Source: Spirochaetales bacterium (lineage in GTDB: Bacteria; Spirochaetota; Spirochaetia; Sphaerochaetales; Sphaerochaetaceae). Taken from it: a DNA stretch of 64,000 nt. Shown here in pieces: positions 1-64,000 of this stretch. The translations under genes were made by a program, and so were the position numbers. The number at the start of each line of letters is the position of its first letter. The stretch's first letter is position 1. The notes under the pieces are model-generated. The model did not search any database, had not been told where the DNA came from, and saw only the letters and a list, made by a program, of their open reading frames with translations. Location of the stretch: the NCBI GenBank assembly GCA_018433865.1, contig JAHDQJ010000003.1, forward strand, positions 186,001 to 250,000, written 5' to 3'.

Positions 1-746
1 TCCGTCGTGGTATTCTGGGCCTCATCGAGAATGACACATGCGTTGTTCAGCGAACGTCCGCGCATATAGGCCAACGGGGCGGTCTCCACCGCTCCGTTAT
101 CCTCGAGACGCTTGATGATCGCAGGAGGCAACAGGTACTCCATCGCATCATAGAGCGGACGAAGGTACGGGCTGATCTTCTGGGCCAAGTCTCCGGGGAG
201 GAACCCGAGGCTCTCCCCCGCCTCCACGACGGGCCTGGTGAGGATGATCTTCTGCTTTCTTCCACCGAGCACTTCTGCCAAGGCATGCGCGATCGCCAGG
301 AAAGTCTTTCCTGTTCCCGCAGGTCCGATGCTGAACACAAGCTGACGCTCCCGCATGAGACGGATGAAGGTTTTCTGGCGGGCACTCTTCGGATACACCA
401 TCTTGCCACCGACCGAAATCGAGCTCTTCTGCTCTTCAGCACCCGAGGTGACCATATCATCATCGGTTGACGCGTGACCGGAGACCAGTGCCTGATACTC
501 CATGAAAATTTCCGGTTCCGTGATGTCCTCGCGCTGGATGGCAAGACGCTTCAGGCGCATCATGAGCGAGGTGAACAGTTCATCACCGGAACTCTCGCGG
601 TCGGGGACATCGCGATAGGTGATGCTGTTGCCGTGGACAAACAGCTCGCCATTGAGCAGCAGTTCGACATACGGCACGTTCCTGTCATTCACGCCACACA
701 CACGTTGCATCTGCGACGACTGCTCGAATACTATCGTGCTGCTCAT
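1..746 (-). CDS. phoH: PhoH family ATPase (partial, C-terminus beyond left edge)
   Basis: I read this directly from the minus strand; the frame is open to the window edge, so the C-terminal part is missing. The visible 248 residues contain the P-loop SIGPAGTGKT (near residue 141), followed by LTRPVVEAGESLGFLPGD, and end in the Walker B-like ILDEAQN at the edge. These are hallmarks of the PhoH/PhoL NTPase family, cytoplasmic RNA-associated ATPases. The start is the ATG at 746, preceded by GGAGAAGG, 22 bp after the lptD stop, so it is probably the last visible gene of the ispG-uvrA-lptD-phoH run. The N-terminal ~110 residues are divergent. In many bacteria phoH is followed by an HD-domain gene and ybeY, but that part lies outside the window. 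The RNA-related role is family knowledge only. Confidence 0.9.
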   Translation of the reverse strand, partial: MSSTIVFEQSSQMQRVCGVNDRNVPYVELLLNGELFVHGNSITYRDVPDRESSGDELFTSLMMRLKRLAIQREDITEPEIFMEYQALVSGHASTDDDMVTSGAEEQKSSISVGGKMVYPKSARQKTFIRLMRERQLVFSIGPAGTGKTFLAIAHALAEVLGGRKQKIILTRPVVEAGESLGFLPGDLAQKISPYLRPLYDAMEYLLPPAIIKRLEDNGAVETAPLAYMRGRSLNNACVILDEAQNTTT

Positions 747-768
747 CCTTCTCCCATGGCACGGGTCT

Positions 769-3700
769 TCAGCGTCCTGCATCGAACATTCTGTCGACCT
801 TGATCTCCGGAATGGCTTTCCACTGCAACAGCACGGTGAAAACCGGCTTCCATCGCCATTCCAAATCCGATAATACTACGCTTCCATGATATTTACAATG
901 GAGGTCCCAATCAGCCATATGATGTACCAAAGAGATTTCCACCGCTTCCATGGTGAATTGCGTCTCGTTCCTCCCGTCTCCGAAGAAGTCGAACGAAGCG
1001 AGCAGGTCGTCCCACAGGTCGGAGAAGGTCCGGTATCTGTGCAATCCCTTGTTCACCGTCGTGAGCGCCACTTCGAGCGAAAGGAACTCGGCGATGTTGA
1101 ACGAGAGATCGATCTTGAAGGTGAAGTCGGATGCGCTCATGTCCCAAAAGGAGTGGCGGTAGGAGACACTGAGATCCAAGGCAAGGGAAATCCTGTTCTT
1201 CCACCATCGTCTCTCGAATGCCTCGACCTGGACCTTCGTATCGAGAAGATCCCAGACCGGATCATCGATCGGGCCGCTCCCATGGATGCTTGCAGTGACC
1301 CACGGAATCCCAGCGGAGAGCGAGAAACGATCGAAACGCATCCCAGAGAAGTCGTATGAGGCACTCTCGCGGACCGAGAGGAATCCGTCGAAGGGGTGGA
1401 TTGAGAGCGAGGTGTCCACGACGAGCGGATCAAGGATTCCAGTCGATCCGGTGATGGCGGAAGTATCGTAGGTTCCTGTTGCGGAGAATTCGATTTCCCC
1501 CTTGTCGATATAGGAGAATTTCACCGTCGCATCCTCACCGGTGAAGGTGTCGTCTGGCAACTGCTTGACCTTGTATGAGGCGCTCGCCGCAATATTGCCC
1601 TGGGCATACTCAAGTTTCGGAAGAAGACTGATGTCGATCGGTGGGAGTGTCGTGGTGAACGAGGGGGTGAGCACTCCGGTTCCTGTCGATAGGGACTTTT
1701 TCCACGTGACTTGGTGCCTGCCGACCGAATCCTTGCCCCATGATCCCCACCCTCCTGTCTCATTGCCATCAGTGCGTTTCCCTTGGTACAAACGGGAAGT
1801 GAGTCCATACGAAAGCCCCACATAGGGCAAGGACAGATCGGTGAGCGACGTGAGTGTGAGTTGGCTCGTCTCTGTTCCCTCCCCTTCGTTCACCGTGTAC
1901 AGGGGGTCGAGGCGTTGTGTGAAACTGAGCACGGATGGAGCGATGGCACCTTGTATCGTGACGGACGAGGCATTTCGTGCGTATCGTGATGACTCGACAG
2001 TCCCATCGGCATCCACCGTGGAGTTCTGGCGGTAATCCTGTCGCACCGAGTATGAGAATTCCAACGAAGAATTCGTGATCGGGCTCACGGTGGTACGTGC
2101 CTTCGCCGTCTCACCGTACGGACCTTGGATTCCCCATGCATCAAGCTTGATCGCAGGATCGGCAATTTCCTGTGTCACTTTCATTTTCGACTCCTGCGAT
2201 GCGGCGGTGTTGAGCCGCAACAATTTTCCTGAGACAGAGAGGCCCAGGTCGGGCAAGGTCAGTGCGCTGACCCGGTACCCGCTCCCTTCGCTCATGGTGA
2301 GTGCTTTCCATGTTACTCGTGCAGTCAGACGATCGATGCGTACTGATTCGACGAATGGAGCGAGTCCTTTCATCGGTATGGTGGAGGTCGCGTTCAGCAA
2401 CCAATCGAAGGTCGAGATATCCGATCGGTAGGTGGTGGGCCACGTCGTATCACGGGTCAATGCGCCGAGAGAGAATGAAGTGAGGCGGTTTCCATAGTCC
2501 CTCAGGAATCGCGGATCACTGTACATGCCCATCTGCAAGGAAAGACGCAAGGCCTTTGCATTGACCTGGGCACTGCCGTCGAATCCGTACCGTACCGGTT
2601 CGATTCCATAGACGGTACTCAAGGACGGTCCTTGGGATCCGGGAAACGCGACTCCTCCGAATCCGGAGAGAGTCAATTGTTTCGAAAGGAGATTGTTCTG
2701 CGTATCCATGCCGAGGAAGATACCGCGATTGCGGTATGCATCGGCAAGAAGCACCAGGTACGACTCGTTCTTGCGAGCCCAGGATTCAAGGTTCGAGGAG
2801 GCGACTCCCGATCCGTATACCCATCCGTCACGCTGCCGTTCGCCCGCATCCGAATTGTCGGAAAGAAGCGTCGTCAGGCTGTTGGATTCTCCTTTCTCCA
2901 TCTTCGGGTAAGATCCGTACAGTTCGGTGGTGGTACTGAAAAACCACCCCCGCTCCGAGTCGATGCCGAACGAAGGATTGAAAACGAAGGTCCTTCCGGG
3001 ATAATAGAAGAATGGCAACCAGAGCATGGGAACCCGGCCAAGTTGTATCTTTGCATTGGTCACGAAGAGGTCTCCCCCCTCGACCATGTGTACGGAAGAG
3101 GCGGCGATGCTGAAGTAGGCCTGTTCCCGGTTAGTCGTGATGAAGCCATCTTCATAGGAAATTGTCCTTGGATCTCCGCTGATCGAAACGGTGGAGCCGC
3201 TCGTGAAGAAACGGACTTCCTGTTCCTCGCTGTTGCTTCGCATCATGCTCGTCCCGCCATCGGAGAGGAGGAGCCTCCCCGATTCCCACCAGACGGTAAG
3301 GATTTCCCCCTCCAGGATATCCTCACTCTTCTCCAGGACATTGCGGTACCGCACTGATCCGAGCGCACTCACGGTCTTCCGTTCAAGATCGACCACGACG
3401 GTCCGGGCGGCGATGTTCAGTTCTCCATAGGTCGGATCGGAAGGGACAAGGACCATTTCCACGTCACCCTCCAGGAGGATGAACCGTGAACCTGACCCTT
3501 GTACGTATATGCGTGACGCCCGCGTGATACGGACCTCCTCCCCTTGCGGTTCTCGCTCCTTCCAGGATTTCATCTCCGTGGGAATAATCTTGTGATAGGC
3601 GAGCAGACGGTCTCTCAGTTGTTCCTCACTGCCCGTATCATCGATTCCGGAGAACTGCGCCCGCATGCGCAATTCTCCGGCCGTAGCGGTCGTGATGTCC

Positions 3701-3828
3701 GAGAAAAGCAGGACGAGGGAATCGGAACTTGGATCGAAAGATCCCTCCGCTGCCCACAACAATGCGGGGAGGCACGACAGGAGGACGATGGCGCGAAGAA
3801 CGGCATGTACCAGCCTAGGTCTTTTCAT
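769..3828 (-). CDS. lptD: LptD/OstA-like outer-membrane assembly protein
   Basis: A 1019-residue protein with an N-terminal signal peptide ([20 protein letters not shown], then ...PALLWAAEG). An OstA-like periplasmic part follows at about residues 100-260, with repeated short beta-strand motifs such as [11 protein letters not shown] and [11 protein letters not shown]. The [21 protein letters not shown] motif near residues 266-286 is typical of the junction into the LptD beta-barrel. The remaining ~700 residues alternate aromatic and polar positions, as outer-membrane strands do. LptD homologues insert LPS; in spirochaetes without classical LPS the cargo of this homologue is unknown. The start overlaps the 3' end of uvrA by 14 bp and has no clear ribosome site of its own, which suggests translational coupling. 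Family assignment is good; the substrate is not deducible. Confidence 0.75.
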
Positions 3829-6649
3829 AGAGCGACTTGGCTACATAGTACCCTGTGTAGGATTGTTTGCAAAGGGAAACCTCCTCAGGAGTCCCCGTAG
3901 CCACCACCGTCCCACCGCCGTCACCGCCTTCAGGTCCCAAATCAATGATGTGATCGGCACTCTTGATGATGTCAAGATTGTGCTCGATCAGGATCACCGT
4001 GTTGCCCTGGTCGACCAATCGATCGAGGACCTCCATCAGCTTCTTGACATCCGCGAAGTGCAGCCCCGTCGTCGGTTCGTCAAGCACATACAGGGTCCTT
4101 CCGGTACCGATCTTCGAGAGTTCGAGACTCAGCTTCACCCGCTGCGCCTCGCCTCCGCTGAGTGTCAGTGCCGATTGCCCAAGCTTGATGTACCCCAATC
4201 CGACAGATTCCAGGGTCTCGACCTTGCGCCTGATCCTGGGGACCGCGGAAAAGAATTCACAGGATTCGCTGATCGTCATGTTCAGGACATCATGGATGTT
4301 CTTCCCCTTGTAATGGACGCCCAAGGTTTCCTTGTTGAACCGCTTGCCCTTGCAGACATCGCATGTCACGTAGACGTCGGGAAGGAAGTGCATCTCGATC
4401 TTGAGGGTACCGTCACCCTGGCAGTGCTCACATCTGCCGCCGGAAACGTTGAACGAGAAACGGCCCGGTTTGTACCCACGGGCCTTTGACTCCGGCAAGG
4501 AGGAGAACAGCTCACGGATCGGGGTGAATGCCCCGACGTAGGTGGCGGGGTTGCTCCGTGGAGTCCTTCCGATCGGACTTTGGTCGATGCTGATCACCTT
4601 GTCGATGTGTTCGCTTCCGGAGATCCTGCGATATCCGTCGAATTGCTCGCTCTGGCGGGCGAGGATCCGTCTCAATGCGGGAAGGAGTATCTCGTTGAGA
4701 AGTGTCGATTTGCCCGATCCGGAAACTCCGGTGATGACCACCATCTTTCCCAAGGGGATTTCGACATCGATGTCCTTGAGATTGTTCTTTTTCGCACCGA
4801 TGATGCACAACGAGTTGCCCAGGCCTTCCCGCCTTCGCTTCGGGATGGGCATGTGCAAGTGCCCGGAAAGATATTGTCCGGTGAGACTTTCCGGGTCTGC
4901 TTCAATCTCCCGCGGGGTTCCTTGCGCGATGATGAAACCGCCATGGACGCCTGCACCCGGCCCGAGATCCACCACATAGTCGGCTTCCCTGATCGTGGCT
5001 TCGTCGTGTTCGACGACGATCAGGGTGTTTCCGATGTCCCGTAGGGTCTTCAGCGTCTCGATGAGCTTCTGGTTGTCCCGCTGGTGCAGGCCGATCGAAG
5101 GCTCGTCGAGGACATAGATGACACCGCTCAATGCCGAACCTATCTGGGTTGCCAGGCGGATGCGTTGTGCCTCCCCGCCGCTGAGCGTTCCTGCCGGGCG
5201 GTCGAGCGTCAGGTACTCGAGACCGACATTCACCAAGAAGGAGAGCCTTGCGAGTATTTCCTTGAGGATCTGCTGTGATATCTCGCGTTGGGTCGGCGTA
5301 AGCTCGAGACTCTCGAAGAACTGCTGCGCGTTGCGTATCGACATCATGGTCGCATCGATGATGCTCTTGTTTCCCACGAACACGGAAAGGGCTTCGGACC
5401 GCAACCGGGAACCATGGCAGACCTCGCAGGTATGGCTGGTCTGGAACGTGTCCATCCACATGCGGATCTGCATCGAGTTCGTCTCGAAGTACCGCCTCTT
5501 GAGATCGGGGATGATTCCGGCGAACGGTTTCTCCAGCGTGTAGTACCCCTTGTTCTTCTCATTCTTGTACTTGATAGGCAGTCTCTCTTCCGTACCGTAG
5601 AGGATGACCTGGATGACCTGCTCGTCGAGTTCGGAAAACGGGGTATCGAGCGTGAATCCGAAGTGTTTCGCGAGAGCCTCGAAGGGAGCCCTAGACCAGG
5701 TGGCCTCCGGATTCTGGCTTGCGATGGCTCCTTGGTTGAACGATTTGGAGCGGTCGGGGATGATCTTGTTGGGATCGAACTGCGATTTCTCTCCGAGTCC
5801 GTGACATGAAGGACATGCGCCGAACGGGTTGTTGAAGGAAAACAGTCTCGGTTCCAAATCCGGGATGCTGATGCCGCAGTGGGCACAACTGTTGTGTTCG
5901 CTGTACGTCTCTTCCTTCTCAGAACCGTCGTCCCCGACCAGGAGGATGCGAACCAGGCCGCCAGTCATCTCGATCGCACTCTCGATGGAGTCGGCAAGGC
6001 GGCTTCTCGCTTCGCCACGCAAGACAATCCTGTCGATGACGACCTCGATCGTATGCTTGACCTGCTTGTCCAGATCGATTGTCTCGTCGAGGTCACGCAC
6101 CTGGCCATCGACACGTATTCTCGCGAAACCCGCTCTCTTCGCATCCTCGAAAACCTTCTTGTGCTCTCCTTTCCTTCCGAGCACGACGGGAGCGAGGATC
6201 ATGAGGCGACTGGATTCGGGAAGCCGGAATACCGAATCGAGGATCTGGTCGATCGATTGCTCCGATATCTCACGTCCGCATTCGGGACAGTGGGGTATTC
6301 CGATGCGTGCCCAGAGCAACCGGTAGTAATCATATATCTCGGTGATGGTCCCGACGATGGACCGGGGATTGTTGTGTGTGGTTTTCTGTTCGATCGCGAT
6401 CGCAGGCGAGAGACCTTCCATATAATCGACATCCGGTTTCTCCAGTCTGCCGAGGAACATCCTGGCGTACGATGAGAGCGATTCCACGTAGCGTCGCTGT
6501 CCCTCCGCGAAAATCGTGTCGAACGCAAGCGAGGACTTTCCTGATCCGCTGAGGCCGCTGATTACGATGAGCCTGTCCTTGTCGAGGTCAAGGTCGATAT
6601 TCTTCAGGTTGTGCACCCTGGCCCCACGGATGATCAGTTTGTTATGCAT
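3815..6649 (-). CDS. uvrA: Excinuclease ABC subunit A
   Basis: Damage-recognition ATPase of nucleotide excision repair, about 944 residues and full length. It has two ABC ATPase modules, with Walker A motifs [12 protein letters not shown] near the N-terminus and [12 protein letters not shown] near residue 640, each paired with an LSGGEAQR signature. Zinc-binding cysteine pairs are visible: CPECG and CAHCG in the first half, and CEHCQGDG with CDVCKGKRF in the second. I prefer the ATG at 6649 because GAGG lies about 9 nt upstream; a TTG two codons earlier (6655) is also possible. It overlaps the end of ispG by 8 bp and the start of lptD by 14 bp, so the three genes are probably one transcript. 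Nothing unusual is seen in the active sites. Confidence 0.98.
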
Positions 6650-7709
6650 GGGCAAGTTCCTCTATCCTCTTGAACAATTCTTCTTCCGCCGTCTCGGATC
6701 GGACCTCCTTGACAAGCTTTCCTTTCTCGTAGAGATAGACCCTGTTTCCGATTCCCGTGATGGCTATGTCTGCGTGGGCAGCTTCACCAGGTCCGTTCAC
6801 CTGACAGCCCATGATGGCAACTGTCAATGGAGCATCGACCTGCAACAGCCGTCCTTGAATGCGCTTGAGAAAGGCTTGGGAGTCGAATGAGGCGCGTCCG
6901 CAACGAGGGCATGAGACCAGTCTGATGCCGCCGCTCTCCAATCCGACCGTCCTGAGGATCTCCCTCGCCGCCGCGATCTCGTGTTCCCGATCATCGGTGA
7001 TCGAGATGCGGATCGTATCGCCGATCCCCTCGTGCAACAGCCTTCCGAGAACCCAGGTGCTTCGTGTGACCGCAGTGATCACCCCACCCGCCTCGGTGAC
7101 CCCGAGGTGCAGCGGATAGCCGGTCTGCCGCGAAAGTTCGCGATATGCACGATAGGTAGTCTCCACATCGGTATGTTTCACCGAGACGACCGTCTGGTCG
7201 AACGACCAGGATTCGAACCATTCGAGATACTCGAGTGCCGTCGCGACCATCCCCGCGGCATGATCGCCTTCACGGAGTCTCAAGGGCAGAGATCCGCCGT
7301 TCAATCCGATCCTGATCGCACAACCGTGTGCAGCCGCTGCCCGTACGACCTCCTCCACCTTCCACTTGGCCCCGATGTTTCCCGGATTGATCCGGATCTT
7401 GTGTGCACCGCAGGCAATCGCTTCGATCGCGAGCTTCCAGTCGAAGTGTATGTCGGCGACCACCGGCATCGGACTCTCCTTGCAGATGCGTGAGAACACT
7501 GCCTTGTCATCGGAAGATGGATAGGAGAAGCGGATGACCGAACACCCCATCGTCGCATAGGTTCTCAATGAGGTGAGCAGTTGCTCATATGCGGTATCAT
7601 CATGTTCCGCAGGGAACGGCTGTGACCACATGGTCTGTATGGCGATCGGCGCGTTATTGCCGATGCTCAAGTTCCCGACACGGATTTCCCTGGTATGTTT
7701 TCTGTTCAT
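6642..7709 (-). CDS. ispG: 4-hydroxy-3-methylbut-2-enyl diphosphate synthase (GcpE)
   Basis: Penultimate enzyme of the MEP isoprenoid pathway, converting MEcPP to HMBPP with a [4Fe-4S] cluster. The protein of about 355 residues shows the TIM-barrel part with IRINPGNIG and [10 protein letters not shown]. The C-terminal cluster ligands are the [11 protein letters not shown] pair and the third cysteine in [14 protein letters not shown]. The ATG at 7709 is preferred over an in-frame GTG at 7730 because AAAGG lies 8 nt upstream of it. It heads the ispG-uvrA-lptD-phoH run, just downstream of the V-ATPase terminator. The earlier pathway enzyme IspC is at the far end of this window (61060), so the MEP route is in use here. 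Confidence 0.97.
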
Positions 7710-7754
7710 CGATATGCCTTTCTGATGCACAGCAGTGTATCCGATTCGGCAGGA

Positions 7755-7793
7755 AAGGAAAAGAGAAGAAGCCTTCCGATCCCGGAAGGCTTC
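7755..7793 (-). terminator. Intrinsic terminator of the V-ATPase operon
   Basis: On the minus strand a perfect 10-bp stem (GAAGCCTTCC/GGAAGGCTTC at 7768-7777 and 7784-7793, 6-nt loop) is followed by a pyrimidine-rich tract TTCTCTTTTCC. It lies about 20 bp after the atpK stop and before ispG, separating the two transcription units. Confidence 0.85.
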
Positions 7794-7812
7794 CTAGTGG
7801 TTCATCGGTCCC

Positions 7813-8247
7813 CTACTGCAGGAGCAACAGGAGGAACACCAAGGTGAACAACGCTACCGTCTCGATGATACCGATCACGATGAAGTAGTTCGCGGTGCCT
7901 TTGCCCGTCTCTGCGAGCGCATCCGAGGCTGCCGCAGCGGCACGACCCTGCATCCACGCGGAGAGACCGATCGCGAGCCCGCCGAACACTCCTGCACCGA
8001 GCAACATCATGGCATCCTGGCCGGCAACCGCCGCCGCGCTGATGAAGTTCATCAAGAGGAATCCGTAGATGGTCTGTGTCAGCGGAGCACCCGAGAAAGC
8101 CACCATGATGAAGGGTGCGGGTTTGCCGTTCGCGTAACATTTCTTCCATCCACCCACTGCTGCCAACGATGCAGCTCCGGTCCCCAAAGCCGATCCCAAG
8201 GCCGAAAGTCCAAGTGCAGCTGCCATTCCGATCAAACCAATATTCAT
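7813..8247 (-). CDS. atpK: V-type ATP synthase subunit K (membrane rotor proteolipid)
   Basis: A 144-residue hydrophobic protein with four predicted membrane helices arranged as two hairpins, forming the c-like rotor ring of the V-ATPase. The carboxylate Glu129 sits in the last helix (GIIETVALF). Thr57-Gln58 (APLTQTIYGF) and Gln100 (SAWMQGRAAA) lie at the positions that, from recalled Enterococcus hirae NtpK, provide Na+ ligands (T64, Q65, Q110, E139). The open frame extends upstream, but the ATG at 8247 has AAGGAG 7 nt before it and fits family length. It is the last gene of the E-DUF2764-A-B-D-I-K operon and is followed by an intrinsic terminator. Na+ rather than H+ specificity is inference from these residues. 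Confidence 0.96.
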   Translation of the reverse strand: MNIGLIGMAAALGLSALGSALGTGAASLAAVGGWKKCYANGKPAPFIMVAFSGAPLTQTIYGFLLMNFISAAAVAGQDAMMLLGAGVFGGLAIGLSAWMQGRAAAAASDALAETGKGTANYFIVIGIIETVALFTLVFLLLLLQ

Positions 8248-8290
8248 ACCAAGCTCCTTGTCGTTGTGTTCACAACGTATGTGATACCAT

Positions 8291-10147
8291 TCATACCGTT
8301 TCCCTGAACGGATCGTATTGATAACCGGTCCACTCCATGCCGAGTTGGCCGGAAAACTCCAAGAGATTGAGCCGAACGCCATGCACGACCACCGAAAGCA
8401 AGGCCATCACCAGGTTCAGTCCGTGGCCGATCACCAAAATGAGGATTCCTGCCGGCAAGGCAAACCCTTGCAACAGGCCGGATGCCATGCTGTTGAAACT
8501 CTGTGCAATCGCAAGCGAAGCCATGCCTACCGCGAAAAGCCGGATATAGCTGATGATATTGGAGAATGCACTGATCGAGTTGAGGAATGTGGTGAACAAT
8601 CCCGCTGCTCCTCCGGCAAGTCCTTTCAAGAAAGGAACTTGTGGTCCCTGAGCTCCGAAGAGAACGACCAGGGCAAACCCGACACCGACCGCACTTCCCA
8701 CCGCCGACACGGGAACCGAAGCTCCGATGACCAGCATGAGCACCAGGAAATAGAGTGCATCGATCATGAGCAACCATCCGAAATCGGCAACGGCGCTCAG
8801 GTCCTTGCGGCCAATCTTCCTGTGGATGTTCATCGCACACGCGAGACTCAACTGCAAGGTACCGACGATGAAGCAGAATTGCATCACCATGTTTTGCGAT
8901 GTCGTCGCATCGAGACCGAACAGCTCGGGATAGTTCGCGATCTGGGGAATGACGAGGGCCTTGAGAAGCGGCACCGACTCAAGGATCGCCTTGCTTCCGA
9001 ACCAAGTTCCCGTCAATGCGCCCCACACGATGCTCGCGATGCTCAATACATACAGGAGTATGATCGCATTGTTCGCTTTTTTCAGTTTCCTGTGCATCAG
9101 GACCGCGGTACCCAAAAAGATCACGCCGTATGCTGCATCCCCGACGATCATCGCAAAGAAGAGCGCGAAGAACATGAGAAACCACATGCTGATGTCGTAC
9201 TCTCGGTAGCCGGGTACGGTTCCGAGGATATCGAACACCGGACCGATGATGCTCACCCAACGGGAGTTCTTCACTTGTGTCGGCGGGGTATCCTCCTCGC
9301 CCGGTTCATCCAATGCATAGGCCCATTTCTGTACGGAAGCCAGTTTCTTGAATGTATCGATCATGTTCTGTGGAACATAACCGCTGAGCCATGCAACCGT
9401 GTCGTCCTCGCCCATAGCGGCACTTGCACGTTCGAACCGGAGGTCCTGGGCGAGCAATGAGAGGTGGTTCTTGTAGCTGCCGAGATACGCGCTCAGTGCG
9501 AAGAATTCTTCTTCGATGGCATCCAGCCGATTCCTGTCCGCCTCGATCGAACCGTTCAGGTCAGAGAGCGACCGATGGGGCAGATCAAGCTGTTGCGCGA
9601 CCGTTCCCTCGGGAAGGGCGGAACCGATGGTAGAGACCAACAGGTTTTTCTTTTCATTGTTGAGCAGCACAAAATCGGTATCGTTACCGAGTTTCTGCAA
9701 CTCTTTCCTTCCGATACGGTAGAAATGCAGCCGGATTCCCCGATCGGCAAGGTCCTTGAGGTCTTCGACGGAGAAGTCCCCCCACTCGTGCAGTCGGTCC
9801 CGTTCGAGTATCGTCTTTTGCATCCGCTCCGATATCTTTTCCTGTTCGTCGATCAGCCAAAGCACACGCGTGTTGATCTCAGAGAAATCCTCCTCATCGA
9901 CCTGGGATGCCTCAAGATTCTGCGTGGATCCCTTCTTGTCCTTTTTCAGTCGTGCGGCACGGACTTCCTGAAGCTTCATCATGGCCCGATCCATCTTCTG
10001 GCGGGAACGCTCGAGTTCCTCGATCGTCTCCCCTTTTACAGGGACCTCATCCAAATGGACCATGCCGGCTTTCCTGAGAGCCTTCAGTGCGCTCCGTTTC
10101 TCATAAGCCAAAACGATGAGGGAGACCCTCTTCATCGGTACGATCAT
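8291..10147 (-). CDS. atpI: V-type ATP synthase subunit I (stator/a-subunit)
   Basis: A 618-residue protein. The N-terminal cytoplasmic half (to about residue 310) is rich in coiled coil, for example ETIEELERSRQKMDRAMMKL. The C-terminal half carries about seven membrane helices. The family supplies the ion half-channels next to the K ring and docks the peripheral stalk. The start ATG at 10147 overlaps the atpD stop by 4 bp (ATGA), so translation is probably coupled; an internal ATG at 10135 (MKRVSLI) is an alternative. Length and gene position match the bacterial/archaeal A/V-type subunit I. Confidence 0.96.
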   Translation of the reverse strand: MIVPMKRVSLIVLAYEKRSALKALRKAGMVHLDEVPVKGETIEELERSRQKMDRAMMKLQEVRAARLKKDKKGSTQNLEASQVDEEDFSEINTRVLWLIDEQEKISERMQKTILERDRLHEWGDFSVEDLKDLADRGIRLHFYRIGRKELQKLGNDTDFVLLNNEKKNLLVSTIGSALPEGTVAQQLDLPHRSLSDLNGSIEADRNRLDAIEEEFFALSAYLGSYKNHLSLLAQDLRFERASAAMGEDDTVAWLSGYVPQNMIDTFKKLASVQKWAYALDEPGEEDTPPTQVKNSRWVSIIGPVFDILGTVPGYREYDISMWFLMFFALFFAMIVGDAAYGVIFLGTAVLMHRKLKKANNAIILLYVLSIASIVWGALTGTWFGSKAILESVPLLKALVIPQIANYPELFGLDATTSQNMVMQFCFIVGTLQLSLACAMNIHRKIGRKDLSAVADFGWLLMIDALYFLVLMLVIGASVPVSAVGSAVGVGFALVVLFGAQGPQVPFLKGLAGGAAGLFTTFLNSISAFSNIISYIRLFAVGMASLAIAQSFNSMASGLLQGFALPAGILILVIGHGLNLVMALLSVVVHGVRLNLLEFSGQLGMEWTGYQYDPFRETV

Positions 10148-10773
10148 GCGACAACCTCCCCGGTTCCCCGGACCAGCTTCTTCTTTGCGATCTTGCCACG
10201 GACGACCGCGGCGGTCTGCTGGTCACCGAGATAGATGCCGATCTTCCGGATATTCTCCTTCGTCTCGGGAATCTTTACCTTCTCGAAGAGATTCACCCGC
10301 TGGCTCGTGACACGCAGCTCACGGCCAAGCAGTTCCACCTGCTTCTCCAATGTCGCGATCATCGCATCATAACGAGCGATCTCACGCAACGATCTCACAC
10401 CGTGATCGACCCACAATGGATAACTGTCGATATCGTAGGCAATGTCACGGAAAGTCAGCTCCTTGAAGACCGGAATCGCGACTCCCGCGATATTGCCCTT
10501 GGCCTTGACGACCTTGTCGACCACCACGATCTTGTCCAACCGTTGCTGGTCCTCGAATGACCGGTTCTCAGCGAACACCGCTACCCAGGATTGCAGGTCT
10601 TGCACCAAGGACCTTTGGAGCGTACGAAGCCGCTCGACCTCCTGCTCGATCTGCCTGATGACCATCTGCAGCTGCTGTTTCTTCAGCTGCAGTGTCGGCA
10701 GGTAGCGCTGGAACTGCTTGAGCTGGTCCTTCTGCTTCTTCTGTTCATTCTTCGTCAGTTTGACGGCAGCCAT
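10144..10773 (-). CDS. atpD: V-type ATP synthase subunit D (central stalk)
   Basis: A 209-residue, lysine- and arginine-rich, mostly helical protein beginning MAAVKLTKNEQKKQKDQLKQ. Two long coiled-coil stretches lie at the ends (about 10-70 and 150-195), as expected for the rotating shaft inside the A3B3 head. GAGGAG lies 6 nt upstream of the ATG at 10773. It follows atpB by 10 bp and overlaps atpI by 4 bp. No separate F-subunit gene, the usual stalk partner of D, is seen in this operon. Confidence 0.95.
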   Translation of the reverse strand: MAAVKLTKNEQKKQKDQLKQFQRYLPTLQLKKQQLQMVIRQIEQEVERLRTLQRSLVQDLQSWVAVFAENRSFEDQQRLDKIVVVDKVVKAKGNIAGVAIPVFKELTFRDIAYDIDSYPLWVDHGVRSLREIARYDAMIATLEKQVELLGRELRVTSQRVNLFEKVKIPETKENIRKIGIYLGDQQTAAVVRGKIAKKKLVRGTGEVVA

Positions 10774-10783
10774 GCATCACTCC

Positions 10784-12085
10784 TCAGGAAGCCGCGTCAG
10801 GCCAATGCTTCAGCACGAGCTCCGAACGGATTCCTGTCTCCTTCGGCTCGAAACAATCGGCGAGGATTTCCCATCCGAGATCGAGTGCCTCCTCCAGCGG
10901 GATATTTACCGACAGTTCCATCAGCTTGCTCTCGAAGAGCTCACCGTACTTGAGCAGTTTGTCATCCCACTCCGACATCTGGAATCCCATCGATTTCTTT
11001 TCGAGCGACTCCTTGTATGAGGCATACAGCTTGATCATGCCGTCCATGAGGGCCCGGTGATCGTCGCGGGTATCCTTGTTCACCTGCTGCTTGAGACGGG
11101 AGAGCGATCCGAACGGTTCGATGCGGCTGTTCTTCAGGTAGTACTGTCCTTCGGTGATATATCCGGTGTTGTCCGGAACCGGATGGGTCACATCATCGCC
11201 GGGCATGGTAGTGACCGCCAAGATCGTCACCGAGCCCGCACCTTCGAAATCGACAGCCTTCTCGTACCGTGCGGCAAGCGAGCTGTACAGATCTCCCGGA
11301 TATCCTCTGTTCGAAGGAACCTGTTCCATCGTGATGGCGATCTCCTTCATCGCGTCGGCAAAGTTGGTCATGTCGGTCAGCAGCACGAGCACCTTCTTCC
11401 CGTCAAGGGCGAACCGCTCGGCGACCGCGAGGGAGATGTCGGGAACGAGAAGGCACTCGACGGTCGGATCGCTCGCCGTGTGGACGAAGAAGATCGTCCT
11501 GCTCATCGCACCGCTCTTCTCAAGAGTCTCCTTGAAGAAGAGGTAGTCATCATACTTGAGCCCCATGCCGCCGAGGATGATGAGGTCGACCTCCGCCTGC
11601 ATCGCGATACGTGCCAGCACTTCATTGTACGGTTCGCCGGAAACGGAAAAGATCGGCAGCTTCTGCGACTCGACCAATGTGTTGAACACGTCGATCATGG
11701 GCAACCCTGTCCTGATCATGTTGCGAGGGATGATCCGTTTCGCGGGATTGACCGCCGGACCACCGATCTCGATGAGGTTGTCGGTGAGCTCAGGCCCATT
11801 GTCGCGGGGCTTTCCTGAACCGGTGAAGACCCGTCCGAGCAGATCCTCCGTGTAGGAAATCCTCATCGGATACCCGAGGAACCGCACATGGTCTCCCGTG
11901 CTGATGCCCCTGGCTCCCGAGAAAACCTGGAGGCTGACGGTCTCGCCGGCGAGCTTGATCACGTTCGCCAACGACTCTCCATGCGAGGAAGTGACCACGG
12001 CGAGGTCGCTGTTGCGTACTCCCGCAGCCTTTACCGTGATGACGTTGCCCGCGATCGATTCGATTTTCGTATATACCTTCTGCAT
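10784..12085 (-). CDS. atpB: V-type ATP synthase subunit B (non-catalytic)
   Basis: A 433-residue nucleotide-binding-fold subunit that alternates with catalytic A in the soluble head. The P-loop position reads [15 protein letters not shown], so the GKT of a catalytic Walker A is absent, as is normal for B. Downstream are the conserved [18 protein letters not shown] and [15 protein letters not shown] regions. The ATG at 12085 follows AGGGTGG. It lies 11 bp after atpA and 10 bp before atpD. Confidence 0.97.
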
Positions 12086-12096
12086 TTCACACCACC

Positions 12097-13863
12097 CTAC
12101 TTGACTTGGAGAATCTTCGCGGCACGCCGCTCATACGCGACGAACCGTTCGGCCACGAGCGATTCGATCTCTTGCTGGTACAGCGCGAACCGCTCATCTT
12201 CCCGTGCGGTATTGTTCCAGTCGATGAATTTCTGCCGTGCCTCGTTCATGAACGCACGCGCAGCCTTCTTGTCCTCGATGCGCAGTTCGCTTCCGAGTAC
12301 CTTGAACAGGACATCGAATACCAATTGCTGTCGATCGATCGGAGCTGCGAAATCGACTGGGTCGAAGGAGTTCTGCTGCAAGTAGACACTATCGATCAAC
12401 TCACTCTTCAGATACACCACATAGTCATCCAGACTGGTGCCTTCTTCTCCCACGACCTTCATCATCTGGCTCACCTCGTGCCCGGCGAACAGGATGTCCC
12501 GTGCATAGGAAACCTTGTTCACATCGATCACGGAGGAATACTTGGACCATGAATCGAGCGGGTGCACTGCAGGATACTTGCGGGCATCGGAACGTTCCCT
12601 GCTGAGCCCGTGGAACGCTCCCACGACCTTCAGCGTTGCTTGCGTGACCGGTTCCTCGAAGTTTCCTCCGGCGGGACTGACCGTACCGCCGATGGTGACC
12701 GAACCCTTGCTTCCGTCCCTGAGCCGCACGATGCCTGCCCGTTCATAGAACGAGGCGATGACCGATTCGAGATACGCAGGGAATGCCTCTTCGCCGGGGA
12801 TCTCCTCAAGACGACCCGACATCTCGCGCATCGCCTGTGCCCATCGGCTGGTGGAGTCGGCAAGAAGAAGGATATGGAGGCCCATCTGGCGATAATATTC
12901 GGCGATCGTCACCGCGGTATAGACCGATGCTTCACGTGCAGCTACCGGCATGCTGCTCGTATTGCAGATGATGATCGTCCGTTCCATCAAGGTCTTGCCG
13001 GTCCTCGGATCGATCAGCTCCGGAAACTCCTTCAAGGTCTCCACGACCTCTCCGGCACGTTCGCCACAAGCCGCGATGATCACGATGTCGACATCGGCAT
13101 TCCTGCTGGTCATGTGCTGCAACACTGTCTTGCCGGCACCGAACGGTCCGGGGATGCAGTAGGTACCGCCCTTCGCAACGGGCAGGAATGTGTCGATGAT
13201 CCTGACCTTCGTCACCAACGGTTCGGTAGGTCGCAACCGTTCCGCATAATGGGTGATCGGGCGCTTGATCGGCCAGGAGAAGACCATCGATACACTTCGC
13301 TTGTTTCCCTTCGGATCGGAAAGCACGGCGATCTCATCGCGCACATGGTAGGTTCCCGGTCCCTTGATGGACTCGACTTTCCAGCCTGTGGCAGCAAAGT
13401 CGAAGGGCACCATGATGCGGTGGGTGAAGATTCCTTCGGGCACCGTTCCCAGCGTATCGGCGGGATACAGGGTATCGCCGACCTTCGCGACCGGGGTGAA
13501 ATCCCAGGAATTGTCGGGGATGGGTTTCAGGTATACCCCTCTCTGGAGGAAGAACCCGCACTGGGATGCAAGCTCCGGCAAGGGGTTCTGCAGTCCGTCG
13601 TAGATCTGTGTGAGCAGACCGGGTCCAAGTTCGACACTGAGCATCTGTCCGGTGAATTCGACTTGGTCCCCGACAGTGATGCCGCCGGTCATCTCGAATA
13701 CCTGCAGGGAAGCTATGGAACCGGATATCCTGATGACTTCCGATTTCAACCGCTGGTTGCCGAGCAAGATGTATCCCACTTCGTTCTGCGAGACGTTCCC
13801 GTCGAACGCAACTGTCACCATGTTTCCGTTTACTCCGGTGACCCGTCCGCTATTTTTTACCAT
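12097..13863 (-). CDS. atpA: V-type ATP synthase subunit A (catalytic)
   Basis: A 588-residue catalytic subunit. An N-terminal beta-barrel is followed by the non-homologous bulge typical of V/A-type A subunits. Walker [12 protein letters not shown] lies near residue 235, and [19 protein letters not shown] and [20 protein letters not shown] follow. GGAG lies 6 nt upstream of the ATG at 13863. The chain is full length, with no sign of damage. It sits between the DUF2764 gene and atpB, the usual spirochaete order. Confidence 0.98.
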
Positions 13864-13878
13864 ACCACCACACTCCGT

Positions 13879-14424
13879 TTATATGCTCTTGATAATCGAT
13901 TGCAAGTTGGAGAAAAGATGCTTGAACTCAGCATTCCCCTCCATGGGGACGAATCGCGCTTTCCGCTCGAGAATGAGCAGCTGTATCGCATAGGTCAACA
14001 GCACCTCGACATCGAATACATGCGATTCACCGAGGGTACCCGCCATGTCCCACTTGAGCCGCAGAAGGATCAGCTCCGCCTCGAGAGGATTCTCGGCTTG
14101 CATTGCCGACCGCACCGTCTCATCCACCCGTGGATCCCGATCCGCATGGGCCTTTCCCGATTCATCGGTGAGGCCGAGGTTCGCCGCACGATGCTCGTGC
14201 AAGGATTCTCCGAGGGTTCCGAGGAAGGTGTTCCACCGTCCGATGAACCGGTTGTGCACAGCACTTCCGTCATGGCTTCCCGAGACGACCGATTCGATCA
14301 GCTCGAAGTCATGCTTCGATACCGACTGCCTGCACGCCGAGAGAAAATCCTCAGGGTCCAGCGGCGGATCCGCGTCGAAGCGCAACATCGGAAGCGAAGC
14401 AACCAAATAATAGTATGAGGCCAC
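13879..14424 (-). CDS. DUF2764-type V-ATPase operon protein
   Basis: A 181-residue soluble protein beginning MASYYYLVASLPMLRF, with features such as PLDPEDFLSAC and a helical, acidic body. It matches the uncharacterised DUF2764 family, which in spirochaetes and some Bacteroidota lies between V-ATPase subunits E and A. The YYYLVASLP opening resembles the start of archaeal C subunits, so it may fill the role of the stalk/rotor collar C subunit, which has no other gene here. That functional link is inference. The start is GTG at 14424 with GAGGAG 6 nt upstream. It lies 10 bp after atpE. Confidence 0.8.
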   Translation of the reverse strand: MASYYYLVASLPMLRFDADPPLDPEDFLSACRQSVSKHDFELIESVVSGSHDGSAVHNRFIGRWNTFLGTLGESLHEHRAANLGLTDESGKAHADRDPRVDETVRSAMQAENPLEAELILLRLKWDMAGTLGESHVFDVEVLLTYAIQLLILERKARFVPMEGNAEFKHLFSNLQSIIKSI

Positions 14425-14434
14425 AACAAGCTCC

Positions 14435-15046
14435 TCAACGCGATTCTTGCGAAGAAAGGATGATTCCCTGGATCGCGGAGTTCAAGAACGGTGCGAGCAT
14501 CCTTGCCGTCTCTTCGGCGCTGAAATCGTAATAGCTCGAACCATCCTTCGCGGAGAGCCTGAACCCTACGGGGACCGAAGGAACAGGCCTGATCTCGAGA
14601 CCTTTCTTCATTTCCGTGGCAAGTTCCGCGCGCAACGTTTCGGCGAGAGCACCGAAATCGGCATTCCCAAGCTCCACGGCAGCTTCCTCGGGTTTCACCA
14701 GATCGCTTTTCACCACCTGCACGATCAGCGCGACCAGCTCCTTGCCGGAGAGGGTCTTCGCGACGGTCGACTCGAGCAGCCGGTCGAAGTGGGCATTGAT
14801 GCTTTTCTTCAACGAAAGGATCACATCCCGTCCCGCCTGTTCCACGGCAGCCTTGCCGCTCTGCTGCATGACCGACACTTCCCGTTTCGCATCCTCGACC
14901 ATCTTGGCAGCTTCTTTCGCACCGGTACGAACCAGCTCGTCAGCCTTCTCCTTGGCCTCGGACATTATCCGTGCAGCTTGCTTCTCAGCCTCGGCAATTC
15001 CGTCACGTTTGATTGAGTTCACCAAATCCTGAATCTGAAGTTCCAT
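14435..15046 (-). CDS. atpE: V-type ATP synthase subunit E (peripheral stalk)
   Basis: First gene of the V-ATPase operon, 203 residues. The N-terminal half is a long Ala/Lys/Glu-rich helix (IKRDGIAEAEKQAARIMSEA and onward) suited to the peripheral stalk. A small globular C-terminal domain probably contacts the A3B3 head. The ATG at 15046 has AGGTGG 8 nt upstream. A promoter lies about 30 bp upstream. The helical partner G (or H) of subunit E is not found in the operon. Confidence 0.93.
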   Translation of the reverse strand: MELQIQDLVNSIKRDGIAEAEKQAARIMSEAKEKADELVRTGAKEAAKMVEDAKREVSVMQQSGKAAVEQAGRDVILSLKKSINAHFDRLLESTVAKTLSGKELVALIVQVVKSDLVKPEEAAVELGNADFGALAETLRAELATEMKKGLEIRPVPSVPVGFRLSAKDGSSYYDFSAEETARMLAPFLNSAIQGIILSSQESR

Positions 15047-15074
15047 GCTCGTTCCACCTTATAAATATGCAACC

Positions 15075-15103
15075 ACTATATAATGACAATTCGAAAAAAA
15101 CAA
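15075..15103 (-). promoter_or_regulatory. Promoter of the V-ATPase operon
   Basis: On the minus strand TTGTTT (15098-15103) and TATAGT (15075-15080) are separated by 17 bp, upstream of the atpE ribosome site. The predicted transcript starts near 15068 and covers atpE through atpK, to the terminator at 7755-7793. Confidence 0.65.
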
Positions 15104-15140
15104 CCTTTCTCGCGTTAAAAACAACAATCAGTTAGGTATA

Positions 15141-15806
15141 TCACAATAAATTTAAGAAATTTTGCGACAATAATATATTTTTGTTCACATATTGCAACAA
15201 TCCCGCATCTTTCATGTTCCGAAGTTCCCTGGAAACGGAGGTGCGGCTCACTCCCAGCAGCTGTGCGAGTCGTGTCTTGTTCACCGTCAGGGTGATCTCC
15301 GACGTTCCTTGGCGAATCGCCTCCCGCTTGAGATAGAGCGACAATTTTTGTCGCAAGCTCCTGTGGACCACATCGGAAAGCTTCTCATTGACCATCGCGG
15401 TATTGTCACTCACCGCCCGCAAGAATTCCTTGAGGAACGCCGGATATTCTTGGCAGAGGGAAAAGATCTTCTCCCGTGCGATCCTGAGTATGAGGGTCTG
15501 CTCGCCACTGGTGATGGCATGAGGATAACGGTCCAGCGAGGCGAACAGCAGGTTTCCTCCCACGATGGATCCCGTTCCGAACGATGCCACCGAAAAGATG
15601 TTTCCCTCCTCATCGATCTTCTCGACCAACAGCGATCCTTCAAGCACGATGTCCAGAGCACTGCACCGGTCACCTTGCAGGTGCACCATCTGGCGCTTGC
15701 CGAACCGGCTCATGCCGAAGGCTCCCTTTTGCATCTGCAGCGCAAGCACATCGGGAGGTATCGTTGCCAAGAGCGGGACCGAGCAGAATCGTGCATGTGC
15801 GTCCAT
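15141..15806 (-). CDS. Crp/Fnr family transcriptional regulator
   Basis: About 221 residues: an N-terminal cyclic-nucleotide-binding-like beta-barrel (about 20-130), a long dimer helix, and a C-terminal winged helix with RLAQLLGVSRTSVSRELRNM (about 178-197). Only two cysteines lie in the N-terminal part (Cys8 and about Cys48). The four-cysteine Fe-S pattern of classical FNR is therefore absent, and the effector is unknown. The ATG at 15806 has GGAG about 5 nt upstream and is preferred to upstream starts. The gene is divergent from the polyferredoxin/flavodiiron pair and shares a CRP-like palindrome with it. A redox, O2 or NO response is a reasonable inference from those neighbours. Confidence 0.92.
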   Translation of the reverse strand: MDAHARFCSVPLLATIPPDVLALQMQKGAFGMSRFGKRQMVHLQGDRCSALDIVLEGSLLVEKIDEEGNIFSVASFGTGSIVGGNLLFASLDRYPHAITSGEQTLILRIAREKIFSLCQEYPAFLKEFLRAVSDNTAMVNEKLSDVVHRSLRQKLSLYLKREAIRQGTSEITLTVNKTRLAQLLGVSRTSVSRELRNMKDAGLLQYVNKNILLSQNFLNLL

Positions 15807-15849
15807 GGTCACTCCATTTTCATGAGAAGTGTGCCCAATGTAACACAAT

Positions 15850-15865
15850 TTTGAGAATCCTCACA
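15850..15865. promoter_or_regulatory. CRP-like operator between regulator and polyferredoxin genes
   Basis: TTTGA-N6-TCACA matches the CRP consensus TGTGA-N6-TCACA at 9 of 10 positions. It overlaps the region of a plus-strand -10-like TATGAT (15867-15872) and covers a poor -35 for a minus-strand -10 TACATT (15837-15842). Its position suggests autoregulation and control of the divergent operon. Binding is inferred, not shown. Confidence 0.55.
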
Positions 15866-15893
15866 GTATGATCTTTCCCAGGAGGTGCGTGCT

Positions 15894-16544
15894 ATGGCTA
15901 ACAAACGATCCGGGATGGCGAAACAGTTCATCAGGATAGCATTCCTTTTGGTATTCGTGGTCCTCACGGTGCTCGGACGGGTGCAGCTGTGGCTGGCCGT
16001 GTATCTCGGAGGAGTGGTTGCCTCGCTCTTCTTCGGCCGCTTGTACTGTGCATACGCATGTCCGATGCACACGGTGATGGAACCGCTTGAAAAGGTTGCG
16101 AGGAAGATGGGAATCCAACGGAAGACCTTTCCTGCTTGGTTGTCCGACCCGCGCAACGCCGTCGCGCTCCTCGTGCTCTCCGTGCTTTCGATGGTGGTGG
16201 CCAAAAGAACCGCAGGAATCCAGCTCCCGATATTGGTGATCCTGTTTCTGCTCTCGCTGTTCGTCACGATCATTTTCCCCTCGGTTGTGTGGCACAAGGG
16301 ACTGTGCCCCTACGGAGTGCTCTTGCGCTTGGCCGCGCGATTCGCCAGACGTTCACACACGGTACGACAACAGGACTGCATCGGATGCGGCAAGTGCGCG
16401 AAGGTGTGCCCGGCGGGGGCGATCACCTTTGAAGGAGAACCGGCAAAGGCGCTGATCGACCAAAGATTCTGCATCCAGTGCGCCCATTGTGCCGCATCAT
16501 GCCCCACCGATGCCATTTCTTATGCACAGGTTCGCAAACCGTAG
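15894..16544 (+). CDS. NapH/FixG-like membrane polyferredoxin
   Basis: A 216-residue membrane protein with about four hydrophobic helices. A CAYACPMHT motif follows the second helix and GLCPYG sits after the last, the two cysteine motifs usual in NapH/RdxA/FixG proteins. At the C-terminus there are two [4Fe-4S] ferredoxin motifs, CIGCGKCAKVCP and CIQCAHCAASCP. Such proteins pass electrons across or at the membrane. AGGAGG lies 8 nt upstream of the ATG at 15894, so the upstream GTG at 15885 is unlikely. The flavodiiron gene follows after 27 bp, suggesting this protein feeds it electrons. The partner assignment is inference. Confidence 0.85.
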   Translation: MANKRSGMAKQFIRIAFLLVFVVLTVLGRVQLWLAVYLGGVVASLFFGRLYCAYACPMHTVMEPLEKVARKMGIQRKTFPAWLSDPRNAVALLVLSVLSMVVAKRTAGIQLPILVILFLLSLFVTIIFPSVVWHKGLCPYGVLLRLAARFARRSHTVRQQDCIGCGKCAKVCPAGAITFEGEPAKALIDQRFCIQCAHCAASCPTDAISYAQVRKP

Positions 16545-16550
16545 TATACT
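16545..16550 (+). promoter_or_regulatory. Possible internal -10 element for fprA
   Basis: TATACT lies directly after the polyferredoxin stop codon and 22 bp before fprA. The -35 region (TTATGC or TATGCA) is poor, so this may be a weak or activator-dependent second promoter. Confidence 0.35.
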
Positions 16551-16571
16551 GGTCAAGCCAAGGAGGATAAC

Positions 16572-17759
16572 ATGCGCAAACTCATCAAGGGAAACGTCTA
16601 TTGGGTCGGCCACATAGATACGGAACTCAGGCAGTTCCATGGAAGCGACTTCTCGACGCACAAGGGATCCAGCTACAACTCATACCTCGTAAGGGAGGAG
16701 AAGACCATCCTGATCGATACGGTCTGGAAGCCCTATGCTGACCAGTTCGTGAAGAACCTCGCACAGGAGGTGGATCTCACGTCCATCGACGCGATCGTAG
16801 TGAACCACGGAGAGGTCGACCACAGCGGCGCCTTGCCGATGCTGATGGAGCTGATCCCCGACTGCCCCATCTACTGCACGGCAAAGGCGGTCGATTCTCT
16901 CACGGGACAGTACCACAAACAGTGGAACTTCAACACGGTGAAGACCGGTGATTCCATCGATGTCGGAAACGGAAAGAAACTGGTGTTCGTGGAGATGACG
17001 ATGCTGCACTGGCCCGACAGCATGGCGACGTATCTTACCGGTGACAACATACTCTTCAGCAACGATGCGTTCGGGCAACACTATGCGACCAGCGGATTGT
17101 TCAATGACCTTGCTGACCAGTGCGTCCTCTGGAACGAGGCGATCAAGTACTATGCGAACATTCTCACCCCGTATAACCCGTTCCTCAAGAAGAAGCTGGC
17201 CGAGATCATCGCACTTAATCTGCCGATCGACATCATCGCCACCAGCCACGGCGTGATCTGGCGTGACAATCCGATGCAGGTCGTCGAGAAGTATGCCGCC
17301 TGGTGCGACGACTACCAAGAGAATCAGGTCACGATCGTCTATGACACGATGTGGGATGGTACGAGGAACCTTGCGGATGCCATCGCCTCGGGCATGGTCG
17401 AGGAGGATCCGCACGTCACGGTGAAAGTCTACAATATCGCGAAGACCGACAAGAACGATGTGATGACCGAGGTGTTCAAGTCTAAGATGATTGTCGTGGG
17501 TTCGCCCACGGTCGTCAACGACATGCTCGGCAGCGTCGCGGGTTTCCTCCACTTCATGAAAGAGCTGAAGATGAAGGGAAAGAAGGCTGCCACATTCGGT
17601 TGCTACGGCTGGACCGGAGAGGCTCCGAAGAAGATAGCGGAATTCTTGGCGAATGCAGGCTACAAAGTGGTCGACGAACCGCTGAGAAACAAATGGAATC
17701 CCGATTCCGACGCACTCGAGGAGGCGAGAAACCTGGGCCGGAGGCTGGCAAAGGCCTGA
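16572..17759 (+). CDS. fprA: Flavodiiron protein (A-type flavoprotein, O2/NO reductase)
   Basis: A 395-residue two-domain protein. The N-terminal metallo-beta-lactamase-like domain (to about 250) carries the diiron ligands NHGEVDH at residues 78-84, a further His in LHWPDS and Asp in SNDAFGQHYA. The C-terminal flavodoxin domain (about 255-395) has the FMN-loop sequences YDTMWDGT and SPTVVND. These enzymes reduce O2 to water and/or NO to N2O in anaerobes. There is no fused rubredoxin domain, so an external donor is needed; the adjacent polyferredoxin is the obvious candidate. AGGAGG precedes the ATG at 16572. The gene ends 4 bp from the convergent udp gene. Confidence 0.95.
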   Translation: MRKLIKGNVYWVGHIDTELRQFHGSDFSTHKGSSYNSYLVREEKTILIDTVWKPYADQFVKNLAQEVDLTSIDAIVVNHGEVDHSGALPMLMELIPDCPIYCTAKAVDSLTGQYHKQWNFNTVKTGDSIDVGNGKKLVFVEMTMLHWPDSMATYLTGDNILFSNDAFGQHYATSGLFNDLADQCVLWNEAIKYYANILTPYNPFLKKKLAEIIALNLPIDIIATSHGVIWRDNPMQVVEKYAAWCDDYQENQVTIVYDTMWDGTRNLADAIASGMVEEDPHVTVKVYNIAKTDKNDVMTEVFKSKMIVVGSPTVVNDMLGSVAGFLHFMKELKMKGKKAATFGCYGWTGEAPKKIAEFLANAGYKVVDEPLRNKWNPDSDALEEARNLGRRLAKA

Positions 17760-17763
17760 ACCC

Positions 17764-18552
17764 CTAGCGCTTCTTCTTGTATGAATCGGCGGCGATCAGG
17801 TTGCGCATCCCCTGGATGACGACTTCGATCGCCGTCTGTGTATCGTGAAGGATCGGATTCTCCATCCCCGCCGCCTCGCGCTCCTGATTGCCCACCACGA
17901 AAAACTCGCTTCCGCACCGCACGCCGAGGTAACTGGCGACCACGAACAGTGCAGCCGATTCCATCTCGCTGGCGAGCGTGCCCAGGCGTTTCCATGCTTC
18001 CCACTTCTGGTGCAGCTCATGGGAGACCGGTTTGGTTTCGGGTGAATGCTGTCCGTAGAATGAATCCTTGCACTGGACCACGCCGATATGGTGTCTCTTG
18101 CCAAGCTGCGTTGCGGCCAACGCAAGTGCGTTCACGACCTCCATGTTCGCCACCGCGGGGAATTCGATCGGTGCATATTCACGGCTCGTCCCCTCGTTGC
18201 GGATGGCACCGGTGGCTATCACGACATCACCGCCCATCACGTCGAGCGCAATGCCCCCACAAGTTCCCATCCTGATGAAGGTGTCGGCTCCGCATGCGAA
18301 CAACTCTTCCATCGCGATGGATGCGGACGGTCCGCCGATACCGGTGCTGGTCACACTGACCATCTCTCCGTCGAGGAAACCCGTATAGGTGACGTACTCG
18401 CGACTGTCCGCGATGAAGCGGGGATTGTCGAGGTAGCGGGCGATCTTCTCACACCGCTTCGGATCCCCCGGGAGGATCACATACCGACCGACATCCCCTT
18501 TCTTGATGCCGAGATGATACTGTATACCGGTCCCATGCGTATAATCGGCCAT
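17764..18552 (-). CDS. udp: Uridine phosphorylase family nucleoside phosphorylase
   Basis: A 262-residue cytoplasmic phosphorylase of the PNP/UDP superfamily. It shows [10 protein letters not shown] (phosphate-binding Arg region), [11 protein letters not shown] and [20 protein letters not shown], the last bearing the Glu that binds ribose. It cleaves uridine or related nucleosides to the base and ribose-1-phosphate for salvage. GAGGAG lies 6 nt before the ATG at 18552, and a promoter lies about 40 bp upstream. Preference for uridine over other nucleosides is inferred from overall similarity. Confidence 0.88.
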
Positions 18553-18589
18553 GCTATGCTCCTCAACTTCTTCTCTGGGAAGATGGTTC

Positions 18590-18618
18590 AGCCTAACACC
18601 GGCAGCTCATGTTGTCAA
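18590..18618 (-). promoter_or_regulatory. Promoter of udp
   Basis: On the minus strand a consensus -35 TTGACA (18613-18618) and -10 TAGGCT (18590-18595) have a 17-bp spacer. They lie between the mutS2 stop and the udp start, leaving a leader of about 30 nt with a good ribosome site. Confidence 0.6.
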
Positions 18619-18622
18619 ACCG

Positions 18623-20998
18623 TCAGAATTCCACGTAGGTCTTTCCGTACCCACCGTCCTCGGGCCGTGCGAAGTAATAGGAGGAGACTCCTTTCTCATG
18701 CCTGAGGTAATCGTGTATGCCCCGTGCAAGGATTCCATCACCCATACCGTGGATGATGGAGAAGCTTCCGATCGAGTGGACAAGTGCCCCCTCGATCTGG
18801 CTCTTCACCACCTCGAGTGCCTGGTCGAGCGTCATACCACGCACATCGACCGTTGGCAAGGGTACGACAGAACGGGACTCATAGGAGATGGACACCTTCT
18901 TCTGTTCCTTGGCCCGCCTTGACGACACGTGCCTGAGATCCCGCTCGTGCATCGGGAACTTCATCGGTCCGATCGCGACGAGCCACTTGCCTTGCTTCTC
19001 CTTCCTGACAATCCGGCCTTCCCGCTTGTGCGGTCCGGCAAGCACATCCATGCCTACCTCGAATCCCCCTTCCTCGGGTGTTTCCTCTTCAAGGACCTTC
19101 CGTTCCAGTTCCTGTACCTTCTGCTCACTCACCGTGCGCTGTTGCTCAAGCGAGGTGATGAATGATTTCACCTTCTTCGTCTTCTCGCGTGTGATCTCTC
19201 CTTCCCGCAGCTGTGCCACCAGGTTCTCAAGCTCGCTTCGCTTCTCATCGATGAACCGGGACAGGTCACCGATCTGCTCGTGCCTGAGGAGCTGTTCCTG
19301 CTGTTTCAGTTGCAAGTCCTTGAGATCCATCCTCCGCACCTGCTCCTGCAACTGCCGGGCACGATCGTCCAGGGCCCTCGCACGCAATTCCGACTCCCGT
19401 CTTTTCTGCTCAAGCTCCCTGATGATCGTGGATATCTCAACCATCTCAGAACCGATGTACCGTTTGGCTTGGTCCACCACCTCCGGGGGAATTCTCATGC
19501 GGACGGCAGTATCGATGGCGTGGCTCTCTCCCGGCAGCCCTGCGATGATGCGGAATGTCGGCTCATGGGTGTTGTCATCGAACTCCATCGATGCATTCAC
19601 CAGGTGCGGGTGTGCATAGGCATATTGCTTCAACACACTGTGGTGGCTGGTGACGAGTGTCAACGCACCGTGGTCGACGCAATATTCGAGGATAGCCCGC
19701 GCAAGGGCCGAACCCTCAACCGGATCGGTTCCGCTGCCTAGTTCATCAAGCACGAGCAGGGAATCGGAGGTGCAGGAGGTCAGTATCCTCCCGATATTCT
19801 GCATGTGACCGCTGAAGGTCGATAACGATCTCTCGATCGACTGGTCGTCCCCGATGTCGGTGAATACCGAACGAAAGAGCGGGAGGACGGTCCCCTCAGC
19901 TGCAGGAACGAAGTAGAGGAACTGGTGCATGAGCACGAACAGGCCGACGGTCTTGATCGTGACCGTCTTTCCTCCAGCGTTCGGACCGCTGATCACGACG
20001 GCCTTGATGCCCTCGTCCAGCTCGATGGTGATGGGGACCGCACGTTCCTTCAGAAGCGGATGCCGGGCCTGGAGCAGCAGCAGGTGACCGTCGGTGCTTG
20101 CCGAAGGGCGGCAACACTGGTAGCGCATCACGTAGCGGGCACGGGCATACAGCGAGTCTGCCCACCGGACCTGTTCGGTCAACCTGACCAGCTTGTCCAG
20201 CTGTGCATGTACTTTCAGCGACAGGTCGGCGAGTATCCGTGCGATTTCAATCTGGATCTGCTGCTGTGCCATCACGACCTGGTTGTTCAGCTCGACCAGA
20301 CGGTAGGGTTCCATGAACACGGTCGCACCGGATGAGCTGGTTGAGTGCACGAGTCCCTCAAGGGTCGAACGCTGGTCGTTTCGTACGGGCAGGACGACAC
20401 GACCGTCCCTGAACAGCGGTTGGACGGTGGAGGCACCTTCGTGATGCGTCCTGAGGAAATCAGTGCTGTATGATTGGCGTTCGGATCGCCGCTTCTCAAA
20501 TTCGCGTGTCAGCCTGACGATCGCAGGGTGGCTCGGTTTCACCACACCCGGTGCCTCCAAGGTATCGAGGAGGACTTTGGCAAGGGTCGCAAGATCAGGA
20601 TCGAACGGCTCGAAAAGGGTTCCTGCCGGTTTCACCGGTTCGTCCGAAGTCGGTTCTCCAGGCATCTTGCGCGGCATGCGGCAATATTCCGTGAACAGAC
20701 GTGCCGCCTCAAGGTATTGCGCTACGGTATACAGCGACTCGCCATCCAGCCTTCCGCCGACCAGGTGCAGCTGATCAAGCACCTCGGAGACAGGAGGGAA
20801 CGGGATCGGCGAATCCTTTCCATACGTGGTGAGCGAGATGAGATCCTCCACGATGTCCTGCCTGTAAGAAATTTCTTGCTGATCATGCAGGAAACCTTGC
20901 GATCGCAGCTCTTCGCGCCCCTCCTCCGAGAGGCAGTACCTGGCCAGTTCCTCGAGCACCTGGGGAAACTGCAGGTCCTGTATTGTCCGTTCGTCCAT
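18623..20998 (-). CDS. mutS2: Endonuclease MutS2
   Basis: About 791 residues. MutS core and clamp domains without the N-terminal mismatch-recognition domain are followed by an ABC-type ATPase with GPNAGGKTVTIK near residue 340 and LVLDELGSGTDPVEG. A long coiled coil spans about 510-640, a small KOW-like segment (GMDVLAGPHKREG) comes next, and a C-terminal Smr nuclease domain carries DVRGMTLDQAL and IHGMGDGIL. MutS2 acts on branched DNA in recombination control and, in some species, on collided ribosomes. The ATG at 20998 is better placed than the one at 21004, since GAGG lies 6 nt before it. It follows rsgA by 8 bp and is probably cotranscribed with it. Confidence 0.96.
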   Translation of the reverse strand: MDERTIQDLQFPQVLEELARYCLSEEGREELRSQGFLHDQQEISYRQDIVEDLISLTTYGKDSPIPFPPVSEVLDQLHLVGGRLDGESLYTVAQYLEAARLFTEYCRMPRKMPGEPTSDEPVKPAGTLFEPFDPDLATLAKVLLDTLEAPGVVKPSHPAIVRLTREFEKRRSERQSYSTDFLRTHHEGASTVQPLFRDGRVVLPVRNDQRSTLEGLVHSTSSSGATVFMEPYRLVELNNQVVMAQQQIQIEIARILADLSLKVHAQLDKLVRLTEQVRWADSLYARARYVMRYQCCRPSASTDGHLLLLQARHPLLKERAVPITIELDEGIKAVVISGPNAGGKTVTIKTVGLFVLMHQFLYFVPAAEGTVLPLFRSVFTDIGDDQSIERSLSTFSGHMQNIGRILTSCTSDSLLVLDELGSGTDPVEGSALARAILEYCVDHGALTLVTSHHSVLKQYAYAHPHLVNASMEFDDNTHEPTFRIIAGLPGESHAIDTAVRMRIPPEVVDQAKRYIGSEMVEISTIIRELEQKRRESELRARALDDRARQLQEQVRRMDLKDLQLKQQEQLLRHEQIGDLSRFIDEKRSELENLVAQLREGEITREKTKKVKSFITSLEQQRTVSEQKVQELERKVLEEETPEEGGFEVGMDVLAGPHKREGRIVRKEKQGKWLVAIGPMKFPMHERDLRHVSSRRAKEQKKVSISYESRSVVPLPTVDVRGMTLDQALEVVKSQIEGALVHSIGSFSIIHGMGDGILARGIHDYLRHEKGVSSYYFARPEDGGYGKTYVEF

Positions 20999-21006
20999 AA
21001 CCATCC

Positions 21007-21948
21007 TCAGCGTCGATCGCTTTCCCAGCTTTCCGGCCGGTCTTCGATCGATGCGATCATCCGCAGGTAGCTTTCATACCTATCGGGGTGTATCATGCCC
21101 TTTTCCAGCGCATCCTTGACTGCACAACCGGGTTCATGATCATGCAAACAAGGCTGAAATGAGCATTTCTGAGCAAGATTTCTGAATTCAGGAAAAGAAT
21201 CAGCCAGCACGTGCGGATCTTCGTGGGGAACGAGCAGCTCACGCATGCCGGGTGTGTCGACAACCCTGAAGGTGCGTGCATCCAGCATGATCGCGTGGTT
21301 GGTGGTGTGCCGGCCCCGATGGAACTTGCTGGAGATCTCTCCGGTCCTTTGCATTTCGTCCTCTCCGAGCAGGGCGTTGGTGATCGTAGACTTGCCAACA
21401 CCGGACTGTCCGATCAGTGCGACCGTCAATCCCGCGAGACGCGCTCGCAGAGCGATGATGCCTGCTTGGTCGAACGCACTCATCGCGAAGATCTCGTACC
21501 CCAGCTCCCCATATAGCCGGAACCGCTGTTCCTCTTCCCCTGTCAGTGCCAGGTCACACTTGTTCAGCACGATCATGACGGGAATCTTGTGGGAACATGC
21601 GATCGCCCGGTCGATGAACCGGGGACGGAAAGGAGGATCGTTGGTACTCGTGATGCAGAGGATCCGGTCCATGTTGGCAACCAATGTCTGGTTCACCTGT
21701 CGCTTGGCATTCCACCGTGCAAAGCTGTTGCGTCGTTCGAGCCGCGACAGCACCATCCCGTCATGTGTGTAGATGACCCGGTCCCCGACGGCGAGCGGAT
21801 TATAGGAATCCTCGACATCCTGCAGGACCTTCCCCTTGATGCGGCAGAAGACGGGAGTCGCGGTAGAGAGTTCCTGTGCTTGCTCCACAGGAACCACGGT
21901 GTAGATATTGTTGATGCCTCGCGTGATCACCCCGATGCGTTCGCTCAT
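21007..21948 (-). CDS. rsgA: Ribosome small subunit-dependent GTPase RsgA
   Basis: A 313-residue circularly permuted GTPase for late 30S assembly. It has an N-terminal OB-fold, then the G motifs in permuted order: NKCD, GQSGVGKST, the RHTTNHAIML switch and DTPGM. A C-terminal zinc-binding motif CSFQPCLHDHEPGC follows. All key residues are present. There is no Shine-Dalgarno sequence; instead a -10 box TAGAGT lies exactly 6 nt upstream of the ATG, so the mRNA is predicted to be leaderless. mutS2 follows in the same direction. Confidence 0.97.
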   Translation of the reverse strand: MSERIGVITRGINNIYTVVPVEQAQELSTATPVFCRIKGKVLQDVEDSYNPLAVGDRVIYTHDGMVLSRLERRNSFARWNAKRQVNQTLVANMDRILCITSTNDPPFRPRFIDRAIACSHKIPVMIVLNKCDLALTGEEEQRFRLYGELGYEIFAMSAFDQAGIIALRARLAGLTVALIGQSGVGKSTITNALLGEDEMQRTGEISSKFHRGRHTTNHAIMLDARTFRVVDTPGMRELLVPHEDPHVLADSFPEFRNLAQKCSFQPCLHDHEPGCAVKDALEKGMIHPDRYESYLRMIASIEDRPESWESDRR

Positions 21949-21954
21949 GCGACC

Positions 21955-21983
21955 ACTCTACCGACAATCGTGCGCATGTGCAA
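21955..21983 (-). promoter_or_regulatory. Promoter of rsgA (predicted leaderless)
   Basis: TTGCAC (21978-21983), a 17-bp spacer and TAGAGT (21955-21960) on the minus strand. The -10 is followed by GGTCGC and then the rsgA ATG, placing +1 at or next to the A of the start codon. Confidence 0.6.
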
Positions 21984-21992
21984 GTTATTCGC

Positions 21993-22021
21993 TTTACAGG
22001 GCTTCCCCTATTTGGTAGGCT
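21993..22021 (+). promoter_or_regulatory. Promoter of the pentapeptide gene (predicted leaderless)
   Basis: TTTACA (21993-21998), a 17-bp spacer and TAGGCT (22016-22021) on the plus strand, then CCAATC and the ATG at 22028. No ribosome-binding sequence precedes the ATG. It is back to back with the rsgA promoter, 9 bp separating the two -35 boxes. Confidence 0.6.
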
Positions 22022-22027
22022 CCAATC

Positions 22028-22609
22028 ATGTTCAAATGCGTACCCTGTGCAGTGGATGGATGCAAGCGCTATGCCCTCGAGGAGATGTATACGTGTCTCC
22101 AGCATGCACAGAACAGCGCCGAGGTACTCCAGTCGCTGATCTTCACCCTCACCGACTCGCACCGTCATCGCGATATCGTGATGACCGATGTCCGCCTCAA
22201 AGATGTCGATTTCTCCAAGGTACATCTGACTACCTGCGATTTCGCACGCTGCGTGTTCGAACGGGTCGATTTCTCGGATGCGAAGGTCCAGGCATGTTTC
22301 TTCGATTTCTGCATCTTCGAGGATTGTACCTTCGACGGGTGTGATGCCCGCCACTCCGTGGTCGCGGGATCCAAGCTGTTGAACTGCTCATTCAAGGATT
22401 CGCTGCTCATCCACACGAATTTCATGGGGATCGATGCACATGACTGCGACTTCAGCTCTTCCGATCTCTATTCGTCGAGCTTCTGCTCATCCCACCTGGT
22501 GAATGTCAGGTTCATCGATTGCAACCTGAAGAGTGCGGACTTCCGGTTCACCGAGCGCATGGGGGTTTCGTTCAAGTACTCCAACTATGAGGAGGCGAGC
22601 TTCTCGTAA
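22028..22609 (+). CDS. Pentapeptide-repeat protein with N-terminal Cys/His cluster
   Basis: 193 residues. The first 26 hold a compact Cys4-x2-Cys7-x4-Cys12 group and Cys23-x2-His26, which could bind zinc. From about residue 55 the sequence follows the pentapeptide pattern A(D/N)(L/F)xx, for example DVDFSKVHLTTCDFARCVF and FIDCNLKSADF, predicting a right-handed beta-helix of roughly five coils. Many repeat positions carry Cys. The function is unknown; such helices often mimic DNA or serve as protein-binding rods, but nothing here points to a target. A leaderless start is predicted. The MBL-fold gene follows after 5 bp, so the two are probably cotranscribed. Confidence 0.8.
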   Translation: MFKCVPCAVDGCKRYALEEMYTCLQHAQNSAEVLQSLIFTLTDSHRHRDIVMTDVRLKDVDFSKVHLTTCDFARCVFERVDFSDAKVQACFFDFCIFEDCTFDGCDARHSVVAGSKLLNCSFKDSLLIHTNFMGIDAHDCDFSSSDLYSSSFCSSHLVNVRFIDCNLKSADFRFTERMGVSFKYSNYEEASFS

Positions 22610-22614
22610 TTGCC

Positions 22615-23229
22615 GTGAAAGTATTCTTCCACTTCTCTCTCAACGAATATGCGAACACCTATCTCATCGGTCCCGAGGATGGAGGAGACGCGATCCTGAT
22701 CGATCCCGGCCATATCGACCTGGAGCTCATCGAAAGGATCGAGAGCAACCGCTTCACGATCGCCCACGTCCTGCTGACCCATCGTCACGCCGCGCATACC
22801 GAGGGACTCGGCACCTTGGTGAAGATCTATGATCCGACCGTATATGCCGGTTCGCCCAGTGTGTACGACCATCCCGTACGCGCGGTACAGGACCGTGCCA
22901 TCATGGACCTCTCCGGAATAACGGTGGAAGCGATCCAGATCCCCGGCCACACCATGGATTCGTTCGTCTACCGAATCGGAAACTCCCTGTTCACCGGAGA
23001 CGTCCTCTATGCAGGCAGGATCGGCAGTACGAACGGTGTAATGGAGAAGGCTTTGCTGCTGAAGGGGATCAAGAATCGGCTGTTGACCTTGGATGAACGG
23101 TTCCTGATCTTCCCCGGGCACGGCACGATCTCGGCGCTGAAGATTGAGAAGCTCTTCAATCGGGAACTGATTGATGCCATGGCGATCGATGACCTCGAGC
23201 AGCTGAGCCACCCGTCCATCCTCACTTGA
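22615..23229 (+). CDS. MBL-fold metallo-hydrolase (glyoxalase II-like)
   Basis: A 204-residue metallo-beta-lactamase-fold protein. The first metal motif reads T-H-R-H-A-A-H (His56, His58, Ala60, His61), so the Asp normally found in HxHxDH is replaced by Ala. The other ligands are in place: PGHT, FTGDVLY and FPGHG. Loss of the Asp would weaken the second metal site, so activity may differ from glyoxalase II; no substrate can be named. The start is GTG at 22615; no good ribosome site is near, and reinitiation after the pentapeptide gene 5 bp upstream is likely. The 3' end overlaps the convergent rluD by 8 bp. Confidence 0.85.
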   Translation: MKVFFHFSLNEYANTYLIGPEDGGDAILIDPGHIDLELIERIESNRFTIAHVLLTHRHAAHTEGLGTLVKIYDPTVYAGSPSVYDHPVRAVQDRAIMDLSGITVEAIQIPGHTMDSFVYRIGNSLFTGDVLYAGRIGSTNGVMEKALLLKGIKNRLLTLDERFLIFPGHGTISALKIEKLFNRELIDAMAIDDLEQLSHPSILT

Positions 23230-24205
23230 GCGGTTTCTGTTCCTTGCCGATCAGATGCAAGAGCACTGCCTTGAAGCGCGCAGGCATCGGTGCCCGGAAT
23301 CTCATGCGCTGCTTCGTGCGCGGATGATCCAACGCGAGCGAGAACGCATGCAACATCAGCGTTGCATCGGGAAAACGCGAGTCACGCTTCCCATAGAGCG
23401 GATCACCGAGTATCGGGCAGCCGATCGAGCGAAAGTGTACCCGTATCTGGTGTGTCCGTCCGGTCAGCAGGCGGACACGGACCAGGGCATGGTACTCCCA
23501 TTGCCGCAGCACGAGATAATCGGTCACGGCATGCTTGCCCCGCCCTTCCCGACCGACCGTGAATTTTTTCCGGTCACGTGAATCCCGAACCAACATGGTT
23601 TCGATCCTCCCGCGTTTGCGCGACGGGCGTCCGCACACGATCGCGATGTAATGCTTTTCCACGGTCCGGTCCTTGAACTGTCCTGACAGCTCCTGGTGAC
23701 TTTCCCTGTTCAAAGCGATCGCCATGACGCCGCTGGTCTCCTTGTCGAGCCGGTGCACGATGCCGGGACGCAACGATGTCCGTTCGGTCTCCTCATCATC
23801 GGCGTCCTCTTCTCCCTGCTTGAGCGTGAAAAACGATTCGCCGTACCGATGTACCAATGCATTGACCACAGTCCCGTCGGGATTGCCTGCACCCGGATGC
23901 ACGACAAGTCCCTGGGGCTTGTGGATCACCAGCAGGTCCTCATCCTCATGCAATACGTCCAGCGCGATGGATTGGCCTTCGATACGATCGAATACGCTTT
24001 CGGTCCATTCGACGCATACCGTATCGCCCTCGGCCAACCGCTTGCTCTTCTTTGCCGGATTTCCATTCACGACAATGCTCGTACCCTCGTCCGAAGCAGC
24101 GGAACGGGGAAACTCGGGACAATGGGTCGCGATCCACCGATCCACCCGCATTCCCTCATCCGGCGATTCCACCCTTTTTTCGAACCGGCGTGCGATATCA
24201 GCCAT
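23222..24205 (-). CDS. rluD: RluA/RluD family pseudouridine synthase
   Basis: About 327 residues. An S4-like RNA-binding domain (about 15-70, MRVDRWIATHCPEF ... VVNGNPAKKS) is shorter in its central helix than usual. The catalytic domain has the motif RPGIVHRLDKETSGVM with the nucleophilic Asp, then LLTGRTHQIRVH and PILGDPLYG. It probably modifies 23S rRNA; which uridines cannot be decided here. The ATG at 24205 shares its A with the stop of the small upstream gene (TGATG), showing translational coupling, so the longer upstream frame is not used. Between the two domains, a short acidic insertion (GEEDADDEE) is unusual. Confidence 0.93.
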   Translation of the reverse strand: MADIARRFEKRVESPDEGMRVDRWIATHCPEFPRSAASDEGTSIVVNGNPAKKSKRLAEGDTVCVEWTESVFDRIEGQSIALDVLHEDEDLLVIHKPQGLVVHPGAGNPDGTVVNALVHRYGESFFTLKQGEEDADDEETERTSLRPGIVHRLDKETSGVMAIALNRESHQELSGQFKDRTVEKHYIAIVCGRPSRKRGRIETMLVRDSRDRKKFTVGREGRGKHAVTDYLVLRQWEYHALVRVRLLTGRTHQIRVHFRSIGCPILGDPLYGKRDSRFPDATLMLHAFSLALDHPRTKQRMRFRAPMPARFKAVLLHLIGKEQKPLK

Positions 24206-24519
24206 CAGTCTTGCATCTCCCCGATGATATAATCGGCGAGGGCCACGACGATCGCGAGGGCACCTGCGATACCGATCACGGCGAGTGAGTCGGTGAAAGG
24301 ATCGTCGGAAAACGTCCCTGCTCCCAGCCCTCTCGCCGTCGCATACGTCAATCCTGTCAAGCCGAGCGTGATCGGCAATGCGCCGAATGCGAGCGTCTCC
24401 GCCCGTCGCAGCTTGATGCTCCACTGCGGAAACTCATCGGGAGCATAGGGAACATAGTCGGCGAAGACCGGTTGCAGCACGAGAAGTACGAGCAAGAGCA
24501 GCGCAATGTACCTCTTCAT
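24205..24519 (-). CDS. Small exported/membrane protein of unknown function
   Basis: 104 residues with a clear signal peptide (MKRYIALLLLVLLVLQPVFA). Two further hydrophobic segments follow, at about 43-65 and 79-97. A middle motif KLRRAETLAFGALPITLG resembles conserved hypotheticals I recall from other spirochaetes, but I cannot name a family. It is wedged between yggS (4-bp ATGA overlap) and rluD (1-bp overlap), so the three are coupled. A periplasmic or inner-membrane location is likely. Confidence 0.7.
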   Translation of the reverse strand: MKRYIALLLLVLLVLQPVFADYVPYAPDEFPQWSIKLRRAETLAFGALPITLGLTGLTYATARGLGAGTFSDDPFTDSLAVIGIAGALAIVVALADYIIGEMQD

Positions 24520-25205
24520 CGATAGTCCCTCGCCCCGAATATCGCGGTTCCGACCCGTACCACGGTGGAGCCCTCCTTGATCGCCCAGGGGAAATCCTGG
24601 CTCATCCCCATGGAGAGGGTGGCAAACGAGAGGTCGGGATATCGGTCGGCACTGCGTTGTCCAAGCTCACGCAACGAAGCGAACGCACTGCGAACCCGCT
24701 TCTCGTCGTCGCTGAGGGGACCGATCGTCATCAGGCCGCACACGCGTACCCATTGCATGGAAGCGGCTGCTTCCACGGCCTCGAAATAGGAGAGCTCATC
24801 GGTGAAACCCGATTTCGCACTCTCGGCCGAGGTGTTGACCTCAAACAGGATATCGATGCGCTTGCCCAGCTTGCTGGCTTCGGTTTCGATGAGCCGCAGC
24901 AGTTTCAGCGAATCCACAGAGTCGATGGCATCCACCAGTTGCACGGCCTTTTTCACTTTGTTCGATTGCAGATGTCCGATCAGATGGAGTTCCGACCCGA
25001 CTCGATCAAAGGGGAATTTCTGTTGGATTTCCTGGACGCGATTCTCCCCGAACAGCGTCTGTCCGCATCGCATGGCTTCTTCCACCGCTTCATACGGATG
25101 TGTCTTCGAGACGGCCATCAGATGGACCGGGTCGGTCCTTCCCGCTTCGTTCCGTGCATGTTCGATTTCATCGAGGATCCGTTGCAATCGATTTTTCATG
25201 TCCAT
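24516..25205 (-). CDS. yggS: YggS-type PLP homeostasis protein
   Basis: A 229-residue alanine-racemase-fold protein that binds pyridoxal phosphate and buffers PLP and amino/keto-acid pools. The PLP lysine is in MAVSKTHP near residue 38. LFGENRVQE, HLIGHLQSNK and LSMGMSQDFPWAI near the C-terminus (phosphate loop) are all present. The ATG at 25205 with AGGAAGG 8 nt upstream fits family length (about 230) better than the longer frame. It heads a three-gene coupled unit with the small membrane protein and rluD. Confidence 0.95.
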   Translation of the reverse strand: MDMKNRLQRILDEIEHARNEAGRTDPVHLMAVSKTHPYEAVEEAMRCGQTLFGENRVQEIQQKFPFDRVGSELHLIGHLQSNKVKKAVQLVDAIDSVDSLKLLRLIETEASKLGKRIDILFEVNTSAESAKSGFTDELSYFEAVEAAASMQWVRVCGLMTIGPLSDDEKRVRSAFASLRELGQRSADRYPDLSFATLSMGMSQDFPWAIKEGSTVVRVGTAIFGARDYR

Positions 25206-25295
25206 AGGTCCAGCCTTCCTTCTCGCCCTGCCCGCGTTTCCATCTTGGGTTTCATCATGATGAGCATACCCGAAGCACACTCGGTGAGCAACCGT

Positions 25296-25862
25296 TCAAA
25301 AGTGTTCGCTGAAGGCAACGTACATCATTGCATCCTGGTAGCCGAGCATGTCCGCACGGTAGTAGTGGTGCAGCGGGCCTGCTTCCAAGAGCATGCCGGC
25401 CTTGCGCATCACCTTGCCCGAGGCGGTGTTGGCTACAGAATGGCAAGCTTCGATCCTGTGGAACCCCGCCCGTTCCAGTCCGAAATCGAGTACGGCAGTC
25501 AGCGATTCGGTCGCGTACCCTTGGTTCCATGCATGCTTGGCGATACAATAGCCTGCCTCTCCCCTGTTGTCGTGGAGGCTCTGTATCTCCAGTCCTATCG
25601 AACCGATGGTGCGGTCATCGGAACGACGCACGATCGCCCAGTGGAAGAACGGCGGTCTGCGTGATTCTTCTATCCATCGCGTGATGACCTTCCGCGATTC
25701 CTCGATGTCCGAGTGTGCGGCAAACCGAAGGAAACGGGTCACCTCGGTATCCGAAGCCCACGAGAACAACGCAGGTGCATCCTCAAGGACGAACGGTCGC
25801 AAGAGGAGACGTGATGTGGTCAGCAGTGGCGAGCTCATGTGCTTGATGGTGGTTCCTGGCAT
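25296..25862 (-). CDS. GNAT family N-acetyltransferase (RimJ/RimL-like)
   Basis: About 188 residues with the RimJ/RimL-type pattern: an N-terminal LLTTSRLLLRPF strand, an EAGYCIAKHAWNQGYATESL acetyl-CoA-binding region, and the C-terminal HSVANTASGKVMRKAGML motif. It probably acetylates a protein N-terminus or a small amine using acetyl-CoA; the substrate cannot be told. The ATG at 25862 has AGGGAG about 6 nt upstream; a later ATG at 25838 (MSSPLL) is possible. It lies 90 bp upstream of yggS and about 75 bp downstream of tRNA-Val. Confidence 0.85.
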   Translation of the reverse strand: MPGTTIKHMSSPLLTTSRLLLRPFVLEDAPALFSWASDTEVTRFLRFAAHSDIEESRKVITRWIEESRRPPFFHWAIVRRSDDRTIGSIGLEIQSLHDNRGEAGYCIAKHAWNQGYATESLTAVLDFGLERAGFHRIEACHSVANTASGKVMRKAGMLLEAGPLHHYYRADMLGYQDAMMYVAFSEHF

Positions 25863-25936
25863 GTGCTTCTCCCTGGTCTTGCATATCATCATGCGAGCAA
25901 GAGCGTCCGCTGTCAACACGGTGCCAGGAGATAGCA

Positions 25937-25958
25937 AAGGCTGCCTTGCGGCAGCCTT
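25937..25958 (-). terminator. Terminator-like hairpin after tRNA-Val
   Basis: A perfect 9-bp stem AAGGCTGCC/GGCAGCCTT with a 4-nt loop lies directly downstream of the tRNA (minus strand). It is followed only by TTTGCT, so the U-tract is weak. Confidence 0.6.
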
Positions 25959-25961
25959 GAC

Positions 25962-26033
25962 TGGGGGGTGAGGGATTTGAACCCACGACAGCCTGCTTGT
26001 AAGGCAGGAGCTCTCCCACTGAGCTAACCCCCC
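25962..26033 (-). tRNA. tRNA-Val (anticodon UAC)
   Basis: 72 nt on the minus strand. The acceptor stem GGGGGGT pairs with ACCCCCC. The D-arm begins TTAGCTCAGT. The anticodon stem CCTGC/GCAGG closes loop CTTACAA with anticodon TAC, and the T-arm contains GGGTTCAAATCC. After the discriminator A the genome reads GTC, so CCA is not encoded. Confidence 0.95.
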
Positions 26034-26108
26034 GGGGTATCGGAGAAGAACCTACCATGACAGCGCCGCGATTGTCAACCAAGTCGTATGGGTAGGTTCA
26101 ACTTTATG

Positions 26109-26117
26109 TGGTATGAT
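26109..26117 (+). promoter_or_regulatory. Extended -10 promoter of the class II aldolase gene
   Basis: TGG-TATGAT (a TGn extended -10) lies 19 bp upstream of the ATG. No good -35 is seen. AGGAGG precedes the gene, so the leader would be very short. Confidence 0.45.
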
Positions 26118-26136
26118 CGGATGACAGGAGGCCCGA

Positions 26137-27426
26137 ATGGACTTTTCACTCTTGCACCCGGCAGACCAATTGGTCATGATCATGGATAGGATCTACCGCA
26201 GGGGAATGACGACCACCAGCGGCGGCAACCTCTCGATCCGGGATGAGGCAGGATGTGTGTGGATCACACCTGCAGGCATCGACAAAGGTTCGCTCACCCG
26301 CCAGGACATCGTATGCGTCTTGCCCGACGGTACGGTGAAAGGAGCGCACAAGGGATCGTCGGAATTGCCATTCCACCTCGCCATCTATGAGGCGCGCCCC
26401 GATCTTCATGCGATACTGCATGCACATCCGGACGCGCTGGTTGCGTTCTCGATCGTCAGGAAACTTCCGTCGCTTTCCCTGTTTCCCGCGGTCGCCAGGA
26501 CCTGCAGGCATATCCGGATGGCTCCCTACGAATTGCCCGGGAGCGCGAAGCTTGGCGCTCGCATAGCCGCTGAGTTCGCCCATGGAAGCGACATCGTGAT
26601 GCTCGAGAATCATGGTGTGGTGATAGGAGCGGCAACCCTGTTCAGGGCGTTCATGACGTTCGAGACACTCGAGTCGAGCGCCGAGCTGGAAACGATAGCC
26701 AATCGGCTCGGTACGGTACGGAGCCTCAGACCCGAGCAACTCTTTCTGTCCGAGACCACCGATCACTTGCATATGGAGGACATCGAGTTCACACTCCGCC
26801 CGACAGAGGAACTTGCCTCAAGGCGTGACATGGTCATGCTCATCCACCGCTCCTACGAGCAGGGGCTGTTCAACGCGACCAACGGAACCTATTCGGTACG
26901 GCTACCGGACGATTCGATGCTGATCACTCCCTATGACAAAGACAGACTCTACGTACAGGGAGAAGACCTGGTCCGGGTGAAGGGCCACATGAAAGAGAAG
27001 GGAAAGATACCCAGCAGGGCTGTGTTGATCCACCAGCGGATCTATCGTGACCACCCCGAGGTCAAGGCGATCCTCGTGGCCCACCCGTTGCATCTCATGG
27101 CATTCGCGGTCACCGATGCTCGGTTCGATGCCCGTACCATACCGGAAAGCCATATCCTTCTGAGGGACGTAGAAAAGCTACCCTTCGAAACGATCTATCG
27201 CGATCCCCATGCGATCTCGGAAGCAATCACCAGCCGATCCCCGGCACTCCTCGTGGAAAACGACAGCATCGTCGTCACCGGCGAGTCGCTGCTGAAGGCG
27301 TTCGACAGGCTTGAGGTTGCCGAGGCGACAGCGGCGAGCCTCTACCTGAGCAGAGCGATCGGGAACGTCGTTCCCATCAGCGATGCACAGATCGAGGCGT
27401 TGCACGAGGCGTTCGGTCTCTCCTGA
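26137..27426 (+). CDS. Tandem class II aldolase/adducin-domain protein
   Basis: 429 residues containing two copies of the class II aldolase fold, about 10-200 and 225-420. The first copy keeps the active-site set: TSGGNLS, ITPAGI, Glu76 in SSELPFH, the zinc pair His95-Ala-His97 and the third His in LENHGVV. In the second copy NATNGTYS and ITPYDK are still recognisable. However, the Glu position reads PSRAVL, the His pair is reduced to VAHP, and ENHG has become ENDS, so its metal site is lost. A single catalytic half with a regulatory or structural half is the likely arrangement. The substrate (a sugar phosphate or methylthioribulose type) cannot be decided. AGGAGG lies 5 nt before the ATG. 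Confidence 0.85.
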   Translation: MDFSLLHPADQLVMIMDRIYRRGMTTTSGGNLSIRDEAGCVWITPAGIDKGSLTRQDIVCVLPDGTVKGAHKGSSELPFHLAIYEARPDLHAILHAHPDALVAFSIVRKLPSLSLFPAVARTCRHIRMAPYELPGSAKLGARIAAEFAHGSDIVMLENHGVVIGAATLFRAFMTFETLESSAELETIANRLGTVRSLRPEQLFLSETTDHLHMEDIEFTLRPTEELASRRDMVMLIHRSYEQGLFNATNGTYSVRLPDDSMLITPYDKDRLYVQGEDLVRVKGHMKEKGKIPSRAVLIHQRIYRDHPEVKAILVAHPLHLMAFAVTDARFDARTIPESHILLRDVEKLPFETIYRDPHAISEAITSRSPALLVENDSIVVTGESLLKAFDRLEVAEATAASLYLSRAIGNVVPISDAQIEALHEAFGLS

Positions 27427-27428
27427 GA

Positions 27429-28940
27429 TCAGGGTCGGTAGCTGTAGGTCCTATCGTCCTTCAGCAGGACATCGTGAGCCCCACCCTCGACGATGCTCGT
27501 CGAGGAGACGACGGTAAGTTTTGCCTTGGCCTGCAACTGCGGGATGTCCGTAGCTCCGCAGTTGCACATGGTGGAACGGACCTTTGCCAGCGAGAGCCGC
27601 ACGTTGTCACTCAATCGTCCCGCGTAGGGGACGTACGAGTCGACACCCTCCTCGAAGGAGAGGCGATCGGAACCGCCCATGTCGTACCGTTGCCAGTTCC
27701 TCGCCCTGTTCGACCCCTCCCCCCAATACTCTTTCATGTAGTTTCCGTTGATGAAGACCTTGTTGGAGGGACTTTCATCGAAGCGTGCGAAGTAGCGGCC
27801 GAGCATGATGAAATCGGCTCCCATCGCAAGGGCAAGGGTGAGATGATGGTCATGCACGATGCCACCGTCGGAACAGATGGGAACGTAGATGCCGGTCTCC
27901 TGGAAATATCGGTCTCGTTCATGGCAGACCTCGATCAGCGCCGAAGCCTGTCCTCGTCCGATGCCCTTGGTTTCCCGGGTGATGCAGATGGAACCTCCCC
28001 CTATGCCGACCTTGACGAAATCGGCACCACGGTCGGCAAGGTATCTGAATCCTTCCGCGTCGACGACATTGCCTGCGCCCACCTTCACACGATCTTGCCA
28101 ACGCTCCTTGATGAAAGCGAGCGTCCTGCCCTGCCATTCGGTGAATCCCTCCGAGGAATCGATGCACAATACATCCGCCCCCGCTTCGACGAGCGCGGGA
28201 ACCCGCTGATCAAAATCACGTGTATTGATGCCTGCACCGACCATATAGCGCTTCGCATCGTCATGCAGTTCGAGCGGATGCTCCTTGTGACTCTCATAAT
28301 CCTTTCTGAAGACAAGCGAGCACAAATGCCCCCGTGCATCGATGATCGGCAATGTATTGAGCTTGTGATCCCAGATCATGTCGTTCGCTTCGGTGAGTGT
28401 CAGTTCGTCGCTGCCACAGACGAGATGCTCCAGAGGTGTCATGAACGAAGAGACCGGTGTGCTTCCCTCCATCCGATGTTCACGGTAGTCGCGGCTGGTC
28501 ACGATCCCTAGCAGCTTCCCGTTCGGTTGGCCGTCGTCGGTGACGGCTATCGTGGAGTGCCCGGTCCGGTTCTTCAATGCGATCAGCTCTGCGAGCGTCT
28601 GTGTGGGCATGATGTTCGAATCGCTTGGCACGAATCCGGCCTTGTAGTTCTTCACACGCCGCACCATCGCGCATTGACTCTCGATCGTCTGGCTGCCATA
28701 GATGAAAGCAAGCCCGCCCTCTTTCGCCAGTGCGATGGCAAGACGGTCATCGCTCACCGCCTGCATGATCGCAGAGACCAGCGGGACATGCAATCGCAAC
28801 GGCGATCGTCCTCCCTTTTCGAATCGTACCAACGGTGCACTCAAGTCGACTGCCGCCGGCACGCAATCGGCAGAGGAGTACCCTGGGATCAGAAGATATT
28901 CATTGAACGTTCGTGAAGGTTCTTGGATATAGGTGGCCAT
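27429..28940 (-). CDS. guaB: IMP dehydrogenase, Tritrichomonas-like type
   Basis: Oxidises IMP to XMP in guanine nucleotide synthesis; 503 residues. It begins FNEYLLIPG and has two CBS motifs inserted at about 100-220. Next come the [17 protein letters not shown] strand and the catalytic Cys loop [20 protein letters not shown] near residue 310. The mobile flap [13 protein letters not shown] holds the Arg-Tyr pair. The CITRE-KGIGRGQ loop and [16 protein letters not shown] closely resemble the Tritrichomonas foetus enzyme as I remember it, more than the usual bacterial GSICTTRxxxGxGxPQ form. The ATG at 28940 has GGAG 6 nt upstream. It is convergent with the aldolase gene, with a 2-bp gap. Confidence 0.95.
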
Positions 28941-28958
28941 ATGCATCTCCGTACCCGA

Positions 28959-28987
28959 ACTATGCCCTAACCTACCGGTAATTGCAA
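28959..28987 (-). promoter_or_regulatory. Promoter of guaB
   Basis: On the minus strand TTGCAA (28982-28987) and CATAGT (28959-28964) are 17 bp apart. Predicted +1 is about 12 nt before the guaB start and just upstream of its GGAG. Confidence 0.5.
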
Positions 28988-29074
28988 CATGGGCGACTGT
29001 CGACGGGGCTCTTGTAATTATCGTGGTTTTGGGAAAAAATCATGCAACTGACCAACATGCAGTGGAGATTGCAG

Positions 29075-30958
29075 ATGGAAGCGCCTTCAATGTATCGCAG
29101 AGACTTCGAGATCCGCCGTGACGCGGCGAAGGATGAGATGCTTCGTCTCTTCCGTTCGCTGTATGGAGAAACGGGATTCGATCGTCTCATGACCATGGTG
29201 CGCTCCCGATGGGAGGACCGCCCGAGATCCCTGCGCGAACTGGATCGCTCGCGGAGCGAGAATCCGCGTTGGTACCAAGGTTCCTCCATGGTCGGCATGA
29301 TGCTCTATGTGGAACTTTTCGCCGGGAACTTCAAAGCGATGCAGGAGAAGCTCGGGTACCTGGCAGAGCTCAGCATCACCTATCTTCACATTTTGCCCGT
29401 ATTCACGATGCCCTCCGATGCGAACGATGGCGGATACGCAGTGAGCGATTTCACCTCCATCGATGCACGGTTCGGCACGGATGAGGATTTCGATGCCTTT
29501 GCGAACGCATGCCATGAACAGGGAATCAGCGTCTGCCTCGACTTCGTGCTGAACCACACATCGGACGAGCACGCATGGGCCGTCGGTGCCCGTGAGGGGG
29601 ATGCATCGTGTCAGGCACGCTATTTCACCTTTCCCGACCGGACGCTTCCCGATGCCTACGAGCGGACCGTCAATGAGGTATTTCCCGTGATCGCTCCCGG
29701 CAACTTCACCCATGATGCACGGATGGACCGTTGGGTGCTCACCACCTTCAATCGGTACCAGTGGGACTTGAACTATGGCAACAGCGATGTGTTCATCGAC
29801 ATGGCCGACGCGTTGCTGCACATGGCGAACCGGGGTGTTGACATATTCCGTTTCGATGCCATCCCCTATATCTGGAAGGAATGGGGAACCAGCTGCAGGA
29901 ACCTGCGGCAGGTCCACACGCTCCTCAGGATGTTCCGGTTGGTCCTCGAGATCGCCGCTCCCTCCTGCATCATCAAGGGAGAGGTCGTGATGGCACCCCA
30001 GGAGGTAGCCCCCTATTTCGGTACCGAAGAAGCTCCTGAATGCCATCTGCTTTACAATGTCTCCCTGATGGTCGAGTTGTGGAACACCCTCGCGACCCGA
30101 GATGCCAGGATGCTGCGATCTTCGCTGGAAGCATTGCCGACAGCGATACCTGAGGGAGCGTGTTGGGTCAACTACGTGCGGTGTCATGACGACATCGGTT
30201 GGGGGTTCGACGAGAAAAGGGCGAGGGAACTTCATTTCGATCCCTTTCTCCACAAGCAATTCCTCATCTCCTTCTATGAAGGTTCCTTTCCCGGAAGTTT
30301 CAGCCGGGGAAGACTCTACGAGGCCGACCCGAAGACACGGGACGCACGCAACTGCGGAACCTGTGCCTCGCTGTGCGGACTCGAGAAGGCAACTGAAGAG
30401 TACGATGGATATCAGACGGAACTTGCGCTGAAACGGGTCGTGCTCCTGCATGGTTTCCTCATGGCAGCACCCGGCATTCCTGTCATCTACAGCGGTGATG
30501 AGATCGCGCAACTGAACAACTACGGGTATGCCAACGATACGAACCGCAGCATGGACAGCAGGAACATCCACCGTCAACCGTTCGATTGGGAGATCGCGCA
30601 AAAGAGGGATGACCGGGGAAGCCCAGAGGGAATCATCTTCAGCAGGGTCAAGCACCTGATACTGACCAGGATGCAGGAAAATCTTCTTGGTGGTGGCACC
30701 AGGCCTAAAGTCCTGGCTACTGATGACGACGGCACCCTCTGCATCGCCTTGATCGACCGTACCACCGAAGACCCACAGGGAATCCTGCTTGTCGTCGCGA
30801 ACTTCACCGAACACCAAAAACGGATAACCATCAAACTAGGCAGGCCGTCAGGCAGGTACCGGGACCTGATCCAAGGCAAGACTGTCGATCCCGACAACGG
30901 TCCTGTCACCCTCGGACCGTATGAATTGTTGCTGTTGAGAGGGGAAAGGCAGACATGA
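29075..30958 (+). CDS. Amylosucrase-like GH13 enzyme
   Basis: About 627 residues. An N-terminal helical region is followed by a (beta/alpha)8 barrel with DFVLNHTSDEH, the nucleophile Asp in VDIFRFDAIPYIWK, the acid/base Glu in IIKGEVV and the third carboxylate in YVRCHDDIGW, then a C-terminal beta domain. The layout fits GH13 subfamily 4 amylosucrase/sucrose hydrolase, which splits sucrose and builds alpha-glucan. No signal peptide is seen, so it is cytoplasmic. I chose the ATG at 29075 because GTGGAG lies 7 nt before it; starts at 29042 or 29057 are in frame. It overlaps the LacI regulator gene by 4 bp (ATGA). Activity on sucrose is inferred. Confidence 0.87.
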   Translation: MEAPSMYRRDFEIRRDAAKDEMLRLFRSLYGETGFDRLMTMVRSRWEDRPRSLRELDRSRSENPRWYQGSSMVGMMLYVELFAGNFKAMQEKLGYLAELSITYLHILPVFTMPSDANDGGYAVSDFTSIDARFGTDEDFDAFANACHEQGISVCLDFVLNHTSDEHAWAVGAREGDASCQARYFTFPDRTLPDAYERTVNEVFPVIAPGNFTHDARMDRWVLTTFNRYQWDLNYGNSDVFIDMADALLHMANRGVDIFRFDAIPYIWKEWGTSCRNLRQVHTLLRMFRLVLEIAAPSCIIKGEVVMAPQEVAPYFGTEEAPECHLLYNVSLMVELWNTLATRDARMLRSSLEALPTAIPEGACWVNYVRCHDDIGWGFDEKRARELHFDPFLHKQFLISFYEGSFPGSFSRGRLYEADPKTRDARNCGTCASLCGLEKATEEYDGYQTELALKRVVLLHGFLMAAPGIPVIYSGDEIAQLNNYGYANDTNRSMDSRNIHRQPFDWEIAQKRDDRGSPEGIIFSRVKHLILTRMQENLLGGGTRPKVLATDDDGTLCIALIDRTTEDPQGILLVVANFTEHQKRITIKLGRPSGRYRDLIQGKTVDPDNGPVTLGPYELLLLRGERQT

Positions 30959-32010
30959 CCGGCCATCATTCACTGAAAAAACGGGCGACGATCAACGACA
31001 TCGCGCGGATAAGCGGGTACTCGAAGACCGCCGTCTCATTTGCATTCAATGATCCCTCCCGCATATCACGCCAAGCGTGTGATACCATCCTTGGAGTCGC
31101 GGAAACATTGGGCTATTATCCCGATCCGCTCGCCCGAAAGTTCTCATTGCAGCGGCACGAGAGCATCGGGTTCCTCCTTCCGCAGGAACTTCGGTTCTCT
31201 TTCCGGAATCCCTACATCATGCAGGTGGTGGAGGGAATCGGGGATGTGTGCCAGGAACGGGGAAACACCCTCACCCTCATCCCTCCGCTCAACGCGAGCG
31301 TGATCGCTGCGGTCCGCACCGCGGCGGTAGATGCCATGATCATCCAGGGAATGAGTGCGAACATGGAGATCGCCGAATCGATCGGGAGACGGGGAATCCC
31401 CTTCGTTTCGATAGACGGCATTCCCTCCGAAGAGATGCCTTCCGTCAACATCGACGATCGCCAGGCTGCTTACGATATCATGCATACGGTGTTGGAATCG
31501 GGACATCGGGAAATAGCCATCATCGGTCTTTCCGATGTCTCGTACGAGCGATCCGCAACGGAGGGGATCCAGAAGCGGAGAATGGAAGGGTATCTTGAGG
31601 CTCTGCGTGAGGTTGGCCTCGATTACGGGTCCCCCTCGATCACGGTTTTTAAGAGCGAATGTACGGTTGCGCAGGGACGTCAAGTCGTGGATCGGATCCT
31701 CACGATTCCCCGTAGGCCCACCTGCATCGTCACGATGAGCGATATCGTGGCGATCGGATGCATGTTCCGCCTACCCGAACTCGGCCTGCGGGTCCCACGG
31801 GACATCTCGGTTGTCGGGTTCGACAATATCGATGAAACGAACTACACCCTCCCCGGCCTGACCACGGTACACCAACCTTCCAAGGAAAAGGGAGTGCTTG
31901 CAGCACGATTGCTTTTCCGCATGCTTGGGCAGACCGGAGAGGATCGTGGGGATATCCACGTGCGCCTGCCACACCATCTGGTGATTCGCGATTCACTTTC
32001 CCGTGTGTGA
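30955..32010 (+). CDS. LacI family transcriptional regulator
   Basis: 351 residues. The N-terminal LacI helix-turn-helix (about 10-30, ATINDIARISGYSKTAVSFA) is followed by the hinge-helix region (PDPLARKFS) and a periplasmic-binding-protein-like sensor domain, with VVGFDNIDETNYTLPGLTTV near the C-terminus. It is translated through a 4-bp ATGA overlap from the amylosucrase-like gene, so it most likely regulates that gene in response to a sugar. No clear LacI-type operator is recognised upstream of the amylosucrase; an 8-bp palindrome TACCGGTA at 28973-28980 is the only candidate. Confidence 0.93.
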   Translation: MTGHHSLKKRATINDIARISGYSKTAVSFAFNDPSRISRQACDTILGVAETLGYYPDPLARKFSLQRHESIGFLLPQELRFSFRNPYIMQVVEGIGDVCQERGNTLTLIPPLNASVIAAVRTAAVDAMIIQGMSANMEIAESIGRRGIPFVSIDGIPSEEMPSVNIDDRQAAYDIMHTVLESGHREIAIIGLSDVSYERSATEGIQKRRMEGYLEALREVGLDYGSPSITVFKSECTVAQGRQVVDRILTIPRRPTCIVTMSDIVAIGCMFRLPELGLRVPRDISVVGFDNIDETNYTLPGLTTVHQPSKEKGVLAARLLFRMLGQTGEDRGDIHVRLPHHLVIRDSLSRV

Positions 32011-32014
32011 CCCA

Positions 32015-32043
32015 TTGACAGGAATGGCTGTCGCTCGTATCCT
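32015..32043 (+). promoter_or_regulatory. Promoter of the P-type ATPase gene
   Basis: Consensus -35 TTGACA (32015-32020), 17-bp spacer, -10 TATCCT (32038-32043), immediately after the lacI stop codon. Confidence 0.6.
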
Positions 32044-32046
32044 ATA

Positions 32047-32071
32047 TATGAATAGATAATCATGTATGAAT
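32047..32071 (+). promoter_or_regulatory. Possible operator repeats before the P-type ATPase
   Basis: The heptamer TATGAAT occurs at 32047-32053 and 32065-32071. An imperfect palindrome ATGA...TCAT (32048-32063) overlaps the transcription start. AT-rich repeats of this type are often bound by ArsR/SmtB metal sensors, but no such gene is in the window. Confidence 0.35.
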
Positions 32072-32086
32072 GTATAGGAGCAAGGG

Positions 32087-34150
32087 ATGCACAACAGACA
32101 TGTCTACCGGATCGAAGGAGTCGATTGCGCCGTCTGTGCGGTGAGGATCCAGGATGCGCTGAACCGCATCGACGGTATAGGCTCCTCACAGATAGACCTG
32201 ATGGCCAACCGTCTGGAGATCGTATCCGATCGTGCCATGGACGAAACACTGGATGCACAGGTCCGCTTTACCGTACAACAGGAGGAACCGCACGCATCCC
32301 TTGATCTTTCGAAACACAAGGAAAGGACAACAGGGAAACGGTTCGGCGTTCCCATGCGGGTACTCGTATCGGTACTTCTGCTCATCATCGCCGGGAACCT
32401 CCGATCTCCTTGGTCTTTCGCGACCTACTTGCTCTCGTACGTGATCAGCGGTCATGATGTGGTTCTTCGTGCGCTCCGGAACATCTTCAGGGGACGACTC
32501 TTCGATGAGCAATTCCTCATGACGTTGGCGACTGTCGGAGCCATAGCCATCGGTGAATATGCCGAGGCGGTCGCGGTGATGGCGTTCTACCAGGCAGGCG
32601 AGTGGGTCCAGGACCTTGCTGTCGACCGTTCGCGAGCCTCGATAGCCCGACTCATGGATATCCGTCCCGCCCAAGCCACGATCCTCATCGATGGTGTCCA
32701 TAAGAACGTGCCTGTCGAACAGGTCGGGGTGGGAGACATCCTGCTCATCCGGCCCGGTGAGAAAGTGCCCATCGACGCTGTCGTCAGGACGGGAGAGTCC
32801 GAACTGGATACCAAGGCACTCACTGGCGAATCGGTTCCCAGCGCCGTCGCACCGGGCGACCGGATCATGAGCGGATGCATAAACGGTGGTGGCGTCCTCA
32901 CTGCCGAAACAGTGGTCAGGTACGAGGATTCTACCGTGGCGACGATATTGCGATTGGTCGAAGAGTCGGGTTTGCGCAAGGCAAGGACGGAACGGTTCAT
33001 CACCCGCTTTGCCCGCTACTACACACCGATCGTCGTCATCCTGGCCTCTTCCATCGCGACAGTGCCTCCCCTACTGGGACTTGGATCGTTCTCCGATTGG
33101 GTGTACCGGGCTTTGGTGTTCCTCGTCATCAGCTGTCCCTGTGCCCTCGTCATCTCCGTACCGCTCGGATTCTTCGGCGGGATCGGCGGTCTGGCTCGGA
33201 TGGGCGTGCTTGTCAAAGGCAGTACCTATGTCCAGTCGCTCGCCGAGGCACACATGGTCGTGTTCGACAAGACGGGGACGCTCACCGAGGGAACGTTCTC
33301 CATCTCTGACGTACGATCGGTGGATGAACGGTTCACGGCTGATAAGGTCCTCTCGCTCGCAGCCTCGGTGGAGGCTCATTCCACCCATCCGATCGCACGT
33401 GCCATCGTGTTGCATCACGGACCGTCCATCATGCCTGCAGATCATGTCGAGGAGATACCCGGACGGGGAATCCGCGGAGTCGTCGGGGACAGGAGGATCT
33501 ATGTCGGGATCCCCAAGGAATCAGCCGATGAGTCGGGCATGCACACGGTGGTCAGCGTCTATTGCGACGATGAGGAAATCGGTCGAATCGCCGCGACTGA
33601 TCCTGTGCGGCTGCAAGCGGATGAGACGACCGCTTCATTGCGGAAACTTGGGATAGGACATCTCGCGATCATATCCGGGGATCATGAGAAGCCGGTAGCA
33701 GCGGTGGCCCGAAAACTCGGGATCACCGAATATCATGCACGGATGCTTCCCCAGGACAAATTGGCCTTCGTCGAAGAGTCGCTCAAGCGCAGAAAGGCCG
33801 GAAAGAGCCTGTTGTTCGTCGGGGACGGTATCAACGATGCACCGGTCCTGGCCTTGTCCGATGTGGGTATTTCCCTGGGTGCGATCGGCTCGGATGCTGC
33901 GATCGAAGCCTCCGATGTGGTGATCATGACTGATGACCTGTCCCGCATTCCCGATGCGATCGTCCATTCGCGACGCACGCTATCCATCGTACGCCAGAAT
34001 ATCATGTTCGCACTGGGTATCAAGGTTGTGGTGATGGCGCTCGGAGCAGCGGGAATCGCCTCGATGTGGCTCGCGGTGTTCGCCGATACGGGGGTGGCGC
34101 TCCTTGCGGTCCTGAATTCGCTGCGTGCACTGCGCAAGGTGCATGAGTAA
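32087..34150 (+). CDS. Heavy-metal P1B-type ATPase (Zn/Cd type)
   Basis: 687 residues. An N-terminal heavy-metal-binding domain carries GVDCAVC (Cys16, Cys19). Membrane helices follow, with SCPCALVISVPLGFFGG in the sixth and the phosphorylation site DKTGTLTEG near residue 395. A nucleotide-binding domain with HPIARA and the hinge GDGINDAPVLALSDVGISLG come next. The CPC-A-L-V-I-S-V-P-L pattern and the GVDCAVC motif fit ZntA/CadA exporters of Zn2+, Cd2+ or Pb2+ rather than Cu+ pumps. AGGAG lies 6 nt before the ATG, and it has its own promoter and repeats upstream. Metal specificity is inferred. Confidence 0.93.
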   Translation: MHNRHVYRIEGVDCAVCAVRIQDALNRIDGIGSSQIDLMANRLEIVSDRAMDETLDAQVRFTVQQEEPHASLDLSKHKERTTGKRFGVPMRVLVSVLLLIIAGNLRSPWSFATYLLSYVISGHDVVLRALRNIFRGRLFDEQFLMTLATVGAIAIGEYAEAVAVMAFYQAGEWVQDLAVDRSRASIARLMDIRPAQATILIDGVHKNVPVEQVGVGDILLIRPGEKVPIDAVVRTGESELDTKALTGESVPSAVAPGDRIMSGCINGGGVLTAETVVRYEDSTVATILRLVEESGLRKARTERFITRFARYYTPIVVILASSIATVPPLLGLGSFSDWVYRALVFLVISCPCALVISVPLGFFGGIGGLARMGVLVKGSTYVQSLAEAHMVVFDKTGTLTEGTFSISDVRSVDERFTADKVLSLAASVEAHSTHPIARAIVLHHGPSIMPADHVEEIPGRGIRGVVGDRRIYVGIPKESADESGMHTVVSVYCDDEEIGRIAATDPVRLQADETTASLRKLGIGHLAIISGDHEKPVAAVARKLGITEYHARMLPQDKLAFVEESLKRRKAGKSLLFVGDGINDAPVLALSDVGISLGAIGSDAAIEASDVVIMTDDLSRIPDAIVHSRRTLSIVRQNIMFALGIKVVVMALGAAGIASMWLAVFADTGVALLAVLNSLRALRKVHE

Positions 34151-34156
34151 GCTCCC

Positions 34157-34185
34157 TTTATTCTCTCTTCCATTTATGGTATGTT
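34157..34185 (+). promoter_or_regulatory. Promoter of the first EF-G gene
   Basis: TTTATT (34157-34162), 17-bp spacer, TATGTT (34180-34185), giving a leader of about 50 nt before the ATG at 34241. Confidence 0.5.
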
Positions 34186-34240
34186 ACCTCATTGGAGGCG
34201 TTCCGACGACTCACGTGTTATCAGGGAAGGATAGGAATCA

Positions 34241-36268
34241 ATGGACGACAAGCTCTTGCGCAACATAGGAATCATGGCCCATATCGATGCCGGAAAGACC
34301 ACTACCACCGAACGTATACTCTATTATACGGGAGAGAACTATCGAATCGGAGAGGTGGATGACGGAGAGGCTTCCATGGACTTCCTTGAACAGGAGCAGG
34401 ATCGTGGCATCACGATCAGTTCTGCCGCAACCACCTGTTTCTGGAAAGATCACCAGATCAACATCATCGATACTCCAGGGCACGTTGATTTCACTGCAGA
34501 AGTGGAACGATCGCTTCGTGTCCTCGATGGAGCGGTCGCGGTCGTGTGCGGAGTCAGCGGTGTCGAACCGCAGACGGAAACCGTATGGAGACAGGCCGAC
34601 CACTACAAGGTCCCGCGCATCATCTTCGTGAACAAGATGGATCGGCTCGGCGCCGATTTCTATCAGGTTGTCGAAGAGATCTCCAAGAAATTCTCCATCC
34701 AGGCAGTACCGCTCTTCCTTCCCGTCGGAGCGGAATCTTCATTCAATGGCATCGTCGATCTTCTCGAGAACAGGATGATCGAATTCGAAGTGAACGACAT
34801 GGGCAGCAGCATGCACTACAGTCCGGTTCCTTCCGACATGAGCGACCTTGCAGCTGAGTGGCACGAAAAATTGATCGATGCTGCCGCGAGCCATTCCGAT
34901 GAGATCACGGAGAAGTACTTTGCGGGTGAGCCGATTCCACGCGACATGATCATCAGCACGCTCAGGAAAGCGACCATCGAACGCAAGCTCGTTCCCGTAT
35001 TCGTGGGAGCATCACTCAAGAATATCGGCGTGCAGACGCTCCTCGACGGTATCGTGGAACTCCTTCCCTCACCCATGGACATACCGCCGATGAAGGGCAT
35101 CTCGGTGAAGCATGCCAACGAAGTCGAGGTGCACCATGATCCCCAAGGGAATCCCCTCGCCCTTATCTTCAAGATCCAGCATGACCGGGAGGCCGGACCT
35201 CTCTGCTTCGTACGCGTCTATTCCGGAGTGATCAGGAAAGGGACTGCCATACTCAATATCACGAAGAAGAAACGCGAGCGGATCAACCGGATCGTACGGA
35301 TGCATGCGAACCGTCCCGAGCCGATCGACCAACTGGCCGCAGGTGATATCGGAGTCGTCATCGGGTTCAAGAACGCCCAGACAGGAGATACCATCGGTAG
35401 CGAAGGGGCCCAGATACTGCTCGAGAACATGGATTTTCCCGAGCCTGTGATCTCGGTGGCAATAGAACCGAAAACGCTGAGCGATCAGGACAAGCTGAAA
35501 GCGGCGCTCGGCATCCTTACCCAGGAAGATCCTACCTTTACCTGGAAGGAGAATGCAGATACCGGCCAGCTGGTGATCAGCGGCATGGGTGAGCTGCACC
35601 TCGATGTCCTGGTCACCCGCCTCACGAAAGAGATGAAGGTCGAGGCCAGGGTCGGAAACCCACAGGTAACCTACCGCGAGACCATCCAGCAACCGGTCAC
35701 CAAGACAGAACAATTCAGCAAGATCCTCGCTGGGAAAGAACACGCTGCGACGGTGACGCTCACGGTACGACCGTTGGGCACCGGCACAGGTGCAAAGTTC
35801 ACCAGCAAGGTGTCCCCGAAGGCATTGCCGGCCGAGATGTCCGATGCGATCAAACGCGGTGTGGAGAACTCGATCCGATCAGGAATCAAATTCGGCTATG
35901 AGGCGATCGATCTGGAGACAGTCCTTGAGTCGGTGGTGTACAACGAGCTGACCGCCTCGACCTTTGCGTTCGAGGCTGCCAGTGCGATGTGCTTCGAATC
36001 GGCGTGCAGGGAGGCCGACCCGGTCTTGCTGGAACCGATCATGCGGGTCGACATCGTGGTGCCTTCCCAATATGTCGGGGAAGTCATGGGCAGCCTTACC
36101 GCACGCGGTGGATTGATCAACAGCATGGAGAGTCGCACGAGCGCCGACCACATCATCGCGAAGGCTCCGCTGGCACAATTGTTCGGTTATTCGACCATCT
36201 TGCGAAGCTCGACACAAGGGCGCGGAACCTTCACCATGGAGTTCTCCCATTTCGCCAAGAAATCCTGA
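34241..36268 (+). CDS. fusA: Elongation factor G family GTPase (full catalytic set)
   Basis: 675 residues with all five EF-G domains. G motifs are [12 protein letters not shown] (G1), RGITISSA (G2), DTPGHVDF (G3, with the catalytic His) and NKMD (G4). Domain IV begins near residue 460, and [12 protein letters not shown] precedes it. The organism probably has more than one true EF-G, because spirochaetes often split translocation and ribosome recycling between paralogues; which role this copy has cannot be told from sequence alone. It stands apart from any str operon. Next to it lies a second, divergent EF-G-like gene with its own promoter. Confidence 0.93.
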
Positions 36269-36314
36269 GAAAGTGCCGTTTTTCCTGCTTGGCATGTGAA
36301 AAACGGCTACTTTC
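36269..36314 (+). repeat. Inverted repeat between the two EF-G family genes
   Basis: The arms at 36269-36284 and 36298-36314 form a stem of about 16 bp with one bulged base, starting right after the stop codon. No U-tract follows on the plus strand, so it could be a processing or weak termination structure rather than a classical terminator. Confidence 0.6.
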
Positions 36315-36325
36315 GCAATATTCGT

Positions 36326-36354
36326 TTGACAGATCACCGGTATGGATTTACTAT
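36326..36354 (+). promoter_or_regulatory. Promoter of the EF-G-like gene
   Basis: Consensus -35 TTGACA (36326-36331), 17-bp spacer, -10 TACTAT (36349-36354). The leader of about 35 nt contains AGGAGG. Confidence 0.75.
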
Positions 36355-36394
36355 GTCTTTTGAGTATCATCCGATGCTTATCATAGGAGGACAT

Positions 36395-38476
36395 ATGAGC
36401 GTATCCAGTACTGACGTAAGGAACATTGCCATCGTAGGCCACAACGGTACCGGGAAAACCTCATTATTGGAACAGATCCTGTTCCAAAGTGGTGTGGTTT
36501 CCCGGGCTGAATCCATAGATTCGGGCAAGACCACCAGTGACTACACCGAGGAAGAGATCCAGCGCAAGATCTCCATCCACACTGCCATGGCGAACATTTC
36601 GTTCGAAGGCAAGTCCTTGACTTTCCTCGACACCCCGGGAACAGCTGACTTCGTAGGAGAGGTCATCAGCGCCTTCCGTTCCTGTGAGACGGCTCTCGTC
36701 ACCGTCGATGCACGTGACGGTGCACAGATCGAGACCATCAAGCTGTGGAAGCGGCTCAACGACCGCAACAAGCCGCGTGCAGTATTCTTGAACAAGACAG
36801 ACCGCGAACGGGCCGATTTTTTCGGTGCGTTCAATCAATTGAAAGAACAGTTGCCTGCGACATACGTTCCCATTACCATCCCGATGGGTTCCGGTGAGAC
36901 GTTCAAGGGCGTGATCAACCTGATAGAAAAGAAAGCCTATGCATATACTCCGAACGGGAAAGAGACGGTCGGGGAAATTCCCGAGGAATTCAATTCCTTG
37001 GTCGAGGAATATGAACTGTTGCTCATCGAGGCGGCAGCTGAGGGTGCGGACGACCTGATCGAGAAGTATTTCGATGTCGGGACGCTCGAACCGGATGAAA
37101 TCCGCAGGGGACTTCGTGAGGGATTGGCAGGAAACCGGATCGTGCCGGTGTTCGCCGGCAGCAGCCTCCTCGGTTCGGGAATCTCCAGTTTGCTCACCTT
37201 CATCCGCAACAACTTCCCCTCCCCGGTCGGCAAAGAGGATTTCATCATCGCCGATGGTGAGGAAAGTACGATCTCCATCAAGCAGGACGGATCGGTCGCA
37301 GCCTACGTCTTCAAGACCACGATCGACCAGTTCTCAGGAAAACTCGCCTATGTGAAGGTCGTCCAGGGCAGCATTGCCGGCGATACGGAACTGTTCAATC
37401 CCGATTTCGGAAAGAAAGAGAAACCCGGGAAGATTTACCGCATGCTCGGCAAGAAGCTCGTGGAGACTGATGCACTCTGTGCCGGTGACATCGGAGTCAT
37501 CGCGAAGAGCAACATCACCCACACGAACGCAAGTTTGCTTGCCGCTGATGCAGGGTATCGTTTCAAGCCCCTGATGTTCCCTTCCCCGATCTATTCGCTT
37601 GCCATCCAGGCGGGTGACAAGAAATCCGAGGACAAGATGAACGAGGCTCTCTACCGCATCACCGAAGAGGACCTGACATTCAACATCATGTTCAACGAGG
37701 AAACCAAGGAATCTACGATCAGCGGCATGGGAGAGCTGCATCTCACCATGATCCTCGACAAGATCAAGGAGAAGCAGAAAATCAGCATCAATACGAAGCT
37801 CCCGAAAGTCGCATACCGTGAGACCATCACCAAGAAATCGGGCGTCGTCGAGTACGCACACAAGAAACAGTCCGGAGGTCATGGCCAATACGGAAAAGTT
37901 CTCATCGAGATCGAACCGATCGAACGGGGACTGCAGTACACATTCACGAACGCGATCAAGGGCGGATCGGTTTCGAAAGGATACATGCCGGGAATCGAGA
38001 AAGGCCTCCAGGATGCCATGGCAGAGGGATTCCTTGCCGATTATCCGATGGTCGACATCGGTGTCACGATCGTCGACGGAAAGGAACACCCGGTAGACTC
38101 CTCCGAAATGGCATTCCGTCTTGCTGCGAAAGGCGCGATGAGGATGGCTATCGAGAAAGCGGGTCCCGTACTGCTCGAACCGTTCATGAAGCTGGCTGTC
38201 TATGTCGAGGACAAGTATCTTGGTGACATTCTCAGCGACCTGAGCGGAAAGCGTGGCAGGGTGCTTGGGCAGGAAGACATCGGCGGCGGTATCCAGATGG
38301 TGCGTGCCGAAGTTCCTCAGGCTGAGATGCTCAACTACGCGATCGACCTGAAGTCGATGACCAGCGGTACAGGATCCTTCGAGCTTGAGTTCGACCACTA
38401 TGAGATGATCAGCGGTCGTATAGCGGATGAAGTGATCAAGGCGGCGAAGGCTGCCAGGGAAGCTGCCGAAAAATAG
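36395..38476 (+). CDS. EF-G-like GTPase lacking the catalytic histidine
   Basis: 693 residues with EF-G domain order but divergent GTPase motifs. The P-loop is GHNGTGKTS (15-23), switch I reads QRKISIHTA, and switch II is DTPGTADF (79-86), where Thr83 replaces the His that activates water in EF-G. G4 is NKTD. Domain IV (KKQSGGHGQYGKV onward) and domain V are well preserved, so ribosome binding is plausible. GTP hydrolysis may be slow or depend on another trigger. Similar EF-G-like proteins without this His are known in several phyla and remain poorly characterised. I chose the ATG at 36395 because AGGAGG lies 4 nt upstream and the promoter fits; the longer frame from 36296 includes the promoter. 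Confidence 0.88.
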   Translation: MSVSSTDVRNIAIVGHNGTGKTSLLEQILFQSGVVSRAESIDSGKTTSDYTEEEIQRKISIHTAMANISFEGKSLTFLDTPGTADFVGEVISAFRSCETALVTVDARDGAQIETIKLWKRLNDRNKPRAVFLNKTDRERADFFGAFNQLKEQLPATYVPITIPMGSGETFKGVINLIEKKAYAYTPNGKETVGEIPEEFNSLVEEYELLLIEAAAEGADDLIEKYFDVGTLEPDEIRRGLREGLAGNRIVPVFAGSSLLGSGISSLLTFIRNNFPSPVGKEDFIIADGEESTISIKQDGSVAAYVFKTTIDQFSGKLAYVKVVQGSIAGDTELFNPDFGKKEKPGKIYRMLGKKLVETDALCAGDIGVIAKSNITHTNASLLAADAGYRFKPLMFPSPIYSLAIQAGDKKSEDKMNEALYRITEEDLTFNIMFNEETKESTISGMGELHLTMILDKIKEKQKISINTKLPKVAYRETITKKSGVVEYAHKKQSGGHGQYGKVLIEIEPIERGLQYTFTNAIKGGSVSKGYMPGIEKGLQDAMAEGFLADYPMVDIGVTIVDGKEHPVDSSEMAFRLAAKGAMRMAIEKAGPVLLEPFMKLAVYVEDKYLGDILSDLSGKRGRVLGQEDIGGGIQMVRAEVPQAEMLNYAIDLKSMTSGTGSFELEFDHYEMISGRIADEVIKAAKAAREAAEK

Positions 38477-38498
38477 GGGTCCCACTGCAAAGGCAGGG

Positions 38499-38526
38499 AA
38501 AACCGGGGTGCTCAGCCCCGGTTTTT
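38499..38526. terminator. Bidirectional terminator embedded in the trmB 3' end
   Basis: The 10-bp stem AAAACCGGGG/CCCCGGTTTT with a 7-nt loop is flanked by A's on the left and T's on the right. It can terminate both the EF-G-like transcript (plus) and trmB (minus). The last codons of trmB (Lys-Asn-Arg-Gly-stop) lie inside it. Confidence 0.8.
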
Positions 38527-39228
38527 CTCTACCCAGACTTCATGGATGCGATGCTGCTTCTGCAACCCCTTCTGTTCGAATCCGGTGGTAGGTCTCCATG
38601 ACCGCGAGGGAGCGTATGTGCCGTAGGGATTGTGCAATCCTTCGATAGAGTCGAAGACATCAAGCATCTGCTGCCCATACTCTTCCCAATCGGTCACACA
38701 ATAGATATAGCCACCGGGGACAAGCTTATCCATCAGCAGTCGTGCGAACGCTTCTTGGATGAGCCTCCGTTTGTGGTGTTTCTTTTTCGGCCAGGGATCG
38801 GGAAAGAATATGTGGAAGCCCGCCACGGAAGAGGGTGCGACCATGTGTTCCAACACCTCGACAGCATCGAAGCGCATGAGCCTGAGGTTCGTCAGGCTTT
38901 TCCTTCCGACTGCGCTGAGCAGCTTGGTGAATCCGCTGAGGAATACTTCGATGGCGAGGAAGTTTGTGAACGGCATCTGCGTAGCGATGCGTTCAGTTGT
39001 GTGCCCCATGCCGAACCCGATCTCCACGATCACGGGATTGTCATTTTCGAAGATCTCAGCGAAAGACAGCATCCGTGTGTCATCAAATGGAATCACGAAC
39101 TGTTCGCCATACAGTTCCAAGGCTTCCTTCTGGTACGGAGCGAGCCTGGATCCACGCAACACGAAACTTTTGATGCTGCGTTTGCCGTCCTCCGAGACAG
39201 ATTCGACCCGTTGCGATTCCAAAGCCAT
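38512..39228 (-). CDS. trmB: tRNA (guanine-N7-)-methyltransferase
   Basis: A 238-residue SAM-dependent enzyme that makes m7G46 in tRNA. The SAM motif EIGFGMGHTTERIA lies near residue 70, and the family motif FFPDPWPKKKHHKRR lies near residue 145. The C-terminal motif GFEQKGLQKQHRIHEVW is also present. The ATG at 39228 has GGAGG 5 nt upstream and is preferred to a GTG one codon before. It follows mfd by 13 bp and is probably cotranscribed with it. Its last codons form half of a transcription terminator. Confidence 0.95.
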   Translation of the reverse strand: MALESQRVESVSEDGKRSIKSFVLRGSRLAPYQKEALELYGEQFVIPFDDTRMLSFAEIFENDNPVIVEIGFGMGHTTERIATQMPFTNFLAIEVFLSGFTKLLSAVGRKSLTNLRLMRFDAVEVLEHMVAPSSVAGFHIFFPDPWPKKKHHKRRLIQEAFARLLMDKLVPGGYIYCVTDWEEYGQQMLDVFDSIEGLHNPYGTYAPSRSWRPTTGFEQKGLQKQHRIHEVWVEKNRG

Positions 39229-39241
39229 CACATCCTCCCCA

Positions 39242-42200
39242 TCATGCCAATCGCTGCAACGTCTCCAGGATGAACAGTGACTTGTCCTTCAGGGAGACCG
39301 CATCGGTCCGTAAGGTCAACACATTCATGCGTCTTTGGTCAATACCCACCTTCCCGTTGCCCAGGCGGATCAGTTCCATGACCTTGTCGATCGAGATATC
39401 CTTCACTTTCGCGAACTCGACCGTGACCAAGCCGTTGCGCTCTTTCAAGTGCTGGATCCTCAACTTCCTGCAGATGATCTTCAACTCTGCGATGTACAGA
39501 AGATTCACCACGACCTCAGGCATCGGCCCGAACCGGTCCTCGAGCTCAGCGGTAAGCCCCTGGAGCTGTACGTCAGCGTGTATGCTGGCGATTTTCTTGT
39601 ACACTTCGAACTTCACCGAAGGCTCGCTGATATAGGAGTCCGGTATGAATCCGGAATAGTCGAGTTCGAGGAAGACCTCCTTGTCCTCCTCGATCGAACC
39701 ATCCTTCAGCATCTCGGCGATCGTTTCGTCGAGGATGCGCAGGTACATGTCCAGCCCGACCGAAGCAAGCTGTCCGCTTTGTTCCCTTCCGAGGAGATTG
39801 CCGGTCCCCCGGATCTCCATGTCCTTCATCGCGATCTTGAAACCGCTGCCAAGCTCGGTATGCTCCGATATGATCTTCAGTCGTTTCACGGCGATCTCGC
39901 TGATCACCGAGAGCTCGGGATAAAACAGGTAGGCAAAGGCCTCCTGATCGCTCCTGCCGACCCGACCGCGCAACTGATAGAGCTGGGATACACCGTAACG
40001 GTCGGCCCGGTCGATGATGATCGTATTGACGTTCGGGATATCGATGCCGTTCTCGATCAGCGTGGTGGAGACAAGGACCTGGATTCCCTGGTGGATGAAG
40101 CGGCGCATGATGTCTTCCATCGCCTCCGGATCCATCTGCCCGTGGATCGATTCGATGAGGATGTCGGGCATCTGGGTGTTCAGCATCCTCACCACTTCCT
40201 CGAGCGTATTGATCCGGTTGTGCAGGTAGAACACCTGTCCTCCCCTGCCCAATTCGAAGCGGATCGCCTGCACGATCGTCGCGATGTCGAAATCCCTGAT
40301 AACCGTCTTGATCGGACGCCGCTGTATCGGTGGCGTGGTGAGCAGGGACATGTCGCGAATTTTCAGAAGGGACATGTACAATGTCCTGGGAATAGGGGTC
40401 GCGGAGAGGGCGATCGAATCGATATTTGCCTTGAGCTCCTTCACACGCTCCTTGTCCTTGACTCCGAAACGCTGCTCCTCGTCGATGATCAACAGTCCGA
40501 GATCCTTGAATGCCACATCCTTTTGCAACAATCTATGGGTGCCGACCAGGATGTCGACCTGCCCCTCCTTCAACCGGCCGAGGATCACACGTTGTTCCTT
40601 CTTCGGAATGATCCTGGAAAGCAGTTCCGTCTTGACCGGGAATTGGCCGAGGCGCTGTTTCAGCGTCTCATGGTGCTGCTCGGCAAGGATCGTCGTCGGT
40701 GCGAGGAAGGCGACCTGCTTTCCGGCCATCACCGCCTTGAAAGCTGCACGCAACGCAATCTCCGTCTTTCCGTACCCCACATCGCCACAGACCAGACGGT
40801 CCATGACTGTCGGACTCTCCATGTCCCGCTTGATGTCCTCGATGCAGGTGAGCTGATCCTCCGTCTCCTCGAACGGAAAGGAGGCTTCGAACTCCAATTG
40901 CCAATCCGTATCCTTGGGAAAGGGGAACCCCTTGCTGCTCTTGCGCCTTGCATAGAGCTGGATCAATCGGCTGGCAAGCTCCTCTGCCGATTTCCGCGCA
41001 CGGGCCTTCTTCGCCTCCCATCCTTGCCCACCGAGCTTGTCAAGCTTGGGATTACCCCCTTCGCTCCCGATATACCGTTGGATGAGGTTGGCCTGTTCGA
41101 TGGGCACGAATAGCGTCTCGTTGTCAGCGTACGCAATCTTGATGTAGTCCCGCTCTTTCCCGCTCATGTTGATCCGATCAATCTTCATGAACTGTCCCAC
41201 ACCATAGTTCACGTGGACGACGTAGTCGCCTTCATTGAGATCAACGAACGAATCCAACGGAGAGGACTGCACCTTGTGCAGGGTCTTGACCACTTGCTTC
41301 CTGCGACCGAATATCTCATGATCGCACATCGCGACGAGATGTTGGCTGAGGATGGTGAACCCTGCACTGATCTCGAGGTCGAGGATCTTCAGGCCCTCGA
41401 ACTGTCCGAGCATGTTCTTCAGTCGTTTCTTCTGAAGCTCCGATCCTGCATAGATCACGACCACATACCCGTTGGTCAGCATTTGCGTAAGTTCTTCCTT
41501 TAGCATGGAAAAGTTGCCAAAGAAAGAACGCGGTCCGTCGATATCGAACACATGGGCACCCTTTGTCTGTCCCCGTACATCCATCACCACGGTACAGCGC
41601 TGTCTCGTCTCCACGAATCGCGGATAATCGAACAGCAGCTCATCGGGCTTCGGGGAAAGGCGATCATCGAGGAATGCCTGCCGGTACAGCGACTTTGCTT
41701 CGACGGTAAGCGAATGGAATGATGATTCGAGCCGTTCCTTTCCGAGGAAAAAAAAGTAGTCCTTCTCGTCTACATAGGCGCCAATGTCCGCAGTCTCGAT
41801 CTTCTGTCGTTCCTTGAGCAGCGTGACGGTGATGTGACCGAGCGTCTTCACCGTATCCTGCGACATCGGATCGAAGGAGGTGATCCGTTCGATCCGCTCC
41901 CAATCGGCATAGATGCGCACCGGATGGGGACTGTCGTAGGGAAAGAAATCGAGGACTTCGCCATGGATCGAGAACTCTCCGGGTACCGAAGTACTCGGTG
42001 ATCGATAATAGCCGCCAGCAGCGAGCGTATCGGCGATTTTGGTCGACTCGAACGGATCGCCGATCTTCAGCCGTATCTCCGACTCCCTCAGCGACCCAAT
42101 GGAGACGACCGGGGAAACGAATGCCCGCAGATGGGTGATGACGAGCCTGGAAGGATGCTCGAGCAGCGCAGCCAAGGATTTCAGCTGGGTATACTCGCGA

Positions 42201-42490
42201 TCCGTTCCTTCCCAGGGACTGTAGAGCAACTTGCCGTTGGAGGGGATATAGATGAAGGGAACCGTCGCCGTCTGCAGGTCCTTGCAGAGCTGCATCGCGG
42301 AAACTTCGGTGGAACAGATCGCCCAGAGCCGTCTTTCGATAGAACGGGCATAAACTGACAGGGCCTCGGCGAGGGGATACCCCTCGAGACCCTCGATGTA
42401 TTGACGCTTGGTGCTATCCTGCTTGAACGACTTGTATGCGTCAGTGCTTTTGATATAGGATTGCACGAGCGGACCGATATGTTGTTGCAT
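39242..42490 (-). CDS. mfd: Transcription-repair coupling factor Mfd
   Basis: About 1082 residues. The order is an N-terminal UvrB-like region, the RNA-polymerase-interacting domain (VDLNEGDYVVHVNYGVGQF, near 450), and an SF2 translocase with GDVGYGKTEIALRAAFKA, LAPTTILAEQH, IDEEQRFGVKDKER and ALSATPIPRTLYMSLL. The TRG-containing motor and a C-terminal domain with EDRFGPMPEVV follow. It removes RNA polymerase stalled at lesions and recruits UvrA, which is also in this window. The start is ATG at 42490 with no Shine-Dalgarno sequence; a -10 box ends 10 nt upstream, so the leader would be only about 3-4 nt. The longer open frame would run through the promoter and the divergent gene. Confidence 0.97.
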   Translation of the reverse strand: MQQHIGPLVQSYIKSTDAYKSFKQDSTKRQYIEGLEGYPLAEALSVYARSIERRLWAICSTEVSAMQLCKDLQTATVPFIYIPSNGKLLYSPWEGTDREYTQLKSLAALLEHPSRLVITHLRAFVSPVVSIGSLRESEIRLKIGDPFESTKIADTLAAGGYYRSPSTSVPGEFSIHGEVLDFFPYDSPHPVRIYADWERIERITSFDPMSQDTVKTLGHITVTLLKERQKIETADIGAYVDEKDYFFFLGKERLESSFHSLTVEAKSLYRQAFLDDRLSPKPDELLFDYPRFVETRQRCTVVMDVRGQTKGAHVFDIDGPRSFFGNFSMLKEELTQMLTNGYVVVIYAGSELQKKRLKNMLGQFEGLKILDLEISAGFTILSQHLVAMCDHEIFGRRKQVVKTLHKVQSSPLDSFVDLNEGDYVVHVNYGVGQFMKIDRINMSGKERDYIKIAYADNETLFVPIEQANLIQRYIGSEGGNPKLDKLGGQGWEAKKARARKSAEELASRLIQLYARRKSSKGFPFPKDTDWQLEFEASFPFEETEDQLTCIEDIKRDMESPTVMDRLVCGDVGYGKTEIALRAAFKAVMAGKQVAFLAPTTILAEQHHETLKQRLGQFPVKTELLSRIIPKKEQRVILGRLKEGQVDILVGTHRLLQKDVAFKDLGLLIIDEEQRFGVKDKERVKELKANIDSIALSATPIPRTLYMSLLKIRDMSLLTTPPIQRRPIKTVIRDFDIATIVQAIRFELGRGGQVFYLHNRINTLEEVVRMLNTQMPDILIESIHGQMDPEAMEDIMRRFIHQGIQVLVSTTLIENGIDIPNVNTIIIDRADRYGVSQLYQLRGRVGRSDQEAFAYLFYPELSVISEIAVKRLKIISEHTELGSGFKIAMKDMEIRGTGNLLGREQSGQLASVGLDMYLRILDETIAEMLKDGSIEEDKEVFLELDYSGFIPDSYISEPSVKFEVYKKIASIHADVQLQGLTAELEDRFGPMPEVVVNLLYIAELKIICRKLRIQHLKERNGLVTVEFAKVKDISIDKVMELIRLGNGKVGIDQRRMNVLTLRTDAVSLKDKSLFILETLQRLA

Positions 42491-42510
42491 AACCGCACAT
42501 ACCCTATCAC
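42482..42510 (+). promoter_or_regulatory. Promoter of the inositol-monophosphatase-like gene
   Basis: TTGTTG (42482-42487), 17-bp spacer, TATCAC (42505-42510), followed by AGGAAGG and the ATG at 42529. It overlaps the divergent mfd promoter by 10 bp, and the two -10 boxes share 2 bp. Confidence 0.45.
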
Positions 42511-42529
42511 AGAGCAGGAAGGTGTTCAA
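42501..42529 (-). promoter_or_regulatory. Promoter of mfd-trmB (near-leaderless)
   Basis: On the minus strand TTGAAC (42524-42529), 17-bp spacer, TAGGGT (42501-42506). The mfd ATG lies 10 nt after the -10. The -35 touches the first base of the divergent gene's start codon. Confidence 0.5.
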
Positions 42530-43314
42530 TGGATTCTTATGACAAGATCGCATCATTGGTACTTGAGCTGGCTGATTATGCATGCGATGCACAGGCTGAT
42601 ATCGCAAGGAATTACAAGGAGGACGGAACGGTCCTTACCGAGGCAGACACCCTGATCAACACCAGGATAGGCGATCTTGTCGCATCCCTTTTCCCCGAAG
42701 CGAACGTGGTCACGGAGGAGGCCATCCGTCCTTTCCGTCCCGATGCACCGCTCACATTCATTCTCGATCCGATCGACGGAACCGATGTCTACAGCCAAGG
42801 ATTGCCCGGATGGTGCATCGCTCTCGGCGTACTCGATGGGAATCGCCAACCGATCGGCGGCATGGTCTGTGCCCCGCGTTGGGGCCTGAGCAGGGACGAA
42901 GGGCTTTTCCTTCGCCTCGATCCGGGAAAAGGACTTACCCTCAACGGAAAGCCGTTCAAGGCACGCATCAGCGACAGGAAACTCGAGCAGATTGCCTTGG
43001 CTTCACATGCACCGCGTCATCTCTCGATCAAGCAATTCGATGTGAAGCTGCGCTGTTACGGATCGAACATCCTCCACATGATTTCCCCGCTCATTCACCC
43101 GCACGTACAAGGTTCGGTAAGCATCCGATGTTATGCCTGGGATATCGCAGGAGCCCATGCACTCTTGCACTCCCAAGGGTTCGAGACACGGTATGTGGAT
43201 GACACGCCGTTCGTCTATGATGACGAACTGCTGGCCGAACGGAAGGGAATCAAGCGTTTGCTGTTGGCCGGAACCGAAGAGGCCGTCAGTTCCATGCAAG
43301 GGATGTTCACCTGA
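42529..43314 (+). CDS. Inositol monophosphatase family protein
   Basis: 261 residues. Metal-site motifs of the FIG/IMPase superfamily are VVTEEA near residue 60, ILDPIDGTDVYSQ near 84-95 and YAWDIAGAHALL near 200, with Asp residues in DPIDGT and WD. It removes phosphate from inositol phosphates or a related small substrate such as NADP or PAP; the exact substrate is not readable. AGGAAGG lies 6 nt upstream of the ATG. It is divergent from mfd with overlapping promoters and ends 9 bp before the convergent yhhQ. Confidence 0.9.
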   Translation: MDSYDKIASLVLELADYACDAQADIARNYKEDGTVLTEADTLINTRIGDLVASLFPEANVVTEEAIRPFRPDAPLTFILDPIDGTDVYSQGLPGWCIALGVLDGNRQPIGGMVCAPRWGLSRDEGLFLRLDPGKGLTLNGKPFKARISDRKLEQIALASHAPRHLSIKQFDVKLRCYGSNILHMISPLIHPHVQGSVSIRCYAWDIAGAHALLHSQGFETRYVDDTPFVYDDELLAERKGIKRLLLAGTEEAVSSMQGMFT

Positions 43315-43323
43315 TACAACCCA

Positions 43324-44010
43324 TCACGGTCGCACGACCCCGGATTCGAACCACTTTCTCGCGAGATACATGAACGGAGTATCCAATGCTGCGACGACCC
43401 ACTTGAGCAGATAGGTCGTCAGCATGATCTGCCACAGCACGGGCCACTCATAGACGCCCCAGAAGGCAATGCACGTGAACAGCAGGGTATCGATCAGTTG
43501 GCTCACCATCGTGCTCGCGTTGTTGCGCAACCAAAGCCATTTCATTCCCGGTTTCTTGCGTTTCCAATAGTCAAACGCATGGATGTCATGCATCTGCGAG
43601 ACGATGTAGGCGGTGAGGCTTCCCAGTGCGATGCGAGGCATGAGCCCGAAGATCGTAGCCATGCTCTCCTGCACGAAGTCGCTTTCTGCAGGGATGAACA
43701 GCAACGCAGCATTCATGAGAACCGTCATCACCACCAGGGAGAAGAAACCGATGCCGACTGCACGCGCGGCATCTTTTCTTCCGTAGCATTCGCTGAGAAT
43801 GTCGGTTGCAAGGAAACTCGTGGCGTACACGATGTTCCCGAGCGTGGCCTCGAGCCCGAACAGGACCACCGTCTTGGTGACCTGTATGTTCGCGATGATC
43901 ACGGAAATCGGGATCCAGATGAACAATCCGAGCCTGCCCCAGAGCCTGAACGCGACCATGATGGCAAGAAAATTGAGCAACAGCATGAGTATCCAAAACA
44001 GTTCGTTCAC
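43324..44010 (-). CDS. yhhQ: Queuosine precursor transporter (YhhQ/VUT family)
   Basis: 228 residues with about six membrane helices. Conserved YhhQ-family features include the VLFGLEATLGNIVYATSFLATDILSE region near residues 48-73 and the C-terminal LDTPFMYLARKW; SECYGRKDAARAVG lies in a loop. The family imports 7-deazaguanine precursors for queuosine in tRNA. The start is GTG at 44010, overlapping the upstream NTPase stop by 4 bp (GTGA). It is the last gene of a coupled three-gene operon with a THEP1-like NTPase and an ACT-like protein; no other queuosine gene is in view. Confidence 0.88.
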   Translation of the reverse strand: MNELFWILMLLLNFLAIMVAFRLWGRLGLFIWIPISVIIANIQVTKTVVLFGLEATLGNIVYATSFLATDILSECYGRKDAARAVGIGFFSLVVMTVLMNAALLFIPAESDFVQESMATIFGLMPRIALGSLTAYIVSQMHDIHAFDYWKRKKPGMKWLWLRNNASTMVSQLIDTLLFTCIAFWGVYEWPVLWQIMLTTYLLKWVVAALDTPFMYLARKWFESGVVRP

Positions 44011-44531
44011 GGTATCAAGTTCTCCAGTTGGTCATCCCAAGGACGATCCGAGCGTATGATCCTTACCTCATCCTCATCCAGTTCATAGGTCTGCAGCATC
44101 CGATCGAGCAACTGCTCGCGCACGACGGCAATGACCGTCCCGCCGAACGATTCAAGCACGGTACGGAATGTACCGTCAAGTGCCCTTCCCTCGAGCTCAA
44201 GGGGCCCGATCTCATCAAAGGTCAAGTAGTCGCATGCATCGAGCTTCCCGAGTATCCTCTGGCGAGCCCAATCGAATGTCGACGTGTCGATCCAAAAGCG
44301 GCCGAACCGCTGCCATCCCTTTCGCTCGTCGACACTCATCAGCAACCGGATCTCACCGGTACCCTGGTCGCTCCAAATCCAATCCCGCTTCTCCTTGCCC
44401 GGCAGCGCCGGCACCTGGATCATTCCTCCGAAGGAGTACCCTTCAGAATCCAGCAACGAACAGAGACTGTAGAGCATCGAAGTCTTCTTGCCGTTGACCG
44501 GTCCGGTGATGATGATGGGTCGTTCTCGCAT
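44007..44531 (-). CDS. THEP1-like nucleoside-triphosphatase
   Basis: 174 residues. The P-loop is ITGPVNGKKTSM (about 7-18). The Walker B-like YLTFDEIGPLELEG near residue 103 is the sequence typical of the NTPase_1/THEP1 family, and the C-terminus has DEDEVRIIRSDRPWD. THEP1 proteins hydrolyse NTPs slowly in vitro, and their cell role is unsettled. The ATG at 44531 shares its A with the stop of the upstream gene (TGATG), and GGAGG lies 6 nt before it. The position between an ACT-like sensor and a transporter suggests a nucleotide- or metabolite-dependent control module; that is inference. Confidence 0.75.
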   Translation of the reverse strand: MRERPIIITGPVNGKKTSMLYSLCSLLDSEGYSFGGMIQVPALPGKEKRDWIWSDQGTGEIRLLMSVDERKGWQRFGRFWIDTSTFDWARQRILGKLDACDYLTFDEIGPLELEGRALDGTFRTVLESFGGTVIAVVREQLLDRMLQTYELDEDEVRIIRSDRPWDDQLENLIP

Positions 44532-45187
44532 CACGCACCTCCCAGGAAGCTTTGCAATACCGTGAAGGCATCCATGGAGTCTTCGCGCCGGATGACGAAA
44601 GTCAGCTCATTCATCGTGGAAATGATCTCATTCACATTGATCTCCTCCCACGCAAGCTTTCTTACCGCCTCATAGACAATTCCCGGTGTGGACATGAAAT
44701 CTCCGGAGAAAACCAAGGAGAGGGCCACGAGATCGCCCATCCGGTGGAGTATTGTCTCTCCCTTGACCAGCTTCTCGACGGTTCCAAGATATTTCTCGCT
44801 GAACGATAGGCTTACCTCGTGACTTCCAAGAGTCACATTGAGGAAATCCCCAAGGGAGGGAACGATCATGCCATACAGCTCACCAAGCTTTCCCACGATC
44901 GTCTCGCTTCGGACCATGTTGATGTCATAGATGTTGGTCTTCATCATGATCTCATAATGCAGGTCGTATTGTTTCTGCTCCGTGTCCTTCTTTCTCAGTT
45001 CCTCCGCATAGCGTCTGATTGCCATCACGATCGCAGAGGTCTTGACCGGCTTTCCGTGCATTTCCTCCACTGTCGGCTGGATGGACGCAGCGTAGTTGCT
45101 GTAGCTCAGGATTCCTTGGATGAGCATCTCATACAGGAATGGGGTACGATCGATGATTCGCTTCACACATGAACTGACAGATTCCAT
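44531..45187 (-). CDS. ACT-like domain protein of unknown function
   Basis: 218 residues and soluble. The C-terminal ~45 residues (EEINVNEIISTMNELTFVIR, then RREDSMDAFTVL) match the ligand-binding ACT fold of aspartokinases. The segment GKPVKTSAIVMAIRRYAEEL near residue 45 resembles a helical regulatory part, and a middle section SLGDFLNVTLGSHEVSLSF may be another ACT-like unit. No catalytic domain is present. It is the first gene of a coupled operon with a THEP1-like NTPase and a YhhQ transporter, so it may sense an amino acid or related ligand. GAGG lies 5 nt before the ATG at 45187. A CRP-like palindrome overlaps its promoter. Confidence 0.65.
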   Translation of the reverse strand: MESVSSCVKRIIDRTPFLYEMLIQGILSYSNYAASIQPTVEEMHGKPVKTSAIVMAIRRYAEELRKKDTEQKQYDLHYEIMMKTNIYDINMVRSETIVGKLGELYGMIVPSLGDFLNVTLGSHEVSLSFSEKYLGTVEKLVKGETILHRMGDLVALSLVFSGDFMSTPGIVYEAVRKLAWEEINVNEIISTMNELTFVIRREDSMDAFTVLQSFLGGA

Positions 45188-45215
45188 GGCTACCTCGCTA
45201 CTTGAAGAGTGTTTG

Positions 45216-45231
45216 TGTTATTATTATCACA
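45216..45231. promoter_or_regulatory. CRP-like operator before the ACT operon
   Basis: TGTTA-N6-TCACA matches TGTGA-N6-TCACA at 9 of 10 positions and overlaps the proposed -10 of the ACT operon promoter. It resembles the site at 15850-15865. Confidence 0.45.
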
Positions 45232-45249
45232 CAATACACAAATCTACAA
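45221..45249 (-). promoter_or_regulatory. Promoter of the ACT/THEP1/yhhQ operon
   Basis: On the minus strand TTGTAG (45244-45249), 17-bp spacer, TAATAA (45221-45226), about 33 bp upstream of the ATG at 45187. Confidence 0.4.
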
Positions 45250-45339
45250 CCTAATGCTAACAATTTGTCATGATTCTTCAGCAGCTGTCAGATGAAAAGA
45301 CATGGTGACCGAAATATGCGGGAAAATCGTGAGAAACGA

Positions 45340-45368
45340 TTATCAACATTTCAAATGTATGCTATAAT
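45340..45368 (+). promoter_or_regulatory. Promoter of nrdR
   Basis: TTATCA (45340-45345), 17-bp spacer, perfect -10 TATAAT (45363-45368). AAGGAG follows at 45386-45391. The rest of the 45188-45400 gap shows no further gene. Confidence 0.65.
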
Positions 45369-45400
45369 ATGAATTATCTTATGCCAAGGAGAATATTGTC

Positions 45401-45865
45401 GTGTTGTGTCCCCACTGTGGCCATATGGATGACAAGGTATTGGAATCACGCCAGAACAGCAGCGGTTCAAGCATCCGCAGAAGAAGGGAATGCCTTGCCT
45501 GCGGCTATCGGTTCACCTCATACGAGAGAATCGAGGAGAAACCGCTGATGGTCGTGAAGCGTGACGGCCGGAGGGAACCGTTCGATATCAAGAAAGTGGA
45601 ACGGGGAATCAGGATCACTACCGAAAAACGTCACATCGGGCAGGAGACGATCGAGCAGGTCCTGCAGGATATCGAGGATGAGGTCGTCCTCATGGCTGGG
45701 ACGAAGCGGGAAATTTCCTCCAAGGCAATCGGAGAGGCTGCGCTCAGGCAGTTGTACAAGATCGATACCGTGGCATACATCCGGTTCGCATCGGTATACC
45801 GCGCGTTCGACAACGTCGACCAGTTCATCCAGGAGATCGAGAGCATCACCCACAAGATGAAATGA
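45401..45865 (+). CDS. nrdR: Ribonucleotide reductase repressor NrdR
   Basis: 154 residues. The N-terminal zinc ribbon has MLCPHCGHMDD and CLACGYRF, joined by the basic SSIRRRRE stretch. An ATP-cone domain follows (VVKRDGRREPFDIKKVERGI and onward) that senses ATP/dATP. It represses ribonucleotide reductase genes, none of which is in the window. The start is GTG at 45401 with AAGGAG 9 nt upstream. It is convergent with the dNTP triphosphohydrolase gene 4 bp away, and both act on dNTP pools. Confidence 0.96.
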   Translation: MLCPHCGHMDDKVLESRQNSSGSSIRRRRECLACGYRFTSYERIEEKPLMVVKRDGRREPFDIKKVERGIRITTEKRHIGQETIEQVLQDIEDEVVLMAGTKREISSKAIGEAALRQLYKIDTVAYIRFASVYRAFDNVDQFIQEIESITHKMK

Positions 45866-45869
45866 CGTG

Positions 45870-47033
45870 CTACTTCACATCGAACCACTTTCCCGTGATG
45901 GACTGTTCGATCCGTTCGTTCAGGTGGTCCGGTTTCAGGATCTCGTTGGCACAATCCAGGCAGAAATTATCGCTCATTCCCGCGACATAGTCGAAGATGA
46001 TCCTGTCGAGGTTCCCGTCGTGTCTCAGATAGGGCTCACGCATCTCCTTGAGATGCAGCATGAAACCGACGGCAAGCATGTTCTTCTCTTCCTGATACGG
46101 TTTTTCCTCGAAACCGAACTGATCGAACAGGCCTTGCAGATAATCCACGATGAGCCGCAAGAGGCGGGTAAAGTACTTGCTGTACCCTTCGAGCATCGGC
46201 GAGAGATAGATCGATCGGTAATTGTATTCCTTCATCGCAAGCACCGCCTCGAACACAGGCTCGGAAAAGGCGACTCCACACTCCGGCGAGGAAGAATCGA
46301 TCAAATCGTTCACCAAGGTATCGATGATGCTGGCATTCTTGCTCCCGAGCCGCTCTACGACGATTTGGGGGATTGACTTCGCTTCTATGATCGACAACCT
46401 GCACGCATCCTCATAGTCCCTTCCGAGATACGCGATCTGGTCGGAAAAGCGGACCACCGCAGCTTCCCACGTGGCAGGAACCGCCTCGGTACGGCTGGCG
46501 AGCAAGGAGAGGTCCCGTTGTGCGAACCGGGGCATAAGCACCCGTTCGAACCGTTCTCCGTTGTGGCAGGCGATTCCGTCCCGTACCGCGTACGTCAGGT
46601 TCAGTCCCTTTCCATGTTCGGCAAGGAAATCGACGATGCGCAGGGAGTTCAGTTCATGCTCGAATCCTTCGAACCCACGTTCGGCCATCATCGATGCCAG
46701 GATGCGTTCGCCTACGTGACCGAATGGGGTGTGGCCGAGATCATGACCCATCCCGATGGCCCAAGCAAGTTCGGTGTCGAGGCCGAGCCCCCTGCAGACC
46801 GCCGTGGCAATCGATGCGACGTGCAAGACGTGCTCCATCCTGGTGCAGATATGATCGTTGCTCGGTGCGAAGAAGACTTGGGTCTTGTGCTTGAGTCGCC
46901 GAAACGCTGAACTGTGGATGATTGCAGTCGTATCCCGATAGAACTCACCGCGCACATCGGTATGCCTGCGCACCGATCGTGCTTCGAGCACCTCACGAGG
47001 CAATCCATTCTGAAACCGTCGCGTGCCATCCAT
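45870..47033 (-). CDS. dGTPase-like deoxynucleotide triphosphohydrolase (HD domain)
   Basis: About 387 residues with the dGTPase/SAMHD1-type HD fold: SAFRRLKHKTQVF, TRMEHVLHVASIA, then GMGHDLGHTPFGHVGE with the HD pair near residue 110, and a further Asp in VVRFSDQIAYLGRDYED. It hydrolyses dNTPs to nucleosides and triphosphate. The ATG at 47033 is preceded by AAAGGGGG and gives the normal N-terminus, so the longer frame from 47084 is not needed. Preference for dGTP is not certain, as many homologues use several dNTPs. Confidence 0.9.
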   Translation of the reverse strand: MDGTRRFQNGLPREVLEARSVRRHTDVRGEFYRDTTAIIHSSAFRRLKHKTQVFFAPSNDHICTRMEHVLHVASIATAVCRGLGLDTELAWAIGMGHDLGHTPFGHVGERILASMMAERGFEGFEHELNSLRIVDFLAEHGKGLNLTYAVRDGIACHNGERFERVLMPRFAQRDLSLLASRTEAVPATWEAAVVRFSDQIAYLGRDYEDACRLSIIEAKSIPQIVVERLGSKNASIIDTLVNDLIDSSSPECGVAFSEPVFEAVLAMKEYNYRSIYLSPMLEGYSKYFTRLLRLIVDYLQGLFDQFGFEEKPYQEEKNMLAVGFMLHLKEMREPYLRHDGNLDRIIFDYVAGMSDNFCLDCANEILKPDHLNERIEQSITGKWFDVK

Positions 47034-47090
47034 AGGACCCCCTTTCCGAGAGCAAGGCCGTACTTCCCTATCCTCTTGCTCCATGGTATC

Positions 47091-47594
47091 ATGTTCACCA
47101 TGCTGATGCTACTGGTCTCCGTATTCACCACATTGCTCTGCTTCCTGAGTGCTGCGGCATGCCTCAGGTTCCTGTTCTCACGCCAAGGGTGGTTCTGGGT
47201 TTTCCCCCTCGCCCTCTCCGTCATCTTCCTTTACATCAGCATATCTCCGCTCCATGCGATCGCCACCGGATTGTTGGAGGGCAGCTATCGTGTCGAGATC
47301 AGTCCCGACCGAAGCGTTCGCGAGGTCGTCCCCCTGGTCATCGTGCTTATCTGGTACGCGATGATCATCACCTTCCGCTATGCACTCAAGATGGTGGTGC
47401 CTGACAACAAACACATGCTCGATACGATGAAGAACCTGAAAGAGGCCCGCTACATGCAGCGCATCGAGTTGCGCAGGTACCAGCGGGATGCTCGCCGGAA
47501 GTTACGCCTTGCGGTCAGGGTACATCGTGAACATACGGGCTCCCGCTATCCGGTGAATTGGATAGCGCTGTTCGACGACCACCGCAGGAGCTGA
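47091..47594 (+). CDS. Small membrane protein of unknown function
   Basis: About 167 residues. Three hydrophobic segments lie in the first ~105 residues (MLLVSVFTTLLCFLSAAA, FPLALSVIFLYISIS and VVPLVIVLIWYAMIITF). They are followed by a strongly basic, probably cytoplasmic tail (MQRIELRRYQRDARRKLRLA). I recognise no family. No ribosome site is visible. A -10-like TATCAT at 47087-47092 sits 7 nt before an ATG at 47100, so the true start may be 47100 on a leaderless mRNA. It ends 2 bp before the aroK-like gene and is probably cotranscribed with it. Confidence 0.6.
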   Translation: MFTMLMLLVSVFTTLLCFLSAAACLRFLFSRQGWFWVFPLALSVIFLYISISPLHAIATGLLEGSYRVEISPDRSVREVVPLVIVLIWYAMIITFRYALKMVVPDNKHMLDTMKNLKEARYMQRIELRRYQRDARRKLRLAVRVHREHTGSRYPVNWIALFDDHRRS

Positions 47595-47596
47595 TC

Positions 47597-48181
47597 TTGG
47601 CCATCGTCTATCTGGTGGGAATCAAGCACTCGGGAAAGAGCTCGGTGGGCAAGGAGGCTGTATCCCTTCTCAATCCTACCGGGTCCATCTCCTTCTTCGA
47701 CACCGACGACCTTGCCACTGCCCTCATGGATGCGCGTCATGCCTCATTGCGCCAATTCTATCGTGAACAGGGAAAAGAGGCTTTCATGGACCTTGAATAC
47801 CGTGCAACGGCAGGCTTGCTGGCCCAACTGTCAGGCTCCACGGTCATTGCAACCGGCGGGGGGGCGTGTGACAACGATCCGTTGGTCAACCTGATGCGCA
47901 CCTCAGGCACGATAGTCTACCTCTCGGTCGAAGAGCAGGTCCTTTTCGAAAGAATCATGGCACATGGGCTTCCGCCGTTTCTCGATCCGGCTGACCCACG
48001 GGCCTCCTTTCATGCGCTGTATCTTCACAGGGATGCCCTGTATAGGCAGATTTCCGATTGTGTGGTATCATTGTCCGATTACCGATCTATCCTTGGGAAT
48101 GCGCAAATCCTCGCCGATTGCCTTCGCAAGATTGTCGGAAGTGAGGAGCCATGCCGGGAAATACCTTTGGAACAGCACTGA
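47597..48181 (+). CDS. aroK: Shikimate kinase-like protein
   Basis: About 194 residues of the shikimate kinase fold. The P-loop is GIKHSGKSS (8-16), FDTDD carries the substrate-binding Asp, IATGGGA is the Gly triad, and HRDALYRQISD carries the C-terminal Arg. Two usual arginines are missing. The Arg in the motif corresponding to E. coli GFRDRE is Met here (AFMDLE). The lid Arg of the RPLL motif is absent (GLPPFL). Because aroC follows with a 31-bp overlap, a role as shikimate kinase is still the best guess. The start is TTG at 47597, with CAGGAG 6 nt upstream. Confidence 0.75.
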   Translation: MAIVYLVGIKHSGKSSVGKEAVSLLNPTGSISFFDTDDLATALMDARHASLRQFYREQGKEAFMDLEYRATAGLLAQLSGSTVIATGGGACDNDPLVNLMRTSGTIVYLSVEEQVLFERIMAHGLPPFLDPADPRASFHALYLHRDALYRQISDCVVSLSDYRSILGNAQILADCLRKIVGSEEPCREIPLEQH

Positions 48182-49200
48182 GGATCACTACCTTCGGAGA
48201 ATCGCACGGGGCGGCCCTGGGGGTTGTGATCGATGGACTCGAGAGCAACTTCCCCATCGACCTGGACCATCTTGCCCTGCAGATGGCACGCCGGCGTCCC
48301 GGCGGGAATCCATTGGGAACGAAACGACAGGAGCCTGATTCGGTCGAAGTCCTCTCGGGCATGTTCGAGGGAAAGACAACCGGTGCGCCCTTGGCCATCA
48401 TCATCAAGAATACCAACCAACGTTCCGGCGATTATCATGATATCAGTCGTCTCTATAGGCCCGGACATGCAGACCATACCTGGCAACAGAAGTTCGGGAT
48501 CAGGGATTGGCGCGGAGGCGGACGCTCGAGCGGCCGCGAGACTGCCGCTCGTCTTGCCGCAGGAGCTATCGCCATGCAGATCCTTGAGAAAAAAGGCATT
48601 CACATCCAAGCCTACACGATCAGCATCGGAAACATTCTTGCACACAAGCGCGATTATGATGAGATTGCCTGCAATCCCGTCAGTGCTCCCGATGCCGAAG
48701 CGGCTATCCTGATGGAGCAACTGATAGAACGGATGCGCGAGGAACAGGACAGCGTCGGTGGTGTGATCGAATGCAGGATCACGGGACTGCCCTCCGGACT
48801 CGGAGAACCGGTGTTCGACAAAGCGGATGCCCTGCTCGCACACGCGATCCTTTCCATCGGAGCTACGAAAGGGATCGAGTTCGGTGACGGATTCGCTTGC
48901 GCAAGCCGTCGCGGTTCGGAGAACAATGACCAGATGGATGCCGATGGATTCTTGACAAACCATGCCGGAGGCATCAACGGTGGCATCACCAACGGAGATA
49001 CCGTGGTGTTCCGGACCGCTGTCAAACCGACATCCTCGATAGGAATGCAACAAAAGACCGTGGATATGGAAGGGAATGAGCGGACCATCGTCGTGGAAGG
49101 CCGTCACGATCCGTGCATCTGCGTGCGGATCATTCCGGTTGTGGAGGCGATGAGTGCGATCACCCTCCTCTCCTTGTGGTATGAACAACATGGCAGATAA
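48151..49200 (+). CDS. aroC: Chorismate synthase
   Basis: A 349-residue, FMNH2-dependent enzyme converting EPSP to chorismate, the last step of the shikimate pathway. Signatures are ITTFGESHGAALG near the N-terminus, RPGHADHTW, and WRGGGRSSGRETAAR near residue 120, then FGDGFACASRRGSENND. The chain is complete, with a normal family length. The start overlaps the aroK-like gene by 31 bp, and the end overlaps the XPB helicase start by 11 bp, so it lies inside a tightly packed transcript. Confidence 0.97.
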   Translation: MPGNTFGTALRITTFGESHGAALGVVIDGLESNFPIDLDHLALQMARRRPGGNPLGTKRQEPDSVEVLSGMFEGKTTGAPLAIIIKNTNQRSGDYHDISRLYRPGHADHTWQQKFGIRDWRGGGRSSGRETAARLAAGAIAMQILEKKGIHIQAYTISIGNILAHKRDYDEIACNPVSAPDAEAAILMEQLIERMREEQDSVGGVIECRITGLPSGLGEPVFDKADALLAHAILSIGATKGIEFGDGFACASRRGSENNDQMDADGFLTNHAGGINGGITNGDTVVFRTAVKPTSSIGMQQKTVDMEGNERTIVVEGRHDPCICVRIIPVVEAMSAITLLSLWYEQHGR

Positions 49201-50848
49201 ACCGCTGATCGTACAGAGCGACCTCAGCATGATGCTCGATGTGCACAGTCCCTCCGCGGAACTTGCACGGAACGACCTGTTGGCATTCGCGGAGCTGGTG
49301 AAGTCTCCCGAGCATGTCCACACCTATGCAATCACCGCGATCAGCCTGTGGAACGCAGCATCTGCAGGGATCGGTGTGGAACAGGTACTCGAACGGCTCG
49401 CACGATGGTCGCGCTATGCGATCCCGGAGCCGGTGACTTTCCATATCAGGGAAATAGGCGGCCGGTTCGGGTGCATCCGCCTTGAATTGCATCATGATGA
49501 TCAGGATCACTACCTGCTTACGGTATCGCAGGAACGGTTTGCGAGGGAAATCATGGCACGCAAGCAGATTGCCGCCATGCTCAAAGTCGCCGGCAATGGA
49601 TTCCTCGTTCCACGGTATCAGCGTGGTGAGCTGAAGCTTCAGTTGATCAAGCTCAATCTTCCTGTCGATGACCGCATACCCCTTGACCGGGGGGAACCGG
49701 TGTCCCTTGCGTTCCGTTCCGTATCACTGCGTGGCATACCATTCGTTTTGCGTGATTACCAGAAGATGGCGGCAAACGCGGTTCTTGGAAATGGAGAACC
49801 GGGTACCGGATACGGAACGATCGTATTGCCGTGCGGAAGCGGCAAGACCGTGGTCGGCATGGAGATCATGACTCGGCTTGCCACGCGAACTTTGATCCTC
49901 ACGACGAACGTCGCCGCGGTTCACCAATGGATCGCCGAGATATCCGACAAGCTGTCCATCCAAAGCGATCAGGTCGGCGAATACTCCGGAATGCGCAAGG
50001 AGATCAAGCCGATCACCGTCTGTACGTATCAGGTGCTTACCTGGAGGGCGGACAAAGCGGGCGATTTCCCGCACATGCGGGTGCTGAAAGAGGGAAATTG
50101 GGGACTGATCATCTATGATGAGGTCCATATGCTCCCCGCCCCCGTATTCAAGGTCACCGCCGAGCTCCAGGCGATCCACCGCGTAGGCCTCACCGCCACG
50201 CTGATCCGCGAGGACCACCGTGAGGACGAGGTTTTCTCACTCGTTGGTCCCAAGCGCTTCGATATCCCGTGGAGCGAATTGGAGAGCAAAGGCTGGATCG
50301 CGGAAGCCGAGTGTACGGAAATCCGGGTTCCGCTGCCTCGTGAGCTCGAGATTCCCTATGCCATCGGGAACAAAAGGGAAAAGTATCGTATCGCGAGTGA
50401 GAATCCGGAGAAGATCCAGATAGTGAAAGACCTGATCGAAAACCATCCGACCGATTTCATCCTTGTGATCGGACAGTATCTGGATCAATTGAAGACGCTC
50501 GCGAAGGAACTCGATGCTCCCTTGATCACCGGTTCGACTGCCAACGCACGTCGCGATGAACTGTATCGCTTGTTCAGGGAGGGAAAGCAGCGGATCCTGG
50601 TCGTATCGAAGGTTGCGAATTTCGCGATCGACTTGCCGGACGCATCGGTCGCGATCCAGGTCTCGGGAACCTTCGGCTCCAGACAGGAAGAGGCCCAACG
50701 GTTGGGCAGGATATTGAGACCGAAACAGCAGAGTTCCCACTTCTACTCACTCGTCACGCGATTCTCCTCTGAGGAGGAGTTCAGTGCGAACCGGCAGAAG
50801 TTCCTTACGGAGCAAGGCTATACGTATCATGTGGAGGTCTGGGAATGA
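49190..50848 (+). CDS. XPB/Rad25-type SF2 DNA helicase
   Basis: About 552 residues. An N-terminal domain (to about 180) is followed by an SF2 motor: VLPCGSGKTVVG near 215-226, YDEVHM near 308, GLTATLIREDHRED with the RED motif diagnostic of XPB, and QRLGRILRPK near 505. XPB helicases unwind DNA in archaeal and eukaryotic repair, and bacterial versions occur sporadically, including in mycobacteria and treponemes as I recall. The next gene overlaps by 4 bp (ATGA) and encodes a helicase-associated-domain protein, the same pairing I remember from mycobacteria. The ATG at 49190 is chosen, since upstream in-frame codons lie deep in aroC; no strong ribosome site is visible. Confidence 0.92.
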   Translation: MADKPLIVQSDLSMMLDVHSPSAELARNDLLAFAELVKSPEHVHTYAITAISLWNAASAGIGVEQVLERLARWSRYAIPEPVTFHIREIGGRFGCIRLELHHDDQDHYLLTVSQERFAREIMARKQIAAMLKVAGNGFLVPRYQRGELKLQLIKLNLPVDDRIPLDRGEPVSLAFRSVSLRGIPFVLRDYQKMAANAVLGNGEPGTGYGTIVLPCGSGKTVVGMEIMTRLATRTLILTTNVAAVHQWIAEISDKLSIQSDQVGEYSGMRKEIKPITVCTYQVLTWRADKAGDFPHMRVLKEGNWGLIIYDEVHMLPAPVFKVTAELQAIHRVGLTATLIREDHREDEVFSLVGPKRFDIPWSELESKGWIAEAECTEIRVPLPRELEIPYAIGNKREKYRIASENPEKIQIVKDLIENHPTDFILVIGQYLDQLKTLAKELDAPLITGSTANARRDELYRLFREGKQRILVVSKVANFAIDLPDASVAIQVSGTFGSRQEEAQRLGRILRPKQQSSHFYSLVTRFSSEEEFSANRQKFLTEQGYTYHVEVWE

Positions 50849-52857
50849 GTGCCATCCCGTCTCGGATCGAGCTCTGGGAACGTTCGATGGCGAGCCTCAG
50901 CGACTCGGTATTCCTCGATTTGCTCAAGAATTTCATCGGGAAGGTCCCTACCCCGTTCCACAGGCCGCAATTGGTCAAGCAACTCACCACTCTCTTCTCA
51001 TCCGAGGATTTCATCACACGTGTCGAAGTGAGCCTCAGTGAATCGGACTGCCGCCTGCTGACCGGTTGTGCGATCCTCGGTTGCGCCACGCAAGATGAGT
51101 TGTGCTCGCTCCTCATCGATGAGTATCCGTATGCCGCGATCCAGCAAAATGTGGTCAATCTCGAGGAGAGGTTGCTCCTGGTACCGGATCCGGAGAGCAT
51201 CGGGTCACGACCTTCATTGATGCTCAATCCGTTGCTCATGCAACGGTTGCTCAGCAAGTCTCTTGCTATCGGTCACTTGCTCGGGTTCCCCGCCGAGGGG
51301 GATTCACCCTTGTCATGGCATGCGGACAAGCGGATCGTCAGGGCCCTGGCCAGCTTGCACATGCATGCCTCGCTGGGAAACCTGGAACGGAGCGAACGAT
51401 TGCTTGCATCCAGGCATGCGAAGAGTATTTTCGGTGCCGAGGATGCACGTTCGGTCGAACGGCTGCTGCTCTACAACCGGCTGTTGTTTGTTTCCGACAT
51501 CGTCGTACCGAACGGAAAGAACGTCAGGGTCTCGACGGAGAGATTGCAGATGGTCCTCAATGAGGATGAGAAAAGCCTTGGGAGACGGCTGTTCAGCACC
51601 CTCTTGCAGCACATTCACCCGCAAGATCGTCAACGGTACGAACGGGAAGTCCAGATCTTCTACGAGACCTTTCACCAGCTCTTGGCATACGCATGGGAGG
51701 ATGATCCTCTCGTGCTGAAGAAAATCTGCACGATTGCGAGCCACCGCAGCGCTCTTGCGATCGGCAACATGGATGAATTCATCAGGTTGCTGCGGGTCAC
51801 GGGAGTGTGGAAGCATGGAAGGGATGGGGATGCGGAAGATTCCGCGGTCACCTTGAGACCCACCCTGGACAGCGATCTCACCATCTCCTTTACCGGTGAC
51901 GTGCAGCCTGTCGGAAACAAGGACATCCTCCACTGCATCTCGGTTGTCAGGAAAGTCGATGTGGTCACTTCGTACGAGATATCCAAACCGACCATACTCA
52001 GGGCATTCGATCTCGGACTTTCCGCCTCGCACATCCTTGCTTACCTTGAGGGCCTGACACACACGACACCTGCAAGCCTCAACGATCTCATCCGTCATTG
52101 GGAAGCTGAATTCGGTGCCATCACGATCTATGATGGCATCCTCGTGAAGACCGATGAACGTCTCGGAAGAATCATCAAGGTCCTTCCCGCGGTCCAATCC
52201 CATATCATCCGTATCATTGAGGATACCTTGTTCCTCATGGCACGGAGTACGGAACAGCAGTGGCGGGAGATCCTCGGGGCGACAGGAGTGCTCATCCTTC
52301 CGAGCAGCATCTCCGAACACACTTTCCCGCAATCCTCGCAACCCCCTTCGGTCACCCTGGACACACCGCAACCGCCCATCAGGGAACTGCGCATGCTTCT
52401 GGGCGACCTTGGAGCCCAGACGAAGATGTTGCAGACGGAACAGGGAGATCGCCTGCAGCGCGAATTGCGATCGCTCATCGATGCGAAGCGGCTGCAGAAA
52501 GCGCAGAAAGAGGAATTGGTCGCGAGACTTGAACGGAAACTCATCCTCACTGCCAGCCAGATCGATGCGACTGTGGGGCGTACGCAGACCTTGGAGGCGA
52601 GCGGTTTCGATTTCCAGGGAAAGCTCAACCTCTGCAAGGCAGCGGTCAACTCATCCGTCGATTTGCTGGAGCTGCATATGCTTGAACCTGACGGAGGAAC
52701 ACACGTTTTGCTGACGGAGGTGAAGGAATTCATCAGGGACTCAAAGGAAGCCGCAATACGGGTACGGGTCCTTCCGAACGGAGAGGAGCGAGTGATCCTG
52801 ATCGACAAGGTGTTCCGCGTCAGGAAACTGAGGCGTTCAATCTTCTTCCAAGCCTAG
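50845..52857 (+). CDS. XPB partner with a helicase-associated (Helicase_C_3-like) domain
   Basis: 670 residues. The N-terminal ~330 are helical with winged-helix-like stretches. At about 340-428 a section runs from DLTISFTGDVQPV through VDVVTSYEISKPTILRAFDLG to LIRHWEAEFGAITIYDG; it resembles the helicase-associated C-terminal domain found in proteins encoded next to bacterial XPB. A charged coiled coil follows (about 510-580). The final ~60 residues (HVLLTEVKEF ... RVRVLPNGEERVILIDKVF) look like a small WYL/SH3-like beta unit. No catalytic motif is seen. The 4-bp overlap with the XPB gene implies a stoichiometric partner; its biochemical job is unknown. Confidence 0.75.
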   Translation: MSAIPSRIELWERSMASLSDSVFLDLLKNFIGKVPTPFHRPQLVKQLTTLFSSEDFITRVEVSLSESDCRLLTGCAILGCATQDELCSLLIDEYPYAAIQQNVVNLEERLLLVPDPESIGSRPSLMLNPLLMQRLLSKSLAIGHLLGFPAEGDSPLSWHADKRIVRALASLHMHASLGNLERSERLLASRHAKSIFGAEDARSVERLLLYNRLLFVSDIVVPNGKNVRVSTERLQMVLNEDEKSLGRRLFSTLLQHIHPQDRQRYEREVQIFYETFHQLLAYAWEDDPLVLKKICTIASHRSALAIGNMDEFIRLLRVTGVWKHGRDGDAEDSAVTLRPTLDSDLTISFTGDVQPVGNKDILHCISVVRKVDVVTSYEISKPTILRAFDLGLSASHILAYLEGLTHTTPASLNDLIRHWEAEFGAITIYDGILVKTDERLGRIIKVLPAVQSHIIRIIEDTLFLMARSTEQQWREILGATGVLILPSSISEHTFPQSSQPPSVTLDTPQPPIRELRMLLGDLGAQTKMLQTEQGDRLQRELRSLIDAKRLQKAQKEELVARLERKLILTASQIDATVGRTQTLEASGFDFQGKLNLCKAAVNSSVDLLELHMLEPDGGTHVLLTEVKEFIRDSKEAAIRVRVLPNGEERVILIDKVFRVRKLRRSIFFQA

Positions 52858-54294
52858 GTTTTGTTCGAGCCGTTTCGGATAATGGTACCCGGTGAATGAT
52901 TCGAACTGCAACTTCCCCTGCCTCACCAGCATGTCGATGCCGAACATCAGCTTGGATCCCGCTTGTCGCGCCCGCTTGAGCATCGCAGTGTATCGTGGAC
53001 GGTAGACGAGTTCGTATACCACATGGCGCTCAGCAAACGGAAAATCGGGTATCGGATCTCCATCCGCATCAGGGATCATGCCCACGCTTGTGGTCTGCAC
53101 GATGAGGTCGACTTGCGCATGGTGGGCAGCATGCTCAAGCGAGTCGAACGAGGCCATCGTCTCATCAGCGAGCTGACGTGCCCGCTCTATGTTCCGGTTC
53201 AGGATCGTGACCCGGCACCCATGATTGCGCAACGCCCAGACCACCGATCTCGCTGCCCCTCCCGCCCCGATCACCAGCGCGCTCTGGATACGCTTGGCAT
53301 CAATGTCGGCGACGATCGGTTCGATGAATCCATAGTAATCAGTGTTTGTTCCCATCCACAGGTTCTTCGCCCGTACGACCGTATTGCAGCTTCCGATCTG
53401 CTTCACCTCACGTGTAATCTTGCCCAGGTACGGCAGGACGGCCTGTTTGTGGGGAACCGTCACCGAAAATCCCGAGATCTTGATCATCTCGGCAAGAATG
53501 AAGAAAGACCGGACCGAATCCACGGGAAACGGAAGGTAGATCGCATTGAAATTGATCCCGTGGAACCCGGGGTTCTGGATCAAAGGGCTGAAGGAATGAA
53601 GCACCGGATTGCCGATGACCCCGAATATGCGGGTGCGATCATCGACCTTGTCCGCGCGGTACAGCTCCTTCATCTTTTGTGCGGAGATCTGTCCTGGCGC
53701 GACCGGTTTGTCCGCACAGTACGTCAACATGGACCCGATCTTCTTGTACAGTATCCTGCTCGGGAGGCCGAAATCACCCATTCCCAGGACGATCTTCTCC
53801 GTCACGGAGGAGAGTTCTTCCTTGACCCTGAACAGGGTGATGAGATCGAGCACCGAATGAGGAGTGACCGCCATCTTCGGAATGTCGCCTTTCGCAGCGA
53901 CCCTCGCGATCCTATGGAAAATGTCCGAGGGAATGCCCGAGAAATCATGCAGTGAGCGGATGATCCTGATGCCCCGTTCCCGCGCCTTCTGTTCCGCAGC
54001 ACACCGTTTCACATCCTCCTCAATGTCCACGTAGGCAAACTTGCCTTCCAAGCAGGATTCAATGAGTGCCAACCTGGTCTTCTCGGGACCCGCATAGGAG
54101 CCTCCGTCGACTACCCTGCGACAGGTAAGGATCACCGGGAGATCGACCATCGAAGGGAATTCGGCTGCCGCAACACGTGCATGCTCCCCAAGAAGGTCGA
54201 TGCGCAATTCCATGAGGTCGATGTATGGTCTGTTGAGGGAGAATTGTGAGAGGTTCTCCTCGATCGTACTACCTGACAGAACCAAACAAATCAT
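52837..54294 (-). CDS. aroDE: Bifunctional 3-dehydroquinate dehydratase / shikimate dehydrogenase
   Basis: About 485 residues in two parts. Residues 1-215 form a type I dehydroquinase, with the Schiff-base Lys in IPKMAVTPHSVLDL and the general base His in IIRSLHDFSG. Residues 225-485 form a shikimate dehydrogenase, with GVIGNPVLHSFSPLIQN, the catalytic Lys in TVPHKQAVLPYL, Asp in TNTDYYGF and the NADP loop VIGAGGAARSV. It catalyses two consecutive steps, from dehydroquinate to shikimate. The D-E order is that of plant and chlamydial fusions. GGAGG lies 8 nt before the ATG at 54294. It is convergent with the XPB-partner gene, overlapping it by 21 bp, and has its own promoter. Confidence 0.94.
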   Translation of the reverse strand: MICLVLSGSTIEENLSQFSLNRPYIDLMELRIDLLGEHARVAAAEFPSMVDLPVILTCRRVVDGGSYAGPEKTRLALIESCLEGKFAYVDIEEDVKRCAAEQKARERGIRIIRSLHDFSGIPSDIFHRIARVAAKGDIPKMAVTPHSVLDLITLFRVKEELSSVTEKIVLGMGDFGLPSRILYKKIGSMLTYCADKPVAPGQISAQKMKELYRADKVDDRTRIFGVIGNPVLHSFSPLIQNPGFHGINFNAIYLPFPVDSVRSFFILAEMIKISGFSVTVPHKQAVLPYLGKITREVKQIGSCNTVVRAKNLWMGTNTDYYGFIEPIVADIDAKRIQSALVIGAGGAARSVVWALRNHGCRVTILNRNIERARQLADETMASFDSLEHAAHHAQVDLIVQTTSVGMIPDADGDPIPDFPFAERHVVYELVYRPRYTAMLKRARQAGSKLMFGIDMLVRQGKLQFESFTGYHYPKRLEQNLGLEED

Positions 54295-54368
54295 CGGAGA
54301 CCCTCCCTGGAACATGATGACGCGTAGAAGGACTCCTTGCATCCCGGTGCGCCGTTATGGTACCTTTC

Positions 54369-54397
54369 ATCATACTCGCAACAGCTTGAATCTGCAA
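54369..54397 (-). promoter_or_regulatory. Promoter of the aroD-aroE fusion gene
   Basis: On the minus strand TTGCAG (54392-54397), 17-bp spacer, TATGAT (54369-54374), leaving a leader of about 68 nt before the ATG at 54294. Confidence 0.6.
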
Positions 54398-54421
54398 CAC
54401 CTTACGTCAAACGGGGAGCAC

Positions 54422-56380
54422 ATGGGGACACTTCAGGTACAGAACATCCATCTCGCATACGGAGACAGGGATCTCCTCAAGGATGTCTCATTCACCCTCT
54501 CCGATCAGTCCCGTGCCGCCCTTGCCGGTGGCAACGGTTCGGGAAAATCGACCCTCCTGAGGATCATCAGCGGTGAAATTGCCTGCGATAGCGGAAGTAC
54601 TGCAAAGAGCAGGAACCTGCGCATCTCCTACCTTCCCCAGTCCGATATCGTGCATGAAGGGAACTCGGTCTTCCAAGAGGTGGAAAAAGGGTTCCGCAGG
54701 TTCGACGCCATCCTCGCACGCCAGAGGGCCATCGAGAACCAATTGGCACGCCTGCAGGCAGATCGCAATGCCGAACCCCTGTTGCACGAGTTGCATGAAC
54801 TGCAGGAAACCGTGTTGCACAGTGCATACTACCGTCGTGATGCGGTCATCACGTTGGTGCTGAAGGGCCTCGGATTCTCCAAGGAGGATACCCAGCGCAG
54901 TTGCGATCAGTTCAGCGGCGGATGGCAGATGCGCATCGCACTTGCGAAAGTCTTGGTCGAAGACCCTGACGTGATGCTGCTCGATGAACCTACGAACTAT
55001 CTCGACATAGAAGCGAGAATCTGGCTGCGCAACTATCTCCGGCAGTACCGCGGATCGGTGATGATTGTCTCGCACGACCAGGACTTCCTCGACGAGACGG
55101 TCAATGAAGTTTATGAACTGTTCAACGGCAGACTGAGCCGGTACAGCGGAAACTATACCTCCTATCTTTCCCAGCGAGAACTTGAACTCGCCCAGCTTGA
55201 GAAAGCGTACAAGAACCAAGCGAAGGAGATAGAGAGGACGGAACAGTTCATCGAGAGGTTCCGGTACAAGGCGACCAAGGCCAAGCAGGTCCAAAGTAGG
55301 GAAAAACAGCTTGGGAAGGTCGAGGTCATAGAGATCCCGCAGCATTTGAGAAAGCTTTCCTTCTCATTCCCCGATCCTCCGCACAGCGGAAATGATGTGC
55401 TCACCGTACGGGATCTTGCCAAGTCCTACGGTCCGCTGGAAATCTTCAAGGATCTGAACTTTATCATCAACAAAGGAGATCGTCTCGCCGTCACCGGTCG
55501 CAACGGTGCAGGAAAATCGACACTCCTCAGGATGCTTGCCTGCATCGACAGTGCCTATGCGGGAATCATCGAATATGGTGCCGGTGTGCGGATCGGTTAC
55601 TTCGCACAGGATACGGAACATACATTGGATCCGAACCTCAGCATACTCGAAGAGGTGGAAACGATTGCCGATACCTCCGACATCCCCCGCTTGCGCTCAC
55701 TTCTCGGTTCGTTCCTCTTCAGTGACGATGATGTGGACAAGAAGGTCGCCGTCCTCAGTGGTGGCGAGAAAAGCCGGCTCGCGTTGCTGAAGATACTCTT
55801 GCATCCGGTGAACCTGCTGATCCTGGACGAACCGACGAACCACCTGGACATCAATGCGAAACAGGTGTTGCTCGAAGCACTGCGCCAATACAAAGGTACG
55901 GTAGTGTTCGTTTCACACGATACCCACTTCATCAAGCATATCGCCAACAGGATACTGTATCTGAGCGAGGATCCTCCCGAGTTCTTCGAGGGAGATTATG
56001 AGTATTTCTCATGGAAGCTGGAGGAGAAGGAGGCATACGAGCAGGATGCTGAACCGAAGACGCCGGACCGGTCGAAGACCCAGCAGCCGAAAGAATCGGC
56101 CCTCTCCCGCAAGGAAACCAACAGGATGAAGAACCGGTTGAGGAATCTCGCCTCCGATGCCGACAAGTTGCTGGAACGCATCGCCCAGGAGGAGTCCCGT
56201 TCCGCGGAGATCGATCGCCTGATGTCGCTTGAGGAGAATTACAGTGACAGCGAGGCGATCACCTCACTGCTCGCGAAGAAGCAGGAGGTGCTTCGCCTCC
56301 ACGAGCAACTTGAGGAGCAGTGGTTTGCGATCCATGAGGAGATACAGACGATGGAGGCAGAAATTGGCAGTGGTTCCTGA
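54422..56380 (+). CDS. ABC-F family ATPase
   Basis: About 652 residues with two ABC domains and no membrane part. Walker A motifs are GGNGSGKSTL (near 38) and GRNGAGKSTL (near 360). The signatures are FSGGWQMR and LSGGEKSRLAL, each followed by an LLDEPTN/ILDEPTN Walker B. The charged interdomain linker (about 245-300) is the P-site tRNA interaction motif region. A C-terminal coiled coil (about 560-645) is Uup/YheS-like. Such proteins bind the ribosomal E site and act on stalled or antibiotic-bound ribosomes; which member this is cannot be decided. The ATG at 54422 is preferred because it gives the normal N-terminus (MGTLQVQNIHLAYGDRDL) and GGGGAG lies just upstream. Confidence 0.93.
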   Translation: MGTLQVQNIHLAYGDRDLLKDVSFTLSDQSRAALAGGNGSGKSTLLRIISGEIACDSGSTAKSRNLRISYLPQSDIVHEGNSVFQEVEKGFRRFDAILARQRAIENQLARLQADRNAEPLLHELHELQETVLHSAYYRRDAVITLVLKGLGFSKEDTQRSCDQFSGGWQMRIALAKVLVEDPDVMLLDEPTNYLDIEARIWLRNYLRQYRGSVMIVSHDQDFLDETVNEVYELFNGRLSRYSGNYTSYLSQRELELAQLEKAYKNQAKEIERTEQFIERFRYKATKAKQVQSREKQLGKVEVIEIPQHLRKLSFSFPDPPHSGNDVLTVRDLAKSYGPLEIFKDLNFIINKGDRLAVTGRNGAGKSTLLRMLACIDSAYAGIIEYGAGVRIGYFAQDTEHTLDPNLSILEEVETIADTSDIPRLRSLLGSFLFSDDDVDKKVAVLSGGEKSRLALLKILLHPVNLLILDEPTNHLDINAKQVLLEALRQYKGTVVFVSHDTHFIKHIANRILYLSEDPPEFFEGDYEYFSWKLEEKEAYEQDAEPKTPDRSKTQQPKESALSRKETNRMKNRLRNLASDADKLLERIAQEESRSAEIDRLMSLEENYSDSEAITSLLAKKQEVLRLHEQLEEQWFAIHEEIQTMEAEIGSGS

Positions 56381-56993
56381 CGATTCCGCGGTTACTCTTT
56401 CGAGACTCATTCCCCAGATCATCCTTGCATCGAAATCGCCTGCACGGAAGGCCCTTCTCGAGGATATCGGGTGCCAGGTGATCGTGAGACCGACCGAAAC
56501 CGACGAATATCATGGGAGCAAGGTGGGTCCTCAGGTCGTGCATGCGCTTGCCAAGAGAAAACTCGATTCGTACCTCTCGGCCTGCCCGGATCCTGATCTC
56601 CCCGTACTTGCCGCTGATACCTTGGTGGGATTTGCAGGGCATTTGCTCGGCAAAAGCCCCGACATGGATCATGCAAGGCAACACATAAGGCTGCTTTCCG
56701 ATGCATCGCACTCCGTCTATTCTGCATTCGCACTCTACCTTCCTCCGAGCTCAGGCCGTCCCGAGCGCATCCTCAGCGGGAGCGACGAGGCGATCGTCAC
56801 CTTCCGATCCATCGATGAGGATGAACTCGAACGGTATCTTGCCGCAGGCGATTGGAGGGGAGCCGCAGGCTCATACCGGATCCAAGGGGAAGCGAAATCC
56901 TTCATCGTCGGTCTTTCGGGTGATTTTGCCACGGTAGTGGGCTTGCCAATCAGGTTGATTTCTGCCATATTGTCTTCACCGGGCTGTCTTTGA
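56364..56993 (+). CDS. maf: Maf family nucleotide pyrophosphatase
   Basis: About 209 residues. The N-terminal PQIILASKSPARKALLEDIG and the ADTLVGFAGHLLGKSP motif (catalytic Asp) are typical of Maf house-cleaning pyrophosphatases, which hydrolyse dTTP/UTP or modified nucleotides. AAGSYRIQGEAKSFI matches the usual AGxYxIQGxA signature. The start is probably TTG at 56364, since GGAGG lies 6 nt upstream; GTG at 56370 is possible. It overlaps the ABC-F gene by 17 bp. Confidence 0.93.
   Translation: MAVVPDDSAVTLSRLIPQIILASKSPARKALLEDIGCQVIVRPTETDEYHGSKVGPQVVHALAKRKLDSYLSACPDPDLPVLAADTLVGFAGHLLGKSPDMDHARQHIRLLSDASHSVYSAFALYLPPSSGRPERILSGSDEAIVTFRSIDEDELERYLAAGDWRGAAGSYRIQGEAKSFIVGLSGDFATVVGLPIRLISAILSSPGCL
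56943..56971 (+). promoter_or_regulatory. Candidate promoter of rpsB inside maf
   Basis: TTGCCA (56943-56948), 17-bp spacer, CATATT (56966-56971). It would give a leader of about 110 nt for rpsB, containing hairpins around 56978-57000 and 57034-57076. Confidence 0.4.
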
Positions 56994-57088
56994 CAACCGG
57001 AATATCCACCCAAGGGTGAGAATTAGCGAAGGGGACGGTGTCTTGTCATGCCCAAAAGGGGCCGTGTCAGTCCGTCACAGGAGGAATT

Positions 57089-58006
57089 GTGTCCGTAGTC
57101 ACCATGAAAAGCCTGCTCGAATCAGGCGTACATTTTGGTCACCAGACCAAAAGATGGAACCCCAAGATGGCCCGCTTCATTTTTTCCGAGAGGAACGGGA
57201 TCCATATCATCGACTTGCAGAAAACCAGCGCCTGCATCGTGGAGGCTTATGAAGCCGTCCGCTCACAGGTGAAACAGGGCAAGACGATCCTTTTCATCGG
57301 AACCAAGAAGCAAGCCCAGCAGACGATCGAAAGTGAAGCGAAGCGCTGCGGCATGCCGTTCGTAAACAACCGCTGGCTCGGCGGAATGCTCACCAACTTC
57401 ACCACCATCAAGAAATCGATCAACCGTCTCAAGAAACTTGAGAAAGAAGAGATCGACGGTACTTTCGACAGCTACACCAAAAAAGAAATCGCGTTGCATC
57501 TCAAGGAGAAAGCCAAGCTTGAGAAGAACCTTGGCGGCATCAAGGAGATGAAAGAACTTCCCGGAGCGATTTTCATCATCGATACCAAGAAGGAAGCCAT
57601 CGCCGTCGCAGAGGCAAAGCGCCTTGGCATCCCGGTGATTGCCGTCGTCGATACCAACTGTGATCCGACTGATATCGACTTCCCGATCCCTGGAAATGAT
57701 GACGCCATCCGTGCCATTTCCCTCTTCGTCGAGATCATTGCGAATGCGGTCCTTGATGCTGACAAGGAAGTGGGCATCGAGATCATCGAGACTCTCCCCG
57801 AGATCGAGACCGAAGGTCCGAAGGAATCCAAGGATGAGGAGAGCGAAGCGCTCGTCTATGGTTCTGACGATGATACTGCCGACTTTACCAAGTTCGAGGC
57901 TGTCGAGAAGGAAGTGGAGAAGGAAGAAGTCGTACCCAAGGTGAAAGCCGTGAAGGTAACCGAGGGTGGCATCGAAGTGGATGAGGAGATCCTGTACAAG
58001 GACTGA
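57089..58006 (+). CDS. rpsB: 30S ribosomal protein S2 with acidic C-terminal extension
   Basis: 305 residues. The conserved S2 core ([52 protein letters not shown]) covers about 230 residues. A tail of about 70 residues rich in Glu, Asp and Lys follows (for example [19 protein letters not shown]). S2 is normally 230-260 residues, so the tail is extra; long acidic S2 tails occur in other spirochaetes as I recall. The start is GTG at 57089, with AGGAGG 4 nt upstream, matching the family N-terminus. tsf follows after 21 bp. Confidence 0.97.
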
Positions 58007-58027
58007 GATCCGAATAAGGAGCAATAC

Positions 58028-58870
58028 GTGGAAATTACCGCTGATATCGTAAAAAAATTGAGAGACGTCACCGGAGCCGGAATGATGGACTGCAAGAAGG
58101 CATTGGTCCAGGCCGAAGGTGATTTTGCAAAAGCTGAGAAGATTCTCAAGGAGATGGGCCTTGCGGCCGTTGCCAAGAGAGCCGGAAGGGCGACCAACAA
58201 TGGCCGCGCATTCACCTTGGTGAAAAATGGCAAGGCAGTGATCCTTGAGATGGCGTGCGAGACCGACTTCGTTGCGCGCAACGAGGATTTCACCGCCCTC
58301 GGGCAACAGCTGTGCCATGATGTGATCGACCATGGATACACCTCGAGTGTTCCGGCACTGGATGCCAAGGTACAGGACCTGATCACCAAGATCAAGGAGA
58401 ACATGTCCCTCAAGCGTTTCGAGTTGATCGACATCGCGGGGAACCAGATGGTCTCCGAGTATGTGCACGGTGAGGGATCCCTGGCCGTTCTCGTCAAGCT
58501 CGAGTCCGACAAGAAGGAGGCTCTCGCCTCTGACGCGGTGAAGCAGTTTGCATTCGACTGTGCCCTGCACGTCGCAGCGTTCAGTCCCCGCTATCTCTCC
58601 AGCAAGGATGTCGATGCTGCCTACCTCGCAGAGCAGACCGAGATCTTCACGAAGCAGACTCTTGCGCTCGGCAAGCCGGAGAAGGTCGTGGCGGGTATCG
58701 TGCAGGGAAAACTTGCAAAGCACTTCAGTGAAGTATGCTTCCTCCAGCAGCCGTTCGTGAAGGACGACACCCAATCAGTCGAGAAAGTGCTCACCGTCCT
58801 CTCCAAGGAAGCAGGTGCGAATCTTTCCATCGTTGGGTACAATTATTATCGCGTCGGTGTCGAAGAGTAA
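58028..58870 (+). CDS. tsf: Elongation factor Ts
   Basis: A 280-residue guanine nucleotide exchange factor for EF-Tu. The N-terminal UBA-like domain with VKKLRDVTGAGMMDCKKAL is followed by the core motif MACETDFVARNEDF and a helical C-terminal module. The start is GTG at 58028, with GGAG 5 nt upstream. It forms an operon with rpsB. A strong intrinsic terminator follows it, and pyrH, often next in other bacteria, is absent. Confidence 0.98.
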   Translation: MEITADIVKKLRDVTGAGMMDCKKALVQAEGDFAKAEKILKEMGLAAVAKRAGRATNNGRAFTLVKNGKAVILEMACETDFVARNEDFTALGQQLCHDVIDHGYTSSVPALDAKVQDLITKIKENMSLKRFELIDIAGNQMVSEYVHGEGSLAVLVKLESDKKEALASDAVKQFAFDCALHVAAFSPRYLSSKDVDAAYLAEQTEIFTKQTLALGKPEKVVAGIVQGKLAKHFSEVCFLQQPFVKDDTQSVEKVLTVLSKEAGANLSIVGYNYYRVGVEE

Positions 58871-58884
58871 CATAGGGAATCACC

Positions 58885-58921
58885 GACCGCTCGGATCACG
58901 AAGTCCGGGCGGTCTGTTTTT
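58885..58921 (+). terminator. Intrinsic terminator between tsf and frr
   Basis: An 11-bp stem (58885-58895 with 58904-58914, one G-T pair) and an 8-nt loop are followed by TGTTTTT. The frr ribosome site GGAGG starts at the next base, so readthrough is required, or a promoter not seen here, for frr expression. Confidence 0.85.
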
Positions 58922-58932
58922 GGAGGTTGAGT

Positions 58933-59487
58933 ATGCATTCGGTTTTGGATACCTGTGAGTCCAAGATGAAAAAGAGTGTCGCCGCGCTCTCCCAAGAGTA
59001 CAGCGCACTGAGGACGGGTCGGGCAACGGCCGCGTTGTTCGACAAGATCAAAGTCGACTACTACGGTCAGGAGACTCCGCTCAGTCAGGTTGCGAGCGTC
59101 TCCGTCCCCGAGGCAAGATTGGTCGTCATCCAACCTTGGGACAAGACATTGCTCTCACCGATCGAGAAGGCGATCCTGAAATCCGAGCTTTCGCTCAATC
59201 CGAACAATGATGGCAAACTGTTGCGCATCAACTTCCCTCCCCTTACGGAGGACAGGCGCAAGGACCTTGCAAAGAGCGCCAAGAACATCGCCGAACAGAG
59301 CCGTGTCGCAATCAGGAATATCAGGCGGGATGCGATCGATGAGATCAAGAAGCTGCAGAAAGGCGGAGAGATTTCGGAAGATGAGCAAAAGGACCTGGAG
59401 ACAAAGATCCAGAAGATGACTGACTCCTTCATCAGCCAGATCAATGACCTGGCCACGGAGAAGGAGAAGGAAATCTTGGAAATCTGA
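58933..59487 (+). CDS. frr: Ribosome recycling factor
   Basis: 184 residues with the two-domain RRF pattern: ALRTGRATAALFDKI, VDYYGQETPLSQVASV, INFPPLTEDRRKDLAK and IRRDAIDEIKKL. It splits post-termination ribosomes together with EF-G, and two EF-G family genes are in this window. GGAGG lies 6 nt before the ATG at 58933. uppS follows after 2 bp. Confidence 0.98.
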   Translation: MHSVLDTCESKMKKSVAALSQEYSALRTGRATAALFDKIKVDYYGQETPLSQVASVSVPEARLVVIQPWDKTLLSPIEKAILKSELSLNPNNDGKLLRINFPPLTEDRRKDLAKSAKNIAEQSRVAIRNIRRDAIDEIKKLQKGGEISEDEQKDLETKIQKMTDSFISQINDLATEKEKEILEI

Positions 59488-59489
59488 CT

Positions 59490-60212
59490 GTGAGCAAGGA
59501 TGAACTGAATGTAGACTCCCCCGTGTATCCGAAGCACGTGGGAATCATCATGGATGGAAACGGCAGATGGGCAACCAAGCGTGGGTTGCCCAGGACCGCG
59601 GGTCACTATGAAGGGATAAAGGCGGCCAAGAGAGTTACCACCGAGGCTTCGCGCCTCGGTATTCCTTTTCTTACCTACTATGTGTTTTCCACTGAGAATT
59701 GGCGTAGACCCGATCAGGAAGTATCCTATCTCATGGACCTTTTTTCCTCGAGAATCTTCAGCGAGATCGATTATTACAAGAGGATAGACGCTCGGTTGCT
59801 CTGTCGCGGAAATCTCCAGGCGCTCTCACGGAATGCGCAGGAGGCGATAGCCGCGACCGTAGATGCCACCGCCTCGCATCAGCGCATCACGGTGACCCTC
59901 GCATTGAATTATGGAGGCCAGGACGAGATCGTCCGTTCGGTGAACCGATGGCTTTCTTCGCGCAAGGAGGCCAGTGTGATCACCGAACAGGATATCCGCG
60001 ATTTCTCCGATCTTCCTCACGTGCCCCCTGTGGATCTCATCGTCAGGGCAGGAGGGGAAAAACGTCTAAGCAACTTCCTCCTTTGGGATTCCGCCTATGC
60101 CGAGCTCGCATTCTATGATACACTATGGCCCGATTGGGGTGCCAAGGATTTGCGGATCGCTTGCGAAGAGTATGCTCATCGTACCCGAAGGTTTGGAGGA
60201 GTTCCCACATGA
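59490..60212 (+). CDS. uppS: Undecaprenyl diphosphate synthase
   Basis: A 240-residue cis-prenyltransferase. The motif HVGIIMDGNGRWATKRGLPR carries the catalytic Asp and diphosphate-binding residues. YVFSTENWRRP and ALNYGGQDEI follow, and the C-terminal IVRAGGEKRLSNFLLW is a variant of the common RTSGE-RISNF. It makes the C55 lipid carrier from isoprenoid units supplied by the MEP pathway. The start is GTG at 59490, 2 bp after frr. It overlaps cdsA by 4 bp. Confidence 0.96.
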   Translation: MSKDELNVDSPVYPKHVGIIMDGNGRWATKRGLPRTAGHYEGIKAAKRVTTEASRLGIPFLTYYVFSTENWRRPDQEVSYLMDLFSSRIFSEIDYYKRIDARLLCRGNLQALSRNAQEAIAATVDATASHQRITVTLALNYGGQDEIVRSVNRWLSSRKEASVITEQDIRDFSDLPHVPPVDLIVRAGGEKRLSNFLLWDSAYAELAFYDTLWPDWGAKDLRIACEEYAHRTRRFGGVPT

Positions 60213-61048
60213 CCAGTCTCGGCAAGCGATTGATCCTCACGTTCACCAGCGTACCGGCGCTCTTCAGCCTCATCTATTTTTTTCCCCACCAGCACCATCT
60301 TGGATTCGCCATCCTTACCGTCCTCGCGGTATTGGTAGGGAGCATCGAGATGAAACACATGCTGTTTCACGATAAGGAACGTCCGAATCTCCCTATCTGG
60401 GCTCCGGCGCTTCTTCCCGCGATGCAGTACGTGGAGTCGGTATTCATACCGCAGGTTCCGCTTCTCGACATCAGTTTCATGATCTTGCTGATGTGGACTT
60501 TTTCCCGGGAAATCCCCTTGGGAGCAAAGGACAATTTCTCATCGACCATCACGCGCATCAGCCGCACCCTCTTTTTGCTGATCTATCCCGGCTACTTCTC
60601 CATCTTCCTCATCCGCATGCTCATGACGAACCAGAGCACATTCTTGTTGCTCATGCTGTTCCTATTGGTCTTCGGCAATGATACGTTCGCCTATGTATTC
60701 GGCATGTGGCTCGGGAAGAAGAATAGAAATATCCTCGCAGTAAGTCCGAACAAGAGTCTCGCCGGTTTCATCGGCGGCATGCTCAGCACTGTTCTCATCA
60801 GTATCGCATGGGTGATGTGTATCCCTTCCCTCTCCAGGATGTTTTCTTGGTGGGAGGCGGTTGTCATCGGAATGTCCATCGCCATCATCAGTGATGTCGG
60901 CGATTTGGTGGAATCGGCCTTCAAGCGAGGAGCGAAGGTAAAGGACTCGGGTACCATCATCATGGGACGTGGGGGGATTCTCGATTCTATCGATTCCCTG
61001 CTCGCCAGTGCCCCGTTCTTCCTGGTTCTCACAGCCTTGTTCTCTTGA
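60209..61048 (+). CDS. cdsA: Phosphatidate cytidylyltransferase
   Basis: About 279 residues with eight or so membrane helices. The CDP-DAG synthase signature lies near the C-terminus, SDVGDLVESAFKRGAKVKDS followed by MGRGGILDSIDS. It departs from the usual PGHGG-x-x-D-R pattern at two points: Pro-Gly-His becomes Met-Gly-Arg, and the Arg after Asp becomes Ser. The enzyme makes CDP-diacylglycerol for phospholipids. The ATG at 60209 overlaps the uppS stop (ATGA), and GGAGGAG lies 9 nt upstream, so the longer frame is not used. Confidence 0.92.
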   Translation: MTSLGKRLILTFTSVPALFSLIYFFPHQHHLGFAILTVLAVLVGSIEMKHMLFHDKERPNLPIWAPALLPAMQYVESVFIPQVPLLDISFMILLMWTFSREIPLGAKDNFSSTITRISRTLFLLIYPGYFSIFLIRMLMTNQSTFLLLMLFLLVFGNDTFAYVFGMWLGKKNRNILAVSPNKSLAGFIGGMLSTVLISIAWVMCIPSLSRMFSWWEAVVIGMSIAIISDVGDLVESAFKRGAKVKDSGTIIMGRGGILDSIDSLLASAPFFLVLTALFS

Positions 61049-61059
61049 TTGGAGGCCTC

Positions 61060-62229
61060 ATGCACGAGCGTCAAAAACGTTCCATCATCATCCTGGGTTG
61101 CACGGGGAGTGTCGGCACGACAGCCCTGAAAGCGCTTGAGGAATATGCAGATCATTTCAGGATAGTCGGTCTCAGTGCCCATGGCAACGTGAAACGTCTC
61201 AGTGAGATTGCCAGGCATTGGAATTGTCACCATGTGGCGATCACCGGCTCATATGAAAATGCCCACCTCCCCTCTCTGTTCGCGGAAGGGACACACGTCC
61301 ATCTCGGCAAGGACGGGTTGCAAGAGATGATCAGGGGAGTCCAAGCCGACCTCGTGCTCAATGCGATCGCCGGTGCTGATGGTCTTGCCGCGACATTCGC
61401 AGCGATCGAAAGCGGCAAGGATCTTGCGTTCTCCAATAAAGAGAGCGTGGTCATGGCCGGCAAGTTGCTACACGCCCATGCACAGGCACATGGCGTAGAG
61501 ATCATCCCGGTCGACAGCGAGCACAGCACGCTGCATGCGCTGCTTGGCTCCTTCGGTCGTGACAATGTCTCATCTCTGGTCATCACCGCCTCCGGCGGAC
61601 CGTTCAGGGATTTCCCCGTTGAGAACATGAAGGATATCACCGTGGTGATGGCCATCGCCCACCCGACATGGAGCATGGGTCCCAAGATATCCATCGATTC
61701 TGCAACACTTGCAAACAAAGGATTGGAGGTTATGGAGGCCGGTTTCCTCTTCGATTTCACCGTGCGTGAGATCGAGGTGGTGATTCATCCCCAGAGTGTC
61801 GTCCACTCATTCGTCAGGATGGTCAATGGAGCACTCTATGCCCAACTCTCACCTCCGGACATGGCCCTTCCGATCATGGCGGCTCTTGCCGGAGACAGCT
61901 ACCCGCTGCGAGAAGTGGTCCGTCCCTTGGACTTCACCGACCTCACCCTTACGTTCATGGAACCCGATTTCATCAAATTCCCTTTGTTGCGGCATGCGTT
62001 CACCTGTGCCAGATTGCAACAATCCTACCCGATCGCTTACAATGCTGCCGACGAGGTAGCGGTTCAGGCGTTCGTGGATGGACACCTCACCTTCGACCAC
62101 ATCGCATCGGTCGTCGAGGAGACGCTTCAGTCCGATTGGGCAATCCCCTTCACCAACCTCGATGAGATTTTGACCATTGACAGGGAGGTCAGGATGAAAG
62201 CCTCCCAATTGGCGAACAGGTACAGATAA
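61060..62229 (+). CDS. ispC: 1-deoxy-D-xylulose 5-phosphate reductoisomerase
   Basis: A 389-residue NADPH-dependent enzyme making MEP, the committed step of the MEP pathway. NADPH loop IILGCTGSVGTTALKAL, AFSNKESVVMAG, the metal/substrate motif VDSEHSTLHALLG, SGGPFRD and SATLANKGLEVMEAGFLF are all present. GGAGG lies 4 nt before the ATG at 61060. It overlaps rseP by 1 bp (TAATG). The later MEP enzyme IspG is also in this window. Confidence 0.97.
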   Translation: MHERQKRSIIILGCTGSVGTTALKALEEYADHFRIVGLSAHGNVKRLSEIARHWNCHHVAITGSYENAHLPSLFAEGTHVHLGKDGLQEMIRGVQADLVLNAIAGADGLAATFAAIESGKDLAFSNKESVVMAGKLLHAHAQAHGVEIIPVDSEHSTLHALLGSFGRDNVSSLVITASGGPFRDFPVENMKDITVVMAIAHPTWSMGPKISIDSATLANKGLEVMEAGFLFDFTVREIEVVIHPQSVVHSFVRMVNGALYAQLSPPDMALPIMAALAGDSYPLREVVRPLDFTDLTLTFMEPDFIKFPLLRHAFTCARLQQSYPIAYNAADEVAVQAFVDGHLTFDHIASVVEETLQSDWAIPFTNLDEILTIDREVRMKASQLANRYR

Positions 62230-63599
62230 TGAGCCAGATCACCTCCTTCCTCATCGGATTTCTCAGCATCGCGCTGATGGTCACGGTCCATGAGACGGGA
62301 CACTTCCTGGTCGCGAGGATGGTGGGAATCACGGTGGAGACATTCGCGATCGGTTGGGGCAAAGCCCTGAAGAAATGGCGGAAGAACGGTGTCGAATACC
62401 GCATCAATATCTTTCCCTTGGGGGGATACTGCAAGCTCAAGGGATCCGAAGATCTCAGAAAAGCCCTCGACGTGGGGGACACAAGCTTCACAGGCATGGA
62501 AAAAGGGTCGCTTTTCGCCGTTCCACCCCATCGCAGGATATTGGCCTACCTTGCAGGTCCCCTGTTCAATCTGATCTTCGCCATGCTTCTGTTCATTCCA
62601 TTCTTTGCACTCGATCATGAAGTGGCGACACTTCCCAACCGGATCGTCCTCACCAGCGATTATCCGCAGGTCTTCTCGATCGATGCAGACTCCCCGCATG
62701 CTGCGCGGGACGGACAGCTGCGCATGGGAGATGTGGTGATTGCAATCGACGGAACCGAGATTACTGAATTCGCCGACATTCAATCCTCTATCGCCACGTT
62801 GAAGGCCGACCGGACTGCACGCTTCACCGTGATGCGTGACGGGGCACAACTTTCATTCGACATAACGGGTATCGTTGATGAGGAGACGGGCAGACTTTTC
62901 TTCGGATTGAGCTACTTTCTCGAACCCGTGATAGGATTTGTCGATCCGGTATCACCCGAGGCGATAAGTGGACTTCAGATCGGCGATCGCATCGTGCAAG
63001 CCCAAGGCACAGCGGTGCAAAATACGATGGACCTTATCGAGATCCTCGTTGACAATCCGCCCGAGATCACCCTGGAGGTTCTCAGGGATGAGGGTGAGTA
63101 CATCACGGTACGCTACTCACCGAATCGCACTCCCGACGGGAACATCACCTTCGGTTTCTCATTCGCCAGGAACGTCATATGGCGGGATGGCATGTCATGG
63201 GGCCGAAGCGTCATGGAATCGGCAAAGGAAACGGCAAAGGGCTTGTGGGATACGATCACCTTGATACCCCGCATGTTTTCCGGAGCGTTTGAATTCGACG
63301 AGATGGTTGCAGGACCGTTGAGAATCTCCTATGTGATCGGGGAAATGCGCAACGCAGGAATCAGGGCATTGTTGCACCTGCTCGCCATGGTGAGCGTCTC
63401 GCTCGCCACCGCGAACCTCCTTCCGATACCTGGGCTCGACGGCGGTTTCGTCCTGCTCAGCGTGATCGAGATGATCCGGGGCAAGTCCGTCTCACCGCGC
63501 ATGTACGTTCGCTTTCAATCGGTTGGAGTGACGTTGTTGTTGGTGTTGATGCTCTTCGTGATCGCAGGGGACCTGCGGTTCCTCTTCTCAGGACCCTGA
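62229..63599 (+). CDS. rseP: Site-2 intramembrane metalloprotease RseP
   Basis: 456 residues. The first membrane helix carries the zinc motif HETGH (His21, Glu22, His25), followed by NIFPLGGYCKLKG. Two periplasmic PDZ-like domains (about 140-205 and 235-290) lie in the middle. The third zinc ligand is in NLLPIPGLDGG near residue 400, within a further helix. It cuts membrane-bound anti-sigma factors or signal-peptide remnants. It is translationally coupled to ispC and ends 12 bp inside the convergent dnaB. Confidence 0.96.
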   Translation: MSQITSFLIGFLSIALMVTVHETGHFLVARMVGITVETFAIGWGKALKKWRKNGVEYRINIFPLGGYCKLKGSEDLRKALDVGDTSFTGMEKGSLFAVPPHRRILAYLAGPLFNLIFAMLLFIPFFALDHEVATLPNRIVLTSDYPQVFSIDADSPHAARDGQLRMGDVVIAIDGTEITEFADIQSSIATLKADRTARFTVMRDGAQLSFDITGIVDEETGRLFFGLSYFLEPVIGFVDPVSPEAISGLQIGDRIVQAQGTAVQNTMDLIEILVDNPPEITLEVLRDEGEYITVRYSPNRTPDGNITFGFSFARNVIWRDGMSWGRSVMESAKETAKGLWDTITLIPRMFSGAFEFDEMVAGPLRISYVIGEMRNAGIRALLHLLAMVSVSLATANLLPIPGLDGGFVLLSVIEMIRGKSVSPRMYVRFQSVGVTLLLVLMLFVIAGDLRFLFSGP

Positions 63600-64000
63600 A
63601 AAACGTTCCAGCTCCACGAAGCGGACAAGCTGGTTCTGGAATCCCATCGTGATGATACCCGTCTCACCGTTTCTCTGTTTCGCCAGGATGACCTTCGTCT
63701 CCTGCACGGGAAATCCGTTGATCACCTGGGAAGTACTGTCCTGAGTGCCCTTTCCGTCTTTCGCATTCATGTCGGCAAGCCGGTCACGATGCAACAGGAT
63801 GACCACATCGGCATCCTGTTCGACGGATCCTGAATCTCGCAAGTTCGCAAGGTTCGGTTCTTTCCCCTCTGCATCGCGTGATACCTGGCTGAGCGCAACG
63901 ATGGGAATCTGCAGTTCCCGTGAGAGTGCTTTCAACGACCGGGATATCTCGGCTACCTGTTCATGGCGGGGAACGTTGGGATTTGCCTCGGGATTTATGA
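63588..64000 (-). CDS. dnaB: Replicative DNA helicase DnaB (partial, N-terminus beyond right edge)
   Basis: The C-terminal ~137 residues of a RecA-like DnaB helicase, open to the right edge. Visible are EISRSLKALSRELQIPIVALSQVSR, the NLRDSGSVEQDADVVILLHRD motif, and VILAKQRNGETGI near the end. This is the part that binds DNA and forms the inter-subunit ATP site. Start and N-terminal domain lie outside the window. Confidence 0.95.
   Translation of the reverse strand, partial: INPEANPNVPRHEQVAEISRSLKALSRELQIPIVALSQVSRDAEGKEPNLANLRDSGSVEQDADVVILLHRDRLADMNAKDGKGTQDSTSQVINGFPVQETKVILAKQRNGETGIITMGFQNQLVRFVELERFSGS

Follow-up and report, generated by a model that had tools for sequence, protein, structure and literature searches.

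Two back-to-back sigma-70-type promoters between rsgA and a divergent gene for a pentapeptide-repeat protein are predicted to yield two leaderless mRNAs, both falling within a genome-wide class of leaderless genes, and we put the probability of this reading at roughly 0.86. The two genes lie in a stretch of 64,000 nucleotides from a spirochaete genome (the window, to which the positions below refer). An earlier note had claimed the two leaderless mRNAs, and the conservation of the geometry on both sides suggests that this claim is very probably right. What is said below on 5' ends, mode of translation and polymerase exclusion is in each case inferred from the DNA.

Promoters in the 79-bp intergenic region

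The rsgA gene (21007..21948, minus strand, ATG at 21948) encodes the ribosome small-subunit GTPase A of 313 amino acids (Pfam RsgA_GTPase, E = 3.8e-43), and the protein passes the curated cut-offs of TIGR00157 (186.6 bits against 100) and PF03193 (147.7 against 30). The divergent gene (22028..22609, plus strand, ATG at 22028) encodes a pentapeptide-repeat protein of 193 amino acids (Pfam Pentapeptide_4, E = 3.4e-21), and the AlphaFold2 model of this protein is a repeat of short strands (mean pLDDT 93.2). Identity with Qnr, MfpA or HetL was rejected, the best scores being 33.4, 21.4 and 37.3 bits against cut-offs of 240, 360 and 260, respectively. The N-terminus carries a C-x4-C-x10-C-x2-H motif (22028-22105), which is kept across the class and is possibly zinc-binding. 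Among 36 sequences of the protein, M1, C7, C12 and C23 are invariant and F2 and H26 are found in at least 90%; because the protein is conserved from residue 1, the start codon can be trusted. From their positions, two further genes are probably cotranscribed with the pair: a large ORF 8 bp downstream of rsgA (18623..20998, minus strand), which we take to be MutS2-like, and a gene for a metallo-beta-lactamase-fold protein (22615..23229, plus strand; Pfam Lactamase_B, E = 1e-13), which follows the pentapeptide gene after 5 bp and would be the second gene on its transcript.

The two ATG codons are separated by 79 bp. On the minus strand, the putative -35 element TTGCAC (21978..21983) is followed by a 17-nt spacer and the -10 element TAGAGT (21955..21960), which ends 6 nt before the ATG of rsgA. 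On the plus strand, TTTACA (21993..21998) is likewise followed by a 17-nt spacer and TAGGCT (22016..22021), again 6 nt before the ATG, and the TGG directly before TAGGCT is of the extended -10 type. The geometry given in the earlier note was exact to the base, and its statement that a Shine-Dalgarno sequence is missing also holds, none of AGGA, GGAG and GAGG being seen upstream of either start. The TAG of each -10 box is an in-frame stop codon (TAG AGT GGT CGC ATG, four codons upstream of the rsgA start, and TAG GCT CCA ATC ATG), and this rules out a more distant start codon for both genes. Zheng 2011 (PMC3160421), in the part drawn on here, describes TA-led (leaderless) genes by a TANNNT that precedes the start by about 12 bp and by the lack of a Shine-Dalgarno sequence. 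Both genes fit this description, with 6 nt from the end of the hexamer to the ATG, no Shine-Dalgarno sequence and a firmly set start codon. The -35 hexamers do not overlap in the window but lie 9 bp apart, so that the overlapping core elements of a bidirectional promoter with shared elements are absent here.

Each promoter matches the consensus at a modest 8 of 12 bases, and a generic promoter scan (cut-off 9), for which about 1.6 better matches per 4 kb are expected by chance, listed neither of them; the consensus score alone was therefore dropped as evidence. The promoters become convincing because their hexamers and spacing are conserved in relatives. Two relatives also have 79 bp between the genes; in a comparison of these with the window, the promoter elements agree at 23 of 24 bases, versus 20 of the 55 other bases. 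Judged by this conservation, the predicted promoters are far beyond chance, though not when taken singly.

Conservation of the two starts in relatives

Named bacterial genomes were searched with an alignment of the pentapeptide protein, which gave 91 loci, and the 80 that we kept all come from records named as spirochaetes. Joined with whole-genome matches, these cover Spirochaetia with 81 distinct sequences upstream of the pentapeptide gene (left out were three loci in which the motif was missing from its usual position and six named loci that were truncated or began at a codon other than a start codon). In 49 of the 81, the distance from a TANNNT to the start is exactly 6 nt (300 shuffles gave a mean of 2.3 and at most 8), and in 67 it is 5-8 nt (mean 8.7, at most 18); the other 14 have no TANNNT within that range. 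A -35 element of at least 4/6 matches accompanies it in 58 of the 81, and a Shine-Dalgarno-like word occurs in only 7. Shuffles ignore kinship, and thinning the set shrinks but retains the excess at 6 nt: with protein identity limited to less than 60%, a TANNNT at this distance is seen in 21 of 43 representatives (shuffles: mean 1.2, maximum 6), and at 45% in 8 of 19 (mean 0.5, maximum 4). The leaderless-type start is found also at loci without an adjoining rsgA. Note that in two related loci (L106 and L142) the pentapeptide gene retains TTGACA with no recognisable TANNNT at the usual place.

For rsgA, we used the divergent loci, namely 41 of 82 distinct pentapeptide starts with a divergent rsgA within 260 bp (40 of the 82 have none within this distance, and one locus was too short). 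A TANNNT precedes the rsgA start at 6 nt in 14 of the 41 (shuffles: mean 1.0, maximum 5) and at 5-9 nt in 29, and in most of the leaderless-type relatives the -35 element is TTGCAC or TTGTCA at 17-18 nt. The remaining 12 have a leadered start, mostly with a clear Shine-Dalgarno sequence. In several of these, including that of Sphaerochaeta halotolerans (L107), GGGAG and a more distant start come after the same -10 element TACAGT, suggesting that the promoter is old and that the start codon of rsgA has moved. On the other side of the S. halotolerans locus, the pentapeptide gene appears leaderless (TTGACA-16-TACTGT-6-ATG). The genomes G004 and G024, from a single genus-level group (L098/L012 versus L061/L009), share the rsgA -10 element TACAGT, with the ATG at 6 nt in one and at 17 nt in the other, and the start at 17 nt has the Shine-Dalgarno sequence GGGGAG. 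The earlier note had proposed to check whether the distance from the -10 element to the ATG is conserved; it is, with great clarity at the pentapeptide start, and also in about 70% of the divergent rsgA loci.

We then tallied both sides of the 41 divergent loci, counting a -10 element at 4-9 nt as leaderless-type (five rsgA rows, L067, L101, L106, L117 and L142, are borderline, with 8-9 nt or alternative starts). The start is leaderless-type on both sides in 23 loci, on the pentapeptide side only in 12, on the rsgA side only in six and on neither side in none, and the distance is 6 nt on both sides in 10 of the 23. In 12 of the 23, one 7-bp sequence, TTGACAA, forms both -35 elements (TTGACA or TTGTCA, depending on the strand). 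Of the other pairs, that of the window and those of four relatives have 9 bp between the two elements, two have 17 bp and two others 19 bp, and in the last two the elements partly overlap or lie far apart. These comparisons suggest that the divergent leaderless arrangement is old in this spirochaete group and that the predicted leaderless start of the pentapeptide gene is the more durable of the two. The most distinctive features would be this class-wide leaderless start and the single TTGACAA that apparently serves both genes in about half of the pairs.

Leaderless-type starts elsewhere in the genome

We examined a 724-kb sample of the genome, in which a simple gene finder gave 638 genes, 444 of which start with ATG and have 25 nt or more of space upstream (the finder sets starts imperfectly, placing that of the pentapeptide gene, for example, at the GTG of codon 9). 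A -35 element with a TANNNT 5-8 nt before the ATG was found in 50 of the 444 genes, an excess of about 37 given the 3.3 cases per position elsewhere, and the distance was exactly 6 nt in 29 of the 50. Genome-wide, the distance from the -10 element to the start peaks sharply at 6-8 nt. Two relatives have a similar peak (18/129 and 12/136 genes), and 50 kb of Escherichia coli has none (0/30 genes). Eight of the 68 divergent pairs at most 250 bp apart are leaderless-type on both sides versus 3.1 expected (Fisher p = 0.0013). Another divergent pair of the same genome (G000 contig C34, 163422-163486, L039), 64 bp apart, is leaderless-type on both sides, and its single TTGACAA forms both -35 elements, as in the rsgA pair of the relatives.

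The leaderless-type class of this genome spans genes of many functions. We followed five further genes through one pipeline with 30 loci each; they were picked by hand from recognisable candidates, and three are tRNA-related, so functional enrichment is not claimed. Leaderless-type starts were kept in 24/30 loci for the pentapeptide gene and 17/29 for rsgA, compared with 23/30 for the CCA-adding enzyme, 20/30 for AlaRS and 23/30 for a metallo-beta-lactamase protein that is presumably RNase Z (Pfam gives the superfamily only). The counts for murG (14/30) and ScpA (13/25) are too high, owing to starts that lie far from where they would be expected, the control counts being 3.8 and 4.2, respectively. 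In most relatives, AlaRS (L191-L220) and the CCA-adding enzyme (L161-L190) have a strong promoter, TTGACA with TAGTAT, TACTAT or TAGCAT, 5-8 nt before the start. For these two genes as well, the leaderless-type start appears to be deeply kept.

The earlier note also stated that most genes here have a Shine-Dalgarno sequence. This is true only just, since such a sequence was found in 220 of 402 genes of a 464-kb sample, and in 101 of the 224 genes that have 25 nt or more of space upstream. The anti-Shine-Dalgarno tail is intact in all ten 16S loci examined, from four closed relatives, and therefore leaderless and Shine-Dalgarno starts should both be usable. No 16S gene was found in the assembly itself. 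A stretch of 13 bases that matches the 3' end of 16S rRNA (GGATCACCTCCTT; 41874-41886, minus strand) was discarded because Rfam finds no rRNA there; the resemblance is apparently a coincidence within coding sequence.

Such a class has precedents in spirochaetes. In the part used here, Zheng 2011 (PMC3160421) puts the predicted share of leaderless genes at 1.8-6.9% (mean 3.9%) in 6 of 18 Spirochaetes genomes, finds translation genes less often leaderless, and describes the exchange of SD-led and TA-led starts between orthologues in Actinobacteria. About 440 mapped mRNAs of Leptospira interrogans have a 5' leader of less than 10 nt, about half of them less than 2 nt, according to the portion of that study drawn on (PMC5243855). 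These two reports contradict the view in the earlier note that leaderless translation is rarely described in spirochaetes. As the class itself is already published, rsgA and the pentapeptide gene are to be seen as ordinary members of it. What differs from the TA-led genes as treated in the consulted part of PMC3160421 is that one divergent pair, TA-led on both sides, is traced over relatives. Leptospira is likewise a spirochaete; however, it belongs to another group, and its leaderless mRNAs (PMC5243855, same portion) have experimental 5' ends and little promoter consensus.

Mechanism and alternative explanations

Because each -10 hexamer ends 6 nt ahead of its ATG, transcription would be expected to begin at the A of each ATG, or within 1-2 nt of it. 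The 5'-terminal AUG would then be the sole start signal on both mRNAs. On leaderless mRNAs, a 5'-terminal AUG is used by 70S ribosomes or without Shine-Dalgarno contact, and each AUG would here be read in one of these ways. The region would be occupied by one polymerase at a time; since the -35 elements are 9 bp apart here and coincide in many relatives, two should not fit. Bacterial bidirectional promoters with mutual exclusion have been described (PMC12825309, PMC10268837). As far as the consulted parts of these papers go, those promoters are pseudo-symmetrical, whereas the -35 elements here stand back to back, 9 bp apart or, in 12 of 23 relatives, within the same 7 bp, and both transcripts would begin at the start codons.

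Functionless resemblance to promoters might be invoked on account of the 8/12 matches and the better matches that a generic scan would return by chance, but the conserved hexamers and spacing contradict it, and we give it almost no credence. It is also quite improbable that the promoters are real and that transcription nevertheless begins upstream or both genes carry short leaders, the 6-nt spacing being a by-product of a crowded intergenic space. The modest consensus match of each promoter and the relatives that are leadered behind the same -10 element would agree with such an explanation; crowding, however, would spread the distances broadly, in contrast to the sharp genome-wide peak at 6-8 nt and the 6 nt of the relatives, and from a -10 element ending 6 nt before the ATG a leader beyond a couple of nucleotides is not expected. 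Two leaderless mRNAs thus remain the preferred reading.

The meaning of the leaderless rsgA start is a separate question. The start could be adaptive, with RsgA synthesis tracking ribosome assembly through a preference for 70S ribosomes or a tolerance of immature 30S subunits, and with the pentapeptide protein in the same circuit. The action of the RsgA family in 30S assembly, the leaderless-type starts in 29 of 41 divergent loci and the retention of the divergent pair over long distances would all agree with such a role. On the other hand, 12 of the 41 are leadered, several behind the same -10 element, the leaderless class covers many functions, and the start of rsgA is kept no better than those of the CCA-adding enzyme, AlaRS and the putative RNase Z. 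Our literature search, made mostly in freely accessible journals, found no paper on leaderless rsgA, and none on this rsgA/pentapeptide pair. A special role was consequently rejected as the leading reading, the comparison genes retaining leaderless-type starts at least as well, and we regard it as very improbable. The coupling of rsgA to the 70S/30S balance suggested in the earlier note is unsupported as a special feature, unrelated genes keeping such starts equally or better, and the rsgA start appears to show no sign of leaderlessness kept for ribosome sensing.

A different proposal concerns the other gene: long-term selection across Spirochaetia may keep the pentapeptide gene leaderless whether or not rsgA adjoins it, its start being the functional part of the arrangement. 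We consider this unlikely, though worth stating. If it were true, the pentapeptide protein might, for example, still be made when normal initiation fails, and the expression of rsgA would be set by competition for the shared or adjoining -35 element.

Annotators should note that, in this group, a start lacking a ribosome-binding site is often correct. The rsgA genes of G004 and G024 would offer a natural experiment in switching from a leaderless to a leadered start behind what is apparently the same promoter, and the divergent pair as a whole would be a clear case, open to checking, in which spirochaetes have retained leaderless initiation for very long.

Follow-up and report, generated by a model that had tools for sequence, protein, structure and literature searches.

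Our analysis of a 64,000-nucleotide stretch of DNA from a Spirochaetales bacterium (hereafter the window) showed that its XPB-type helicase gene is followed directly by a gene whose product resembles p52/TFB2 of TFIIH. This identification is more specific than the "helicase-associated" label of a preliminary description, in which the likeness to p52 had gone unseen. In TFIIH, p52 recruits XPB through pairing of the XPB N-terminal domain (NTD) with the p52 clutch, and p52/p8 stimulate and also limit the ATPase (PMC6422496, PMC7708078, PMC9557730). The window pair probably consists of a motor and a regulatory scaffold with an ssDNA-binding tail, and would thus correspond, in minimal bacterial form, to the XPB-p52 part of TFIIH. 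According to a 2012 report, p52 had not been found in bacteria, and bacterial XPB was treated as independent of any TFIIH-like complex, no further subunit of TFIIH being known from bacteria (PMC3353954); a 2026 review still described bacterial XPB function as elusive (PMC13024598).

XPB and its partner in the window

The window XPB scored 799 bits against the equivalog model NF045503 ("DNA repair helicase XPB"; cut-off 610 bits) and matched human XPB over its full length (phmmer, E 1.4e-77). Walker A, DExH (DEVH, residues 310–313) and RED motifs were all present, which bears out the earlier reading of an XPB helicase with a RED motif. Residues 1–183 matched the NTD of yeast and human XPB (phmmer, E 8e-11 to 2.5e-10), and a profile built from 12 XPB-NTD sequences matched eukaryotic XPB at E 6.5e-21. 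An in-frame ATG at 49181 is a possible alternative start for this gene. DNA-dependent ATPase/translocase activity is known for XPB of Mtb (PMC3353954) and is putative in the window protein. Eukaryotic XPB/Ssl2 in TFIIH has the NTD, RecA1/RecA2, Walker A, DEVH and RED in common with the window XPB along a full-length sequence match, whereas the window protein lacks the eukaryotic C-terminal extension and is predicted to have one partner rather than a complex of 7–10 subunits. Mycobacterial XPB (Rv0861c, Ercc3) is likewise a bacterial XPB with an NTD and has PF13625 neighbours. XPB of the archaeon A. fulgidus is without the standard NTD (PMC3353954).

Table 1. Coordinates and assignments of the XPB-partner pair, its parts and the adjoining aro genes in the window.
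Feature	Position	Strand	Basis or remark
aroC (chorismate synthase)	48151..49200	+	NF003793/TIGR00033; upstream of XPB
XPB-type SF2 helicase/translocase, 552 aa	49190..50848	+	NF045503 799 bits; PF16203 E 3e-44
XPB N-terminal domain, residues 6–131	49205..49582	+	PF13625 E 2.3e-28; equivalent to p52-binding NTD of eukaryotic XPB
Walker A GSGKT, residues 216–220	49835..49849	+	
RED motif, residues 340–342	50207..50215	+	
Shared ATGA (XPB stop, partner start), 4 bp	50845..50848	+	
p52/TFB2-like partner, 670 aa	50845..52857	+	Profile A1 to TFB2/p52; Foldseek to p52 chains, best E 6.4e-8
Helical N-terminal part, residues 1–325	50845..51819	+	Predicted counterpart of p52 NTD/MD1 (winged-helix part); AlphaFold2 and Foldseek
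Clutch (HubA)-like domain, residues 339–430	51859..52134	+	PF13625 at 341–429; homologous to XPB NTD and p52 clutch
Small beta-alpha-beta-beta-alpha domain, residues 431–482	52135..52290	+	Position corresponds to that of the p8-like C-terminal domain in p52
Helical/coiled-coil connector, residues 511–575	52375..52569	+	Predicted structure
WYL-like tail, residues 584–664	52594..52836	+	Foldseek to WYL chains
aroD-aroE fusion	52837..54342	-	Convergent, downstream of partner

The ATG of the partner overlaps the XPB stop (ATGA), as the 4-bp overlap with a 670-residue protein noted previously had implied. A helicase-associated domain had been placed at residues 340–428, and the PF13625 profile indeed matched residues 341–429 (37.3 bits, cut-off 34.2; E 3.2e-9). 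As the same family covers residues 6–131 of XPB, this domain is common to both proteins. The partner matched no enzymatic family and is for that reason called non-catalytic, in agreement with the preliminary description. In the AlphaFold2 model (pLDDT 80, pTM 0.72) a helical stretch at about residues 511–574 and a beta-rich tail at about 584–663 correspond to the coiled coil and WYL/SH3-like tail proposed earlier. Additionally, the order of elements predicted for residues 431–482 is that of the p8-like domain of p52, and the equivalent region of a second type of partner gave a weak match to Pfam Tfb5 (E 0.0062).

Foldseek aligned the window tail with WYL chains of PafBC, BrxR, CapW and DriD (probability mostly 0.9–1.0, E 0.009–0.15), so that its predicted fold is the Sm/SH3-like fold of WYL type. 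Pfam WYL (PF13280) gave no match on seven isolated tails, including the window tail and those of five class relatives; the C-terminus of a Nocardia partner, by contrast, matched PF13280 above the cut-off (E 2.2e-5). The window tail is accordingly treated as a putative WYL domain, on the grounds of its modelled fold and of a relative in another phylum. The WYL domain of PafBC binds ssDNA (PMC11804915), as does that of DriD (PMC12340889).

These features, together with the winged-helix-like N-terminus of the partner and the control of damage genes by PafBC, DriD and similar WYL regulators, would also suit a WYL-family, DNA-damage-responsive transcription regulator. Such a protein would sense ssDNA and control a set of genes with XPB among them, and its clutch would serve only for XPB proximity or dimerisation. 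This is improbable, since the best whole-body structural matches are p52 and not WYL regulators, and since partners of type A2 end shortly after the clutch and have no tail. Moreover, the partner gene is downstream of XPB and translationally coupled to it in the window, and in several genomes where the two genes are unlinked they still co-occur. PafBC and DriD share the WYL-like C-terminal fold, and WYL is joined to the helicase in some bacterial Pif1 proteins; the window partner differs from all of these in a p52-like body that is not a transcription activator and in having its motor as a separate protein.

Likeness of the partner to p52/TFB2

A profile of 16 spirochaete partners (profile A1) was searched against PDB, and the six best matches were all p52/TFB2 of TFIIH (E 6.5e-6 to 1.2e-4), with XPB appearing only at E 0.4, a preference for p52 of about 14–16 bits. 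The alignment began in the domain preceding the clutch and reached into the first part of the p52 CTD, with LPqnl..W.eEyssarlykGi set against a stretch of 25 letters. In the reciprocal control, p52 was absent from the matches of the XPB-NTD profile even at E<=10. Structural comparison pointed the same way: all 18 Foldseek matches of the window partner in PDB with E<=0.001 were p52 chains, and matches at this level were again all p52 chains for a second partner family of different build.

The likeness to p52 holds domain by domain. TM-scores of the Foldseek matches were mostly 0.22–0.24 by query and up to 0.44 by target, low global values that arise because domain arrangements differ, and sequence identity was about 13%. 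A single partner sequence found nothing in PDB with phmmer even at E 10, p52 being reached by profiles only, and NCBIfam held no named family for the partner. Pfam Tfb2 (PF03849) had no match in the window partner; relatives gave sub-threshold matches (E 0.00025–0.01), and those whose place was determined fell on the clutch end of that profile. As the gathering score was not reached, the partner is filed as p52-like and not as a Pfam Tfb2 member.

Within the clutch, K381, W419 and E422 of the window partner align with R348, W394 and E397 of human p52. The tryptophan is found in the window partner, in 13/13 A1 and 9/9 A2 relatives and in none of 17 XPB sequences; K or R occupies the R348 position in all A1 and A2 partners and again in 0/17 XPB. 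At the E397 position the window partner has glutamate, yet just 6 of 13 A1 relatives do. In an unrooted clutch tree, a branch with support 100/99 set bacterial and eukaryotic XPB NTDs apart from p52 and all partners.

These results bear on whether the partner could be an independent bacterial invention, in which a duplicated XPB NTD was joined to unrelated winged-helix and WYL domains and came to bind and regulate XPB without shared descent with p52. Such an origin would be consistent with the variable architectures across partner groups, where the clutch is internal or C-terminal, and with the clutches of groups A3 (spirochaete), A5 (Actinomycetota) and A6 (Deinococcota and Paenibacillus), which score nearer to the XPB NTD than to p52. 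Additionally, the tree has only 95 columns and, being unrooted, cannot date the duplication. We nevertheless consider independent invention unlikely, although it is the most plausible of the alternatives, because the p52 preference of profile A1, the p52-type W and K/R missing from XPB, and the clean separation of XPB NTDs from partners and p52 in the tree all speak against it. Furthermore, Foldseek alignments between partner and p52 span about 500 columns, well beyond the clutch, and reach into residues 1–325 of the partner, where the predicted fold has winged-helix/helical domains ahead of the clutch as p52 does.

The resemblance to p52/TFB2 (GTF2H4) takes in a helical winged-helix N-terminal part followed by a clutch homologous to the XPB NTD and a small, putatively p8-like domain, the clutch residues W394 and R348, a near-obligate relation to XPB and a predicted fold match, while the bacterial partner differs in its added helical connector and WYL-like tail, its low identity and its bacterial host. 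Outside Spirochaetota the link in sequence between partner and p52 is weak; in Actinomycetota the clutch lacks the p52 tryptophan (one sequence checked) and the group profile is nearer to XPB.

Co-occurrence and gene neighbourhood

A census of 297 genomes of the class found both proteins in 211, XPB only in 2, the partner only in 4 and neither in 80 (phi 0.95), and across the phylum the partner occurred without XPB in 8/149 genomes, none of the 8 closed. Partners without XPB are thus rare, so that the wide occurrence of the partner without XPB that would have refuted the preliminary description was not seen in the class or the phylum. Neighbouring pairs were found in five phyla, Spirochaetota and four others, among them Actinomycetota, in line with the pairing mentioned for mycobacteria in the preliminary description. 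The possibility that weak A1 matches in the class were XPB NTDs was rejected, as nearly all were separate ORFs, usually beside XPB. A single-sequence search of genome contigs recovered two close relatives only. One family (f16) comprised 22 genomes with XPB and no detectable partner, which indicates that XPB can act alone or with something else.

In the window, aroK and aroC lie upstream of XPB, which shares 11 bp with the end of aroC, and aroK-aroC-XPB-partner form four consecutive overlapping genes. An overlap in such a series says little by itself, and XPB and the partner could be chance neighbours in the aro region with the partner role unrelated. The census already refutes this; the conservation of the pair where its aro neighbours are not conserved, the sharing of a homologous domain and the neighbouring pairs in five phyla likewise argue against it. 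Among loci tested, aroC adjoined XPB in L002 only, and aroD-aroE lay near the pair in L002, L003 and L121 only. A functional aro link was therefore rejected and the aro neighbourhood is incidental, as the earlier remark that the flanking aroC and aroD-aroE had no evident metabolic link to the pair anticipated.

Plasmids and chromids also carry XPB-partner pairs. In Actinobacteria, such replicons encode XPB together with a clutch-bearing "helicase-associated domain-containing protein", which in Nocardia also has WYL. In plasmid-borne Deinococcus loci an AT-hook protein of about 100 aa between XPB and partner has a beta-alpha-beta-beta-alpha look; it was considered as a p8 equivalent and found no profile support. 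Carriage on plasmids and chromids, and the frequent presence of WYL proteins and SF2 helicases in defence islands (PMC9122601), could suggest an anti-phage or mobile-element defence pair in which a WYL accessory protein serves a helicase. This is very improbable, given that PADLOC left the partner unmatched and matched XPB only to generic helicases, and that positions 46000–56000 of the window, around the pair, showed neither defence nor mobility genes. Unlike patchy defence genes, the pair is also near-universal in many spirochaete families and is retained in a 1.1-Mb genome.

Predicted mechanism and significance

If the pair is the XPB-p52 counterpart proposed here, the XPB NTD and the homologous partner clutch would associate as a pseudo-symmetric beta-sheet dimer, and the small domain after the clutch would lie where the p8-like domain of p52 cradles XPB RecA2. 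From there it may arrange the helicase cassette in a way that turns ATP hydrolysis on while restraining it. Docking to DNA or to another protein would fall to the helical, winged-helix-like N-terminal arm, and the WYL-like tail would bind single-stranded DNA, so that the motor is brought to, or kept at, a bubble, gap or lesion. In the preliminary description the partner was proposed to load, regulate or target the helicase as one half of a two-component system, and the clutch match and the rarity of partners without XPB support this. The two proteins would form a physical complex in which the partner controls the XPB ATPase. The pair would more likely be used in DNA repair than in transcription initiation. 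Archaeal XPB-Bax1 offers a parallel as an XPB-type motor with one dedicated partner, although Bax1, which binds thumb and HD2, belongs with the XPG-related nucleases (PMC13024598), whereas the window partner is p52-like and non-catalytic.

In summary, bacteria may possess a stripped-down TFIIH-like machine. We give roughly even weight to the stronger proposal of a two-subunit bacterial TFIIH-like core, inherited as a unit and with its own ssDNA sensor, in which the partner is a true p52 homologue and which predates or gave rise to the eukaryotic module. Should the partner be the p52 counterpart, the role of bacterial XPB would become directly testable as that of a two-protein machine, and previous assays on isolated bacterial XPB may have missed its regulator. 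A minimal XPB-p52 pair would, if true, also provide a simple model of that part of TFIIH in which XP and TTD mutations fall, and the XPB-p52 module of TFIIH would have bacterial relatives as a unit.

Homology of the motor and its partner

Against NF045503 (cut-off 610) the window XPB reached 799 bits, and it matched human XPB end to end (E 1.4e-77). The RED motif recognized in the preliminary description was confirmed, with Walker A and DEVH also present, as was the overlap with the following gene, where the XPB stop and the partner start have ATGA in common. PF13625 was found where it had been forecast in the partner (residues 341–429, E 3.2e-9; termed the clutch here) and forms the N-terminal domain (NTD) of XPB itself (residues 6–131, E 2.3e-28), indicating that motor and partner have one homologous domain in common.

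Coordinates of the XPB–partner pair and of related features at loci from other genomes and plasmids
Feature	Locus	Coordinates	Strand	Length
aroK, aroC, XPB, partner (four overlapping genes)	window	47558-52857	+	
XPB	window	49190-50848	+	552 aa
Partner	window	50845-52857	+	670 aa
AT-hook-like protein	L135, Deinococcus plasmid	6741-7070		
AT-hook-like protein	L154, Deinococcus plasmid	2175-2474		
AT-hook-like protein	L153, Deinococcus plasmid	2522-2869		
Partner-like PF13625 protein	L152, plasmid	2480-4837		
Shortened XPB-like gene	L139, Corynebacterium diphtheriae resistance plasmid	3995-5575		

A profile of 16 full-length partners gathered from related genomes (group A1, which includes the window partner) had p52/TFB2, the TFIIH subunit controlling XPB in eukaryotes, as its six top matches among all PDB sequences (E 6.5e-6 to 1.2e-4) and reached XPB at E 0.4 only; the p52 alignment begins ahead of the clutch and runs on into the p52 C-terminal domain. 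In the reverse control, 12 bacterial XPB NTDs were combined into a profile, which matched eukaryotic XPB (E 6.5e-21), with p52 absent from its matches at E<=10. PF03849 (Tfb2) was not matched by the window partner and only below threshold by its relatives, and the protein is therefore named p52-like. Partners of spirochaete group A3, Actinomycetota and Deinococcota/Paenibacillus scored closer to XPB than to p52 in profile comparisons, so shared ancestry with p52 has its main support in the spirochaete types A1 and A2, the latter a second family from other classes of the phylum with the clutch near the C-terminus and no WYL tail.

The predicted structure of the window partner was usable (AlphaFold2 on A1; pLDDT 80, pTM 0.72), and 18/18 of its Foldseek matches in the PDB with E<=0.001 were p52 chains of human and fungal TFIIH complexes, the top one at 6.4e-8 over approximately 520 aligned columns, with XPB NTDs ranked next (E 3e-3). 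The separately modelled A2 partner (pLDDT 86.5) again gave 18 matches at this threshold, all of them p52. Global TM-scores were low because the domains are arranged differently, and the likeness claimed for these models is therefore a domain-by-domain match with domain order kept. Clutch position varied by partner group, being central in some and close to the C-terminus or N-terminus in others (compared for L112 of A2, L105 of A3 and the window A1 protein), indicating repeated reshuffling of partner architecture.

When 52 clutch-like domains were aligned, with the p52 and XPB segments of human and yeast taken from HMMER output, W419 of the window partner fell opposite p52 W394; tryptophan occupied this position in 13/13 other A1 partners tested, 9/9 A2 partners, Paenibacillus and Deinococcus, in comparison to 0/17 XPB. 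R348 and E397 of p52 form a pair in TFIIH (PMC9557730). The R348 position is K381 in the window partner, K or R in all A1 and A2 partners and never so in XPB, while the E397 position is E422, with E in only 6/13 A1 relatives. The unrooted 95-column clutch tree split bacterial and eukaryotic XPB NTDs from p52 and all partners (support 100/99), with weak support within the p52/partner side.

Spirochaete XPB and the 'helicase-associated' annotation of partners were already known. A previous study found no p52 homologues in bacteria and considered that bacterial XPB likely works without a TFIIH-like complex (PMC3353954). No later claim of a bacterial p52-like partner was found in targeted searches of openly accessible papers other than preprints, and the p52 identity appears to be unreported there, although priority is not certain.

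Co-occurrence, gene neighbourhood and evolutionary rates

Among 297 genomes of the class, XPB was found in 213 and the partner likewise in 213 (E<=1e-5, before weak cases were rechecked). After recheck, both genes were present in 211 genomes (a few counted on weak or fragmentary partner matches), two genomes had XPB only, one of them 68% complete, four had the partner only (71%, 76%, 83% and 99% complete) and 80 had neither (phi 0.95, Fisher p ~1e-64, uncorrected for shared ancestry). Four closed genomes (G019, G031, G126, G056) retain both genes at distant positions, and a 1.1-Mb genome also retains both.

A hand count of 149 genomes across the phylum gave XPB in 115, approximately 88 of these with the partner, and the partner without XPB in eight, none closed. 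Family f16 accounted for 22 XPB genomes in which no partner lay within reach of our profiles; its XPB is complete, NTD included (L131, L132), and its small genomes look Brachyspira-like. In plasmid and chromid records of Bacillota, Deinococcota, Actinomycetota and Cyanobacteriota, a PF13625 partner adjoins XPB or sits within a few kilobases. Plasmids of Rhodococcus, Kitasatospora and Streptomyces carry a partner-like PF13625 protein, with XPB not seen among the best matches on the plasmid concerned, and an IS3 element follows the shortened XPB-like gene on the C. diphtheriae plasmid (erm(X), PBP2M).

The lack of a link to the aro genes was borne out, as among the loci compared only a single close relative retains aroC beside XPB, and three retain aroDE; these neighbours are incidental. 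The four-gene run suggests co-translation in the window lineage only. Identity of the window proteins was 75% for XPB and 35% for the partner to close relative L002, and 65% and 26% to L003, a strong rate contrast within one proposed complex; XPB evolves slowly and the partner fast, and the partner is thus missed in single-sequence searches.

The partner tail and a proposed mechanism

The WYL/SH3-like tail described earlier found support in the WYL-like fold of the predicted model, which matched PafBC, BrxR, CapW and DriD (Foldseek against PDB, E 0.009–0.15), but not in any Pfam match. A Nocardia partner carries PF13280 (WYL) above cut-off, C-terminal and behind its clutch, so two phyla have partners in which a WYL or WYL-like domain comes after the clutch. 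WYL domains of PafBC bind ssDNA (PMC11804915), as do those of DriD (PMC12340889). The AT-hook-like protein of three Deinococcus plasmids (99–115 aa) lies between XPB and partner, overlapping the partner start; its small conserved C-terminal domain had no profile match, and it could be a third subunit.

In TFIIH, the XPB ATPase is both stimulated and limited in maximum rate by p52 and p8 (PMC7708078). The fold, shared domain, residues and co-occurrence of the bacterial pair are computed results, whereas complex formation, ATPase control and the pathway are inferred. By analogy with TFIIH, we propose that the partner would clamp XPB via the clutch pair and set its ATPase, with the WYL-like tail holding ssDNA close to the motor. 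Repair is favoured over transcription initiation as the role of the pair, since bacterial sigma-70 promoters need no XPB-type motor and some spirochaetes lack both XPB and partner.
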